Part shown: piece after piece, positions 1-64,000 of the stretch
Layout of the letters: each line of letters starts with the position of its first letter
Numbering within the stretch: position 1 is the stretch's first letter
Origin: Populus alba
Lineage: Eukaryota > Streptophyta > Magnoliopsida > Malpighiales > Salicaceae
Assembly (NCBI RefSeq): GCF_005239225.2
Contig: NC_133302.1
Location: forward strand, 17,463,357 to 17,527,356
Direction of reading: 5' to 3'
Length of the DNA: 64,000 nucleotides
The notes under the pieces: generated by a model
Databases searched by the model: none
The model's input: only the letters and a program-made list of their open reading frames with translations
Told to the model about the DNA's origin: nothing
Made by a program: the position numbers and the translations under genes

Positions 1-325
1 ATCTCCCTTATCTCAGTACAACAAATTATATTTCTTGAAAATTTTGTGGTCACAGCAATCCGTGTTCTGATTTGCCGATGGATTTTATCAATTTTTGTAG
101 TAATTCTATCTTTTTAAATTTAACATTTAAATGTCAATTTTGTTGTTTTTTTTAGTATATGTTATTTTGTTAGTTAGATGTACATGTTTATTTGTTATTT
201 TCTCAAACAAAACTTGTAGTATATGAATGCATTCCTTCTTAATGTGAAGCGTGGAAACGCTTTAACAGTGTGCATCCTAACTTTTCAGCTTAATCAAGAA
301 ATTGTGCGTCTGGCGTTGTTAAATT
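1..325 (+). mobile_element. Deletion derivative of a CACTA element
   Basis: Bases 1-230 align almost continuously with 48090-48315, the leader of the CACTA element further along the window. From about 241 the sequence jumps to the transposase reading frame around 49592-49665, at the stretch reading GCGTGGAAACGCTTTAA. The roughly 1.3 kb in between is missing. This is an internally deleted scrap of the same family with no usable reading frame and no visible terminal repeat. The left end lies outside the window. Confidence 0.75.
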
Positions 326-1320
326 CAGCCAGTGTCTAAGATTTAAAGGACATCCTTTCTTAATCTATGGTTTAATAATTTTGCTGTAATAAAACACCCC
401 CCCCCATCTAGAAATGTTTCATGTATGTCCGATGGTGCATAGTTGTTTTAATGTGATTGTCTGCTTGCCCATATAAAAATAGAAATGCTCTTCGATGAAA
501 AAGTACGTTATTTTTTTGTTAAAATGAAAAAAGTTCAAATTAACAAGGCTATCTTTTTTTTTGATGATTGTGGATTGAAATCTGCTTATAACTGCTGATT
601 TAAACCTGAGAAATTGTTTATCAAACATTATTGTTGATTATGTGTAGGCTAAGTTAAATTATCTCAAACATGGTGTACTTCAATTTCATAAGCAAATGCG
701 CTTCTCTACTCCCAACGAAAAGAAAATGTTTTGCAAGCTATGTTTTGTCCATAGTGTCTCTTTTCCTCAAAAATTATGAACATGAAACCTTAAAGTTTTA
801 ATTGTTTCTTTTCCAGCCATTTTGATTGGATTAAAAAGACCTTTTTCGAGAAAGCAAACACGAAGAAAGTGAAGAAGAATCAACTTTGGTAACAGCTTTC
901 TGATTTCTTCTTTCAGGTTGCTGAGAGAAAACCATGAACAAAGTTGATACGAATAATGTTGTTTAATTTTGCACTTTATTGATGAGTCCTTGTGGCATTA
1001 TTCATGACAATGATTTGAGAATTAAAAGCTTTTGTTTCTTGTTATATGTACTTTGGCTTGTCACATATCAGCACTACCGTATGACATTCTCATAAGGATC
1101 TTCTGTAAAAGTCGCAGTCACAACTATTTGACAGTACGTTTGCCAAACCATGATAGAGAGATTCTTTTGATTTTCCCTTCTCTTCATGCCTCTCTCCTAT
1201 AAGTCCTAAGAAATACATAGGAGGACTTGGGAGAAACATTTCATCCAGCAATGCGACGTGGCATGCCTACAAGTCTTAAGAAATACGTAGAGGTGGTCGT
1301 TCAGATTTAGCCCCAAAAAA
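326..1320. other. Intergenic, no gene seen
   Basis: AT-rich DNA without a supported reading frame. A short direct repeat of about 29 bases, reading CCTAYAAGTCYTAAGAAATA, occurs near 1197 and again near 1266. Nothing else is recognisable. Confidence 0.6.
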
Positions 1321-2040
1321 GTGATCAAGCATGGATTTTATTTATTTTTCTACTTTATTCAATGTACTTTAAAAAAAAAAAAACATTGTTAAATGGTATT
1401 ATTGAAGCTTCAATCCTGCTCATCATGGTGAATGGTAGCCTTTATCCCGATAGTCTATGTTTCCTTGTATTGGGAATTAGGGCAATTTTATCTATAAGAT
1501 TCCACAATGAAAGTTTCACCAACCAATAAAATATTCTTTGAGTTTGAATTTTCTAATGAAAATGATGATTTTGCCTACTAAAGCTCTTTTGTTTTTTTTT
1601 TATTGTTCTTTTTAGACACCGTTTGGCATTTGCGTTCCAAGCGATGTTTCATTCAAATTTTCAAATTTTTTTTTTTATTAAAATTAAGTGCGGTTTGTAC
1701 TTTTTTAGATCGTTTTGATGTGCTGATGTCAAAAATAATTTTTAAAAAAATAAAAAAATATCATTGGTATGTATTTCGGCACAAAAGACTATTTGAAAAG
1801 CAACCGCTACCACACTGTTAAACACACTCTTAATTGTTCAGCGATAACTTTTAAAAATTTCATTCCTAGTGTATTGATCTTTAAATTTAAAATCAAAAAT
1901 ATTATCCAAAACCCATAAAACCAAATTCTAACGCATAAAACAGTGCCAACATAATTGAAAGGAAAAACGCTCATATTACAAATAATTATTGTTCCAATTG
2001 ATAATCAAATAGAAGTAGCTAGCATTACACCTATGAGAAG
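1321..2040. repeat. Copy A of a duplicated 3' flank of the receptor kinase
   Basis: This stretch aligns with 2656-3286, the 3' flank of the receptor kinase at 3287-6379, apart from an inserted MITE. Shared landmarks include the TTTATTCAATGTA stretch, the TCTATGTYTCCTTGTATTGG stretch and GATTCCACAATGAAA. With the coding tail at 2041-2167 it shows that a second receptor kinase of the same family once lay here, or that its 3' end was duplicated. Confidence 0.75.
1612..1828. mobile_element. MITE inserted in copy A
   Basis: The sequence between TTGTTCTTT and TTAATTG is absent from the matching place in copy B (around 3090), so this is an insertion of about 215 bases. It starts with a motif like GTTTGGCATTTGCG, has the internal GATCGTTTTGATGTGCTGATG, and ends in CAACCGCTACCACAC. 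This pattern recurs at 17466, 40880 and 43440. It looks like a non-autonomous DNA transposon. The target duplication is not clear. Confidence 0.7.
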
Positions 2041-2167
2041 AGAATCTCCCAAAACTTATTGTGCAAAATTCCATGGGCCAGTGGAGGGCACTTAGCTATA
2101 AGCTCGAAAGAAATTTTTTCCATCATAGGCCGAGATTGGGATTGGGGATTGGGGATTGGGGATTGGG
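2041..2167 (-). pseudogene. Truncated second copy of a receptor-kinase 3' end
   Basis: This matches 3300-3403, the last codons of the receptor kinase, on the minus strand (CTTATTGTGCAAAATKCCAT and the run GCTCGAAAGAAATTTTTTCC). Small indels break the frame. The copy stops at a run of the 7-mer GGGGATT (2134-2167) that has expanded from the two copies present in the intact gene. Only the extreme kinase C-terminus is represented. Confidence 0.8.
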
Positions 2168-3286
2168 AAAAACATTTATTAAGAAATACCTAATAAAAAA
2201 TTCATACAAAAACAGCTCTTCGAAGTGGCCTATCAAATCTTCTCTAAAAGAATTGGCATTGCGGGTGTCCTTGAGTTGTTCTAGTACTGTGTTCTGTAAT
2301 GTTAATATTTTTAAAAAAATATTAAGAATATAAAAAATGTTTTAAGTCTTTTGAATTTGATAGTCATGCGAGATTTAAATGACTTGGTTCTAGTAGTAAT
2401 GCAAGATTATTTTTTTAAATTTTTTTCTAAACATAAATGCTATTTTTTTTTTTATAAAAAAATATTTTAAATTATCCATACAGCATTCTAAACAGAAAAT
2501 TCTAATTAATTTTTTTTATACATTTAAATTACCCTTGAAGTATTCTAAATATAAATGCTAATTAAATTTTTATAATATTTTTATTTTTTATTTAAAAACT
2601 ATTTTTATTTTTTATATTAATTTTATTTATTTATTTATTTTATATATGATTTGATTTTATATTATTTTATTTATTTTTCTAGTTTTATTCAATGTATTTT
2701 TTATATAAAAAAAAATACATTGAATGGTATTATTGAAAGCTTGTCTATGTCTCCTTGTATTGGGAATGAGGGTAAAATATATATCACAATTAGCTCTATT
2801 TAGCTAGCTTCAGTAGGCAAAAAACTAATCATTAGAAAATTCAACATCAAGTTGGAAATTCATTGGTTGGTAGAGTGGGTCTTGCTGCTATTATGTTCTT
2901 TGGGAATGAATTTTATCTACAAGATTCCACAATGAAAATTTCACCAATCAATGGACTGTTATCGTGCTCTTTGGTTTGAATTTTCTAATTAAATGATGGA
3001 AATTCATTTGATGGTAGAGTGGATCTTGCTGCTACCTTCTTACAGTTGATTATTTTGCCTCCTGAAGCTCTTGTTTTTTTTTTTTTATTGTCTTTAATTG
3101 CTTCAGCGATAACTTAAAATTTCATTCAGTAGTGTATTTATCTTCAATTTAGAATCAAAATATTCTCAAAACCCTTCATGCATGCAAAGAAAAACAAATT
3201 CTAACGCATAAATAAAGTTTGATGATGAAATTCATATTACAAAAATTTATTGTTCCAATTGATAATTAAAAAGAAGTAGCTAAGCA
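2168..3286. repeat. AT-rich spacer and copy B of the duplicated flank
   Basis: Bases 2168-2655 are very AT-rich with no recognisable content. Bases 2656-3286 are the immediate 3' flank of the receptor kinase and match copy A at 1321-2040. No gene is seen here. Confidence 0.6.
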
Positions 3287-6200
3287 CTATGAGATTAAGA
3301 GATCTCCCAAACTTATTGTGCAAAATGCCATGGGCAGTGGAGGCCACTTGGTTGTAAGCTCGAAAGAAATTTTTTCCATTGTAGGCCGGGATTGGGGATT
3401 GGGATGCAAGCATGCAAGTGCAATTTTCATCATGTGGACAACGCCCTCTGCTGCTCCTTTTTTAGGAAGCGAGATGCGTTGGTCTAGCACATCCTTCAAT
3501 AGTGCATGTTGAGCAATCGGTGGCATCGATGATGAAGACGAAGATCCTGGTGATAAGAGTGCTGAAATAAGATCGCCTGGGTGCCTTCCTGTCATCACCT
3601 CCATTGTTACCACTCCGAAGCTATAGACATCGCATTTTTCAGTCACTTTCATTGTGTAAGCTAGCTCTGCCAAAAAATAAATTGATTATGCATGGTTTTT
3701 TATCAAATAGTTGAAAGAGAAGACTTTATAATAAAAGCTGAAAAAAACACTAATATATTATTTCGCTATTACACATTATATAGTAACTTTCATGTTGAAA
3801 TAAAGCTACGCACCTGGAGCAGTATATCCAAAAGTACCTGCAAATGAGGTCCAATTGGATGAGTCAGGCATCAACAGTCTAGCTGTGCCAAAGTCGGAGA
3901 CGTGTGCTTCATATTCCAAGTCCAGAAGGATATTATTGCTGGTAATGTCTCGATGAATGATCGGAGGAGAGCAAGAATGGTGTAGATAGGATAAAGCTCC
4001 ACCCATCCCTTTCACAACGTTTAGCCTTCTCATCCAATCGAACTCAATTGCTTGTTCCTCACTGGTTATAATCTTTCTCAAGCTTCCTCTTTCAATGAAC
4101 TCATAAACCAAAAAAGAATGCTTTGCATGTGAGCAAAATCCATACATTTTCACAATATTTCGATGTCGAATATTTGCCAACACACATACTTCCTTTTCAA
4201 AAGCTTTAAAATCGGACAACTTTTCTGTTTGTGATCGGTGAAGTTTCTTCACAGCAACCACCTGTTCTGTTGGCATCACTGCTTTATAAACAGTTCCATA
4301 TCCTCCTTCGCCAATGCAGTAGTTGGAGTTGAATTCCTTTGTAGCTTCAACGATATTCTTATACAACTTCTTCCCATCATGGCCCAATATCGTGAATATG
4401 TTTCGATCTTGTTCATTTTCTGGCTCAGCGTTTCTCTTCCTAGCTCTTTTGCAGAGAATGTATAAAGCTCCAATCACAACAAACACTAAAAGCAAGCTTC
4501 CTAAAAGAGGGAGTGCAATCAAAACCACTAGTTTGTTGCTCTTTCTTTTAACAGTTTTGTTGCTTCTTGGAAGATTGCACGGCTTCAGACCACTGGCGTT
4601 GCCACATATACCCATATTATCCCTTAATGCCTCAAATGAAGCGTTGTGGAAGGCTTTGATATCGGGAACAGGGCCTTGTAGCTTATTGGATGATATATCC
4701 ACAGTTGTTAAGCTTAACATGTCTTTGAAAGTGCTTGGAATCCGTCCAGAAAGCATGTTGTGAGAGACATTCAGAGTTTCCAACCGTTGCAGTTGCCCAA
4801 GTTGCCTTGGTATCTCTCGAGTCAGGAAATTGCAGCTAAGATCAAGATCTTCAAGAGAAAGTAGAAAGCCTATCTCGCCTGGAATGCTTTCTCGAAATTT
4901 ATTACCACTGAGGTTCAGCAACAATAAATTCGAGCATTCCCCAAGTTGTTTTGGAATCAATCCACTCAGATTATTAGATGCTAAATTAAGGATTGAAGAT
5001 TGGAAAGCATCTTAATATCTAAGGGAATGGCACCTGAAAGATGGTTGTTGTTAAGAACAAGCTTGTACAACAACTGCAAACCCCCTAAATCTTTTGGGAT
5101 GGCTCCTTTTAACTGATTTGATGACAGATCTATCAAGTGCAATTGAGAAGCCTTCCCAAGCTCTGGTGGTATCTCACCAGAAACATTATTGTTTGAGATT
5201 TTAAGGCTTGTCATGTTACGACAATCTCCCCATTTTGAAGAAAGCTCACCATAAAAAATTATTGTAACTCAAATCAATATAATCCAGATGTGGATAGACA
5301 CCAAAAACCTCAGAAATATTTCCTGTTAATTGATTCCAATCAAGGCTTACTCGGTATAAACCAGTGCAGTTTTTCAATTTTTTCGAGATTGAACCTGAGA
5401 AATAGTTGTGGTCAACAATAAAGTTTTCCAATACTCCTCCATGGCATAAATCTAGTGGCAAATGACCCGTGAACTTCATTTGATACCCAAAGACAAATAC
5501 TTCAAATGGGTGAGATTGTTCATCTCTGAGGGCAATGGACCGTGAAATTTATTGTCATGTAATCTCAAGTCCACAAGGGATTTAAGTTGTCCTATTTCTG
5601 AAGGAACACATCCAGATAAATTATTGTGACCTAGAAAAAGTCTAGTGAGCATTGTCATGTTACCCATAGAAGAATGTATGGGACCAGAGAGTTGGTTCCT
5701 ATAAAGGCCAAGAAAAAGATATATTTCTTAATTTTCTAATGGAATAAGGGATTTCACCGGTTAAAATATTATTTGACAAGTCAAGGTTTTTTAGAGACTC
5801 TAGCAATCCAATTTTCCTGAGGAATGGCACTAGAGAGCTGTTTCGATAAAGGTAAAGCGAAGATAAATTTCTTAATTTTCCAATTGAAGAAGGGATGGGA
5901 CCAGAGAGTTGGTTCCTACACAGACTGAGAAAAGATAAATTTTTTAATTTTTCAATTTCATGTGGGATGGTTCCAAAAAGAGAATTGTTCGGAAGGTGAA
6001 GACCAAAAAGATTACGAAAGGCCGAGAAGTTGAAATCGTAAAGCGTACCTCTCAAGCCAAAGTCTGCAAGTCTCAAAACGGTGATGCTTCCAGAATTGTC
6101 ACAGGTGATTCCAGTCCAGTTAATGCAAGGGTTGGTGCCGACCCAAGAAGAAAGGAGAGATTGGCTTTGGTTGTCAAGACTGGCTTTCCATTGGAGAAGA

Positions 6201-6379
6201 GCCTCAGCTTCTGTATTATTATTACCAAATGGTGAAGTTGGGGAGGAAGTGTGTTCAGCTAAAGCAAAGAAGGAAGAAGGGCTGAATATGTGAAGGAGCA
6301 AAAACAGGATGTGGAGAAAGAAGGAGAAGAATGGTTTGTTTAGTAAGGACGTCGTCATGGTGTGTTTTTCAAGAGACAT
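3287..6379 (-). pseudogene. Leucine-rich-repeat receptor-like kinase, MIK2-like (LRR subfamily XII type), frameshifted
   Basis: This would encode a plasma-membrane receptor kinase of about 950 residues. From the ATG at 6379 there is a signal peptide (hydrophobic FFSFFLHILFLLLHIF), an N-terminal cap with the pair CINWTGITC, a long series of LxxLxLxxNxLxGxIP repeats, a membrane segment (LVVLIALPLLGSLLLVFVVI), and a Ser/Thr kinase. The kinase shows GEGGYGTVY, the VAVKK lysine, HRDITSNN with the catalytic aspartate, and SDFGTA. One 147-bp GT-AG intron splits the glutamate codon after GYTAP, and the second exon runs to the TAG at 3287. The frame breaks near 5713-5717, 5479, 5253-5258 and 4986. A compensated pair of indels lies near 5816-5842. 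Most are single-base homopolymer changes. The pieces otherwise read as one protein, so this is either a recent pseudogene or an intact gene with assembly errors. The family senses cell-wall or peptide signals. The ligand here is unknown. Confidence 0.85.
3667..3813 (-). other. Intron of the receptor kinase gene
   Basis: On the minus strand the donor is CCAG/GTGCGTAG at 3814/3813 and the acceptor is TTTTGGCAG/AGCTAG at 3667/3666. Removing the 147 bases joins G to AG, giving glutamate in GYTAPELAYTMK. This is the expected kinase activation-loop sequence and the usual single intron position of this receptor kinase subfamily. Confidence 0.88.
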
Positions 6380-6429
6380 AGGATATGGTTTGCTATGGTA
6401 CTAGATTAGGCTCTTCCATGGAGAGGTAT

Positions 6430-6437
6430 TATTTATA
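6430..6437 (-). promoter_or_regulatory. TATA box of the receptor kinase
   Basis: TATAAATA on the minus strand lies about 50 bases upstream of the ATG at 6379. Spacing and orientation fit a core promoter with a short leader. This is a prediction from motif and position only. Confidence 0.55.
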
Positions 6438-6521
6438 GGTAGGAAAACATGATATATTGGAATTGTTTTTTTTTTTTATCATTGATTATTACATATCTTC
6501 TCTAATTAAGTTGAAATTAAC

Positions 6522-6695
6522 TACGCTAGTGATAGTGCATAAAATCTAAATAAATAAATTTATTCAATCCCTCTGTAAATTTATTATTATCACTAGGCTA
6601 GTGATAGTGAATAAATTAATTATTTAACTAGGCTAGTGATAGTGCATAAATTAATTATTTAACTAGGCTAGTGATAGTGCTTTAAAATAATCAAT
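6522..6695. repeat. 35-bp tandem repeats with a palindrome
   Basis: Units starting at 6592, 6627 and 6662 repeat every 35 bases (ACTAGGCTAGTGATAGTG then an AT-rich tail), with a diverged unit at about 6522. At 6589-6607 the repeat forms the inverted repeat TATCACTAG-G-CTAGTGATA. The array lies 150-300 bases upstream of the receptor kinase start. A regulatory role is possible but not shown. Confidence 0.8.
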
Positions 6696-6699
6696 TAAT

Positions 6700-8330
6700 C
6701 ACTTTAGTACCACTGTTGACTATGCTTGATTGAATTTTTTTTGTTGTAGAAGATATCCTCTTTTTTCTTATTAAATTTTCCATCTTATCTTTTTTTTCCC
6801 TTTTACTATTTCATATAAAGAAATAAATAAATTGAAAAAGACCATGAAATGGAGAAAAGGATCAAATTACAAATAGATTTAAAATCATAGGGATTAATTA
6901 TTTATTTTTCAAATCTTTTCCAATAGGATCAAATTATGATTTCAACTTTCTTTCCCCTTTCCATATCATAGTTTGCGACATAACTGGAAAGTCCTACGTT
7001 CACATGCACACTGCCTCTAATGTGTATACTATGAATGGATAAAAGTCTCTACAATGTCAAGTTCTTCTCACTTTTGCTTCTTCTCTAAATTCTCGTGCTT
7101 GACGTTAATCTTGAAAGTTTTTTTCTAGCAATTTGATCACTAATTCAATATATTCAATGGAAGGTATCTCTTTGTAATTTCCAGTTCATCAATAATTTAT
7201 TCTCCCTTTCCATATTTTCCACTGAAAAGACAATGGAAAAGTGTCTGTGAGAGACTCGCCAAATTTCCACAATGGAGGGCCACCTTTGACGAAGAGACTG
7301 AGAAAGACTATGGATCAGTACCCGTAACAACCTCGGAACAAGTCAAAACAAGTATGCTCTGTAATACCGAGGAGTTTTAATTGGTTAGATGATTCTGAAT
7401 TTCTTTTTTATAGTTTTTATAAATTTTAAAATTACTGAAAATTTATATAATCATTAATTTTAAAATTTATAAAATTAATTGAAGTGTGTATAAAATAGTC
7501 TGGATATCCAAATTAATAATAATTATAAAAAAAACATGGTCCTTCAATGAGGCTGGTTGAGTTCTTATAAATTCATTTTTCCAGAGTTCTGTTGGATCTT
7601 GTACAGACTTAGATTGTTGTTAAAAGTAGTTCGATGAGGGATAGCTGGAGTTGATGTGAATATCTTGTCTACAGCAATGTAAAATTAAATTATTCTTAAC
7701 GTATTCTAAATAAAAATACTAATTGATTTTTTTATAAACACATTTTCTTCACGTTTTCATTTTATATCTGATTTTCTAATTTACAGCACTCTAAAAGAAT
7801 AACATAACTTTAACTATATTTATGTGTTATTGGTTTGCTTAGTTATATTATTATCATGTATGGACTTAATAAATTAATCACATTATAACTTAGTCTCTTA
7901 TTGTATGTTTGTTCTATTTATTCATTGAGCTGTGAAAAACTCATCAATTTATCATTTCAATCTTTTCAACTATATATAGTGTGTGTATTAGCTGATCCGA
8001 TGCAAGTTATTAAGAGTAGGTTTTTGTCTATACTCTAAGCTGATATACCCAACACTCTTTCATGCGGCTATGACATGTATATATTTAAAAAAAAAAAGAA
8101 ATTTGGGTTAACCCGAATCATCCTATATAAAGTTAATTCCAGGTTAGTTTTGATAACTATGATTACGAGGACACATATCTAGAGAAAAAGGGTTGGTGAT
8201 GAATTATATCCTTTTTCCACCCTAGCATAGTCACTTCGATCCTTGAATCTACCATGGGTATTGGGTTTAGGGTAATAAAACTATAGTTGATAGGTTGGCT
8301 TGGTTTCAGATTAGGCTCAGCCCAAAGAAA
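6700..8330. other. Intergenic, no gene seen
   Basis: AT-rich sequence with scattered weak coding-like patches (for example around 7240-7370) that I could not assign to any protein. No RNA gene or complete transposon is recognised. Confidence 0.5.
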
Positions 8331-8369
8331 AGGATTGGGATCCTATTCTCTGGTTGATGAGCTTGCTTG

Positions 8370-8660
8370 AATTGAATTTTGGAATTAATTTAATTAATTC
8401 AATCAAGGGTTTAATTGGAGAATTGATAAGTTTTGAGACTTAATTGAACTTGGAATTAATTTAATTAATTCAAGCTTGGAATTAATTTAATTAATCCAAT
8501 TAAGGGTTTAATTGGAGAATTCAAAAGTTTTGAGACTTAATTGAGCTTGGAATTAATTTAATTAATCCAATTAAAGGTTTAATTGAAGAATTGATAAAGT
8601 TTTGAGACTTAATTGGACTTAGATTAATTAAATTAATGAAATCAGAGACTTAATTGAAAC
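8370..8660. repeat. Tandem repeats of about 72 bases in the LTR left part
   Basis: Three full and two partial units contain GGAATTAATTTAATTAAT, then a GGTTTAATTG block, then TTTTGAGACTTAATTG. They start near 8376, 8476 and 8548. Family Y copy 2 has a similar degenerate TTAATTAA repeat zone at the corresponding end (35370-35640), so this is the U3 part of the LTR. Confidence 0.75.
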
Positions 8661-9541
8661 ATTATCAAAGTATAGGGTTGATTCTTGTCAAATTTGAAAG
8701 AAAATAAAACCCAAGGACCAATTTGTAAATGGCGCTGAGATGCAGGGGTTCAATTACAATTTGCCCAAGGACTGGAATGCAAAAATTCAAAATGTCAAGG
8801 ATCAAACACAAAACACCAAAAACGGTGCCGTTTCTCAGCACTGTTCATCTTCTTCAACGTCTCAGCTGCCCGCCGCCACCATTACTCCTGCAATAAAAGT
8901 CGATTGATTACCTGGTAACGGTGAAATTCTGTGGCTATAAAGCCAGAGAAAACAAAACCCAGGGGGGAGAGAAGAAAGGGCATAACCAAAAAGCCACTGG
9001 AGACCCAGAATGGCAGAGAACAAAAATTCACAGAGCCGAACAGAGAAAGACAGGGAAACCACAGAAGCGGAGAAGAAAGAAACCAAAGAAAAAACTGGGG
9101 AAACTGAGAGCAGGGGAGACCGGAACAGAAAAAGGAGAGGGGACTGAAAAACAAAAAAAAAAAACAGGGGAAAGAGCACTGGAAACGGGAACACAACAGA
9201 GCAGAGAACGGAAAGGAAACAGACCCAGAACAAGAGGAGCAGAGCGAGAACCAGCAAGAAAAAAAAAAAAACCAAAACGATTCACGGGGAAGAGGAGAAA
9301 AAACGACGAAAAAACTCAGGGGAAGACAGGGGCAGTTTGAAGCAAAAGAAAGGGAAGGCAAAATTCCTTCACAACTTCGGCAGCCGCAAACAACAAACGA
9401 AAACCGGGGGAGCACAGGAGATCGATCAAAAACCAGGAACATTCGCAAAATAACAAGAACGAAGAAGGGCGAAGGAGAAAGGCGCTCAGCAAACCAGGTC
9501 AGTAACCTTTTCTTCTTGCATTATTTTGGTTGATTAGTATT

Positions 9542-9659
9542 TGCACTGTGCAAGTGAATTTTAATTCACTTGCACAGTGCAGCAACACACGTGCGTTAGC
9601 GCACGCGTGTTGCTCAGCCCAGCCAGGTCACTGGCTTGGGCCAGTGACCGGCTGGGCTG
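9542..9659. other. Three consecutive hairpins in the family Y LTR
   Basis: Hairpin 1 (9542-9581) has 19-base perfect arms, TGCACTGTGCAAGTGAATT, and a 2-base loop. Hairpin 2 (9582-9613) has 14-base arms with one mismatch around TTAG. Hairpin 3 (9615-9659) has arms of about 20 bases, CAGCCCAGCCAGGTCACTGG, closing on TTGG. The same three structures occur in family Y copy 2 with different stem sequences. If transcribed, this would fold strongly. Confidence 0.85.
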
Positions 9660-10359
9660 GTCGGGTCTAGCCCAACCCATGTGGGCTGAGCTGGGCCCAG
9701 CCCATAAAATTTAAAAAATAAAAACAAAAAAATAAAAATAAAATAAAAATAAAAATGTTATGCATGAATAAAAATAATGTAAATTTATTGGTTGATTTAC
9801 TGACGCCAGAATTAGGAATAAAAATACCGGTTTTAAATTTATATTATTTTTATCCGTTGTATTTTATTTTTATTTTAGCTAGAAAGATAAAAAAAAATAT
9901 GTGCATGCGTAAAAATAAATTTATTTTTTATTTATTCATTCATTGACACTAGAATAGGGAATAAAAAAATATTAATTTAAATTTTTTTCATAGCTACGAA
10001 TTTTTACCAATGCCAGAGTTAGAATTATTCGAGCTTGAATATTCACTGGCGCCAGAGTCAAGATTATTATAAAAAAATCATCATAGCATAAACTAATAAA
10101 TATTTAGCAATTTAAAACAAGACCAACAATGCAGTCTGCCTTAGGCAGAACGTTTAAAGGGTGATAATATCTTTCCTTTTACGTAACAAATCCCGAGCTA
10201 TAGAATCTCTGTTAACTAGTTAGGGTTTCTAGTGACTATAATACTAAGTGGCGACTCCTCAAACAAGATATTTTTTCCTAAGAGAATCAGATACCAGAAA
10301 TCTATTCTTTTTTATAATTTAGAATTATTTTGTGGGCCGCCGCAATGCCGGATGCGACA

Positions 10360-10776
10360 GAATGCATGTGATGGGATGGCATGCACTCCAAGTTCAGGGA
10401 ATATGCTTGCAGTAAGCAAACTCATCTTTAGGTCAGTGTTTTTTTTTTTTTGTTTTTTAGTTCTAATAAAATTATGTTTAGGTATAAGATAGTGTCTTGA
10501 CAGCACAGACATTGGAATGGAAGATTGCAAACAGAGCTAGTTGTAATGAAGATTATTGCGATGTGTTTCTATACAAAACGGGAAAAGAAGAAATATTGAC
10601 GATCCAGTTCTTTGAACAAAAGTAGACAAAGAAAGATGGTGCAAAGATTGAATGGAGTGTCTAATATCTGCCATTGGAGAGGAGAAGAGGACCTAGCTTT
10701 TCTTAGCTTTGTCCTGTTATTTTTGTTTAACCTACACAGCGAGTATACATAATGGCTAAATGAGCTAATCTACAAC
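10360..10776. other. Unassigned DNA between LTR and assembly gap
   Basis: There are short open stretches, but I recognise no protein. The segment ends at the run of N, so any gene here would be incomplete. A poly-T run lies at 10440-10451. Confidence 0.4.
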
Positions 10777-11276
10777 NNNNNNNNNNNNNNNNNNNNNNNN
10801 NNNNNNNNNNNNNNNNNNNNNNNNNNNNNNNNNNNNNNNNNNNNNNNNNNNNNNNNNNNNNNNNNNNNNNNNNNNNNNNNNNNNNNNNNNNNNNNNNNNN
10901 NNNNNNNNNNNNNNNNNNNNNNNNNNNNNNNNNNNNNNNNNNNNNNNNNNNNNNNNNNNNNNNNNNNNNNNNNNNNNNNNNNNNNNNNNNNNNNNNNNNN
11001 NNNNNNNNNNNNNNNNNNNNNNNNNNNNNNNNNNNNNNNNNNNNNNNNNNNNNNNNNNNNNNNNNNNNNNNNNNNNNNNNNNNNNNNNNNNNNNNNNNNN
11101 NNNNNNNNNNNNNNNNNNNNNNNNNNNNNNNNNNNNNNNNNNNNNNNNNNNNNNNNNNNNNNNNNNNNNNNNNNNNNNNNNNNNNNNNNNNNNNNNNNNN
11201 NNNNNNNNNNNNNNNNNNNNNNNNNNNNNNNNNNNNNNNNNNNNNNNNNNNNNNNNNNNNNNNNNNNNNNNNNNNN
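10777..11276. other. Assembly gap of exactly 500 N
   Basis: A run of 500 N. The round number suggests a placeholder rather than a measured length. Reading frames through it are artefacts. Confidence 0.99.
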
Positions 11277-11880
11277 TTTTGAGCCAGGAGATTGGGATCC
11301 AATGATTGCCAAGTGGGTTAAAGAATATTCGTGGTCATCAGCAAGTCTAATGGATTTGGTATTAGACTTCATATGCTTACAAGTATCCTCGACGACTCTT
11401 GATATCTCGTCGATGCAGTCATCGGCTAACAGGAAGTCTATGGTTTTTGGCCGTAAATGGGTCGGCGAGAGAGTACCCTACCATCAAATGCAATATCTTT
11501 CCTTGCATCAATGGGACCGTTTTCTTTATTATTGTAAGTGTGGAAAATATGGACATAAATTCCATTCTCCATCTCCGATCTTTCCTTTGCATCAATTTTT
11601 TTTGTTTGATCTTTCCATCCGGACGAATCTTGTATTATTGCGTTTCGATGCAGTCCATGGCAGCCAGGAAGTCTATGCGTTTTGGCATAACATGCAATAT
11701 CGTCTTTCAGCGCTTCATTATTCGTTTTCCCTTTCTACTTTACGTACCAAACTTTGGATTTATTCCCACTCCATAAACTTCTTCAATCTTTTATATGTTC
11801 TCTTAAAGTGAAAGTCAAGGAAGGATATCTACAAATAAACAAATTCCAAACCTAACCAAAAAAATGAAACACTTTCCGTC
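11277..11880. repeat. Interspersed repeat Z, copy 1
   Basis: From about 11386 to 11880 this matches 19905-20180 and 20436-20490. Shared landmarks are CGTCGATGCAGTCAT, AACAGGAAGTCTATGG, TTTTGGCCGTAAATGG, CTACCATCAAATGCAA, ATTCCCACTCCATAAA and ATATCTACAAATAAA. A 22-base piece of it also flanks the CACTA element at 47478-47499. Bases 11277-11385 read openly (EPGDWDPMIAKWVKEYSW) but are not identified and start at the gap. Confidence 0.65.
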
Positions 11881-12282
11881 AAACCACAGTTTAATAGTTG
11901 ACGTGGTAGCTAATACCCCCCCTTTCGTTCTGTTCATAGTTTTATAAATATAAGCATGCACGAAAACTGAAAATGTCCTGAAATTGATGCAGAGTACCAG
12001 CGACATGGTAACTCAATCTCTTATCATGGCCATGTCTGAATATGCAAACCGATCCACTACTCAGAAATCATTATCATGTAGGATCTTCATTGAGAAGATC
12101 CGTTTTCAAATTCTCAAATTTAAATTGATTATGCTTTCTTTACTTCACTTCAAACCCGTTATTGACCAAAGAAGGAATAGCCAATAAAGGGTTGTGAGGT
12201 TTTACAGCTTTCAGCTCCATGGCTGAGTTTCCGTAATATACATGCGATTCGTTATTCGTTGCCAGTTGAAGGTTTGATTCAA
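11881..12282. other. No gene seen
   Basis: AT-rich DNA without a recognisable gene or a clear repeat boundary. Confidence 0.45.
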
Positions 12283-12815
12283 TGTCAAAGAACCATCTCA
12301 ACCCAAAAAAACTTAAGCTGTTTAGTGAGGTTCTAGGATATGATTTATAATTATTCTCCCTAAAACACCCCCTCAAGTGAAAGTTCTTTTGGGCTTTGAA
12401 ACCTGAACATGTTCACATTACACTTGTGCTTAGTTCAATTTTAATCAAATACAATGGGGATGGTGAGCATCGAACTCGTGACACTGGGTCATCAAAGGCC
12501 TCTGATACACATATCAAAGAACCATTCTCGCAAACCCAAAAAGTTTTAAGCTGTTAGGTGAGGTCTGTAGAAATATTGATTTATATATTCTTCTTAACAA
12601 CACCCCCCAAGTGAAAGGTCCTTTGGGCTTCTGAAAAACTTGCACAGGCCCACGTTACCTTGTTGCTTAATTTTTATCAAATAAATAGGGATGGTGAGAT
12701 TGAACTCGTGACCACTGGGTCATCAAAGCTCTGATACCAATGTCAAAGAACCAATCTCAACCAAAACTTAAGCTTTACGTGAGGTCTAAGATATGATTTA
12801 TATTATTCTCTAACA
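12283..12815 (-). mobile_element. TRIM retrotransposon array: three LTRs and two internal domains
   Basis: On the minus strand there are three short LTRs at 12741-12815, 12512-12602 and 12283-12367. Each starts TGTT or similar and ends TTCTTTGACA. Between them are two internal domains that begin with a tRNA-Met type primer site (TGGTATCAGAGC, seen as GCTCTGATACCA at 12728-12739) and end in a purine tract (GGGGGG, seen as CCCCCC at 12603-12608). No coding capacity exists, as is normal for terminal-repeat retrotransposons in miniature. An LTR-internal-LTR-internal-LTR order indicates recombination between copies or readthrough. Confidence 0.82.
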
Positions 12816-12837
12816 ATGACATAATAATTTAATTTCC

Positions 12838-13113
12838 ACATTTCGTTATGTCCATCAAAATCTAGTCTTTTTTCTATAGTTCATATATTTCACCACGTTC
12901 ACCTGCATCACCATAGGTCCTGCTCAAGAAATTTCGTTTAGTTTTTCAAAGTCACCTTTTTACGTATGTTGTTATGATAATTGCACGAAAAGTGCTCTTG
13001 TGGATCGAAAACATTCCAATTCTTGGCATTAGTTTTAATTTCACATTTTTCGTTATGTCCATCAAAATTAGTCTGTTTCTATAGTTCATATGTTTACACA
13101 TCACCTGCATCAT
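12838..13113. repeat. Direct repeat pair of about 70 bases
   Basis: The block CGTTATGTCCATCAAAAT through CACCTGCATCA occurs near 12838-12910 and again near 13043-13113. A second shared motif, CTTGTGGATCGAAAA, follows each copy (near 12997 and 13152). This is probably a local tandem duplication of about 200 bases. No gene is seen around it. Confidence 0.6.
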
Positions 13114-13374
13114 CAAACTATTATATTGGGTTATATAACAATTAGTTTCTTGTGGATCGAAAATAACAAGTTATTTAATAAAAATCTATTTTTAATAAAT
13201 TATTTGAATAAAGAAAGGGAGGCATTTGCATATACCCTTAAAGAAAGCTAAGTCACAGAATTTCAAAGAAACCGCTTTTCTTATTAATTACTCCTATCTT
13301 ATTGACTGGTGTTCTCGTTTAAGTATTGAGTTTTGCAAGATTACTAGTACCCCGTTGATAAATGTTGGGTTAAA

Positions 13375-13650
13375 CAGTTATTAGAAAATAATATAAATTA
13401 TATATTAAAATTTTAATTTTAACAATTTAAGTTATTGAGTTAAATTGGTTTTTTAACATGATATCAGAGTATTAATGATGAAGCGTTATTGAATTTGAAT
13501 CCCATAATCCTTATTTATATTGATAAAAATTAAACACAAGATAATATGGGTCTTTGCAAGTTTAATTCAAAAATTTTTCAATTGATAAGATGTTTAAAAA
13601 ATAATATAAATCATATATTAAGAATTCACATAACCACTTAAAGCTACCCC
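13375..13650 (+). mobile_element. Second TRIM-like relic, opposite orientation
   Basis: A short LTR-like stretch ends TTTTTTAACA at 13458, directly followed by TGATATCAGAG, a one-base variant of the tRNA-Met primer site. A second copy of the LTR start (AAAATAATATAAATCATATAT) appears at about 13593. Between them is about 130 bases of non-coding DNA. Boundaries are approximate and the second LTR is truncated. Confidence 0.55.
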
Positions 13651-13897
13651 TGACTAATAAAGTGGTGGAGGAAGATCGGGATTGGTACACTATGCATGTC
13701 TCATGCATGATTACAACCTAAAATCAATAGTAAATTAAAGTATGTCTTATTCCATAATTGATTTCCTTTGTGAAACATATAATCAAACATAAACCTTCCT
13801 ACGTAAGTGATTGTTTTCTCATTAATCTCAAAACTAACAAGTAATTTTTTTCTCTTACCAGGTATTCCATTCTAGCAATAAATACTGTTTTTTCCAG

Positions 13898-14252
13898 AAA
13901 ACACTACAAGGACAAGTTACACTGCTCTTGACAGAAGCTTGAAGCGTGGAATGCGATTAGCTAAGCTCTATGAACCTTATGTGTTCTTTAAGGGCATGTA
14001 AGGATATAGTAATTGAATTCCATTGATATATCTTATAGTTTGAATGAATATTACATAGATTAGCGCTTAATAAGTTAATTTTATCTTTTGTTACTCAGAT
14101 TTGATGACACCAACTCGGAAAAGTTACAAATTGCTGCAAGAGAGACTTGTTCAGAAGCAGATGCCTTCAACTTTGACCCGACAAGTGTTAATTGGGAAGC
14201 TTACATGATGGATGTTCATTTTCCTGGTCTCGTAAAATATGTGCTAAAATGA
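13898..14252 (+). pseudogene. Last two exons of an alcohol-forming fatty acyl-CoA reductase
   Basis: Exon 13898-13997 reads MRLAKLYEPYVFFKG, a GT-AG intron spans 13998-14098, and exon 14099-14252 reads FDDTNSEKLQIAARE and NFDPTSVNWEAYMM, ending PGLVKYVLK with a TGA stop. This is the C-terminal (sterile) domain of plant fatty acyl-CoA reductases, which make primary alcohols for wax, suberin or pollen wall. Splice sites and frame are intact, but the NAD(P)-binding Rossmann domain and the YxxxK active site are missing upstream. It is therefore a gene fragment that cannot encode an enzyme. The upstream part may have been lost by transposon activity. Confidence 0.85.
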
Positions 14253-14669
14253 TATATTGCCAGAGAGCATTTACACGGCGACATTTGGGCATACTGTTCG
14301 TACGAACTGTCTTATAATTGATTGTAATGGTGTTTTTTATTATGATGAAAAATACAATTAGTGGACAAAATAAATTATCGAATAAAAGTGAAATCTAATA
14401 TATCAAGTTTATGTTGTTTAAAGACTGTAATGTTCGATTTTTTTTTGTTATTGAAATATGCTATTTTCCTTAATGTTTTTATTTTTATTTTTAAATGACT
14501 GAATATATGGTTATATAATTTGAAAAATATATCACTCGTATATATAATATCCATTTTTTTCTTCAAATTTCAGCTAATTATAATTTTAATTCCAAAACTA
14601 TGTTTTAGTGTGATTGGGACACATTGCCAGATGAATTTCAAAGCACCATAAGAAAATAAACCATAAAGC
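14253..14669. other. AT-rich, no gene seen
   Basis: Downstream of the reductase fragment the sequence is AT-rich with homopolymer runs. It could hold the 3' untranslated region of the reductase. Nothing else is recognised. Confidence 0.45.
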
Positions 14670-17060
14670 TTCAAACTTTATACTAGGCTTTGTAAAAGGA
14701 TGGAAAATGAAGAAGAGGCTCACTACCAAAAAGAGCTGAATGATGTTAAGAATAACATGACTTGGGTTACTAGTTTACTTGAACAACTCTTGCGAGCGCA
14801 ATCAGAGGAAGGAACATCCAATTAGCATCCAACTCTGTTATCGCCGCTAGCAGCTCTAGTTATCATTGACCCATAAAACTTGGAAACAAATCCCATCGCT
14901 AGACCACAAGGAACAACAAACATTCCAATGACTTGTTAATTTAATTACGTCTGCTTAAGTGCCAACCATAATAGATCTAACTATAAGGAAATCCCATGGG
15001 GTTAAATCTTTTGGTCACCCTAAACAAGATAAGTGGGTTGCCTAAGAGGGGTTTAGAGTTGTTGAGGAATTTGACGTCTATGACTTGGTTAGAATAACTG
15101 AGATATATACCTAGTATCAAATGTAATGGTACCAAGGAGTTTAGAGTGCCAGAATTCATCAAGTACACGAAGTTAGAATGCCTTAATACACACCTGAGGT
15201 AATATTAAAAAAAAAGGAAGGAGGTCATACATAATGACAAGTTGCTCATCCATTTCTTCCAAGACAACTTGATTGGTTCTGTGTTAAGCTGGTTTATGAC
15301 TTTAGATAATACAATGGTTAAGAAATTGAGTGATCTCATTGATGCTTTTTTAAGGCAATACAAATTCAATATTGACATCACTCCAGACCGGACGAGTTTA
15401 ATAATGATGGATAAGGGAAATAAAGAAACAATGAGGGAGTATGCTCATAGATGGAAAAACAAGGTAATGCATGTATAATCATTTTTATTAGAAAAAGAAA
15501 TTGTGACTCTATTCACCAATACTTTCAAATCTTTATAGTATGAGTACCTTATGGGTAGCTCTGCCCAACACTTTTATTATGTCATGGTTATTGTTGAGAG
15601 AATATAGTAAGGAATAAGAGCCAACAGAATATCGAAACCCACCACGAAGAAAGGGTTTACTCGGATGAAAAAAGATATTGAGGTAAGCAATATAAAACAA
15701 AGGTATAAGGGTAAAAAGAATTTCTAAGCCCAAAGCTATCACATCCAAAGCTACCAAGCCCTATTTCCCAAAGCATCCAATATCAGCTTTGCCAAGTCTT
15801 TCCCAGTAAACCAGCCCACCAACCTATCAAAAAACCAAATAAAAAACAACCTAAAAAAAACATACCAAAGAAACTAAGAGCGACTCCCACCTTTACTAAT
15901 GCCCTTAAGGGAAATGTATGCAAAACTATTAAGCATAGGTCATATGGCTCCTCCTCCTTTTCCATTATTTAAGCCTCCCTTTCCAAGTTAGTACAAGCCA
16001 TAATTGACCTATGAGTACCATGCTATAAATCATGGCCATATCATACATTTGATCAGCATTCAAAAGAAAGCTCTTGCAAATTATTCAAGGCATGATGAAT
16101 AACTTTTGAAGATATCCCCAACATCAATTTCAACCCTTTTCCCAATCATGCTTCTAGTAATGGAGTAAACACTGTGAAGTATAGAGGGAAGAAAAGAGCA
16201 AGTTTTTAAGGATAAACATGGATAGGCCTATATTGACATGTTGAATGCAGGTCAAGTATTTTCCAGCAAAAAATAGATCAAGTCCAAGAAAGGATGATAG
16301 TTTTGGTAGATTCTATAATGTGATGGAACATAACATTGAGAGATGTAAGGAGTTTCATTAGAAGGTGATATAAATGATGACTTTTGGATCTTTACAAATA
16401 GAGAAGGAGGAAGATGATGATATTGTGGGAATGATAAGTTCATAATGGATGAAAGTAGAAGTGTGTAGGATCCATCATGGTAAGAGTAGTTCACTAAAGC
16501 TTATTCTAACAAGACCTGCCTTTTGAGGAAAAGTTGTTGACCATACACGATCTTTATTCTTCTGATTCTAAAAAAACCAAACCAAACCAAACACCTATCA
16601 AGATGGATTGGAAGTCCTTTAAATAATGTTTTTTATAGCTTAAAACTCTTTCAAAACACCTTTGTAATGGCTATAAAGTAAAGAAAGTGGTTTTATGATG
16701 GCTTTTTTGGTGGTTTAATGACAAATTTAGGTCTAATTTATGGTTTATAGGTAGAATAAGTGAAGGGTAGTTTATGTTCTTATATAAGCCTTAGCTCATT
16801 AATGAAGCTCAATTATCTTTAGCTCTTTGTGCCACTATTTGAACACAAAATGGCCTTAAACTACTAGTTACTTTATTGAATTGATTAAGTCATCTTTTTA
16901 GGTCTAGGCATATGATGTGGCCCATTACGTTATTAGATTGAAAAAGGATGGGTCAAACCTTAAGAAGTCTAATTGACTCAACTACCCCATAATATACTAG
17001 TCTTTAGATTAAACCTAAGGTTTCCATATAGCCCAACACACCAACACACTCGGGTAGAGG
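14670..17060 (+). mobile_element. Tat/Ogre-type gag-protease relic, copy A
   Basis: Starting with CTAGGCTTTGTAAAAGGATGG, this matches the gag leader and gag of the element at 57080-58340 and the relic at 45360-47497. Many indels and stops interrupt it. The gag core is open at 15242-15478. A proline- and lysine-rich stretch (about 15750-15900) and traces of the protease region follow to about 17060. No LTR flanks it. It is a decayed internal fragment of the same lineage as the element at 50399. Confidence 0.75.
15242..15478 (+). pseudogene. Gag core fragment (retrotransposon gag domain)
   Basis: 78 residues containing FFQDNLIGSVLSWFMTLDN, then KLSDLIDAFLRQYKFN and APDRTS-like TPDRTS, then YAHRWKNK. 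This is the conserved centre of Ty3/gypsy gag (retrotrans_gag family), aligning with residues about 95-170 of the gag at 57381-58181. It is broken on both sides by frameshifts and is not expected to make a functional capsid. Confidence 0.75.
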
Positions 17061-17465
17061 GACAAACCAACTCCAAAACACAAGCTAGGATATGAAAAGC
17101 CTAACCCAAAATTATTCCATCAATTCTATGTATAGTTGGTATCAAACATTTAATGCTTTTTTTTCCTTGTGTTATAATTGGGCTTATAAATTGGTGTTTG
17201 AGATGCCCATAGCCAGTGGATAACCTATATGACATCATTTGTTTACTCAACAATGAATTACCAATCATGAGAAAACTGTTTATCCTAAGTAATTGCAACT
17301 TAATATAGGTTTCATATTGTTTTTCCCTCACTTTATCCTTAATTCCATACAAGTTGGCATGATTCATGGCTATATAAATATCCATGAACTACGTACCAAG
17401 TAAGCCAAGTTCCAATAACAAATTTCTTAGTGCATATTTTTCCTCTTCGTAACTACATATCGTTG
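17061..17465. other. No gene seen
   Basis: Sequence after the gag-protease relic, with no recognisable domain. It may be a further decayed part of the same element. Confidence 0.4.
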
Positions 17466-17695
17466 TGGCCCTATTTGGGGTTGCATTTGCACCAAAGTTT
17501 CAATAAATTTTGAAATTTTTTTCTTCAAAATTATTTTTTTTATGTATTTTTAAATCGTTTTGATGTACTAGTGTTAAAAATAAATTTTAAAAAATAAAAA
17601 AATATTTATTATTTTGATAAATTTCCAAACGAAAAATAAATTTAAAAAGCAACATCAACCACACTTTTAAACATTCCCTACATCTCCTTTAAATT
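17466..17695. mobile_element. MITE copy
   Basis: About 230 bases beginning CCCTATTTGGGGTTGCATTTG, with central AAATCGTTTTGATGTACTAG and ending AAGCAACATCAACCACAC. It has the same layout as the insert at 1612-1828. Ends are approximate inverted repeats. Confidence 0.65.
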
Positions 17696-18879
17696 ATGCA
17701 AACAAATATACTACACAACTTGAAAGGCTTTTATTCCTTTTATATTTGTAATAAGTTAAGTATTTGAGGATCTTTAACGCTAACAAAATAATTGTCTTAC
17801 AAGTATTCATGATTTCCAATGTTTTTCAACAATCTACTTTAAAATTTTTCAGCCCATTGATTAATCTTGAGAAGGTTTTAATCTTGTGTGGATTTCCTTA
17901 ACGTCATAAAAAAAAAAAAAGTTAATTAACAAGTCCTTTGCTCTTTATATTTACACCTTAATAAACACAAAATATATCCTATGTCTTCCTTGTTAAAAGA
18001 ACAATGCTAAATAAATTACAAAAGTATTGGTTTCATGGAGAGAAAAAATATGGTACATACATAATTAATGCAGAAAATATATGAATACATTAGAAAGAAG
18101 GAATTTACATTATATATAAGATATAAGAAATATATATGTCAAGTGGTATGAAAAAATAAATTTAATAAAGACAAAACTATTCAAACATTATATATTTAGG
18201 TAAATAAGGATGGTCAACATCTTCTTTTTATTGGCTTTGATTCTTATAATATGTGGCTTGGTAGGTTAGGACATGTAAATTTATAATTTTATACACAATT
18301 CAATTAATTTTGAATTATTACCAGGTATTTTTTTTTTAAATGAGGTTTGTTATAAAATCAAAATTCATAAAAGTTTTGGCTCTAACTCAAATCTCCTTCT
18401 TGATCTTCCTCTCCATATCTTTGTTGATGTAGATTTGATTGTCTGACAAAAATAGAGTGTAAGTTACTCAATGATTTTTTTTTACTGTAAATTATTATTT
18501 AATTACTAAGATACATATTATTACCTATAATAACCTTAATAAATAAAAAGGGCATAATACAATACCTAATTAATTATATTATTTCAATTTTCAAGGATAT
18601 CACACTAGTTTCGATTAAGATTTTTAAATGACAACCTTACTCAAATTAAGATCTATGGCAACATAAATTTCTGGAAGTATATTCAAAATAATCATCAAGT
18701 AAGTGGCCTTAGTTTCATAACCTAAAGCACTAGTCTTCTTATCAACACCAGAAGTAATCCTTATTTTCTTTTTCTATTTTTTTCTATTCATTCGCAAAAT
18801 AGTACAAGGAACACCTATGAAAAGGCACCAAGAAATTGTAGCTAAAGAAGATTAAAAACAAATCACACTATATTACTAT
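17696..18879. other. AT-rich, no gene seen
   Basis: Low-complexity AT-rich DNA without a supported feature. It lies next to the CACTA transposase relic and may include decayed parts of that element. Confidence 0.45.
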
Positions 18880-19760
18880 CAAAACTTATGTCACTACTTC
18901 TAAAGTGAATGAATTGAAAAGGATGTTGCACCCCCGCATCTTTCTAGTGAAGAATTGTATGATGTGGTGTTAGAGTACGGTGACATTGTGTTTGATTTCT
19001 AATTCGGTAAATAGAAGTTTATGGTTTTGTTTGACTTATAATGGATAAAACAAAGTATTTTATAAGAGCTTTCTTATTGGAAAGACCAAGCTCATCCGTC
19101 ATTACCTTAATGTCATGCATATAAAAAAGAACATGTTTAAGAACATTTTCAATACAATCATAGACGTGAAGGGGAAGACAGAGGACAACATCAAAGACAT
19201 AATGGATATAATGTTGTTTTATCACCGTAAAAATATAGAGTTGGTTTATGTTGGGTCACATGTCACAAAGCCCAAAGCAAGCTTCAATTAGACAATAATG
19301 CACAACTACTAGTCTACCAATGACTTAAGAGTATGTGTTTTCCCAGTGGATATGCCTCGAACATATCAAGGTTGGTTAATTTGGAGGATTGTAGATTGTA
19401 TGGAGGGCCTATATTGTTAGGGGTGATCTCAACCTTTATCTTCTACTATTTTAAGCTTCATTTAAGAATAAGAATCAATCGTGTTCTAAGGCATAATGAT
19501 GGTGGTGAAGTGCCTTTGAGTGAGAACTTGTCAATAGTCTCCAATCTTGGACAACTCGCACTAAAAAATGATGCTAGAGGAGGATATTTGTCTAAAATAA
19601 AAGTCAGATAAGCACATAATTATGTGTTATTTAACTGCGATAAACTGAGATCTTTTATTCAGTAAGTATACCACTTAAACTTTGTTATTAATAGACTATT
19701 TATCTTTTATAATATCACAAACTCATATATTATTGAATATCTCATAGACAACATCATTAA
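18880..19760 (+). pseudogene. CACTA (En/Spm) transposase relic
   Basis: Bases 18915-19215 align with 50140-50396 of the better preserved CACTA transposase: HPRIFLVKN-like start, EYGDIVF, SFLIGKTKLIRHYLNVMHI. It then continues past the point where that copy is interrupted, with GYASNISRLVNLEDCRLYGG, a large internal deletion, and a C-terminal part reading NDGGEVPLSENLS and YVLFNCD. Stops and indels are frequent. The relic supplies the C-terminal transposase sequence missing from the copy at 48661-50398. Confidence 0.8.
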
Positions 19761-19841
19761 TATTTATTGTCTAATAACTCACAACAAACTGAATCTTAAA
19801 TTTTTGAATTACAAAATAAACAATGTATCACATGGTTCAGA

Positions 19842-19846
<5 letters not shown>

Positions 19847-19884
<38 letters not shown>
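19847..19884. repeat. (TA)n microsatellite
   Basis: About 38 bases of alternating T and A within AT-rich DNA. Other (TA)n tracts lie near 21189-21221 and 26714-26735. Confidence 0.95.
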
Positions 19885-19888
<4 letters not shown>

Positions 19889-19904
19889 CACAAACTCATT
19901 TTTT

Positions 19905-20490
19905 GTTTTGATCCTCGGTCAACTCGTGATATTGCGTCGATGCAGTCATGGCAACAGGAAGTCTATGGGTTTTGGCCGTAAATGGCGCCGAGAGAGCCCT
20001 ACCATCAAATGCAACAGGAAGTCAGTCTCGTCTTTAGCTTCATTATCGTTTGTCCTTTCCATTGCGTACCAAATGGTTTGCTCTTTGATTCAGGGTGATG
20101 CAACTTTCAGTCAGCATTAAGACTATGTAATTATGTTTCCTATATATGATTAAGAAACTTTGGGATCTATTCCCACTCCATAAAGATTTTATTGTTACCG
20201 GTGAGATTAGGGATGAATAAAAAAAATTAAAAAAACCGATTAAACCGAAAAAATCGGATAAAAAATAACAAAAAAAAAAAATTGTAAAAAAACCGATTAA
20301 ACTGATTAAAATTTAAAAAAAAAACAGCTAGTTCGGTTCAATTTTATAAGCAAAAAATAAAAAAAACTGAGCTTAAGCAAACCCAAATTGAAAAAAGCCG
20401 CAAAAAAACCGAGCCAAACGAATTAACCAATAAAACTTCTTCAATCTTTATATTTTATCTTAAAGTAAAAGTTAAGGATATCTACAAATA
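19905..20490. repeat. Interspersed repeat Z, copy 2, with a 245-bp insertion
   Basis: This matches 11386-11880. Copy 1 reads CCATAAACTTCTTCAATC without a break, whereas here 245 bases (20185-20429) are inserted after ATAAA, and ATAAA is repeated at 20430-20434. The insert is A-rich with repeated AAACCGATTAAACCGA blocks. It is a small transposed sequence with a clean 5-bp target duplication. I cannot name its class. Confidence 0.75.
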
Positions 20491-21188
20491 AAAAAAATTC
20501 CAAACCTAACAAAAAATTGAAGTGTACATTAAACTTATAATTCAATTTGATTGCTTAATTAAAATTCTGATTCTTTATATATGATTTTATTGCAAAATAG
20601 ATTATTAAATCTCATAATTTTATCATCATTAATTCTTTTTATTAAAAAGAATATTTTACGGCCAATTCATTTCATGACAATGAATGAATTTATTTAACAT
20701 ATTAACGATTTTTCTCCGAGCTTGACATGGCCAAAACTCTCCCAATCCACTACCCTCCCCTGCCAACTAAACATACCTCAATCCACCACTTTCCCCTTAC
20801 CAATGCAGCAAGACCATACCAACAAATGATATTCCAAGCCTAATTTCAAGGAATTAATCCTTTGAAAACCTTCTATAAAAAAATAATCTAACAATAAAAT
20901 AAATAATTATAGTTTTTTTAAGATAATATGTCAATCTAGCACGACTAAATCTCCTTTTAAACTCAGCCTTATCCCATTAGTTTATAAAAATATTTGTTTT
21001 TATATCATTTATATAATTTTTCTAAGATATATCTTCACCTAACCATAACAAATCTCAATCTCACTATTCAAAAACTTTTAGTTTGGATGACCTAAATACT
21101 ATTGTTTATATGACATCCCAAATTTAGTGTGGATGGCAAGGTAGGGGAACGGAATTATTGCACAATAAATCTCCCAATGATTGCGAAA

Positions 21189-21222
<34 letters not shown>

Positions 21223-22028
21223 CTTGTATCCATAAAACTCCTCTTATATTTGAAATTCAGTGGAAAACACCTTTCTATTTTTATTTTTTTTAAAGTCATT
21301 TTTCACTTTGTGTCCAAGAATCCAAAGGCAGCTGGGGACATAATTTCATTTCTTGCTATGTGGTAATCGTTTGTAAATATGATTTCAACTGCTGGTAAAA
21401 TAAGGGAACTGTATGACTTTAATATCTATATGAATATTTTTTCTCTTTTTAGAATGTCTGTTGAAGGAAGCAAATACATTGTATTAGTATAACAGAGCTA
21501 CTAACCAAAGGTTAAATATTGTATAGTGCAAATTAAAACTTACTACAACTAAACCCACTTTCTGTCACAGTCTGTTAGTTAGAGAGAACATTTGAAACTT
21601 AGTTCAATGCCATGAATCCTAAAGATTATTGAGGGTGTGGTGTTTTAATTATGGCAGATCATAAGTCCTAATCTATGAAAATTCAGATGATCTAAAGTGA
21701 GGATTGACAAATATATGTTTTATCATACTTGCAGCTTGCAGCCTAACTACGGATATAAACAGTCAATAAACAGAGTAGTCATTTCTGCTGAACAAAGCAG
21801 GCACCGAATCCTTTTTTGGCTGTGGAATGAGGAGTTGTAGACTTGAAACTTCAGTTAAATGCACCAAAGGATAAAAGGAAGAAGTTAAATTTAACTCATC
21901 TGATGCCTATAGTTTATCTGATCTCTATATGATTGATATGCCTTCCTCGTAATGGAAAACCAACACTGCTAACCTTATCTGATCCTGTGTTTCTGACACA
22001 TTTCTGACAATCATTTACATCCACTAAG
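20491..22028. other. No gene seen
   Basis: AT-rich DNA with a (TA)n tract at about 21189-21221. Around 20700-20870 the sequence is richer in C, but no protein is recognisable on either strand. Bases 21600-22028 hold no identifiable exon. Confidence 0.45.
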
Positions 22029-22765
22029 GCATAGCTATTAAACCCGGATTGGCCTGACGTGTTGATCTGGGACCCGGATGACCCGGGGGCTAGACCGGTC
22101 TGGATTTGTCAAAAGACCAACTGATGCAACGACTCAGCCAAACCCAGTCGACCCGGTGGATCAACCCGTGACCCGGGAGAGACCCGGTTTTATTTATTTA
22201 TTTTTTTCAAATGTGGGATTTGAAACCCATCAGTAGATATAATCTATGTTCCCAAGAAAAAGTTATGTTTTTTTAATGTGGGATAAAAAACTTTTTGGTT
22301 TGAATATTTCAACTTAAAATGATAATATAGTATCTTTTTAATGTGAGATTTGAAACCTATTAGTATATATACTATATGTTCCCAAGAAAAAAATTATCTT
22401 TTTTTCAATGTGGGATTTGAATCCCATATTATATATACTCTATATTCACAAGAAAAAAGCTATGTTTTTTTCAATGTGGGATAAAAAAATTTTTGATTTA
22501 AATACTTGAACTTAAAAGCTTAACATAATATTTTTTTTAATGTGGGATAAATTTTTTTAAAAAATATTCTTTTAAACTTTATTATTTACAATATGTATAG
22601 CCTATATTTACATGTGTTTTTTTCTTAATTTTTTCATATAAAATATTAAAACTTTTTTAAAAAATTAATTTTTCCAGGTTGACTGAAGTGGACCCGAGTT
22701 GCCCATGAAACCCGGGACCCAGCTCCTTGGTTGGGTCAACCCCGGACTGGGTTTAATAACTATGC
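22029..22765. mobile_element. Non-autonomous element with terminal inverted repeats
   Basis: The left end GCATAGCTATTAAACCC (22029-22045) and right end GGGTTTAATAACTATGC (22749-22765) are inverted repeats with one mismatch in 17. GC-rich blocks with repeated ACCCGG follow each end. The centre holds three or four degenerate units of about 120 bases with AATGTGGGATTTGAAACCCA-like cores (22209-22530). There is no coding region. It looks like a Mutator-like or similar MITE. The target duplication was not identified. Confidence 0.7.
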
Positions 22766-24110
22766 GCAAAGGACCTTCACAACAGTCACCATGGAAGGCA
22801 TCTGAACACAAGCATTAACTTCAACTGCTAAGCTTTCACACAATATAATCAAGGAGTGCTAAGCACTTATAACTCTAAAGTTGAACGGCCCAATCTAAAC
22901 TATGTTCAATCACATCTTAAATGTCTTGCAATTTCTCAAGTACCCAGAATCTGTTATTACGATACTCCTGACTAAGCAACACATAACGTTTATAATTCTT
23001 CCAACTAAGTTTTTTTTTTAATTTTTTGCTACAATTTTTTTAACAATGTTAATGATGTTGTTGAGTACGATAGTAGCTGACAATTGATGAAATCTTCTGG
23101 ATTAAAGCACAAAAAGAGGTTGTTTGAAATTAACAAATCAAAAGCTACATGTACATTAGATAATGCTAACCCATAGATATAAGATTTTGATCTCTCAACA
23201 TTGGTAATGGTGGTCGAAACCAAAGCACGATGTCCAGTGTGTCCACTCCCCCCTTTCCCTCACGATGTCCAGTTTGTCCAACTAAAGCAACAACTTTTTA
23301 GCCTCTGATCTTGCATCTATGATGGAGGTGGTCGACAACAATAGCACCAACAGAAAGATTACAGAGTCTTTCACACTGCTGACATATCCACTCTCCTCAT
23401 TCCTTGGCGGTGCGTGTAATGAGGTGTCAAAAGAAACTTTGTCTAAGCGTTGATATTATTGTATTTAAGCATTGTTTTCTCATGTCCCAACCTCTCTGGT
23501 CCAGTTCTAACCAATACTAATGATTTGTAAAGGTCAACGCTAAACCCTAATATATGATATTCTAGTTTATAGCATGATTTGTAATTTATTCATTTAATTT
23601 TGACTGTGAATGTATATGTATTTATATGTCGTATTTAAATGAACTTGTGATGGTCGTATAATCATCTTGTTGTGTTAATTATTAATTGAATCAATTGACA
23701 TCTTTGTGATTAATTATGGTGGTCATGCATTTTGAGATAATCAATTTATGATGAACTAATTTAAATTGATTAATTTAAATTGGATAATCAAAAGAAATAA
23801 TTCAAAACTCGAGTTTTCATTTACCATTGTTGCAAATCTTGTTCCATAATCTACAAGTGAGGATTAGGTTTTTTTATCAAGTCAAAGTCCAAAATCACTA
23901 TGCTAGAAACTTTTACCTCTAACAAGTACAAAAATTTAGTTTAGGTGAAATATTAGCATGTATGCATATAAGATATTTTTATCATAAAATCAAATAATAA
24001 TGCAACTTAAATTAAGTAGGATGTTTTGTTTATGATTTTTTCTATTTTTTTTTATTATAACCAATTTTTTATCCAAAAATCTCTAAAGACCAATTAGGTT
24101 TTTTAGTAAT
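22766..24110. other. No gene seen
   Basis: A short duplication, ACGATGTCCAGTKTGTCCA, lies at 23228 and 23262. The right part (from about 23500) may be the U3/R part of an LTR ending near 24160, but the left boundary cannot be placed. Confidence 0.4.
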
Positions 24111-24730
24111 CATAAACTAGATGGTGATTTTTTTTTTTATTTACCCCATTCATAGTAATTGAAAGGGGACTCCACTAGGGATCTAGGACTAAGCTTTAAT
24201 TGTTTAATTTTTTTATGATAATATGATTGATGTGTTTTGTTCATATCTTATGATTAATTGCCTAAACTAATTAATGTGTTTATTATTTTTTATTTGCATG
24301 TTTTATGTTCTTGTATATATATTTGTCTATATAATTTTTTATGTCACATTTCATACATCATTCATCTTTATTAATATCATGCATCACTATGTAAATTGAA
24401 TATTGGTTTACACTTATGTCTTTATTACATGACACTTTATATTGTATATATTTTTCCTAAGTTAGCATATAGGGAATTAGTGGTATCCCGGTGGGTTTCA
24501 CCCCAAGCTAATACTTAAGAAATCCTAAACTCTCTTTGAAAGTTTCCGAAGTGCAATTATGAGCTGATATGGATATTACTTATAGTCTATACTTTATGTG
24601 CTTCGTAGGACTTGGGAAACCTTTTGAGGTATGCTTGTTCAAGTGATTAGGGATCTTTTTGAGACCAATAGTTTAGCTAACATATCCACACGTAATAGCT
24701 AGAACCATTCTTCAAGGTGTTTCCTATAAT
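24111..24730 (+). mobile_element. Relic of LTR end, primer site and leader of a Tat-like element
   Basis: AACTAGATGGTGATTTTTTTT resembles the U5 block upstream of LTR ends elsewhere in the window, and GGGGACTCCACTAGGGA at 24165-24181 is a decayed tRNA-Arg type primer-binding site. The following GGATCTAGGACTAAGCTTTAATTG matches the leader after the primer site at 54171 and on the minus strand before 32193. No coding region follows, so this is a truncated 5' end. Confidence 0.6.
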
Positions 24731-26100
24731 ACTACAAAAAAAGTGACAAGATTCTGATATAAAAATCCCATTGTTAATGATGTTTATAAACTTCTAAAAA
24801 AAAAATAGAAGAAGCAAAAATGACATCACAAAGAGTCCAACCATTACAAGATTCTGATATAAAATCCCTTGTTTTCAACAAGAAGACAACCTATATGTCA
24901 AAGTTTTCGGTGTGTAGCTTGCTTTTTCAAATTTTGGTTGATTAACACTACAAGAAAAGGGAGTTAAATGTATCATAAATTAATAAGTTATTTGGTATAT
25001 TTCCCTAATTTTTTATGAATCAAATTCATGAAGTTTTCTTCTCAAAATGTAAAGGTTAATGTATAAAGTTGTTTTCATATTTTCAAATGAAGGGAAGTTT
25101 CAAACACCTTCCTAAAATGTATGGACAACTAAGTTAATTATGTCTCCCCATCTTTGAATTAATAAAAATTTCACGGCTTTTAGTCCCAAAATAGATGGAT
25201 TATGTTAAAAAAAATTAGCATACAAATCACATTTCTATCAAAGATCGAGAAAAAAAAAATTCAAGGTGAAATTGCTCACAACTGAGATCCAATGCTATTT
25301 CAGATCAATAAGAGAATATTTCGACATCGAATCTTTAGAGGGCTCATTTTCTAACTGAGATCAGTTTTGAGTAGAAGGGTGAAACAAACACAGAGTACAA
25401 TTTTTAAGCTTGTTTGTTCTTGAAATACTACATCAAACTAAGACATGAGAAATGAAGAGGGAGATAAGAATCGAATAAACTCGAAATATGGAATGACTCA
25501 GTCAATTGAAGAAACTTTTGGAAAACCTCAATATAGTGAAACCATCAAAGCTCACATCTAGATCCTTACTGGAGACAATTTTGAAGGTTTTTTCAATTGA
25601 TTGAGGCTTTCCCTTCACTAATCCGGTCACACCTTTTCAGAGTTTTTCATTTCTATTAGAAGAAGTCATTTTTAAGCACTCGAGGTTCCTGAATTTAAGC
25701 AAATCTTAGATCAAGAAATATATAAAAAAATAATCAATGAGGTTTATTGTCACATCAAAGACATACTAGAAAATAAACTCTAAAAGGGAAGCTTAGCCAT
25801 GTGATCATCTCAAATACCATTGAGTTTCATGGTACCATCATCAAATTTCAAGTATCCTAAAAAATGCCATATTGAATCTATGGAGGAAAATGGTACACAC
25901 CTTATCATCATTGATCCATTTTCAACATAATAAATGATCAGCCAAGATTATAAAGATAAAATATGATGAAAGTCACCAAATCTAAAATGAGTGAAGGAAA
26001 AAGCTGATGTGAAAATGGAAGGAGTGCTATATTGTCAATTCATTTTTATGATTGAACTTTTGCGAAAAAGGTCATTTTTTTCTATTTTTTTATTTTCTTC
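24731..26100. other. Unresolved DNA with a CACTA-like terminus
   Basis: CACTACAAGAAAAGGG at 24946 has the form of a CACTA terminal repeat, but no matching end was found. A direct repeat, ACAAGATTCTGATATAAAA, occurs at 24749 and 24847. No gene is recognised. Part of this stretch may belong to the LTR that ends at 26871. Confidence 0.4.
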
Positions 26101-26871
26101 TCTCTTGTTTTATATTAGACTACATATTTTAATGAAATATATCTTTTATGTGTTTTATTGTTGTTTTGAAATCAAGAGATAGTTAATTAAAAGTATTATT
26201 TGGTATAGGGAGAAGATAGGGAGCTCTTGTTCAGATGGCGGCTGAGGAAGAAGAAAACCAAAAAAAAAGGAGGGGGACCGGTTTGTTTGTTTTGTTTTGG
26301 CCAAGATTGGGGACTATGAGCAGTGGCTTTGGTGAGGGAGAAAAGCTGAGAAAGGGAGTCTTGGTCAGGCCAAGGGAGAAGGAAGCTGGTGTTGGGGGAA
26401 AACAGTGATGGAGGGGGTTGCTGGGGGGGCCGCCGCCTCCTTTTTCAAATGGGTTTAGGTTTTTCTTTTTTTGCTTAGGGTTTCTTTTTGTGTTAGGCTC
26501 CCCTTTTTCTGAAAACTTAGCCTCCCGTCAATTTTCCCCTCTTTTATTATGACTGAGGTTCACTTATATAGAAAATCTCTGCACGTGCTATTCAAGAAAA
26601 TATTGCTATAATTATTGCAGAGATTGTCTTTTATAACCAGCACCAACAAATCCTATATATATGGTATTTTATATTGTAGAGATTATTTTTCATAATCAGC
26701 ACGAATCAAATCATACATATATATATATATATATGGTATTTTATATTGCAGTAATTATATATGATTTAGTAATTATCTCCTTGACATATTGCTTCTTTAA
26801 TATTAGCCCCCCATAATCTTTTTTTAAATTTTTTTTTATCAAAACATGGGTAAAAAAATTGGGTAGCAACA
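26101..26871 (-). mobile_element. 3' LTR (start portion) of a minus-strand Tat/Ogre element
   Basis: On the minus strand the LTR begins TGTTGCTACCCAATTTTTTT at 26871, like the TGTTGTTACTCATTTTTGG start at 50399. It is preceded by a purine tract, AAAGAGAGGGCATC (26872-26885). A TATA box, CTATATAAG, lies at 26563-26571. A duplicated block of about 70 bases (26619-26678 and 26678-26748) occupies U3. The far end of this LTR was not located. Confidence 0.65.
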
Positions 26872-27049
26872 GATGCCCTCTCTTTACAATGCCTACGAAG
26901 CAAAACTCCTCAATGTTTTGCATAATAAGCTTGTAAAGAAAAAAAGTCTTCCTTACTTGCTAAGTGATCCACTCATCCAAGGACTTCATTTTTTAAAAGA
27001 AAATGGTATCGTTATCATGAGTGACCTGCCTTTCTTTTTAAAAAAAAAA

Positions 27050-27780
27050 AAAAAAAATTTGGTCTATTTTCACAGACGACCTGTCCACATACACTCAAAC
27101 CTAGTCTATTTTTAGAGGCGACTTGCCCATATACGCACGCTGGTCTATTTTCATAGGCGACCTACCCTTTTGATTGGGTTAACCTAAGATTTCATCCGGT
27201 GATCTCCTTTAACCCGAAGCCAAGTCGGTGTGTAAGTTGGTCAACCTAAAATCCCATCTGGCAATTCCCTTTAACTAAAGCTAAACTATGTGTGTGGTTG
27301 TGTTACCCTGAGATCCCATTTGGTGATCTTCTTTAATCCGAAGAAAGTCGGTGTGTATCTTGGTTAACCTGAAATCTCATCTGGCGATTCCTTTTAACCA
27401 AAACTAAACTCTGTGTGGTTGGGTTAACCTGAGATCCCATCTAGAGATCTGCTTTAACCACAACCAATACAAAAAATATATGTGTGGTCTCATTATAACG
27501 GGTGACCTATCCAGATGGAAGATGGTGATCTCATTATGATGGGTGACCTACCCATCTTAAAATTCTTAGAAAACTCTACACTTTTCTAAGAAATGGTCTT
27601 AAAATTGGGTGACTGACCCTTTTTAAAATTCTTAGAAAACTCCATACTTTTCTAAGAAATGATCTCAATATCAGGTGATCGGCCCCTTTTAAAATTCTTA
27701 GAAAACTCCATGCTTTTCCAAGACAATGGTCTCAATATCAGGTGACTGCCCATCTTAAAATTCTTAAAGAAAACATCATA
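27050..27780. repeat. Three adjacent minisatellite arrays in a retrotransposon 3' UTR
   Basis: Array 1 (27050-27175) has three units of about 48 bases around GGTCTATTTTCAYAGRCGACC. Array 2 (27174-27455) has four units of about 72 bases around TAACCTGAGATCCCATCTGG. Array 3 (27480-27780) has four or five units of about 65 bases around AAAATTCTTAGAAAACTCCA. All three share a GGYGACCTRCCC-like core. They lie between integrase and the 3' LTR of the minus-strand element, where Ogre-type elements are known to carry variable tandem repeats. Confidence 0.8.
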
Positions 27781-28749
27781 CCTCAAGGAAATGAAGCAGT
27801 GCTGGTTTACAATCCCTATCCTTTTCCATAGTTCCGTTGACCTATTTTGGAAACATAGGCACCCCTTTCTGTTGTAGACTTCTTGAGCTCATGTTTCCAT
27901 TGATTTGTCTGACTCATCCTTCTGAACTAGAATACGCTCCACGTGCTATACTTCCTATCCTCTTAGTGAAGAGATATCTGGTTCCTTGTGGGGCCCTTTC
28001 TTGCTCCATGGAACATTGCCTCGTATTATATTTTTACCGATGTTTTAATTGCCTTTTCCACATTTTTAAGAAATTATTTCAAGAGGAAAACTTATAAGAT
28101 TTGGTTTTGTTCATGAAAACTAAAACTTTCAATGCAACAATTCTCATAAAGTTGTTTCAAAGGTTTTTTTATGATGATATCCCTTTAATGTTGGGCTTTG
28201 GTTCACTTTGTACCCTTATGTGCACTTCGTGCACTTCTTGCCCCTAGTGTGGTGTGCAAAAATATGTCCAGTTTAGATTTGGTTTGGTTCTCTCCAATTC
28301 ATGGAGTCATTGTCATGCGTAAAAAAAAAGTTCTTTCAAATAAAAGATTTCAAATGCTATGAGATCATAAGTTTTATGAAGAAAAGGTTATTTACAAAGA
28401 GAATTCATGGCCGAACTTTATTTTATCGACTGGGAAGCATAGTGTTTCCTTATAGAGTCAGCATTCATAGGTTTAACTAGATCTTCTCCATTCATTCTAG
28501 ATAACAATAAAGCTCTTCTCAAGAATGCTTTCTTTACCACCAAAGGGCCCTCTTTGTTTGGAGCCTATTTACTCTGATCTTCTCCTGATAAAAGGCAATA
28601 TTTTCTTCAGTACAAGATCTCCTTCATGGAATCCTCACAGTCGAACCTTCTTGTCCTATGATTTGGCCATCCTTCGTTTTGGTATTGTTGATGATGACAA
28701 ATTACAGCTACGCTCTTTTCACTAATCAAATTCAGGTATTCATATATAA
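27781..28749 (-). other. 3' untranslated and decayed integrase end of the minus-strand element
   Basis: From about 28400 to 28749 the minus strand still reads like an integrase C-terminus with many stops (RTRRFDCEDSMKEILY and KEGPLVVKKAFL). Below 28400 no reading frame is supported. The strongest open frames here are on the other strand and resemble no protein. Confidence 0.55.
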
Positions 28750-31395
28750 ACTTTGCTCATTCCACCTCTTCTAGCTCAATGTCTATCAATACTCTCAATG
28801 AGGGGATTTCCACTTCTAAAGGCATCACCGCCTCCATTCCATATACCAACATATATGGGGTGGCTTCTATTGAGGTTCGAATTACGGTGCGGTACTCATG
28901 AAGGGAAAAAGGCAACACCTTGTAGGCAACTACCATTTTCTAAATAATCTTCTTGACATTTTTGTTAGCAACTTCTATAGCACCATTAATCTTTGGCCTT
29001 ATATGGAAAGGAATTGGAATGCTTGATTTTAAATTTAACGCAGATTTATATTATTATCTGCCATTGAAGCTATGGGCATTATCAATTATATTTTTTCTAG
29101 TGGACCATATCGACAGATCAAATTTCTTTCGATAAATTTCTTCACCACTTTTTACCTCCACGTCATCCAAACATCTCAACAAAGTTCTATCAGATGAATT
29201 CTTATACAGAGTTTCCCCATCAAGATAGAAATCCATTGCCAACTTCCTTAAAGTCTTCTTATTGATTTTGGATGCCCCTATGGGATATGTCTGGTTTTGG
29301 ATGAAATTCTCGATATCATAGTACCAAGGGTTTCCATCTATTTCTCTTTCAACTAAGCAATAATGAGCTGGGTTATTTCTAATATCAATGTGTATCGACT
29401 GTACCTTGTGGCCAAAGTCTATTCTAGCCATATAAGCTAGTGTGACCAAAGCATTAGCAAAATGGTTTCTTTCCTTTCCTAGATGGGTGAACTTTATTTC
29501 CTCAAATTCTCTAGCCAATTCAGACAGATATTCTTGGTAAGGTCTCAACTTCTCATCCTTGGTTTGCCATTTTCCTTTCACTTGGCAAAATAATCAAAAT
29601 CGAGTCTCCATACATATCTATCTTTCTAATATTCAGCTCCAATGCCACCTCTAAAATGAGAATGCAAGCTTCATACTCCTATATTGTTTTTGCAACCAAA
29701 CTACAACTTAACTAAAATCAAATACTGCTTTTGATTAGAAGAGATTATCATTGCGTCAGTTCTGTTACCACATACATTTTCAGCACCATCAAAGTACATA
29801 GTCCACCAATCTAATTTCCGTTCCTCAACTAAAGGCACATCTTCATTAGGAAAGTCAAATTTTAAAGGCCTATAATCTCCCATAGCATGGTCAGCTAGGT
29901 GATCGACAATAACACTTTCCTTTAACAACTTTTCTTGTTATATATACTATGTCATACTTAGCCAGTAGAACTTGGCATATTGCAATTTGGCTTGACAGAT
30001 AGAGCTTTTCACATATGTACCTTAATGGGTCAAATTTTGAAATCAACCATGTAGTATGATAGAACATATATTGACGCAATCTCTTCACAGCCCTTGCTAG
30101 TGCACAACATAGTTTCTTAATCATAGCATAACTATACTTACATTCCTTGAACTTCTTGGTTAGGTAATAAATGACCTTTCATTCCTTTTGGTTTCATCGT
30201 GTTAGCCAAGCACACATCCCATTGTTGTTTCAGTTATTGTTAAGTACATGATCAACGACCTTTTTGGTATAGGAGGAACAAGCAGGGGTGGATTTGGTAG
30301 GTACTGAAAGCTTCTTCGCACTCTTTATTCCAAATTCTGGGATTCTTCTTCCTTAACAATTAAAGATTGGGTCACAAGTCGTGGTTAATTGGGATATGAC
30401 TGGGTAATGTAATTCAATCTTCCTAAGAACCTTATTACATTCTTCTCAGTCTTGGGAGGTGGCATAGATTGAATAGCCTTTACTTAACCAGAGTCCACTT
30501 CTATCCCTTTGTCACTCATCATAAATCTCAACAACTTCCCAGATTTCACCCTGAATGAACACCTTGCATGGTTAAGCCTTAACTTGTACTTTTTATTCTT
30601 TCAAATAATTCCTTTAATATTTGGACATGACTCTATTCTTCTTCAGATTTAGCAGTCATATCATCCATGTATGCCTCAATCTCTTTATGCATCATGTCAT
30701 GAAATAAAGTCATCGTGGCCCTTTGGTAGGTGGCCCCGAGATTCTTCAACCCAAATGGTATGACCTTGTAATAAAAGGTTCCCCATGGTGTTACAAATGT
30801 TATGTTCTTCTTATCCTCTTACGCTATTTTTATCTGATTGTAGCCCAAAAATTCATCCATAAAGGAATATGTGGAGCTATATGCTGCATTGTCAAACATA
30901 TCTATATGTGGTAGACAAACTTTGATTTTATCTTTCTTTTTTGGTATAACCACTATGTTGGACACCCATTGTGGATATTTGACTACTTCTAAAAAATCGG
31001 CGGTCCACTACTTTTCAATTTCTGCTTTTACTTTGATTAAGACATCCAGATGGATTCTTCTCAACTTTTGCTTAACCGATTTGCATCCTTCTACCAGAAG
31101 TACCCTTTGTACTATGATATCCGTATCTAAGCCAAACATATACTCATAGGACCAAACAAATACATCTATATAATCTCGAAGTAATCAACTCTTCTCTTTC
31201 TTTAGGGGTAATCAAAGTCTTTATCTTTAACTCTCTCTTGATTTCTTCATTGCCCATATCTATGGTTTCAAGTTCCTCTTTGGCGGGTTTCCAAGCTTGT
31301 TCATGTTGTCCTATAAATTTGGTGAATTCCCTAATGTTATTTTCATCCCATTCTTCCTCTTCTATAGCTACTATGTATTCTTTAAAGTTTGGCAA
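28750..31395 (-). pseudogene. Ty3/gypsy (Tat/Ogre) polyprotein relic: RT, RNase H, integrase
   Basis: In coding order: a pre-RT segment (31395-31144, with KIKTLITPKEREEL-like KTLITPKEREEL); reverse transcriptase (31149-30124) with YPQWVSNIVVIPKKK, VTPWGTFYYKVIPFGLKN, and an active site decayed to YMDD; RNase H with YFDGAEN (29820-29760) and a distal part with LGKERNHFANAL; the integrase start; then, after a deletion of the catalytic core, the integrase end with YGMEAVMPLEVEIPS. Stops and frameshifts are spread throughout. ORF1, gag and most of the protease are missing, as the leader (31640-32192) joins almost directly to the pre-RT segment. The element cannot move by itself. Confidence 0.82.
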
Positions 31396-31639
31396 TTCAT
31401 TTTCAGTGTAAAGTGTAGGTGTTTGTTATGGAAGATCCGCTTTCAGGGTTTCTAAAAGCGGAAAGTGATGTGTAAATGCATAGTAAAAACATGAAGATGA
31501 ACTTTTAAAAAGGAAAAGTTTGGCTAAAAAAATAGACAAAATCCAACTGACATTTGTAACCTCGATTGTAAAAAAAAAAGTGAAAAAGGAAAACAACAAA
31601 ATATCATGATCAAACAAGCATTGTTGATTAAATTTTGAA

Positions 31640-32192
31640 CAACAATGGAGCTTGTTGGGTCTCCCAATTCTGGAACATCTCTCCCTTGGCTAGCTTTGAA
31701 TGAAGGTCTTAAGATTCAAGATGCTTTGAGCTTAGGCTTGTTTGGATGCAAAACGATATTATGGAGCATACATCCTAATGATAGGTTCTAGTTTCTTTAT
31801 GTGAGACATAGGGTAGGTTTATTACTTGGTCTCTAAAAAGGGTCTCTTGCTATCCCAGTGATCACCCTCGTAAAGGCAATATGGGGGTTCAGTAGATAGT
31901 GGGATGGCACTCTACCAATCACTATCAGTCTAAACATTCAGCAAAGAGTTAGGATTTACACAAACTTAAACCTTGACTCAAGTCATAAGGCAAGCTGCTA
32001 GTCCCCCACTTAACTTAAAATTTAATGTGCGTGCTCTCAAAAAAAGAAAATAATAATAAAGTGATGAATGACTACATTATGTATGACAGATTGAAAAGAT
32101 GCATGCTAAAGCTTTTAAACAAAGTATCATTCATTGTAAAAAAAACAACAACACATAGCATAAAAAAACAATTACTAAGCTTAGTCCAAGGG
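31640..32192 (-). other. 5' leader of the minus-strand element
   Basis: On the minus strand this matches 54171-54610, the leader between primer site and ORF1 of the Ogre element at 50399. Both contain GTGATTGGTA, CCCCCATATYGCCTTTACGA, GGGTGATCACTGG and CTACCCTATGTCTCAC. It confirms that the polymerase relic and the LTR at 32214 belong to one minus-strand element. Confidence 0.78.
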
Positions 32193-32210
32193 TCCCCAAT
32201 GGAGTCGCCA
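32193..32210 (-). promoter_or_regulatory. Primer-binding site (tRNA-Arg type)
   Basis: Minus strand TGGCGACTCCATTGGGGA, three bases after the LTR end at 32214. It differs by one base from the site at 54153-54170. The acceptor end of plant tRNA-Arg (GGAGTCG plus CCA) is complementary to its first ten bases. Confidence 0.75.
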
Positions 32211-32213
32211 TTC

Positions 32214-33466
32214 TGTTGCACGTCCCCATGCGGCGTCGATTTTCATTCGTCTTTGCTTGATTTGGGAGTCGTCACCTAGTATTTGATTGATGGTTACTAG
32301 GAAACTGAATATACTAGCCTTTGTCAAAAATTCACGAGCAAGGGATTGTTGTGGCTAAGGAAGGTGTTAGCACCCCTAACAAACCCTACCTAAGGTAAGC
32401 TACTTTGCAGTTTGATGTGATTTGAAAATTTAAAATATTAATCAAATTCTTAAGGCTTTAATAAATCAGTTATTAAATCCCAAAAATATATGTAGAAACG
32501 TGTTCTTACATTTTCTCGAGAAATACAACTTGATTTTATTTATCCTTAAAATGCTTGACCATATTCAAATTAAAACATTTATTTTTTTTATATCCTTTTT
32601 GTTTTTATAATTCAATAACATGCAAAAAAGAAAAATACAAACTAACGCGCTAACATCACTTTTTTACTATACTCATTCTATTACATTTTACAGAATAACA
32701 TAGACAACAAAAAACATTTAACAGAAATTTAAATACATGTTCAAACATCTAAAAATTACTTAAAGGTCCCTAAAGAGTCCAGGAACTGCAAAGGAGGCCC
32801 TCAAGAATTGCAAAGGAGGCCTTCAGGAACTGTGGAGTGGTGGCGGTGCGTCTCCTTCACGCTCCATCGCCCCACTAGTGGCGCGTGGGTTCACGCGCCA
32901 TCAAAAATCAAAACAAACAGGGGGGCTGTAACGGCTTCATCCCTTCTTCTTTTTTTTGCTGGCGATGAGGAATCCTGTCTCCTGCAACAAACAGAAAATG
33001 CACACACAACAATGGACCATCCTCTGTCTTCTTTCTTCCTCCTCGATGGCCGATCTGCTGTGGAGTGTGGAGTGTGGAGTGGCTCACCGGCGACTCACGC
33101 AGTCGGATACCTGCTGGGTCGGGTAGATCATCCACCCTTCCTTCTTTTTTGGCCAGCGGTGAGGCAAACAGAGGTCTAAGGAGGGGGAAGAGACCACATT
33201 AAGCTTCGACTCCTTCTCCTCTATTTCGCTTTTGGCCGGCGTTGCAAACAGAGGACTGTTGGTGTATATGATGTTGTTTGTGGTCAGTTGCAGAAGATGA
33301 AGAAGAGCAAGGGCTGTCTTAGCTGGTCTCGGGGTCGATCGAAGGAGATGTAGAAAAGAACGGGGGTTGCCAGGTCTTTATGAGCTGCACAGTGATTGTG
33401 AAGGAGAAATGGCTGAGTGGGAGATTGGAAATGGTGGCTCTTGTTCTGTGAGCTGGAGGATGACGC
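32214..33466 (-). mobile_element. 5' LTR remnant of the minus-strand Tat-like element
   Basis: The LTR ends (minus strand) GTGCAACA at 32214, with the U5 block ACTAGGTGACGACTCC at 32265-32280 and a stem-loop around CCTAGT...ACTAGG. A perfect hairpin, TGGCGCGTG-AACC-CACGCGCCA, is at 32879-32900. The outer end, GACGCA at 33466, abuts the copia RNase H sequence. This end does not start TGTTGCTACC like the 3' LTR, so the LTR is truncated or belongs to a related element. Confidence 0.65.
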
Positions 33467-33668
33467 ATGGATAACGCAAAATTCTTTTAACACAATTCTA
33501 GTGCTCATCAGTTGGGGCATGCATGAACTAGGACATTCTGTTAACAGCAAAAGAAATATTCGGACGAGTGAGAGACAAGTATTGAAGGCTGCTTACAACT
33601 GTTATGTACTCAGTGGGATCTGAGAGAAGCGCTCCTGAGGATAATGTAAGTGAAGATAAGTGCGTTGG
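33467..33668 (-). pseudogene. Ty1/copia RNase H-adjacent fragment
   Basis: Minus strand: [20 protein letters not shown], then [18 protein letters not shown] and FMHAPTDEH, the segment between copia reverse transcriptase and RNase H. It continues the copia polyprotein at 37034-40501 across the solo LTR inserted at 33669-37028 (target duplication GTTGG). It is cut at about 33466 by the neighbouring LTR. The rest of RNase H and the 3' LTR of copia are not in the window. Confidence 0.82.
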
Positions 33669-33792
33669 TGACACAATCAAAGAGTTGATGTCTTATCCTA
33701 AGTGCAGGAGTGTCAAAGTAATAAATAACCCGGCAAGACCGGGGTCGAGCCATAGGGAGGTGAACTATATAAATAACAACAACAACAACAAC

Positions 33793-35755
33793 TGTCGCAC
33801 CCGACATCGCGACGGCCTTAAAAATTTTTAAATCTTTGGGAAAGAACAGATTTATGGCATCTTGTTCTTTAATGGGGAATGATCTTGTTTAAGGAGTCGC
33901 CACCTAGTATTACGGTGACTAGGAATCCTAACTGGTTAACAGAGATTCTATGGTTCGGGGCTGATTACGTAAAAGGAAAGATATTATCACCCCTTAAACG
34001 TCCTGCCTGAGGCAGGCTGCATTGCTAGTTTCGTCTTCAATTGCTAAATGTTTATTAGTTTACATTATGAAAATTTGCTTATAATATTCCTGACTCTGGC
34101 GGCAGTGAATATTCAACTACGGATAATTCCAACTCTAGCGTTGGTAAATATTACGTAGCTATAAAAAATAAATTTAAATCAGTATTATTATTTTTTATTC
34201 CCGACTCTAGCGCCAGTGAATAAATAAATAATAATACATTTATTTTTTGAATGCACATATTTTCTTATTTTTTTCTAGCTAAATAAAATTGAATAAACGA
34301 ATAAAAATAATATAAATTTAAACCGGTATTTTTATTCCTGACTTTGGCGTCAGTGAATAAACTAATAAATTTACATTATTTTTTATTTTCGCATACACAT
34401 TCTTTATTTTTTTTTTATTTTTCTGTATTTTTTTATTTTTTTATTATTTTTTTGTTGGGGCCGGGCCGGGCTGGACCTAGCCCAACATACGTTTTTGGGC
34501 TGGGCCTAGCTCAGCCCCTATGGGCTAGGCTAAGCCCAGCCAGCCCGGCCTGGCCACTGGCCCAAGCCAGTGGCCCGGCTGGGCTCAGCAGAGCGCACGC
34601 GTGAAGTGAATTCACGCGTGCCTTGAACTATGCGAAGGTAATTAAATTACCTTTGCATAGTGTTCTTGCTACACAAATGCCAATTGAATGAAGAACAAAA
34701 CAAAAAAAAAATGGAGGGGAATGGCGTACCTGCTTCTGGAGTGGCGAAGATGGCTGCAACGCTGGTGGCGACTTTCGCCTGCTTGATCACTTTTCCTTTG
34801 CTTTTCCCTTTTGCTCCTGTGCCCGCAGTCTACTTTCGTTTTCCAACAGATTTTGAGATAGTGAAGGAACTGAGAATGAAGATGCCAGCTTTCGTGGATA
34901 CTAATTTTTTTTGTTTTCTGCAGGAATGAAAGCAAGAGCAGAACCGATTCCCCTCTCTGTGTATTTTGTTTCTGGGTTTATGCTTTGTTTTTGGTCTGCT
35001 TTTTTCTGTTCTTATGCCCTATGTTTTTGGGTTAATTACTCTCTTAACTCTATTTTTCTTGTTCTTAACTCTGCTTTTTCTGGGTTTCTCTCCCCCCTCT
35101 GTGTATTTTTTTAGCTCTCGATCTCCTCCTCTGTGTTGTTCATCTCAGCCTTTTAACAGGCAAGAGCTTCCACAACTGTTACCCCCCCATAAACAGGATC
35201 GTGGTCCACGATTTGCTGCAAATTTCCTGTTGAATCGGCTGCCTCCACGCGAAAATGAAGGGATGATGAACATAAGGATTCTAAAACGGCGTCGTTTGGC
35301 TTGGGAAATGGCAGATTATAGATTGGTCCTTGATGTTTTGAAATGTATCAATTGGGTCCCTTAATCAATAAATTTTAATTTTGCCCCTTGGATTAATTTC
35401 AATTAAATCCCTGAATTTATTTAATTAATCAAATCAAAGTTTAATTAAGTCCACAAACTTATTAATTCTTCTAATTTTCCCCCCTTTTGAATTAATTTCA
35501 ATTAAGTCCTTGAATTTATTTAATTAATTTAATCAAAGTTTAATTAAGTCCACAAACTTATTAATTCTTCTTGATTTCATTAATTAAAATAATTTAAATT
35601 TTAAGTAAATTTTCCAAACTTATTAATTCTTCAATTTCTGACCAATTTATTCTCAAATCTGATAATTTTATCCCTAAACTTCAAAATTTGTTGTCTTAAC
35701 CCCATTGTCAACTATATTTAATTTTTATTATTTGTTCAAAAATTGGGTTATGACA
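33793..35755 (-). mobile_element. Solo LTR, family Y (Tat-like), copy 2
   Basis: A 1963-bp LTR on the minus strand, TGTCATAACCC to GGGTGCGACA, with perfect 5-bp duplications ACAAC at 33788-33792 and 35756-35760 inside the triplet array of the family X LTR. It carries the U5 block TGGCGACTCC (33893-33904), the U5 stem-loop CCTGCC-TGA-GGCAGG (34002-34016) and the triple hairpin region (34500-34665). Open frames inside it are composition artefacts. No internal region remains, so it arose by LTR-LTR recombination. Confidence 0.92.
34500..34665. other. Triple hairpin region of family Y copy 2
   Basis: On the minus strand, in order: ACTATGCAAAGGTAATT with its partner AATTACCTTCGCATAGT; GCACGCGTGAA-TTCAC-TTCACGCGTGC; and GCCCAGCCGGGCCACTGGC closing on TTGG with GCCAGTGGCCAGGCCGGGC. 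Positions correspond to 9542-9659 in copy 1. Stem sequences differ while pairing is kept. Confidence 0.82.
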
Positions 35756-37033
35756 ACAACAATAATGATGATGGTGGTGGTAATGATGACTTAAAGAGGA
35801 CTTTGAGATATAAGATAAATGTAAAGATTACACAATGATAAAAATAAATGTCAAGGTTAGAGGATCCACTAATAGTATTAGAGATAAGTAATGTATAAAC
35901 TCTTTATAAATTATCAACATGATTATATTAATCATCTTATTTACATAACACCATACTTATAAATTTTATCAGGTATTCATGATGCTAACTTATATGTTGA
36001 CAACAAATCAAGTTCCTCTTATAGCAACGATGTCGGCCGAAGACTATGAAAGAACAAGTATTTGATGTACCAAGTTTTATACAGCACAAATCTAGATTAA
36101 CCATTTAACAAGCAAGATATTAAGAATTAATAAGATAAAAATGATAAGACATGTTAATAGCAAGTTGTTTAGGATATAAGTATTAAAGTCCATATTGAGT
36201 TTATATTACTCTTATCCTAACAACATTAATGAAACCTTTTCACCTTGACATAATTAACTTAGCTAGGCATTATGAAGAAGAAAAACATAAATAAACAATA
36301 TAAGAACATAAACATGATATAAGTTAACTAAGTATAGTAAATGAAATGAAAAGCATGAACAAGAGATTAATGAAAGCAAAACTTAAGCATTACAAAAATA
36401 TAATGAGAAAGAGCAAGAACATGATCTTGATCTGAAAAACAAGATCCCTAAATGAATGGTAAATGCCTTCTTTTATAGGCTAAAATTCAGAACTATTCAT
36501 TTGGTAATTGATTATTGATATAGTGGACTTGGTGGACAACAACACTCAAGCATTTTGGCTAGATGAAATGACATTGATGCAATCAGAATTTGGCAAAGTG
36601 TTCTTCATAAAAGTTATTGGAAATTCTCTTTTCCTTCCACCCATAAAATTTCATGTCATTTGGCCTTCTAGAACTCCAGATATGGGTAAACTTCTAAGCA
36701 GTGTTTGGGCTGGATTGCAAGACAAATTCTGACTTCTCTTTTGTGGCCAAACTTTGAATGTGAGAACGGCAAATTTGGGTCTTTCCCTGTTCATGAAAGT
36801 TGTAGGCCTATTTCTTATCTTTCCAGCCATATAAACCAAACTGAAATCCAAGATCTATAGCTCCAGATATGACCCAAAGACTGAACAATGTTTGAATTTG
36901 AATTGAATCAGCATCTCCTTCCTAAGCTTAGCCTTTTCTTTGTCCTTTCACTTCCAATAGTTAATCACAACAATCAATCATTTGAATTGTGAGATATACC
37001 ATAAAAATACATTTTTTAGTACTAATCAGTTGG

Positions 37034-40000
37034 TTGTGGAGTAAGAACAGGTTTAGACATTTCCATGTGTGTTTTATCAAGCAGCTCTTGGATATATCAA
37101 TGTTAGGAAAGAAGAATGCCTTGATGTTGAGGAATAACTTCTACACCTAGGAAGTAGGAAAGAGTGCCAAGATCTTTGAGAGAAAACCGTTTAACTAGAC
37201 AATTAACAAACTGAGATACAAGGTCTGCATTATTACCCATTAGTATAATATCATCTACATACACTAAAAGGTATAGCAATTTAGTGCCAAGTTGCAGAAA
37301 GAATAAGGAAGTATCAGAATGAGAATTTTTGAAACCAAAATCCATGAGAAATTTACGCAACTCCTGATACCAAGCCCTAGGAGCTTGTTTGAGGTCATAG
37401 ATAGCCTTGTGAAGCTTACACATATGAGTTGGATTATAAGAGTCAATGAAACTAGGTGGTTGAGCCATGTATACTATTTTTGCTAAGGTACCTTAGAGGA
37501 ATGCATTGTTGATATCTAATTAGCGAAGAGACCAACCATTGGCAACTACAATACTGAGCACCGGGCGAATAGTGGTTGGCTTAATTACTGGACTAAAGGT
37601 CTCTAGATAATCCACACCTGATCTCTGATGAAAGCCTTTGGCTACAAGGTGTGCTTTGAACCTGTCAATAGAGCCATCATGATTGGGCTTGATGCGAAAT
37701 ATCCACTTACAGCCTACAAGGTTGTTCATATTAGTTGGAGAGACAAGTTCCCATGTTCCATTGCGAACAAGGGCATTGTACTCGTCTGACATAGCACTTC
37801 TCTAGTTGGAATCTTTGAGAGCCTGGGCAACAGTTGATGGTTTGAATTTGGTGAAGAAATCAACTGTGTATAAAGGTTTAGTTTTTGAATAGGTTTGAGG
37901 ATATTATTTTTGGCACGGGTAGTCATGGAATGGCGAGGAGGTGGTGGGGAGGTTGGTTGTGAGATGGGGAGTGAGGTGTTGGAGAGGCAGCTGATAAAGG
38001 TGGTGGTGAGGGAGCAGCAACAGGAGGCAATTCTGGTATAGGTACGTCTGGAGTGTAAGAATGCGGCTGGGATGGAAGGGGAACAGAGACTGTAAGAACT
38101 GGTGGTAACCATGAAACTGTTGTAGTGGAAGTGGGATGTGGAAGCATGCTGTGGAGATTAGTGTAAGGAAAAACAAACTCTACAAATTTGACATGACAAA
38201 AGAGAAAAGTTTTGGAAGTTGACAGTTCAAAACAAAGATATGCATGTTGAGATAACGAGTAGGCCAATAAAGACATAGGGTTTGGATTTGGGTTCTAATT
38301 TATGGGATGAATATGGACAAATCCATGGATAGCATAAGCAGCCGAAACTTTTTAACCTAGAATAGTTGGGTGCTATTTTGAAAATTAATTCAAATCGACT
38401 AAAGAGATTCAAAGTCGGGGTAGGAATCCTATTAATGAGGTAAACAATAGTACTAAAGGCATGATCCCAAAATGTTAATGGAAGGGATGCATGTGAGAGT
38501 AGCGTGAGGTCAGTCTCAATAATGTGATGGTGTTGGCGTTCAGAATATCCATTTAGCTTAGGGGTATGAGGTTGTGTGGTCATATGAGTGATACCAGCTG
38601 TAGAAAGAAATTTTTTGAGTCCTAGATACTCTCCCCCATTATCAGTGTAGAGAGTGATAATGCGGTATTGACAGTAATTCTCAACAATGGCTTTATAACA
38701 TGTAAAAACTTCATGAACATCATATTTGTGTTTAAGGGGATAAAGCTAGACATATTTGGTAAAGTGATCAACAAATATAACATAGTATTTGAAACCATCA
38801 GAAGACACAAGTGGAGAAGTCCAAACATCGTAGAAAACAATTTGTAAAGGATGTGTGGACATAAGTGAGGAAATAGAGAATGGTAACTTATGACTCTTAT
38901 TGTAGAGGCATGCATTACATGAGAAATTAGAAGTGACAGACGAAGACGATTCTAAATAAGAACTAGTGAGGGTGTTTTAAAATAGAAAATGTTAGATGTC
39001 CTAAGTGAGTATGCCAGGTTGTGCCTGTGGTTTTGGTGGTGGAGAAGGCTAGAAGTGGTGGAGATTGTGGTTTGAAAGCTAGCCATTCATATACTTCATC
39101 CTTAATACTGCCCTGAAAGAGAATTGCCCTCGTTTGAAGATCCTTCACAAAGAACAAGTATGGTAAGAACTCGACAAAAACATTGTTAGTGACACAAAAC
39201 TGATAAATAGAAATCAAGTTTCTTTTTATAGTAGGTACACATAGAACATTAGACAATGTAAAGGATGATATGGGAGAGGATAGATGTGAAGAACCGGTGT
39301 GTGTAATGGGAAGATCGGTACCATCACCTATCATAACATCATCGGATCCACGGTAAGGAGAGTGTAGAGATAAATTCTGTAAATGTGCTGTCACATGGTG
39401 AGAGGCACCACTGTCGAGTAACCATGTAGGAGAGGTGGATGAGGTGTTGGCAACAAAGTTTACACGTGGCTGCCAAGGGGAAGCTGAATTTTGTGCTGCT
39501 GAAGGCTCAATATTGGAGGAATTCATCGGTATTAGCTGAAATGATGGACAATGTTTGGCTGTGTGTCCTTAAATGCCACATATTTGGCAGAAGCCTTGAT
39601 ATTGTCGTAGGGGAGGGTGGGTAGGACGATAGGTAGGGCGAGTGTTTGAGGTGAAGGGAGCCCTGAAAGTGGTGGTAGGGGAAGAACGCCAATATTAGGG
39701 ACTGGCAGGGGAGGAATAAGGAGGGTGATAAGTGGAGGAATAAGAAGGGTGATTAGTGGAGGTTGGTCAGGTGCCACGCCATGCATGAGATGTCTTTTGT
39801 GTAGGATTGGCTATAATAGGAAGGGGTGTTGCATGGGATGAGGACGTGGCTTCAAAAGAAAGAAACTTTTCATGTAATTCATCAAATGAAATGGAATTGT
39901 CACGGGCTTGAACTGTACATACAAGTTCTTTGTAGTCATCATCGAGACCATCCATAATTTTGTTAGTGAGGTCTTCTGGATCCATTGGTGCACCTAATAT

Positions 40001-40501
40001 AGCCAGTTCATCAGCACATGCTTTAATAGAGTGAAGAAATTCAGTAATGGTCTGAGATCCTTTAGATGGATTTTTGAGTTGGTTTTTAACTTGTTTGATG
40101 CGACCACGTGAAGGTTTAGCATACGTGTTGGCAAGTATGATCCATGCTTCTTAAGGAGTCCCTGCACAAGCAATAAAAGGAATAATGGTAGGAGAAAGAG
40201 AGCCAATCAAGGCATTAAGCAGAAGCTTATCCTGATGAATCCAAAGTTTATGAGAGGGATTTGTTATTGTGATGTTGTCTGCAGTGATGATATTGGGAGG
40301 GCAAGGTGTTGATCCATCGATGTATCCAATGAGATCATATCTAATGAATAAAGTTTCAAACTGAAGCTTCTAGGAAATGTAGTTTGTGGATGTGAATTTG
40401 AGAGGTGTTTGTGCAATGGCATTTATTGTAATGAGAGGAACCTCATGGTGTGGAAGGCTGGAAGAAGAGATAGTAGCTGCTGAGTCAATTTGGGTGGTCA
40501 T
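37034..40501 (-). pseudogene. Ty1/copia gag-pol polyprotein, degraded
   Basis: From the ATG at 40501: gag (LKFTSTNYIS, stop in place of Trp, KLQFETLF, DGSTPCPP) with a UBN2-like capsid region to about 39780; protease with WLLDSGASHHVTAHL (39526 onward); integrase with WHTHLGHL, the DNGGEYLGLKKF core and a C-terminal GCLCYPW (about 39050-38230); reverse transcriptase (37792-37103) with LVGCKWIFRIK, RFKAHLVAKGFHQ and [12 protein letters not shown]. The frame is lost several times by indels and stops, including TGG-to-TAG. Order (integrase before reverse transcriptase) proves Ty1/copia. It is interrupted after QELLDKTHMEMSK by the family X solo LTR and resumes at 33668. Confidence 0.88.
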
Positions 40502-40584
40502 TTTATGTTTTGAACAAGAAGATCGATGGTTTGTGATAGAAGAAAGAAACTAATGAAGAATAGAATTAGGCATCTCTGATACCA

Positions 40585-40786
40585 TGATAGATGGAACAAT
40601 TTCTACAATGTTGTTGCTTACTTTTATTAATCATCCAAGCTGCTGTACATATAGGTTTAAGAGAAACTAATCAACACCTAAATACAAGGAAGGATAAAAC
40701 GAAGACTCCTAGTCTTAAGGAAGTTTGAACTGTTGCTGAATACAAGGAAGTTTAAAGATGAATGATTTGATCTTCATTCTGATACA
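40585..40786 (-). mobile_element. 5' LTR of the copia element
   Basis: Immediately upstream of the gag leader the minus strand shows the tRNA-Met primer site TGGTATCAGAG (40574-40584), directly after an LTR ending TCCATCTATCA. A TGTATCAGAATGAAG start at 40786 would give a short LTR of about 200 bases. The outer boundary is tentative because the 3' LTR is not in the window. Confidence 0.6.
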
Positions 40787-40879
40787 ATGTTTACTAGGGT
40801 TCAGACTATCGCTATTTAATTATATAATTAAAAAGCGAGTCAGACAGAAGGTAGTTAATTGGCATTTTACAGATATATA

Positions 40880-41075
40880 ATGTAGGTTTATAAATGTAGT
40901 GGTGATTGTTTTTTAAATTATTTTTTTATTTAAAAATACATCAAAATAATATTGTTTAAAAAAATAATAATTTTAACATTAACATATCAATAATTTGAAA
41001 TAAAAAAATTAATATTTTTATTTTTTAAAAAAAATTTTAAAATGCAAAAACAAACTAGCGGTAACAACAATCACA
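40880..41075. mobile_element. MITE copy
   Basis: About 190 bases starting TGTAGTGGTGATTGTTTTT, with AAAAATACATCAAAATAATA and ending AACAAACTAGCGGTAACAAC. It belongs to the same family as the inserts at 1612, 17466 and 43519. Confidence 0.65.
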
Positions 41076-41109
41076 GCATCAGAAGATGCAGTAAAGGATT
41101 CGTATAAGA

Positions 41110-41400
41110 TTCAATCAAATTATTTTTGGAACACGACAGTTAAAACCTTTGAAATCGAAGCATGCACCATAAAATGATGATGATGGCCTTGCTGAACTGA
41201 ACCAGATTGCCTCAGGTTGTGGCTTACGTCGCCTTGCGTTCTGATAGGAAAGACGTCTACGACAGCTTCAATTCGCTTCTTGTCATCAAACTCTGACAAT
41301 TCACGGAACCTAAACAAATTTTGCATCCTAAATGCAGCATCAGCAGACTTGTTTAGCCGTAGATAAATAACATCAGAAAGCTTAGCAAAAGCAACAAAGC
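41110..41400 (-). other. Unidentified coding-like fragment
   Basis: The minus strand is open from about 41385 to 41120 and reads KRLNKSADAAFRMQNLFRFR, then ELSEFDDKKRIEAVVDVFP and a histidine run, GHHHHF. Composition is more balanced than the surroundings, suggesting a former exon. I do not recognise the family. There is no start codon context or clear splice pair, so it may be an exon of a gene whose other parts are lost, or chance. Confidence 0.3.
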
Positions 41401-42130
41401 TAAATCATGGAGATTAAAAATGAATAATTACTAAGAATTCCCCAAGAATCAAGATTCATGAGAGAACCTGCCTGCTGCACTTTTTTATGGCTTCCTGAAA
41501 AGGATTGTGTTCAAGAATTGATCATGAATGATAGTTTTGCTATTTTGAGATTTCAAAGATTTTTTAGTCGTTAAAATAATAATTTAGTAAATAATGAGAT
41601 ATATTTTGTTGGCTTTCTTTAAAAGGATACTAAATGTAAATTCGCGAATGAAATTTATGATATAAAATATAATTTTTCAAACCATAAAAAAAAAAATCCT
41701 TAGAAAACTTTTCGTGATTATTAGTAAAAATAAATAAGAGCATTGATTAATGGTAAAAAGAGAATCACGTATTAAACACAAAAAATTATTGATGTATACT
41801 TTTTTATTCCAAGAATTTTACGTCTTCATATTTATTTTGAGACTGAGAAGGTAGATAAATTATTTTGAATTCAACAATTTAACATGACATGGAAGGAACA
41901 TGCATGAGAGAGAGGATCTAATTAACATGTCGTACAATAATAACTTAATCTATAGCTTTTTTTTTATTTTCCTTTTAATTTTGGTACAATAAAAATCTGT
42001 TCAAATACGTAGAATAAAAGCCCAATCTACTTAGATATAACATATTTAGAGTAGGAGATGAGGCCAGCTTTCAACTGCCATGGATATTTTCTAGCAATTC
42101 CTTAACTTATACTGCATATAGTTTAATTAA
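41401..42130. other. No gene seen
   Basis: AT-rich spacer. The first 50-100 bases upstream of 42130 would hold the 3' untranslated region of the metalloproteinase. Nothing else is recognised. Confidence 0.45.
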
Positions 42131-43060
42131 TTAATTGGAATAGAGAGCATGTATCCCATCAATATCATCCTGGGCGAGATCTCTTTTCTTCTTTCCCGGT
42201 GCTATCGTTGGATACATGATGGCTTCGGGATGATCTTTACTATGATAAAGGCCAAGCAGATGTCCTATTTCATGAACAGTAACGGATTCCAGGTCAGTTT
42301 GATCCATTGCGGGGTCAGTGCTCCAGTTCTCGTCTGCATCGTAATGTAGACGGCCGTCTTGTGGAAAAAAAGCATGAGCCAGTTGATTCCCTGGTCCATC
42401 AAAAGGAACCTGGTCCCCATGATCACCGCTGTAGAACTCAATTACAATATCTGCTGATGCACCGGCTGTCGCCTCCTGGAAAGTGAATGGAGAAACCTTT
42501 GCCCATGTTTGGAAAGCGTTTGAGCAGACCGACCTCAAGGTGTCCGAACCTACAACTTGGACACCCGAGCCAAATCTGTAGGTCAGAGAATACTTGGAAG
42601 GTGGCCACTTTTGTGTCCCGAAAGCATAATGAACAACCATGTGGAACTTGTTGTGTTTTGATGTAGTGCTGTTCGGTTTAGTGGACGGAGTGTTTATGAT
42701 ATCAGGCATTCCACATCGTGGAATCACCATTTGTTGTATGGTACTAGAGTCAAGGTTGCCAGTAACATTCAGATGAAAATATTCTTGGTATGTTTTGAGT
42801 GCTAGCTCCAAGTGGTCATCAAAATCACTGCTTGTGAGAGTGAAATCATCACTTGGGTACTACCCAAGTTTTTTGAGGTATTGTTTGAGCTCAATAAGCC
42901 CTTCCACAGTTTGGCCCTTTTGAACCCCCTCCAGCCCTTGAAGGAAGCTGCTGAAAGATTGGCGATGCTCGGGTTTCAAAGTTCTTGCCTGACCTCTGAA
43001 GGACTGGATAGAAAAGATAACGAGGATTGCTGATAAAGGATGGGAAAGATTAGGAGCCAT
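42131..43060 (-). pseudogene. Matrix metalloproteinase (matrixin) with one in-frame stop
   Basis: A single frame of about 309 codons, with no intron, as in other plant matrixins. From the ATG at 43060 there are a signal-like N-terminus, a propeptide with a peptidoglycan-binding-like fold (QYLKKLG), the cysteine switch PRCGMPDI that keeps the zymogen inactive, and a catalytic domain with FGSGVQVVGSDTLRSV. The zinc site HEIGHLLGLYHS and the Met-turn MYPT follow. One TAG interrupts the propeptide after KKLG (about 42840), and reading continues in the same frame with YPSDDFTL. The protein ends soon after ALYSN, so the C-terminal hydrophobic anchor seen in some plant members is absent. With the stop it would make only a short propeptide fragment. 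The rest is remarkably intact, so this is a very young pseudogene, a segregating null allele, or a base-call error. Confidence 0.88.
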
Positions 43061-43127
43061 ATCGTGTGCTGTTTCGGAGAATGGCTTCAGACGTGGGTTG
43101 TGGCTTTCAATTCTAGTATCGGATGGC

Positions 43128-43135
43128 TATTTATA
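43128..43135 (-). promoter_or_regulatory. TATA box of the metalloproteinase
   Basis: TATAAATA on the minus strand, about 68 bases upstream of the ATG at 43060, within CTATAAATAGCC. Position and sequence fit a plant core promoter. This is a motif-based prediction. Confidence 0.55.
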
Positions 43136-43439
43136 GACATATAGTATGTTGTATTGGCATTGGGAATATAGAATATGTCTTGAGATTTACTACTGTCCTT
43201 ATTTTTGTTAATTCTGATTACTTCTTTTCAAATATTAATTATTTAGACTACATTTATCCTTCAAGCATCTAATTTATTATTTTCTTTCGTAGTAATCGAT
43301 GAAATTACTATCTAAATATTTGAGTTTAACTTTCATTTATATGGTTATTATTAGATATCTTTATCCAACAAAATCAACAACTTCGAGTGATTGTTTTTTT
43401 ATGTAGCTTTTGTGGTTTTGGTTTAAAGAAAGTGTGGTT

Positions 43440-43935
43440 ACCTGTGGTTAGTTGGATTTAGATACGTGTTTGATAAAAATTATAATTGAAATTTATGTGT
43501 AGTAAAAAACATGTTAAAATGTTTGGTGGAAGTGTGATTGTGGTTGTTTTTCAAAGTGCTTTTTAATTGGAAATGCATCAAAATAGTATTTTTTTTATTT
43601 TTAAAAAATTAATTTTGATATCAGCGCATTAAAATGATCTGAAAACATCAAAAAATATTAATTTGAAGTAAAGAAAAAAATAAAAAATTCTTAAATTTTT
43701 TTAATTGGAAAAGCACTTTTGAAACGCTAAAACAAACAGGGTTTTATGAAACCCAGTTAAAAAAACATGTAAAAACTACTTCACAAAAACCACATTTCAA
43801 ACTCAATTTTTTAGTGGGTCACGTAGTATAAAACATAGTTTGGTTTGTTACCAAAACACCTTGTTGCATTTGTTTGCACCGCAAACACAAAAGCAGGTGT
43901 AAAAACAAACACAACCTTCTACTATTAAGAAAGTA
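43440..43935. mobile_element. Nested pair of MITEs
   Basis: An inner MITE (about 43519-43740) runs from GTTTGGTGGAAGTGTGATTG to CTAAAACAAACAGGG. It sits inside a second element whose outer parts read TGTGGTTACCTGTGGTTAG at the left and GTTTGCACCGCAAACACAAA near the right. The inner one has the ATTAAAATGATCTGAAAACA centre of the family at 1612. Exact borders are uncertain. Confidence 0.6.
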
Positions 43936-44066
43936 CATCTCTATTCCGTGTCCTATAAATTTAAATTATTAAATGACTAATACTAAATTGAATCAAAGTT
44001 TTATTTTATCATTTCAATCATTTTATTTTTGTCTTTGTCTTGAATGATTAAATATAGTATATTCTT

Positions 44067-44660
44067 TTAATATATCTTTTTATTTAATTCATCTAAATAA
44101 TGTTGCTGGGAAGGAGCACTTAAAAAATAAATGATCATGGGTTTCCACATGTAAACCACATAAAATACATATTGTAAAGGTGATGATCTGAACAGTCTGT
44201 AGTCTGTTAATAGTGTGTAGACAACCCAAAAAGATAAGCCATAAGATGAAGGAGTGTCATGGGACATGTCTTGGAAACCAAAGAAGATGGTGCATAATAT
44301 TCTTGGGCCTGGTATCTAGAAGTGCCTCCCAAGAGATCCAAAAGAGATGCTTTCAAATCATTATCCACACCTTATATCAAAACATGACTCTTCTCTAGGT
44401 TGATCATCAGCCTTGATAACACAACAAAGTCATCCAGAGCCCTCATCACAACACCCACTAAATTTGTGTCTACCTAACAAAATATCATAAGGTCATCAAC
44501 AAAGCATAAATGAGTAATACTCTCATGTTAACACCTATAGTGATAGTGGTATCTCTGGTTCTAAGTAGCCTTTCTAAGAATACCACCAAGCCCTTCATAG
44601 CCAGCACAAACAAAGTTAGCTACGCGCCTGCTTTGGTTGCGAGAAAGCTTAGGGGCATAT
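44067..44660 (-). mobile_element. LINE (L1-like) reverse transcriptase fragment
   Basis: The minus strand reads ITHLCFVDDLMIFC (44515-44470), the F/YxDD catalytic motif of plant LINE reverse transcriptases. Further on, near 44100-44165, it reads ILCGLHVETHDHLFFKCSFP, the zinc-binding region (zf-RVT) that follows it. Frames are broken and neither end of the element is present. It abuts the gag relic at 44670. Confidence 0.78.
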
Positions 44661-44669
44661 AATATGTGC

Positions 44670-45417
44670 CAAGGATGACTAAACGATCACAATTCTCTGG
44701 GTTATTCAAAAACCAATCCGCTTTAAAAGTTATGGAAAACATCAAACAAGATTGGAAGCTTTTGGTGTTGATAAAAAAGAAAAAGTAGATGGTTTGAGAG
44801 ATCTAGTCACCAGTGAAAAATACTCGAGGTGTAGAAATCTATCATTGGTGACTTTCTTTATGAATCTCAAATTCAAAACGAAAACTTCACAAGCCACTGA
44901 ACTAAATAGGAGAAGAAGAATTAACAATGACAAGGAGTTGAGAGAAGAACCGGAAAAGCTCTATGTATAATTGGGCATCAATAAAGCCCTCGAGATCTCC
45001 ATCAAGGAACAACTCTTCATTGAAGAGAAATTGAGGAAGTTGTGGAGTAACAGTTGATGAACTGATCCTTAAATGTAAAAGCTTTCACTGAACATGAATG
45101 AAAAGTGCATAGACCCAGTCTTCTCAGTAGCATTTTGTATTGATGTGTATAAATATATTATGAATTGGCTCAAATCAAATTGCCTCGACAGTTATAAAAG
45201 GATAAAAAATCTTACCCAAATGATGGCATATATCAGTCCAGAAATTTGGTAATCCACATCCAAACATGCATTGTCATGCATAATTATACATCTATATGCA
45301 CTTGTGTTATGAATTTCAAAATGTGGCCAATAGGTATTCGAAACTTAGGCCCCCCCTACTAAAATCTACAATACTAGGTTTTGTAAAAGGATGGAAAATA
45401 AAGAAAGGGCTCACTAC
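44670..45417 (+). pseudogene. Tat/Ogre ORF1 end and gag leader relic, copy B (left part)
   Basis: Reads FKN-PI-type residues then IKQDWKLL and a lysine-rich coiled coil (NRRRRINNDKELREEPEKL), matching the end of ORF1 at 55740-56000. It retains TGG where that copy has a TGA stop. The gag leader follows (CTAGGTTTTGTAAAAGGATGG). The relic is interrupted at 45413-45417 (ACTAC) by a family X solo LTR. Confidence 0.78.
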
Positions 45418-47055
45418 GGACACAACCAAAAGATTGATGTCTTCTTCCAAGTGCAGGAGTGTCGAAGTAATAAATAAATCGGCAAGACCGGGGTCAAATC
45501 ACAGGGAGGTTAACTATATAAATTATAAATAACAACAACACAACAACAACAATAACAACAATAACAATAACAACAACAACAACAACAACAACAATAATAG
45601 TAATAATAGTAGTAGTAGTAGTAGTAGTGGTTATGATATTAATAATAGTAATAGTAATAATAAAGAGGACTTTGAGATGTAAGATTAATGTGAGGATTAA
45701 ACAATAATAAAAACAAATGTCAAGGTTAGAGGATCCACTAATAGTACTTCAAATAAGTATAGTATAAACTCTTATTACTCAACTGGAAACAACACACAAA
45801 GGAGGTTCCAATCAAATTATAATTGTTAACATGATTACATTAATTATCTTATTCGAGTAATGCCAATTATACTTGTAAATATTATCAGGTATTCATGGTG
45901 ATAACTTATGTTAACAACAAATCAAGTTCCTTTCATAGCACATGTGTAGGTTATACCATACGGTTGGGCTATGAAAGTGCCAAGCATTTGTTGTACCAAG
46001 GGTTGTTCAACACAAATCTAGATTAACCATTTAAAAAGCAAGGTATTAGGAGTGAGCAAGATAAGAAATATAAAAAATGTTAGTATCAAGCATTAAAATC
46101 CATGTTGAGTTTATACTATACTTATTCTTACACCATTAGTGTAACCTTTTCACCTTGACATAATAGATTTAGCTAAACATAATGAAAGAAAAAAACATAA
46201 ATAAACAAGATAAGAACATAATTATATAAATAAGGGAAAGGAAATGAAAAACATAAACAAGAGTTTAATATAACATAAAATAAAACTTAAACATTACCAA
46301 ATACAAAGAAAGAGAGCAAGAGCATGATCTTGATCTGAACACCAAGATGCCTAAATGCATGGCAAATGCCTTCTTTTATAGGCAAAAATTTGGAACTATT
46401 GATTTGATGACTAATTGTTGAGTAGGTAGCCAACTCTTGACTTGGTGAAAATCCTTATCTTCTTGTCTGAATAAAACGTCATTGCTAACATCAGAACTGG
46501 AACCACCTGTACTCATGAAAGTTCTAGGAAATTGTCTTACCTTTCCAGGAAAAAAAATTAAGGTCATTTGGACTTCTAGAACTCAAAATATGGGCTGAAC
46601 ACTGAACAGTATCTGGGCTGCAAGACAAATTTGGATTTCTCCGTTGTTGCTATAATTTGGACTTGAAAATGGCTTTTTAAATCTTGGACTCCAAATGAAA
46701 TTTGTAGGCCTATGTCTTACCAAATCTGTCCAAAAAATTAAGGTTATTTAGACATCTAGAAGTCGAGATATGACCCAATTACCGAACAGTGTTCAAGTTT
46801 GGACTGCACCAACATTTCTTTTCTAAGTTTGGCCCTCTCTTTGTCCTTTCAATTTCAATACTTAAACTCATCAATCAATCCTTTCATTTATGTGATAGGC
46901 CTGCATTTAAGATGAACATTTACAATAAATTAAAGGTATCTTATATTATTACGTATGTTATTATAAAACATGCTTTAGTTAAGGAGTTATTGATACTTCA
47001 AGTGCAAAATGATGATACAAAACTTTGATAAAAATGCACTTTTAAATACTAATCA
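45418..47055 (-). mobile_element. Solo LTR, family X
   Basis: 1638 bases from GGACACAACC (consensus TGACAC, first base changed) to ATACTAATCA, with perfect 5-bp target duplications ACTAC at 45413-45417 and 47056-47060. The flanking gag leader reads straight through as GGCTCACTACCAAAAAGAG, exactly as in the uninterrupted relic near 14718. No internal sequence remains, so the element was reduced by LTR recombination. Confidence 0.92.
45529..45665. repeat. Triplet microsatellite (AAC/AAT/AGT) in the family X LTR
   Basis: About 135 bases of AACAAC, AATAAC, AATAGT and AGTAGT triplets. The same place in the other two family X LTRs (33770-33792 with 35756-35785, and 58590-58670) also holds triplet repeats of different length, so the array is part of the LTR and varies between copies. 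Confidence 0.9.
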
Positions 47056-47497
47056 ACTACCAAAAAGAGTTGGAGTTATCATACATGCACTCGACCAACT
47101 CCTAAGAGCACAGTTAGGGGAAGGGACATACAGTCAACATCCGACTTTGTTATCACTGCTAGTAGCTCTAGTTATCATTGATGGGGTTAAATCTTTTGGT
47201 CACCCTAAACAAGATAAATGGGTTGAGTCAGAGGAGAGGTTTAAAGTTGTTGAGGGAATTGACGTCAATGGCTTGGTTAGAGTAGCTGAGATATGCCTAG
47301 TACCAAATGTAGTGGTACCAAAGAGTTTAGAGTACTAGAATTTATTAAGTACATGGAGTTAGAATGCCTTAATACACACATGAGATCATATTACAACAAA
47401 ATAACAAAGGTCATACATAATGACAAGTTGCTCATCCATTTCTTCCAAGATAACTTGAATGGTTTCACGGTGAGCTCTTGATATCTCGTTGATCCAG
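47056..47497 (+). pseudogene. Tat/Ogre gag relic, copy B (right part)
   Basis: After the solo LTR the gag continues: ALDQLLRAQLGEGTYSQHPT, VVPKSLEY-like PNVVVPKS, KYMELECLNTHMRSYYNKIT and HNDKLLIHFFQDNLNGF. It ends where repeat Z (CTTGATATCTCG, 47478) and then the CACTA element begin. Frameshifts are present. It aligns with residues 30-115 of the gag at 57381. Confidence 0.75.
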
Positions 47498-47591
47498 TCC
47501 ACTACCAGAAATTCGCTTAATAGCAACGGAATCACCGACGGAATATTTATGTCGGTAATTTGAGGTCGAAATTACCGACGACCTGTTTCCA

Positions 47592-47657
47592 TCCATAATT
47601 CAGTCGGTAATTACCGACGGTTATATAACCGTCGGTAATTACCAACTGAATTATAGA
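47592..47657. repeat. 66-bp near-perfect palindrome in the CACTA subterminal region
   Basis: 33-base arms centred at 47624/47625, differing at two positions, both G-to-A type changes in the right arm. The central part, ATTACCGACGGTTAT with ATAACCGTCGGTAAT, is perfect. It contains four TACCGAC sites in inverted pairs. Confidence 0.88.
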
Positions 47658-48660
47658 CAGAAAGTTCAGAATTAAGAAAAAAAGGGCGGGTCGTTGATGT
47701 GGAGGTTTTGTCAGGTGATTTTTCCGACAGAATCATTGACAGATTCAAAACGGGTGACCTGTACGGGTGACGTGACCGGTTCACCATCAAAAATATCGAC
47801 GGAATCACCAAGGGATTTGAAATGACAAATCCGTATGGGTGACGTGACCGGTTCACTGTTAAAAATGTTGACAGAATCACTGAGGGATTTGAAAAAGCAG
47901 ATCCGTGAGGTGAAGTGTCGATTTTTCTGTCGAAATAGTCGACGGAGTCATTAACAGACGTATTCCGTCGAAAAAAGTTAATAAATGCCCGCTTTGCCGA
48001 CCCTCTCCTCCCCAATTTTTCCTTCTTCTTCCTAATCCTAACTCTCCCCATCTGCAAATAACCAACCCCACCTCACCCCCAAACAAAAATCTTCCTCATC
48101 TCAGCATACCAAGTTATATTTTTTAAAGTTTTGTGGTCATAGTATCCGTGTTCTGATTTACCGATGAATTTATCAATTTTTGTAAGTAATTCTATCTTTT
48201 TAAATTTTAACATTTAAATGTCAATTTTATTGTTTTTTTAGTATATGTATTTTGTTAGTAGATGTACATGTTTTATTGTTATTTCTCAAACAAACTTATA
48301 GTGCATGAATGTATAATTTTATACCTATTATGGTTTGTTTTAGATTTTTTAAGATTGTATTTGTTTGTAAATTGTTAAAACTTTGTGGAATTATCGAATT
48401 ACATGTTCTGTTTTGAAATAATTAATGGGTCCGTTTTAAGTTTTATCGATGGTATTGCAGAGTGGTAATTTTCGTTAATTTATATATATTAATTTGTATG
48501 GACGTTGACAAATGATAATGAATATTTAATATTGATGAGAAGTTATGATTGGTTTGTTGGATAATCTTGAGGTAAAGTAATATTTTTGCAAGTTTATTTA
48601 CCTAACTTAGTTAATTAATACATGATGTCATCATAATTTTATAGAGGTTTGATAGAAGTC

Positions 48661-50398
48661 ATGGATGATCGTTCATAGATGTATCTAGATTCACCCTAAG
48701 GATTGCAGAGGATGGATTATTGTAACGGGGTTCAGGGTTTTATTAATTTCGCAACATCTATTGCCAGAAATTTTACTGGAGGCGGTATTAGGTGTCCATG
48801 CAGGAAGTGTCAAAATAAAAAGTATTTGCATCCAGATGTTGTAATGATGCATCTTCTACACAAAGGGTTTATGGAGGATTACGAGTGTTGGTATGCACAT
48901 GGAGAGGTATTTGTTAGTAATAAGAGAATGAGAGAAACGGTGGTTGGGTCAACTTCTAGTGCTAGCAACGTGCATGAAGCGGCAAATGACAACACTAATT
49001 CTTACAGAAATATGGTTATGGATGCAATTAGAATGAATCAAGGTAATGTCAGTTAATGTCCAATTGTAGAAAAAGAACCTAATGTAGATGCAGCTAGGTT
49101 TTTTGATTTTTTGAAAGATTCTAACGAACCATTATGGGATGGCTGCACAAACCACGGTAAATTATCTACCGTGGCACAAGTGTTCACCATGAAGTCAGAT
49201 CACGGGTTGAGTGAGGTCGGGTATGACAAAATTATTGAATGGGCGAGAAGCATTTTACTTGAAGGGAACAAGCTGAAAGAGAACATCTATGCTACGAAGC
49301 CATGATGAAACCCCCTAGTTTAGGATACCAGAAAATTGACATGTGCCCTAACTTCTTCATGTTATACTACCTTGAAAATGCTGAGATGACCGAGTGCATG
49401 ACATGCGGGCATTCCCGTTACAAACCCAGAACTGGCAGGGGAAAGAATCTAGTGGCATATAAAAAACTTAGATACTTCCCAATCACACCTAGACTGCAGA
49501 GGTTATTCATGTCACCAAGGACTGCTGAGCACATGAAATGGCACCAAACACATGATGCGGTTGATGGTGTGATGGTGCATCCTTCTGACGGCGAAGCGTG
49601 GAAACGCTTTAATAGTGTGCATCCTCACTTTTCAGCTGAATCAAGGAATGTGCGTCTTGGGTTGTGTACAGACGGATTCAACCCATTTGGGTCATTTGTT
49701 GCTCCCTATTCTTGTTGGCCGGTCATACTCACAGTTTATAACTTGCCACCGGGAATGTGTATGAGGCTAGAGTTCATGTTTTTATCTACTGTCATACCCG
49801 GTCCAAGCAGCCCGGGCCGGAATATAGATGGTTGTCTTCGACCGTTGATTGATGAGTTGGCGCAGTTGTGGTCCTCCGGAGCTTTGACTTATGATATATC
49901 GAGGAAACAAAATTTCCTTATGAGGGTAGCTTTGATGTGGACTATCAATGATTTTCCAGCTTATGGAATGCTTTTTGGTTGGAGCACGCATGGGAAACTC
50001 GCATGTCCATACTGCATGGAACACAACAAGGCATTCACACTCGCAAATGGAGGTAAAGCTTCTTTTTTTGACTGTCACCATTGCTTCTTGCCACTTAATC
50101 ACAGGTACAGAAAGAACAGAAAAGGTTTCTTTGTTGGTAGAGTTGAAAAAGATGTTGCATCCTCGCATCTTTTTGGTGAAGAATTGCATCATGTTGTATC
50201 AGAGTACGGTGACATTGTGTTTGGCCTTCAATCAGGTAAGCAAAAGTTTCCTGGTTTTGGTTTGACCCATAATTGGGTAAAGCGAAGTAACTTTTGGGAG
50301 CTTCCTTATTGGAAGACCAATCTGCTCCGCCATAACCTTGACGTCATGCACATCGAAAAGAACGTGTTTGAGAATATTTTCAACACCGTCATGGATGT
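48661..50398 (+). pseudogene. CACTA transposase (TNP2 family), broken
   Basis: N-terminal transposase-associated domain with IRCPCRKCQNKKYL and HLLHKGFMEDYECWYAHGE. Next come LWDGCTNHGKLS and KSDHGLSEVGYDKIIEWA, then the TNP2 core with CPNFFMLYYLENAEMTECM, CGHSRYK, HPSDGEAWKRF, LGLCTDGFNPFG, WPVILTVYNLPPGMCM and TINDFPAYGMLFGWSTHG. The ATG is at 48661, followed by in-frame stops at 48676 (TGG to TAG) and 48697 (CAA to TAA), another at about 49054, and a one-base shift at about 49302. The frame is open for 370 codons after that until the Ogre insertion at about 50398. The relic at 18880 shows what the missing C-terminal part looked like. Confidence 0.9.
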
Positions 50399-50769
50399 TG
50401 TTGTTACTCATTTTTGGACCCCCACGTGCTAGAGACGGTGTATACCTCTTTTGAATAGAGTGTAGGAGTTTAGCTCATGTTCGCCAGAAGATTGACAAAA
50501 GCACATAAGAAATATATTTTTTCAAAACCTTGTTTGAGCTGTTTCTGCTCTTTCTAGCCTTCCCCTTTACTACCAAAATCATCAGGTTTTCTTAGGTTGA
50601 TTAGGAGTTGTCATAATGCTAAATTCGTTCCTTTTTTATCTGGTCTTTAAGGTTGAATAAATCCCTTAGAATTTGTACTAAAAAAAAATGGTTATGCTGC
50701 TGTCGCAATTTTTTGTTCCAACTTAGGCTCTAATTCTGACTTAGTTTCATACGATATCTGACCATCCTA

Positions 50770-51424
50770 GGTATATTCTGTCACTCATTACATATTGAAA
50801 AATTGACGTACACCTTTAATAGGTCCTAGGGATCATTGTTCTTAGAGCAGTTTCTCAGTCAGATTTGGATGCTCAACATTGTCGGATCAAGAACCTTTTG
50901 ACCAACTAGATTACTGCCAGATTTTGTTCTCTAAAACGATTTTATCTCACTTCGACTCCTTCATCAAAGATGTAGTCCTGGACATGTAGATAAATTTGGA
51001 CTTTTGAATCGCTTGATTTCAATATCAGAAGCTCAAAATATTCCTGTTTGAATATCTAACGTGAAGGCAGAGAATTCTGCCGCGAGAAGGATACTGACTC
51101 GAGTCTGCACTAAAAAAACTCTATTTTTGGTCTAGTTTTTGTGATTTTTGTTCTTATTTCATACTCTCAGTCATATCAGGATTCTCGACATTCGTCAGTT
51201 TTTGAGTTAGACCTGGAGATCCCTTTTGACCAACTAGATTATTGTTAGATTCTGTTCTGTAAAACAATTTTATCTCACTTCGACTTCTTCATTAAAGTTG
51301 TATTCCTCGATGTGTAGATGAATTTGGGCTTTTGAATCACTTGATTCTGATACCAGAAGCTCAAGATATTCCCATTTGAATATCTAACGTGAAGGCAAAA
51401 AATTCTGCCGCGGGAAGGATATAG
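50770..51424. repeat. 328-bp direct duplication in the Ogre LTR
   Basis: Two adjacent copies share TTTTGACCAACTAGATTA, TTTTATCTCACTTCGACT, TGTAGATRAATTTGG and AATATCTAACGTGAAGGCA. They are offset by about 328 bases and differ at many positions, so the duplication is old. Confidence 0.8.
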
Positions 51425-52449
51425 CCCAAGTTCGCGGGGCTGATTCGAAGGATTTTTTTTGGACCAAGGACTGAATCGAAAAGTTTTAAAATGAGGGATT
51501 GAATTGAAGAAGGATATTGAAAGCTGGAGAGGGAGGATGGATCATCATAAATGATAGGATTTTTTCCACACCAATAAGGAAAATGAGACCTTGCAGCTGC
51601 ACCATCCAGCTGATTTTCTTTCCTTTTTCGCTGCAAATTCTTGTTGTTTTTCCTTTATCATCATGTCTGATTTTGGGAGCTGCAACCATGTTTTTTCTGG
51701 CCTCATTTCAAAGGGAGCAGCTGGCCCTATGGAAGGAAAGAAAACAACCACACCCTCCTTTAAAACTAGAAAGAAATCAGACGTAAAGAACCAGCATAAA
51801 GTCAGAATATTGCAGCTTCCTTTTGCATTTTTGTTACTGCAAATCAGTAGGGATTTACGTCCTAGGATTAATGCATTGAATCCTTCTTAAATGGAGACAT
51901 TTTAGACTATATATAAGCCCCTCTAATGACCTAACGGGGGCAGCAAAAGGGGAGCCAAAAAGAGAGCCGAAAGAGAGCAAAAAAATAGCAGAAAGAGAGC
52001 AGAAAAATAAAGGAAAAAAAATGCAAGAGAGGCAGAGTAAAAAAAACACAGAATAGAGGGAATTTTCTTGCTTGCATTCTGGTGTCACCGTGAGAGAAAA
52101 AGAGACAGAGTCACCGTGAGAGAAGAAGAGACAAGACGGAGAGGGGGTTTTGTTTTAAACTTTGACAGCAACATGTATTTGTTGTTTTATTCCAGTTGTT
52201 GCAGCAAACCTTTTCAGCAAGACCTGCAGGTAAGTCTAAATTTTCTCCTCCTTTGCTGCCTTTAAGTCTTTTGTATCTGTTTTGTTTTTTCTTGTTTTGC
52301 ACATTCGTTGCCACATTTTAGACTGTATAATACCCGTTTGCTTTTGTGTTGTTCCTGCCGTGATTTTGAGCTGTAGATAGGTGATTGTTTAAGCTTTGGG
52401 CTAGCCTTTGGTGTTTCTTTTTTATCTCCTGTCCTTCACTGTATTCAAA

Positions 52450-53010
52450 GTTAAGGAACCAGGGAAGGGGGTTGTTGTTTTCTTCATCAACAACTCCTTT
52501 TTCTATTTGTGTTCTTTCCATTTTTATTGAAATAGCCGGCCAGATCTTGCTTTGTTTTCATAGTCTATGTTATATATGTGTTATAAAAGCATGTCGTCCC
52601 AAGCCTTTTCTCTTTTTTTATGAAAGTAGCATGACAGAATTAAGGAACCGGGGAAGGGGGCTGTTGTTTTCTTCATCAGCAGCTCCTTTTTTCTTTTTGT
52701 GTTCCTTCCATTTTTATTGAAATAGTCGGCCAAGTTTTGCTTTGTTTTCATAGTCTATGTTATATATGTGTTATAAAAGCATGCCGTCCGAAGTCTTTTC
52801 TCTCTTTTTTTTGTACGAAACTAGCATGACAGAATTAAGGAACTGGGGAAGGGGTTTGTTTGTTTTCTTCATCAGCAGCTCCCTTTTCTATTCATGTCCT
52901 TCCATTTTATTGAAATAGCCGGCCAGGTTCTTGCTTCTAGTCTATGATATATATGTGTTATAAAAGCATGCCGTCCCAAGTTTTTTTTGTTGTATGAAAC
53001 TAGCATAGTA
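52450..53010. repeat. Three tandem units of about 190 bp in the Ogre LTR
   Basis: Units start near 52450, 52638 and 52835 with TTAAGGAACYRGGGAAGGGG and contain CATTTTTATTGAAATAGYCG, TTATATATGTGTTATAAAAG and CATGCCGTCC. The repeated CATGNCGTCC(A/G)AAG and TTATAAAAG motifs may include promoter elements, so each unit could add a start site. Confidence 0.85.
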
Positions 53011-54152
53011 ATTTACTTTTTTTCTTGGATTGTTAAAAAGAAATAGGTCATTAAGTCATGGTTATATGCAATAGGAGTTCGATGTAAAAATTTCAGTTTC
53101 AAAACTTTGGCTCCCCCATCCATACGTGTTTAGTCCTTTCCAATGTACATAATTTTAAGTTGATTTGGCTTTGAATGATTTTTTGTTACGAATTATTTCA
53201 AGTTTCTTGTCGTTCTTGTAATATGAATGATGGTTTGCTACTCCCCATTTTGGTGTTTACGTTTAATTGTGATGCTATGTTTTTCGATGAAAAATTTAAA
53301 AAGTTTTCTTGTGTGTTGCATACGGCCAATACCCTAACATGTTTTGAATTCCTTTTTATATATGTATAAAAAAAATATTGGAAGTTTCGAAAAAGATATT
53401 TTCGTATGGATTTCGTAAACACAACAAAAAAAAATTATTTTCTTGCATTTTTGGATTTTACAACATGTTTGTAAAACTCCAAAGGGTATTGGCCAATATT
53501 TCAAAAAATATAAAAATCCTATTATGGGGGGGAATTAATCTATTATTCACCGCTAATGTTTGGATAAAGAAATCCTTAAAGGACGAATATCCAAAATATT
53601 ATTGGGAGTAATAAATCCGCACACATTCGTGAAAGAAGCCTTTATTATAATCGAAAACATTTCAAATTTTTTTTACTCCACGGTTTACGAGCCGTGATAG
53701 TATAAAGTATAAAAAATATAGGTTTTGTTGTAGCGCCCTAGATTTCTATTTTTTTTTGTCCCATTTCCTTGCGATTTACGAGTCGCAAACTCTTGAAATA
53801 ATAAAGAGAAAAATGAGCTTTCAAAGCACATGGAATCTCCTTGGATTTCTATCCAAATAAATTTTATTTGAATCAAACCTAGAAAAATTGATGGGATTAG
53901 AAAACACCAACACCATAGCAATTATAGAGCAAACCAAACACCAAGCAGCTTACCTTAGGTAGGGCGTACTAGGGGTGCTAATACCTTCCCTTTACGCAAC
54001 CAGTCCCTTACTTTAGAATCTCTGAAAGACCAGTTAGGTTTCCTAGTGACCAAAATACTAGGTGGCGACTCCTTTTTTTTAAACAAATAAAACCTGAAAT
54101 ACAATCGATTGGTCGATGCGACGTCGCGTTCCGTCGCGAGGGTGCGACAGGA

Positions 54153-54170
54153 TGGCGACTCCACTGGGGA
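54153..54170 (+). promoter_or_regulatory. Primer-binding site (tRNA-Arg type)
   Basis: TGGCGACTCCACTGGGGA, three bases after the LTR end. The first ten bases are complementary to the CCA end and acceptor stem (GGAGTCG) typical of plant tRNA-Arg. It primes minus-strand synthesis in reverse transcription. Confidence 0.82.
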
Positions 54171-54679
54171 TTTAGGACTAAGCTTGATAATTTGTTTGTT
54201 TATGCTATGTGTTATTGGTTTTTGTTTTCTTATATGAATGATACTTTGTTTAAAAGCTTTAGTATGCATCTTTACATTCTATCATACATGGTACAGTCAT
54301 GCATCACTTTATTATTATCATTATGTTTTTTAGGGCACACACATGTAACTTTAAGTTAAGTGGGGAACTAGCAGCTTGCCTTATGACTTGAGTCAAGGTT
54401 TAAGTTTGTGTAAACCCCAACTCTTTGCTAAGTGTTTAGATTGATTGTGATTGGTACACGTGCTATCCCACTATCTGCTAGACCCCCATATCGCCTTTAC
54501 GAGGGTGATCACTGGAACAACAAGAGACCCTCTTTTTTTAGAGACCAAGTAGTAAACCTACCCTATGTCTCACGTAAAGGAACTAGAACCTATCCTTAGG
54601 GTGTATGCTCCATAATATCTTTTGCATCAAAACAAGTCTAACCCCAAATGCATTTTGAATTGCAGGACTTGTGAACGAA
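54171..54679 (+). other. Leader between primer site and ORF1
   Basis: About 500 bases, nearly the same as 31640-32192 on the opposite strand. It contains a possible splice acceptor, TTGCAG, at 54659-54664, just before the ORF1 ATG at 54680. Ogre-type elements are known to use splicing, but I can only see the motif. Confidence 0.6.
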
Positions 54680-56059
54680 ATGGCCATCATCACTAAATCT
54701 TCCATCATAGAGTATGGGAAAAATTCTGAACTGTCACAATTGACTGAAGGAGACTGCCTTAGAAGCGATGTTAAGAAGATGTCACCAATCAAGAACCTGA
54801 ATTGCATTATGAATGAGGTGAACAAGTTAACGACTCATTTTCAGAATGTAGATAAAGATGCATTTTTTAGGAAATACGGACGTTCGGTGGAAATTGCAAG
54901 GGTAGAAGTTTTAAGCCCAGCTGTGCGAGCTTTAGTTCATTTTTGGGATCCAGACTACCGATGTTTTTCTTTTGGAAGCATAGACCTATGTCCCACGGTT
55001 GAGGAATATGGATTGTTGACCGAGTTTCCAAACAACCTGTATCGGATTTATTTGTCTTTGAGATCTGACAAGATCATCCCCGAACTGTCAAAACTGCTCA
55101 GAATCTCCAACTTGGAAAAGTTTTTGGAAAAGAATGGTACTGGTTTGAAATGGAGGATGCTAGAAATTGAATTAGAAAAGAAGTCAGGATTAGAAAAAGA
55201 GAGATTGATTGCTTTGGGTATATTTGGCCTTGTGTTGTTCCCAAGCCAAACTGGTTTAGTGAGTTTGGAGGCCGCTGCTGCTTATGTAGAGTATGAGAAT
55301 ACACAAATCAATCCAGTGGCTGCTATTTTAGCTGAAATGATTTTGACACTTAACCATTGTAGGAGGACCGGAAAAGGAGCAATGAGATGTTGCACGCAAT
55401 TGTTGTATATTTGGATGGTTAGCCATATCGAAACAAAAAAGCCTGTCTTCAATAATTTTTGGTGGTTCACCCAAAGACCCCTGAAGTTAGTAGAAGAAGA
55501 AGAATGGGGAGATCTAGACAACCAAGGTTGGGTTGACAAATTAGAAGGTTTGCCTAATAGTGATTTTGAGTGGAGAGCCCCATGGGTAACGACAGTGAAG
55601 GTCCTAATGAGTTGTGGACAAAGACGTTGGGTACCATTAGTAGGGATTACAAGTTATGTGAGTTATGCTCCTGCCTTAGTGGTAAGGCAACTTGGGGGCA
55701 TCCATTTTGTTCCCAGGACTATGGGAATTGCTCAATTCTTTGGTTTGTTCAAAGATCCCATTGCAAAAGAGGTTTTGGAGATCATTAAACAAGATTGAAA
55801 GCATCTGGTTTTGGTTGAGATAAAAGGTTTAAAAGATCCAAGTGCAAGCGAAGGATATGCAAAATGGAGAGACTTAGCTGCTTCAGCCATGCTTTGTGTA
55901 GGAGCCAAATCTCATCAAGCTGTAGAAGAGCCTATTAAGAGAAAAAGGGTTAACAATGAAGATGAGTTGAGAAGGCAAGTGGAAAAACTTCGAATAGAGT
56001 TGAGCAAAAGCAGAAAAGACAAGGCAATGTTGGAAGAAATGAATGCTAGAAGAGGATAA
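54680..56059 (+). pseudogene. Ogre ORF1 protein (plant-mobile-domain-like), one in-frame stop
   Basis: The first ATG (AIITKSSIIEYGKNSE) begins a protein of about 460 residues. The globular part shows EVLSPAVRALVHFWDPDYRC, FSFGSIDLCPTVEEYGLL and, further on, LVSLEAAAAYVEYE and VPLVGITSYVSYAPALVVRQ. These resemble the plant mobile domain and the ORF1 of Ogre elements, whose role is unknown. A TGA at 55796-55798 replaces the TGG preserved in relic B (IKQDWKLL). The same frame then continues through GLKDPSASEGYAKW and a charged coiled coil (RRQVEKLRIELSKSRKDK) to the TAA at 56059. The product would be complete except for this nonsense change. Confidence 0.82.
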
Positions 56060-57380
56060 AAAGGAGAGGCATTTCTAGATGAGCAAATACAGTCTAGAGA
56101 TGCGAAAAATAATAAAAGCTTGAGTTAAAGCTAGGTGAGGAGAAGATTGCTAGGAAAGAAAGTGAGAAGGAGCTAGTCGGAAATGAGTTTGGAATTGGAT
56201 GCAAAGTTGCTCTGAACTTGAAAGCAATGGAGATGGACTTTAACGATTGCCAAGGAAGTTCAGAATATTACCAAGAAAAATTTACACAAGTGCAGTTTCG
56301 AACTAATGGATAGGATTGGGAAGTATGAGGATTTGAATAAGAAATATATGGAGTTGGAAAAGCCGTTCTACGGGGATTGTAAAAGAAGAAAGTAAAAGGA
56401 GAGGTTTCGAGGATGTTGAAGTAGAGTTAGCGGTTAAGAAGAATGAGATAAAAGTTATGAGGATAAAACTTGACAAAGAACGTGAAAAGGTGAAGTATTT
56501 AGACAAGAAGCTAGTAACAATGGAAAAACACAAGATCAAATCGACGCCAACAACATGATTTGAAACAGAACCAACATGTTGCTCATAGAAAAAAATGACC
56601 AAGATAGATGAGCAAATGGATGAAGCTGCTACACATGCTCGAATTATTAGAATCAATGCGCGGAACATGGGAGGAGACATCATTCGCTATCGCCGAAGCC
56701 TAGCTGAAACCGATGCCTTTCTAGGGAAGATTTAGAACCGCGGCTTTGCCTTCTTACCTTTGTTAAAGAGTTTATGGAGAAAGATTAACATGTTGTATTT
56801 CTTTTATTTCTAAATGTAATGAATTTATCAAGCATTAATGAAAAGGGCGTTGACCCATCTTCTTATGCAAAATCCGTCTCTTGGTGAACATGATTCAAGC
56901 AAACGACTCGAAAGGCAGAACTCCTATCAAAGCAATGTGACAAAAGAAACTATGTTTATAATGTGGTGGCTATTATTCGTTCACAAGAAGGGCTGCATCC
57001 ATACCTAATGAACAAAGCATTCTTATAACTATCATGCATTTTTCTCATACATCTATGCACGCATCTGCAGATTAGAAACATAGGTCCCCCTTCTAAAATC
57101 CACAACACTGCGACAAAGAAAAAGAATGGAAAACGAAGAAAAGGTCACAACCGGAAAGCTCAATACCAAAAGAAGCTTGAAGGAGTTCGGAATGATGTGG
57201 CGCACCTAACCAGTATGTTAAAGAAAATTTTGAGAGCCAGAGATGGAGAGGGAACGTCTACTCAACCTAATGAAGCACCAGCAGCTGCTCAAATTCCTGT
57301 CGCACCTATAAACATGGGGAAAAAATACACCAAATAAGCAGCATCCTAATCCACTCGGGCCCATCCAAATCCCTGTTACA
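56060..57380 (+). other. Decayed coiled-coil region and gag leader
   Basis: Lysine- and glutamate-rich patches continue the ORF1 coiled coil with stops and shifts to about 56740. About 57080-57380 holds the gag N-terminus in shifted frames (QYQKKLEGVRNDVAHLTSML-like text). The same leader is seen near 14700 and 45370. No other gene is seen. Confidence 0.6.
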
Positions 57381-58181
57381 ATGGATTTAACAAACGAGGA
57401 TCCACATGACATCAAATTCTCTAATCATGAAGGGTATGATAAGTGGACTGCACTAGAAGAAAGGCTAAGGGCAATTGAAGGAAATGATTTATTTGATCCA
57501 ATTAGGGCCGCTGAAGTATGTTTGGTGCCTAACATCGTAATTCCAAAGAAGTTCAAAGTGCCGGAGTTTATTAAGTATACCGGAATGGAATGTCCAAAGA
57601 CCCATCTTCGTTCCTACTATAACAAGATGGCAGAAGTTATCCACGATGATAAATTGTTAATTTACTTCTTCCAGGATAGCCTAATAGGATCGGCCCTCAG
57701 CTGGTATATGAGGTTGGACAATGCTAGGATAAGGAAATGGACGGACATGGAAGATGCTTTCTTAAAGCAATACAAGTTCAATCTTGAGATTGCTCCTGAT
57801 AGGACAAGTTCGATTGCCATGGAAAAAGGAAATCAAGAGTCGGTGAGGGCTTATGCTCAAAGGTGGCGAGACCAAGCTATCAATGTACAACCTCCACTAA
57901 TAGAGACGGAGATGGTGACATTGTTTGCCAATACTTTTAGGGCCCCATATTACGAACACCTATGGGTAGCTCAGCCCAGCATTTCTATGATGCTGTGCCG
58001 ATTGCTGAAAAGGATTGAGCAAGGAATTCCGAAGTGGGAGAATTGCAGAACCTATAGAGAAGAAGGGTTTTTTTGGAAGAAAAAGGAAATTGAGGTGAAT
58101 AACTTAGAAGGCAGGGTACAAGGGAAAGAAAAAAAACTACCAAAACTACCAAACACCTACCTCCCAAATCACCAGCATTAA
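57381..58181 (+). CDS. Gag polyprotein of the Ogre-type element (partial)
   Basis: 266 residues from ATG at 57381. It contains a conserved block ending RAAEVCLVPNIVIPKKFKVP, then EFIKYTGMECPKTHLRSYY, the gag core FFQDSLIGSALSWYMRLDN, APDRTSSIAMEKGNQESV, YAQRWRDQA, and ANTFRAPYYEHL. This is the retrotransposon gag family that forms the virus-like particle. The N-terminal part (57120-57380) is out of frame upstream, and the C-terminal nucleocapsid and protease parts are lost in frameshifts after 58181 and in the LTR insertion at 58342. It is the best preserved of three gag copies in the window. It is probably not functional. Confidence 0.83.
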   Translation: MDLTNEDPHDIKFSNHEGYDKWTALEERLRAIEGNDLFDPIRAAEVCLVPNIVIPKKFKVPEFIKYTGMECPKTHLRSYYNKMAEVIHDDKLLIYFFQDSLIGSALSWYMRLDNARIRKWTDMEDAFLKQYKFNLEIAPDRTSSIAMEKGNQESVRAYAQRWRDQAINVQPPLIETEMVTLFANTFRAPYYEHLWVAQPSISMMLCRLLKRIEQGIPKWENCRTYREEGFFWKKKEIEVNNLEGRVQGKEKKLPKLPNTYLPNHQH

Positions 58182-58341
58182 CTTTTCCAAACCCTCCATC
58201 CAAAACAACCCCATCAAATAAAAATTCCCCAGACCAATAACAAAAAATTTACCAAAAAAGAGACAACCGACAACAAGAACAATTACCACCTTTGCAATGA
58301 CCCTAAAAGAGTTATATTGCCAAATTGCTAGTAATTGGACA

Positions 58342-58485
58342 TGTCGCACCCGACATCGCGGCGGCCCTAAAAATAATTTCTCTTGAATTAATTATGGAAA
58401 AAAGAACAGATTCTGGCATCCGGTTCTTTTAGAAAAAAATGTCTCGTTTGAGGAGTCGCCACCTGTATTATGGTCACTAGGAACC
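58342..58485 (-). mobile_element. Family Y LTR, copy 3, cut by the Athila-like insertion
   Basis: TGTCGCACCCGACATCGCGG at 58342 matches the end of the family Y LTR at 33793. The U5 block (GGAGTCGCCACC, 58452-58463) follows, and the LTR is broken at 58485 by the element starting at 58486. The remainder must lie beyond the window. Left flank GGACA (58337-58341) is the expected target duplication. Confidence 0.82.
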
Positions 58486-60342
58486 TGACACGACCAAAAG
58501 CTTGATGTCTTCTCCAAGTGCAGGAGGTCGAAGTAATAAATAACCCGGCAAGACCGGGGTCGAAACCACAGAGAGGTTAATTGTATAAATTATAAATAAC
58601 AACGCAACAATAACAATAATAACGATAATAATAACAATAGTACTATAGTAATAGTAATAGTAATAATAATACTCAGTACTGCGTTGTTATACCTGAGAAT
58701 GATCTAAAAGATCGGGTCACAGGTTCAGCCTATATAACTGAGTTTATGAACAGATAATAATATAATAATAAATAATAATAATAATAACAATAATAAAGAA
58801 GGAGAAGGAAGAATATTTAATGAGAACTTTGGAGCTTGGAAAGAATTAATGTAAGTATTAAAACAACGATAAAAAATATAAATGTCATTTAGAGGACTCC
58901 ACTAATGGTACTTCAAAACAAGCTATACAATAAAATACTTGCTTATATCACTCAAATGAAACCACATACATAAAGGATGGTTCAATCCAGATTATAAAAT
59001 TGGTTAAACAATGGATTGCATTAGATTGATCCTTTATTCAAAATAAAGCTAGATACTTGGTAAATGTTGGCAGGCATTTCATGATTATCAGGACTTTATG
59101 TTTCACACAAACACTAATCAAAGTTCCTGTTCATAGCTCAAGGATGATCGGATATCACCACTACAGGTATGGGCTAATGGAAAAGTAACCGCAAGTATAT
59201 TTGTGTGTACCCAAAGTGTTTTATATCAACATATAATCTAGATTACACGCATTTAATCAACAAAATAATTTAAATAAGTTGAACGCAACGAATAAATCAA
59301 TATTATAGAAACCATGTTTAGTAATCCAATCGTTAAAAGGTCGCATTGTTTAAGGTTTATCATAATAGAACTTATTTTATGTACACGGCCAATTAGTGTA
59401 TCCCTTTCACCTTGAACAGTACATTAAGCTTAGCTTAAAATGCATAATGCAAACTAAAGAGAAACATAACCATGAACTAAGATAATGAACATCAAAATGA
59501 GAGAAAGAAGTTAACTAAGTAAAGAAAAGGAAATTTAATGTGCATAATACTTAATATTAATGAAAAGCAAAACATATAGCAATAACAAAGAGATAAATAG
59601 CAAGAGAGTATATGATCTTGATCCTGAAAACCCAAGATGCCTTAATACATGGTAAGTGCCTCCTTTATAAGGCCAAAATTTGGAAACTATTGATTTGTTA
59701 ATTTAATTTGATGAGTGGGTGGCCACATCTTGACTTGGTGACAATCCTTATCTTCTTGTCTGAACAAGACGTCATTGTAACATTCATAATTTGCCCAGAA
59801 TCCTCAGGAATGTTCTAGGAAATTGTCTCAGCTTTCCAACAAAAAAAAGATGAGTATTTGGACTTCTAAGAACTCAAGATATGGGTTGAAACTAAATAGT
59901 GGTCTGGGCTGCAGGACAGCTTCGGACTTCTTCGTTGTTCCTTCAGTTTGGACTTCAAAACGGCCTTTTTAAATCTTGGGCTTCCATGAAGTTGTAGGCC
60001 TTTGTCCTTACTTTCCATCCATATAAAATGGACCTAAATTCGAGATCTAGAGCTCCAGAATATGATCAATTACCGAGCAATGTTCCGGTTTGGACTGCAC
60101 CGGCATCTCTTTTCTAAGTTGGCCATCTCTTTGTCTTTCACTTTCAATACTTAAATCATCAATCAAATCCTTTTATTTATGTGATAGGCCTGCATTAAAT
60201 GAGCATTTACCATAAATTTAAGGTATCTTATAGTATCCAAACTTGTTATTATATAAACATGCTTTAGTAGGAGTTATTGATACTTCAAGTGCAAAATGAT
60301 GATATAAAACCTGATAAACATGCACTTTTTAAGTACTAATCA
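58486..60342 (-). mobile_element. 3' LTR of an Athila-like Ty3/gypsy element (family X)
   Basis: 1857 bases, on the minus strand TGATTAGTACTTAAAAAGTG to GGTCGTGTCA. It matches the solo LTRs at 33669 and 45418. It is preceded on the minus strand by GGTTGGGGGTG (60343-60353), which would be the polypurine tract. Left flank GAACC (58481-58485) is the expected target duplication, its partner being outside the window. A triplet repeat zone lies at 58590-58800. Confidence 0.85.
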
Positions 60343-61638
60343 CACCCCCAACCAGCTTATTACTAGTCCCTAGTAATCTAAGCGTTAAGATAGAGAAACA
60401 ATTTGATAGTATCACAAAGCAAGGCATTCATCATTTCAACTTCTATAATCTATCCAGATAACAAACTCTCATTAAATTTATTATTACTGCTTCATACTTC
60501 TTAAACAAGATATAATAAACCTTCTTTTTATATCTCAATATATGAAAACATAGATGATGGGGCTTTTGGGAAGAAAAACAATATTATGTTCAAATGTTTA
60601 AGGTGAATTTTGGGTTGGATTATTATTATTATTACTTCTTTTTTTTATTTATTTTTTATTTTTATTTTATTTATATACACATACAACTTAAAACATAATG
60701 TATCTTTAACCCATGTAACGAGTTTTAGGCTAATGACTCCCAGACCAGTTGGTCTTAGGGCATTAGGTGTTGAGACACCCCTACGAGCTTAACAACTCAG
60801 GTTGTAGATACTGATTACGTAGATAGTGCAATGTTTGATTCCTTAAGCTTTTCTCCTTAACCCATGTAACAAGCTTTTGGGCCAATAGCTCCCAAGTCAG
60901 TTGACTTTAGGTATTAGGTGTTCAAACACCCTTCGGGCTTAATTGCTTATGGCTAGGGAGGCTACGAAACCAAACTTATCTACTTTTTATTATCATCAAT
61001 ATTATCATTTTTTTTTCTTTTTTTTTTTTGCAAATTATATACTATCCCTTTCCCTTATTTGTTACCTTTAACAAAAGAACATAAATAATGTAATAATCCA
61101 ATGTGCAACCCACAATCATATGTTAAAGTGTGTGTGAAAATGAAGGTTTAATAATACTTGTTAAATGAGTATATGAGCAAAATCAAGTGATAACAATGCG
61201 AGAGTTTGTAAACCTGAATATTTCAAGAAGTATTCTAATAGGCCTTGTTATGAATATTGCAAATAACCATTAGAAAATTTTACTAAGATGCGTCTCAAGA
61301 ATAATTCCTCTTTACTCTGCCATCACTAGTAATAACAGTTTTTGCCAAATGGTTTTTTTTAAAAACAAAAAACAGTTAGTTGGTTAGTTTTTTTTTTTTT
61401 TTAAACTACTACCCTCTCCCCCCAACAAAACGAGACATTGTCCTCAATGTTCTAAGGTAGAAGATAGAGTATAGAAGACATCACCTGAAACAACGAACAA
61501 TGATAAACCTGAAACACACTTAAACAAATATAATAAGTAACAAAAAAATAATATGCTATTAATAAAACCAAAAGACACAAGGTTTCACAGATGAAGGCTC
61601 AAATCTAATCTAAGCTTTTTATGGTTTTCCTTAGCTGA
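60343..61638 (-). other. 3' untranslated region of the Athila-like element
   Basis: No protein is recognised. Two copies of a block of about 100 bases (60709-60812 and 60857-60960), each containing TTAACCCATGTAAC, GGTCTTAGGGCATTAGGTGT-like text and ACACCC, repeat with a period of 148. A pyrimidine run lies at 61390-61430. Confidence 0.6.
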
Positions 61639-62238
61639 CTAATCTAGGCGACTCATGCAAGGATCAATGACAGGGATGAAAGATTGTAGTTGGTCAATCA
61701 ATTGTTCAGTAGTAGCAGCAGAGATTATATGATTTGTCGTGCTGAAGATGTTAGAAATTCCTGTTCCACAGCTTGATCAAGGAAAGACAACAACTTATCA
61801 TAAAAACCATTAACATTTTAACAAACCTATAGGTTTATGGTGAATGTGCAGTGTGGGCCCAAATGAAATATAAAAAGATCTCTTCCAATGTGCCCAGACC
61901 ACTGGTAAGGCAATGAAGGCATCAACATGGTTAAACATGGTATTCGGTCGGTCAGACATTGTTGGGACCTGTAGTTCCTCTCCAATTGTTTTTTCCAATG
62001 ATGTCCCATTTGCTAAAGCTTGGGACAACCCCAAAACTTGACTGCCTCCTAAAAATGCAGCCATTGACACACCTCCCATTAACCCAAGGCTGCCTCCCCC
62101 ATACACTAAATGAATCTTTCTCTCAGCTAGTACCTGACCAAGATGATTTGCTGATTCTAAAAACTCTTTTTCTTTCCCAGGGCTGGATCCACCGAAAACA
62201 CAAATATTTCTTATGTGATGACTTGAGGAACCTACCAT
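61639..62238 (-). pseudogene. Intronless LOG-like cytokinin-activating enzyme copy inside a retrotransposon
   Basis: It reads RNICVFGGSSPGKEKEFLES, then HLVYGGGSLGLMGGVSMAAF, TIGEELQV and FIALP. These match cytokinin riboside 5'-monophosphate phosphoribohydrolase of the LOG family, which releases active free cytokinin in the cytosol. About 200 of the usual 215 residues are colinear, with no introns, although plant LOG genes have several. One lost G at about 61903 destroys the PGGxGTxxE catalytic motif. An extra base at about 61853 and another at about 61818 follow, but the C-terminus can be traced to DPCMSRLD and a TAG at 61639. A TATAAATTT motif lies about 65 bases upstream of the ATG. It lies between integrase and 3' LTR of the Athila-like element, on the same strand, which suggests capture of a spliced transcript. 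Confidence 0.85.
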
Positions 62239-62475
62239 TTCTACACACTTCTATATTTGATGAATGTATGGAATGAGTAGAAATGAAGGGAAGGAAGAGA
62301 AAATTTATAGATGAAAAAGTGAAAATGCAATCATACCACCTATATGTAGGCCAGTTGTAGTCTCACACTCTCTCTCTTTATTTATTTATTTTGACAAAGC
62401 ATGTATGTACAGGTAGTTGTGATTGTGGCTCATCTCTTCCCTTGGTTTTACATCCAAGAACGGCTTAAACGCCCT
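62239..62475 (-). other. Spacer between the captured LOG copy and the zinc-cluster ORF
   Basis: Contains a CT-rich run (about 62370-62380), CTCTCTCTCTTTATTTATTT on the plus strand, and the TATA-like motif described for the LOG copy. No coding sequence is seen. Confidence 0.5.
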
Positions 62476-63023
62476 CTATGGGTCGGGGATAGGCTTCCCA
62501 TCCAGTTTTCTTAAAAACTGGCAAACAGGGTCTTTTTTAGTCAAATTCCCAAGACTAAGTCGATCATGTTCTTTATGGAATTGTGGCCATAAATCATGAA
62601 TTACACGATGCACATCTCCACTAGGATGCGTCTCAAGGGTCAATAAAAGATTATCTAAAGACCCCTTACTCAGGCCATCCTTAATGAATTGTATTTTATC
62701 TTCACGGTTTACAGATACCATTCCTAAAGAACGACATGTCGCATTACAAGTCCATCTAGCACATCTGTGACAGACTTTCAGTCGTTTTGCACGACGTTTC
62801 TTTGCAAAAGCGCTTTTACCTGTTCCAGGCATGTGTGAAATGAAAGAATTGGAGGACTCACCTGATAATCGGACCTTTGCTTCAATTAGCCAGCGAATAT
62901 CTTCAGGAATTCCATGATTCATTAACAACCGTAATCTTTCACACCTAGCACGGTAAATTTTTGTAAACGCATTCTGAGGCAGAGCGGGAAAATACTTTTC
63001 AACTTTTCAAGAGTGGTGTCCAT
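62476..63023 (-). pseudogene. Small retrotransposon protein with a CX2CX4CX3C cluster
   Basis: The ATG at 63023 starts MDTTLEKLK. After a one-base shift within the first 15 codons the frame reads YFPALPQNAFTKIYRARCER, NHGIPEDIRWLIEAKVRLSG, SAFAKKRRAKRLKVCHRCAR, WTCNATCRSLG, and ends KLDGKPIPDP. About 180 residues, basic in the middle, with cysteines spaced C-x2-C-x4-C-x3-C. This resembles a zinc knuckle but is not the CX2CX4HX4C of gag. It lies directly downstream of integrase, where Athila elements carry an env-like ORF, yet it has no signal peptide or membrane segment. I do not recognise the family. A role in RNA binding or silencing suppression would be a guess. Confidence 0.6.
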
Positions 63024-63240
63024 TTTCAAAAGAAGAATTGGAGACGAGAATTCAAAGAAGGGAAAAAGAGCACAGAATTGTACAAATATATACAGATATC
63101 AGTTATTTGGGAAACTGAAAGAACCGACTTATGTCACGGAGTATCGTTATCCGCCATTTGACCGGGGTGAGAGAGAAACTAGCAAAACAAAAGATACACC
63201 AAAAAGGAACACAAAAAAAAAAGTGAGAAAAACAAAATAA

Positions 63241-64000
63241 TCAACCTTTATCAATAAGATTATTCAAACCAATGGATTCATTTTCACTAGGAAACTCATC
63301 AAAGTAAGCTTTTAAACGATGTTCATTTACCTTCAAAACATTGTCATTCTTTGGATTCTCAATATCAAGGGCCCCATAAGGATACACATGTTTCAAAATA
63401 AATGGACCGCTCCATCTTGATCTTAGTTTTTCAGGAAATAAATGGAGTTGAGAATTGTAAAGCAAGACTTTTTGACCAACATTGAATGTTTTTCTCAGTA
63501 TTTTCTTGTCATGAAACTCTTTGATTCTTGCTTTATGAATTCTTGAATTGTCATATGCATCATTTCTAATTTCCTCAAGCTCATTTATTTGCAATTTTCG
63601 CAGCTGACTAGCATCATCAATGTTTGAATTGAAAGCTTTAATAGCCCAATAAGCTTTATGTTCAATTTCCACAGGCAAGTGACAAGGTTTTCCATAGACT
63701 AGTCTATAAGGTGACATACCTAATGATGTTTTATATGCAGTTCGATAAGCCCAAAGCGCATCATTAAGTCTTAAAGACTAGTCTTTCCGATTAGGGTTCA
63801 CCGTTTTCTCCAAGATCTGTTTGATCTCCCTATTAGCAAGCTCTACTTGTCCACTTGTCTGAGGGTGATAAGGGGTGGCAACTTTGTGTGTGATTCCATA
63901 TTTCTTCATTAAAGAAGCAAATGGCTTGTTGCAGAAATGTGTTCCACCATCACTTATTATGGCTCGAGGAATTCCAAATCGACTCAAAATATTGTCTTTC
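63241..64000 (-). pseudogene. Athila-like integrase, C-terminal part, one in-frame stop
   Basis: The minus strand enters the window inside the integrase core: [20 protein letters not shown] with the second catalytic aspartate, then [20 protein letters not shown] with the catalytic glutamate. A TAG at 63778-63780 replaces the expected tryptophan after NRKD. The frame continues [40 protein letters not shown], and the C-terminal [20 protein letters not shown] and LRSRWSGPF blocks, ending DKG with TGA at 63241. This integrase C-terminus is characteristic of Athila elements. The rest of the polyprotein lies beyond the window. Confidence 0.88.

Follow-up and report, generated by a model that had tools for sequence, protein, structure and literature searches.

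Two long terminal repeats (LTRs) of one family, here called family Y, lie on opposite strands of a 64,000-nucleotide stretch of Populus alba DNA (the window), and each contains a series of hairpins that share their order and differ in their letters. The initial annotation of this DNA described them as a triple hairpin conserved in structure but not in sequence, and ascribed this either to selection on an RNA or DNA fold or to repeated template-switch repair that keeps palindromes perfect. This raises the question of whether the fold is kept while the letters change in a larger set of copies and, if so, at what stage in the life of the element its arms are matched and what the fold might do. 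The two LTRs and their hairpins are as follows.

8370 to 10359, plus strand: copy 1, a family Y LTR with an apparently truncated 5′ end (start approximate) and the 3′ end ...TGCGACA.
9542 to 9581, plus strand: hairpin H1 (type a) of copy 1, from RNA folding and the inverted-repeat scan.
9582 to 9613, plus strand: H2 (ACACGTG/CACGCGTG type) of copy 1, from RNA folding.
9615 to 9659, plus strand: H3 (TTGG loop) of copy 1, from RNA folding.
9660 to 9701, plus strand: H4 of copy 1, from RNA folding; absent from the initial annotation.
33793 to 35755, minus strand: copy 2, a family Y solo LTR (TGTC...GACA) with GTTGT on both sides.
34627 to 34661, minus strand: H1 (type b) of copy 2, from RNA folding and the inverted-repeat scan.
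34595 to 34621, minus strand: H2 of copy 2, from RNA folding and the inverted-repeat scan.
34542 to 34585, minus strand: H3 (TTGG loop) of copy 2, from RNA folding and the inverted-repeat scan.
34498 to 34541, minus strand: H4 of copy 2, from the inverted-repeat scan.

The limits of copy 1 were set by homology with copy 2, which stops at 10360, and with another LTR, which runs from about 8379; no primer-binding site was found after the 3′ end of copy 1. Copy 2 is inserted in a repeat, uninterrupted versions of which are present at 45419-47055 and 58487-60342 of the window, and its target repeat GTTGT, which sits within a GTT run, is weak evidence of insertion when taken alone. RNA folding gave a z of -13.4 for 9542-9715 (copy 1) and of -10.9 for 34450-34668 (copy 2), with 0/200 dinucleotide shuffles as good in each case. 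Moreover, five of the 11 inverted repeats with a score of at least 20 in the whole window fall within the two arrays; three Markov-simulated windows contained 2, 0 and 0 such repeats, and both of those found were A+T-rich. The hairpins do stand in the same order in the two copies, as had been claimed, with four per copy rather than three. The sequences given for stems 1 and 3 and the TTGG loop of stem 3 were likewise correct, stem 1 of copy 2 having one A.C mismatch.

The hairpin array is a real and widespread feature of these LTRs. We searched the genome (416 Mb, 96 contigs) with queries taken from the section of the LTR that follows the array, which made the sampling blind to the hairpins, and retained the best 40 of 1854 candidates for the copy 1 query and the best 40 of 1742 for the copy 2 query; hairpin-bearing queries were kept out of the counts. 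The resulting 80 family Y copies comprise 78 fetched places and the two window copies (L001 in this sample is copy 1 of the window), and they are not all separate insertions, since they include 10 LTR pairs of single elements as judged by position. Of the 80 copies, 71 have an inverted repeat with a score of at least 18 within 420 bp upstream of the anchor, compared with 2 within 420 bp downstream, a contrast with the control stretch that is gone at a lower threshold of 13 (78 vs 76 of 80). In the same way, the fold z was below -4 in 72/80 arrays (median -9.1) and in 3/80 control stretches (median -1.4). Family Y copies hold up to six hairpins each, and by eye their order is the same.

Within this family, hairpins are mainly exchanged as whole units rather than adjusted steadily pair by pair. 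H1 occurs as two common types, H1a and H1b, with inner stems that are nearly invariant inside each type and exact 20-21-nt cores with 120 and 224 genomic occurrences (0 for a reversed control pattern). The change in stem 1 between the window copies, which had been taken to mean that both arms changed together, is in the larger set a difference between these two recurring types and not a series of small paired changes. Each H1 type is present in both downstream LTR clades, which suggests recombination, and some H1 regions are imperfect or non-palindromic, alongside perfect ones. H2 takes many forms, for example GATGCACGCGTGA..TCACGCGTGCATC, GCAAGCGTGCGTGAA..TTCACGCACGCTTGC and GGCACGTGTGAT..ATCACACGTGCC.

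We then compared each H2 arm with its own and with swapped partners, using 33 distinct forms, in a test that takes no account of relatedness and that kept rows L061, L016, L072 and L024. Own partners scored 3.03 vs 2.13 of 7 for the outer arms (0/5000), 0.76 vs 0.52 for the inner pair (3/5000) and 7.21 vs 7.10 of 8 for the core (127/5000). In the tree-based test of H2 the same four rows were left out, as loose-anchor matches without a regular hairpin; the H3 test kept L029, L045 and L057, whose right side is broken. Under this tree-based null, the covariation check on a larger alignment that the initial annotation had proposed yielded zero stem pairs with E<0.05 over all column pairs in H1a, H1b, H2 and H3, while two H1b non-stem column pairs passed (E 0.000 and 0.020), which indicates that the null is imperfectly calibrated. 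Only the compensatory T:A to C:G change noticed in stem 3 stands out. It is real: of 48 copies, 29 have TA, 13 have CG and 6 have another combination. Among the 903 column pairs of H3 it has the top rank (p 0.0019), with an E of 1.7 over all 903 and of 0.04 over 21 stem pairs. Thus, the fold is kept while its letters change, through H1a and H1b and the many H2 forms, and the claim of arms changing together pair by pair is weakly supported; pairwise covariation, being weak under the tree-based null, was dropped as the main proof.

H4 retains a C.A mismatch in 46/57 copies and T.G pairs at several positions. As repeated repair would be expected to erase these, template-switch repair that keeps palindromes perfect is not the whole story, though it may still supply new hairpins. 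Departures from pairing were more often G.U than A.C in H4 (106 vs 49 cells, 8 vs 5 pairs, with the conserved C.A pair left out of the cells) and, less markedly, in H3 (17 vs 12 cells), an excess that is no proof of RNA because the cells are not independent.

Outside the hairpins, the following features were annotated in the two LTRs and elsewhere in the window.

8932 to 8945, plus strand: TATA-like box TATAAA in the small palindrome TGGCTATAAAGCCA, copy 1 (word match only).
9494 to 9503, plus strand: predicted splice-donor-like CCAG/GTCAGT (GT at 9498), copy 1.
34724 to 34732, minus strand: predicted splice-donor-like CAG/GTACGC (GT at 34729-34728), copy 2.
54140 to 54169, plus strand: a third related element, LTR end GGGTGCGACA followed by the primer-binding-site-like TGGCGACTCCACTGGGG, without strong hairpins.
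54659 to 55798, plus strand: DUF7745 ORF (plant mobile domain, PMD, below cut-off), upstream of a gag ORF and preceded by an acceptor-like ATTGCAG.

The TATA-like palindrome TGGCTATAAAGCCA also occurs in L002 and in the C5 element, and L007 has TGGCTATAAAAGCCA. With the TATA-like box of copy 1 at 8936 and its hairpins starting at 9542, box and array are about 600 nt apart in copy 1 and about 500 nt apart in copy 2, the array being downstream in both. The predicted donor is 424-646 nt downstream of the box in the five places with an assigned box and donor (copies 1 and 2, L002, L007 and C5). At the other end of the leader, an acceptor-like site was found before gag in 10/10 cases. Its motif, YAG/GTTGAAATATAGGT, stands upstream of gag in L049, L090-L098 and L100-L109, among others, and has been retained across related families with a gag DNA identity of about 70-75%; one form of this stretch is present at 200 genome places within one mismatch. 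A search for copies of the predicted spliced junction (CCAG joined to GTTGAAATATAGGT) returned 26 exact matches, and exon-1 sequence abutted the junction in 0/10 of those examined.

In full family Y elements, the primer-binding-site-like TGGCGACTCC is found 3 nt behind the LTR, as the exact word in 8/10 elements searched. The gag of one such element matches PF03732 (Retrotrans_gag) and shares 53% identity over 243 aa with the window gag at 57312-58178, that of the element with the DUF7745 ORF; with this, and with the same LTR end and primer-binding-site-like layout, the elements may resemble Retand and other Tat-clade elements. We take the host elements to be of Ty3/gypsy type, probably of the Tat clade. 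No pol ORF was seen in the stretches read of the full family Y element holding this gag, so it may be non-autonomous. The third related element of the window has no hairpin above a score of 12 in 51801-54160. A plasmid collection searched with the LTR gave no match.

The conserved acceptor-like motif led us to related elements, of which ten loci were read. L107 belongs to family Y, and L104, L106 and L109 represent a second LTR family with hairpins, family Z; no hairpins were seen at L100-L103, L105 and L108 in the stretch read, which may stop short of the array. Using the downstream part of L104 as query, we took the best 40 of 1872 candidates and fetched 39 other places. Inverted repeats with a score of at least 18 were found upstream in 38/42 rows and downstream in 0/42; as L106 and L116 are the same place, this corresponds to 37/41 places, and about nine LTR pairs lie inside the set by position. 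The fold z was below -4 in 36/42 rows. The family Z hairpins occupy the corresponding place in the LTR and are unlike those of family Y and unlike each other in sequence: they include a 46-nt AATTATAATT-centred hairpin, TGCAACGTGAATT..AATTCACGTTGCA, CTGCATGCAG..CTGCATGCAG, TGCAGAACGTGAAC..GTTCACGTTCTGCA and others. When four hand-picked AATT-centred hairpins were compared, each left arm paired fully with its own right arm and at 0/12 to 7/12 positions with the others. The two families keep the shape and place of the array, not its letters, so that the initial description of a fold that outlasts its sequence extends to a second family. This suggests that what serves a function in the element RNA is the fold rather than its letters. 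The predicted splice donor is distributed less evenly: with a position matrix whose absolute values are rough, a donor-like GT at most 125 nt before the array was found in 60/65 family Y copies vs 4/26 family Z copies, the common type of family Z having a poor donor. As separate observations on family Z, one hairpin of L118 is doubled in tandem, and the L143 hairpin looks like that of L104 turned inside out, as a phase shift of the palindrome through doubling would produce.

When in the life of the element are the arms matched? Across the 10 LTR pairs, changes at paired positions since insertion comprised 8 to a mismatch, 7 to G.U, 6 from G.U to Watson-Crick and 2 others, with 0 compensated changes; three of the pairs are without any substitution. 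After insertion, then, the arms freely lose complementarity, a behaviour that the initial annotation had named as evidence against its reading. Since the arms decay in the chromosome, their matching arises or is maintained in element replication, not by chromosomal repair.

Eight of the 80 family Y copies fall short of a fold z of -4. A hairpin-less subfamily, with members L082, L086 and C3:21782871-21783483 (copies 98-99% identical), has a fold z of +0.3 in the two copies folded. Its members go back to two or more insertions, about 98% identical: the 5-bp target repeats of the C6 copy and of a C3 copy differ (ATGTT and ATTAT), and the two C3 copies have flanks in common. This subfamily has moved, and hence the array is not indispensable.

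The reading we favour, tentatively and at somewhat under an even chance, is that the LTRs of these related Ty3/gypsy-type plant retrotransposons encode, in the array, a cis-acting RNA structure, one that would be confined to unspliced RNA and would be packaging-like or splicing-restraining. From the observed structure, its place, its conservation in two families and the splice-like motifs beside it, we infer the start of transcription, the splicing and the function as follows. Transcription would start close to the TATA-like box, and in part of the transcripts splicing would join the LTR donor to the conserved acceptor-like site that immediately precedes gag, yielding a short leader for Gag translation. 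Only unspliced genomic RNA would then retain the hairpins, together with the primer-binding site and the remainder of the LTR; in it the hairpins might serve to mark or compact the RNA for packaging or dimerisation, or might restrain splicing. If selection acts on the presence of a strong hairpin and not on its letters, hairpins would be gained, lost and swapped, with fold-back copying in reverse transcription a plausible source of new ones. Three results count against an RNA array of this kind, namely the mobility of the hairpin-less subfamily (L082/L086), the common family Z type with its poor donor, and the lack of a junction copy in the 10 of 26 matches examined. A more specific version is possible if doubtful: that this is a packaging-signal-like array of plant Ty3/gypsy elements, in which a leader intron starting in the LTR would enclose the hairpin series as well as the primer-binding site, restricting the mark to unspliced RNA, and in which turnover would be so fast that related families share only shape and place.

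It is also conceivable, though we think it rather unlikely, that the dyads work at the level of DNA, as clustered sites for dimeric transcription factors, with the RNA fold a by-product. H3-H5 are packed with TGGGC[CT]/[AG]GCCCA words, which we take to resemble plant site II motifs, and many H2 cores are CACGCGTG, itself palindromic; however, the words differ between families, the H2 loops vary in length, and the extended arms remain complementary beyond the core words. The palindrome clusters of Sirevirus LTRs have been read as cis-regulatory (PMC2829016 and PMC10760457), yet the Sirevirus motifs are placed upstream of the TATA box in PMC2829016, whereas the array here is downstream of the TATA-like box in both window copies.

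That matching arises during replication would also fit a purely mutational origin, in which fold-back template switching in reverse transcription makes or perfects palindromes with no selection on the fold. Such a bias would account for the tandem doubling in L118 and the inside-out hairpin of L143, for imperfect or non-palindromic H1 regions beside perfect ones, and for arm matching that predates insertion. We nevertheless regard it as quite improbable, because the conserved mismatch and T.G pairs of H4 have not been erased, the neighbouring LTR stretch is almost hairpin-free (2/80), and hairpins occupy the corresponding place in two families.

Very unlikely, in our view, is a role as a trigger of host silencing, with the hairpins feeding small RNAs and persisting as a side effect or as decoys. 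Most stems are 10-20 bp, which is short for Dicer-like processing. No microRNA or other Rfam family was matched at gathering score in 9400-9800 (the best, SymR, reached 29.3 bits vs 61), nor over the arrays in a search of the whole window. On the other side, regions of palindrome clusters in maize Sireviruses are reported to show an excess of small RNAs (PMC10760457). Shared ancestry alone, with fixed blocks copied or recombined among related LTRs and without present function, is scarcely probable: the nearly invariant H1a and H1b inner stems, the recombination suggested by their presence in both clades and the mobility of the hairpin-less subfamily speak for it, and the occurrence of several dissimilar hairpins at a single place in both families speaks against it.

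Taken as an RNA structure, the array can be compared with known systems. In retroviruses, packaging stem-loops sit behind the major splice donor. The array would resemble these as a series closely behind a leader donor-like site, predicted in most family Y copies and in few of family Z, and would thus be present in unspliced RNA only; it differs in its position within the LTR, before the primer-binding site, and in that gag would be translated from spliced RNA. Nor do the loops of H1, H2 (variable) and H3 (TTGG) share a self-complementary 6-mer of the kissing-loop kind, as judged by eye only. Among plant elements, splicing separates translated and packaged RNA pools in BARE1, according to PMC3735527, which also cites Ogre; the plant LTR elements described here would resemble both in splicing their transcripts or in keeping translated and packaged RNA apart. 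While the introns of BARE1 and Ogre are placed in or between coding regions in that source, the intron predicted here runs from the LTR interior to just before gag, enclosing the hairpins and the primer-binding site.

The closest likeness in form is to the LTRs of Sireviruses (Ty1/copia), where palindrome clusters vary in their letters by family while the dyad is kept (PMC2829016, and Bousios 2016 as cited in PMC10760457). The Sirevirus motifs are described in PMC2829016 as lying upstream of the TATA box, in some cases near env as well, and as one short repeated motif with a CGG-CCG core in all but one. By contrast, the array here lies in the predicted transcribed leader, downstream of a TATA-like box that is a word match only; H1-H4 are all different, long and in series; the listed H1 and H2 forms are without a CGG-CCG core; and the gag of one element matches Retrotrans_gag. 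A maize survey (PMC10760457) reports no obvious structure peak for Ty3 elements, and a term search of the main text of a Retand survey (PMC11963269) returned no "hairpin", "secondary structure" or "inverted repeat". In the open-licence literature we found no description of an array of this kind in the leaders of Ty3/gypsy elements. To our knowledge, little is understood of how plant LTR retrotransposons discriminate genomic from messenger RNA, and only a few signals for packaging or dimerisation have been mapped in plants. An array conserved in shape and place beside predicted splice sites is a concrete, testable candidate for such a signal. It also carries two warnings, as sequence-based surveys will miss signals of this type, and pair-by-pair covariation can fail where whole hairpins get replaced.

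Three further observations concern other parts of the window. Rfam MIR2912 was matched at 36667-36827, 46575-46730 and 59865-60019 (plus strand), each time within a copy of the same dispersed repeat, so that MIR2912 looks like a repeat derived from a transposable element. This microRNA family is known from Populus. It is named in a Populus small-RNA paper (PMC6431645). At 47595-47654, about 1.6 kb before a Transposase_21 ORF, lies an inverted repeat that is stronger than any other in the window and nearly perfect over 60 nt; it is perhaps the terminal region of a DNA transposon. Finally, an ORF on the minus strand at 62476-63006 matches plant-virus nucleic-acid-binding families (Viral_NABP and Carla_C4) within this plant chromosome.
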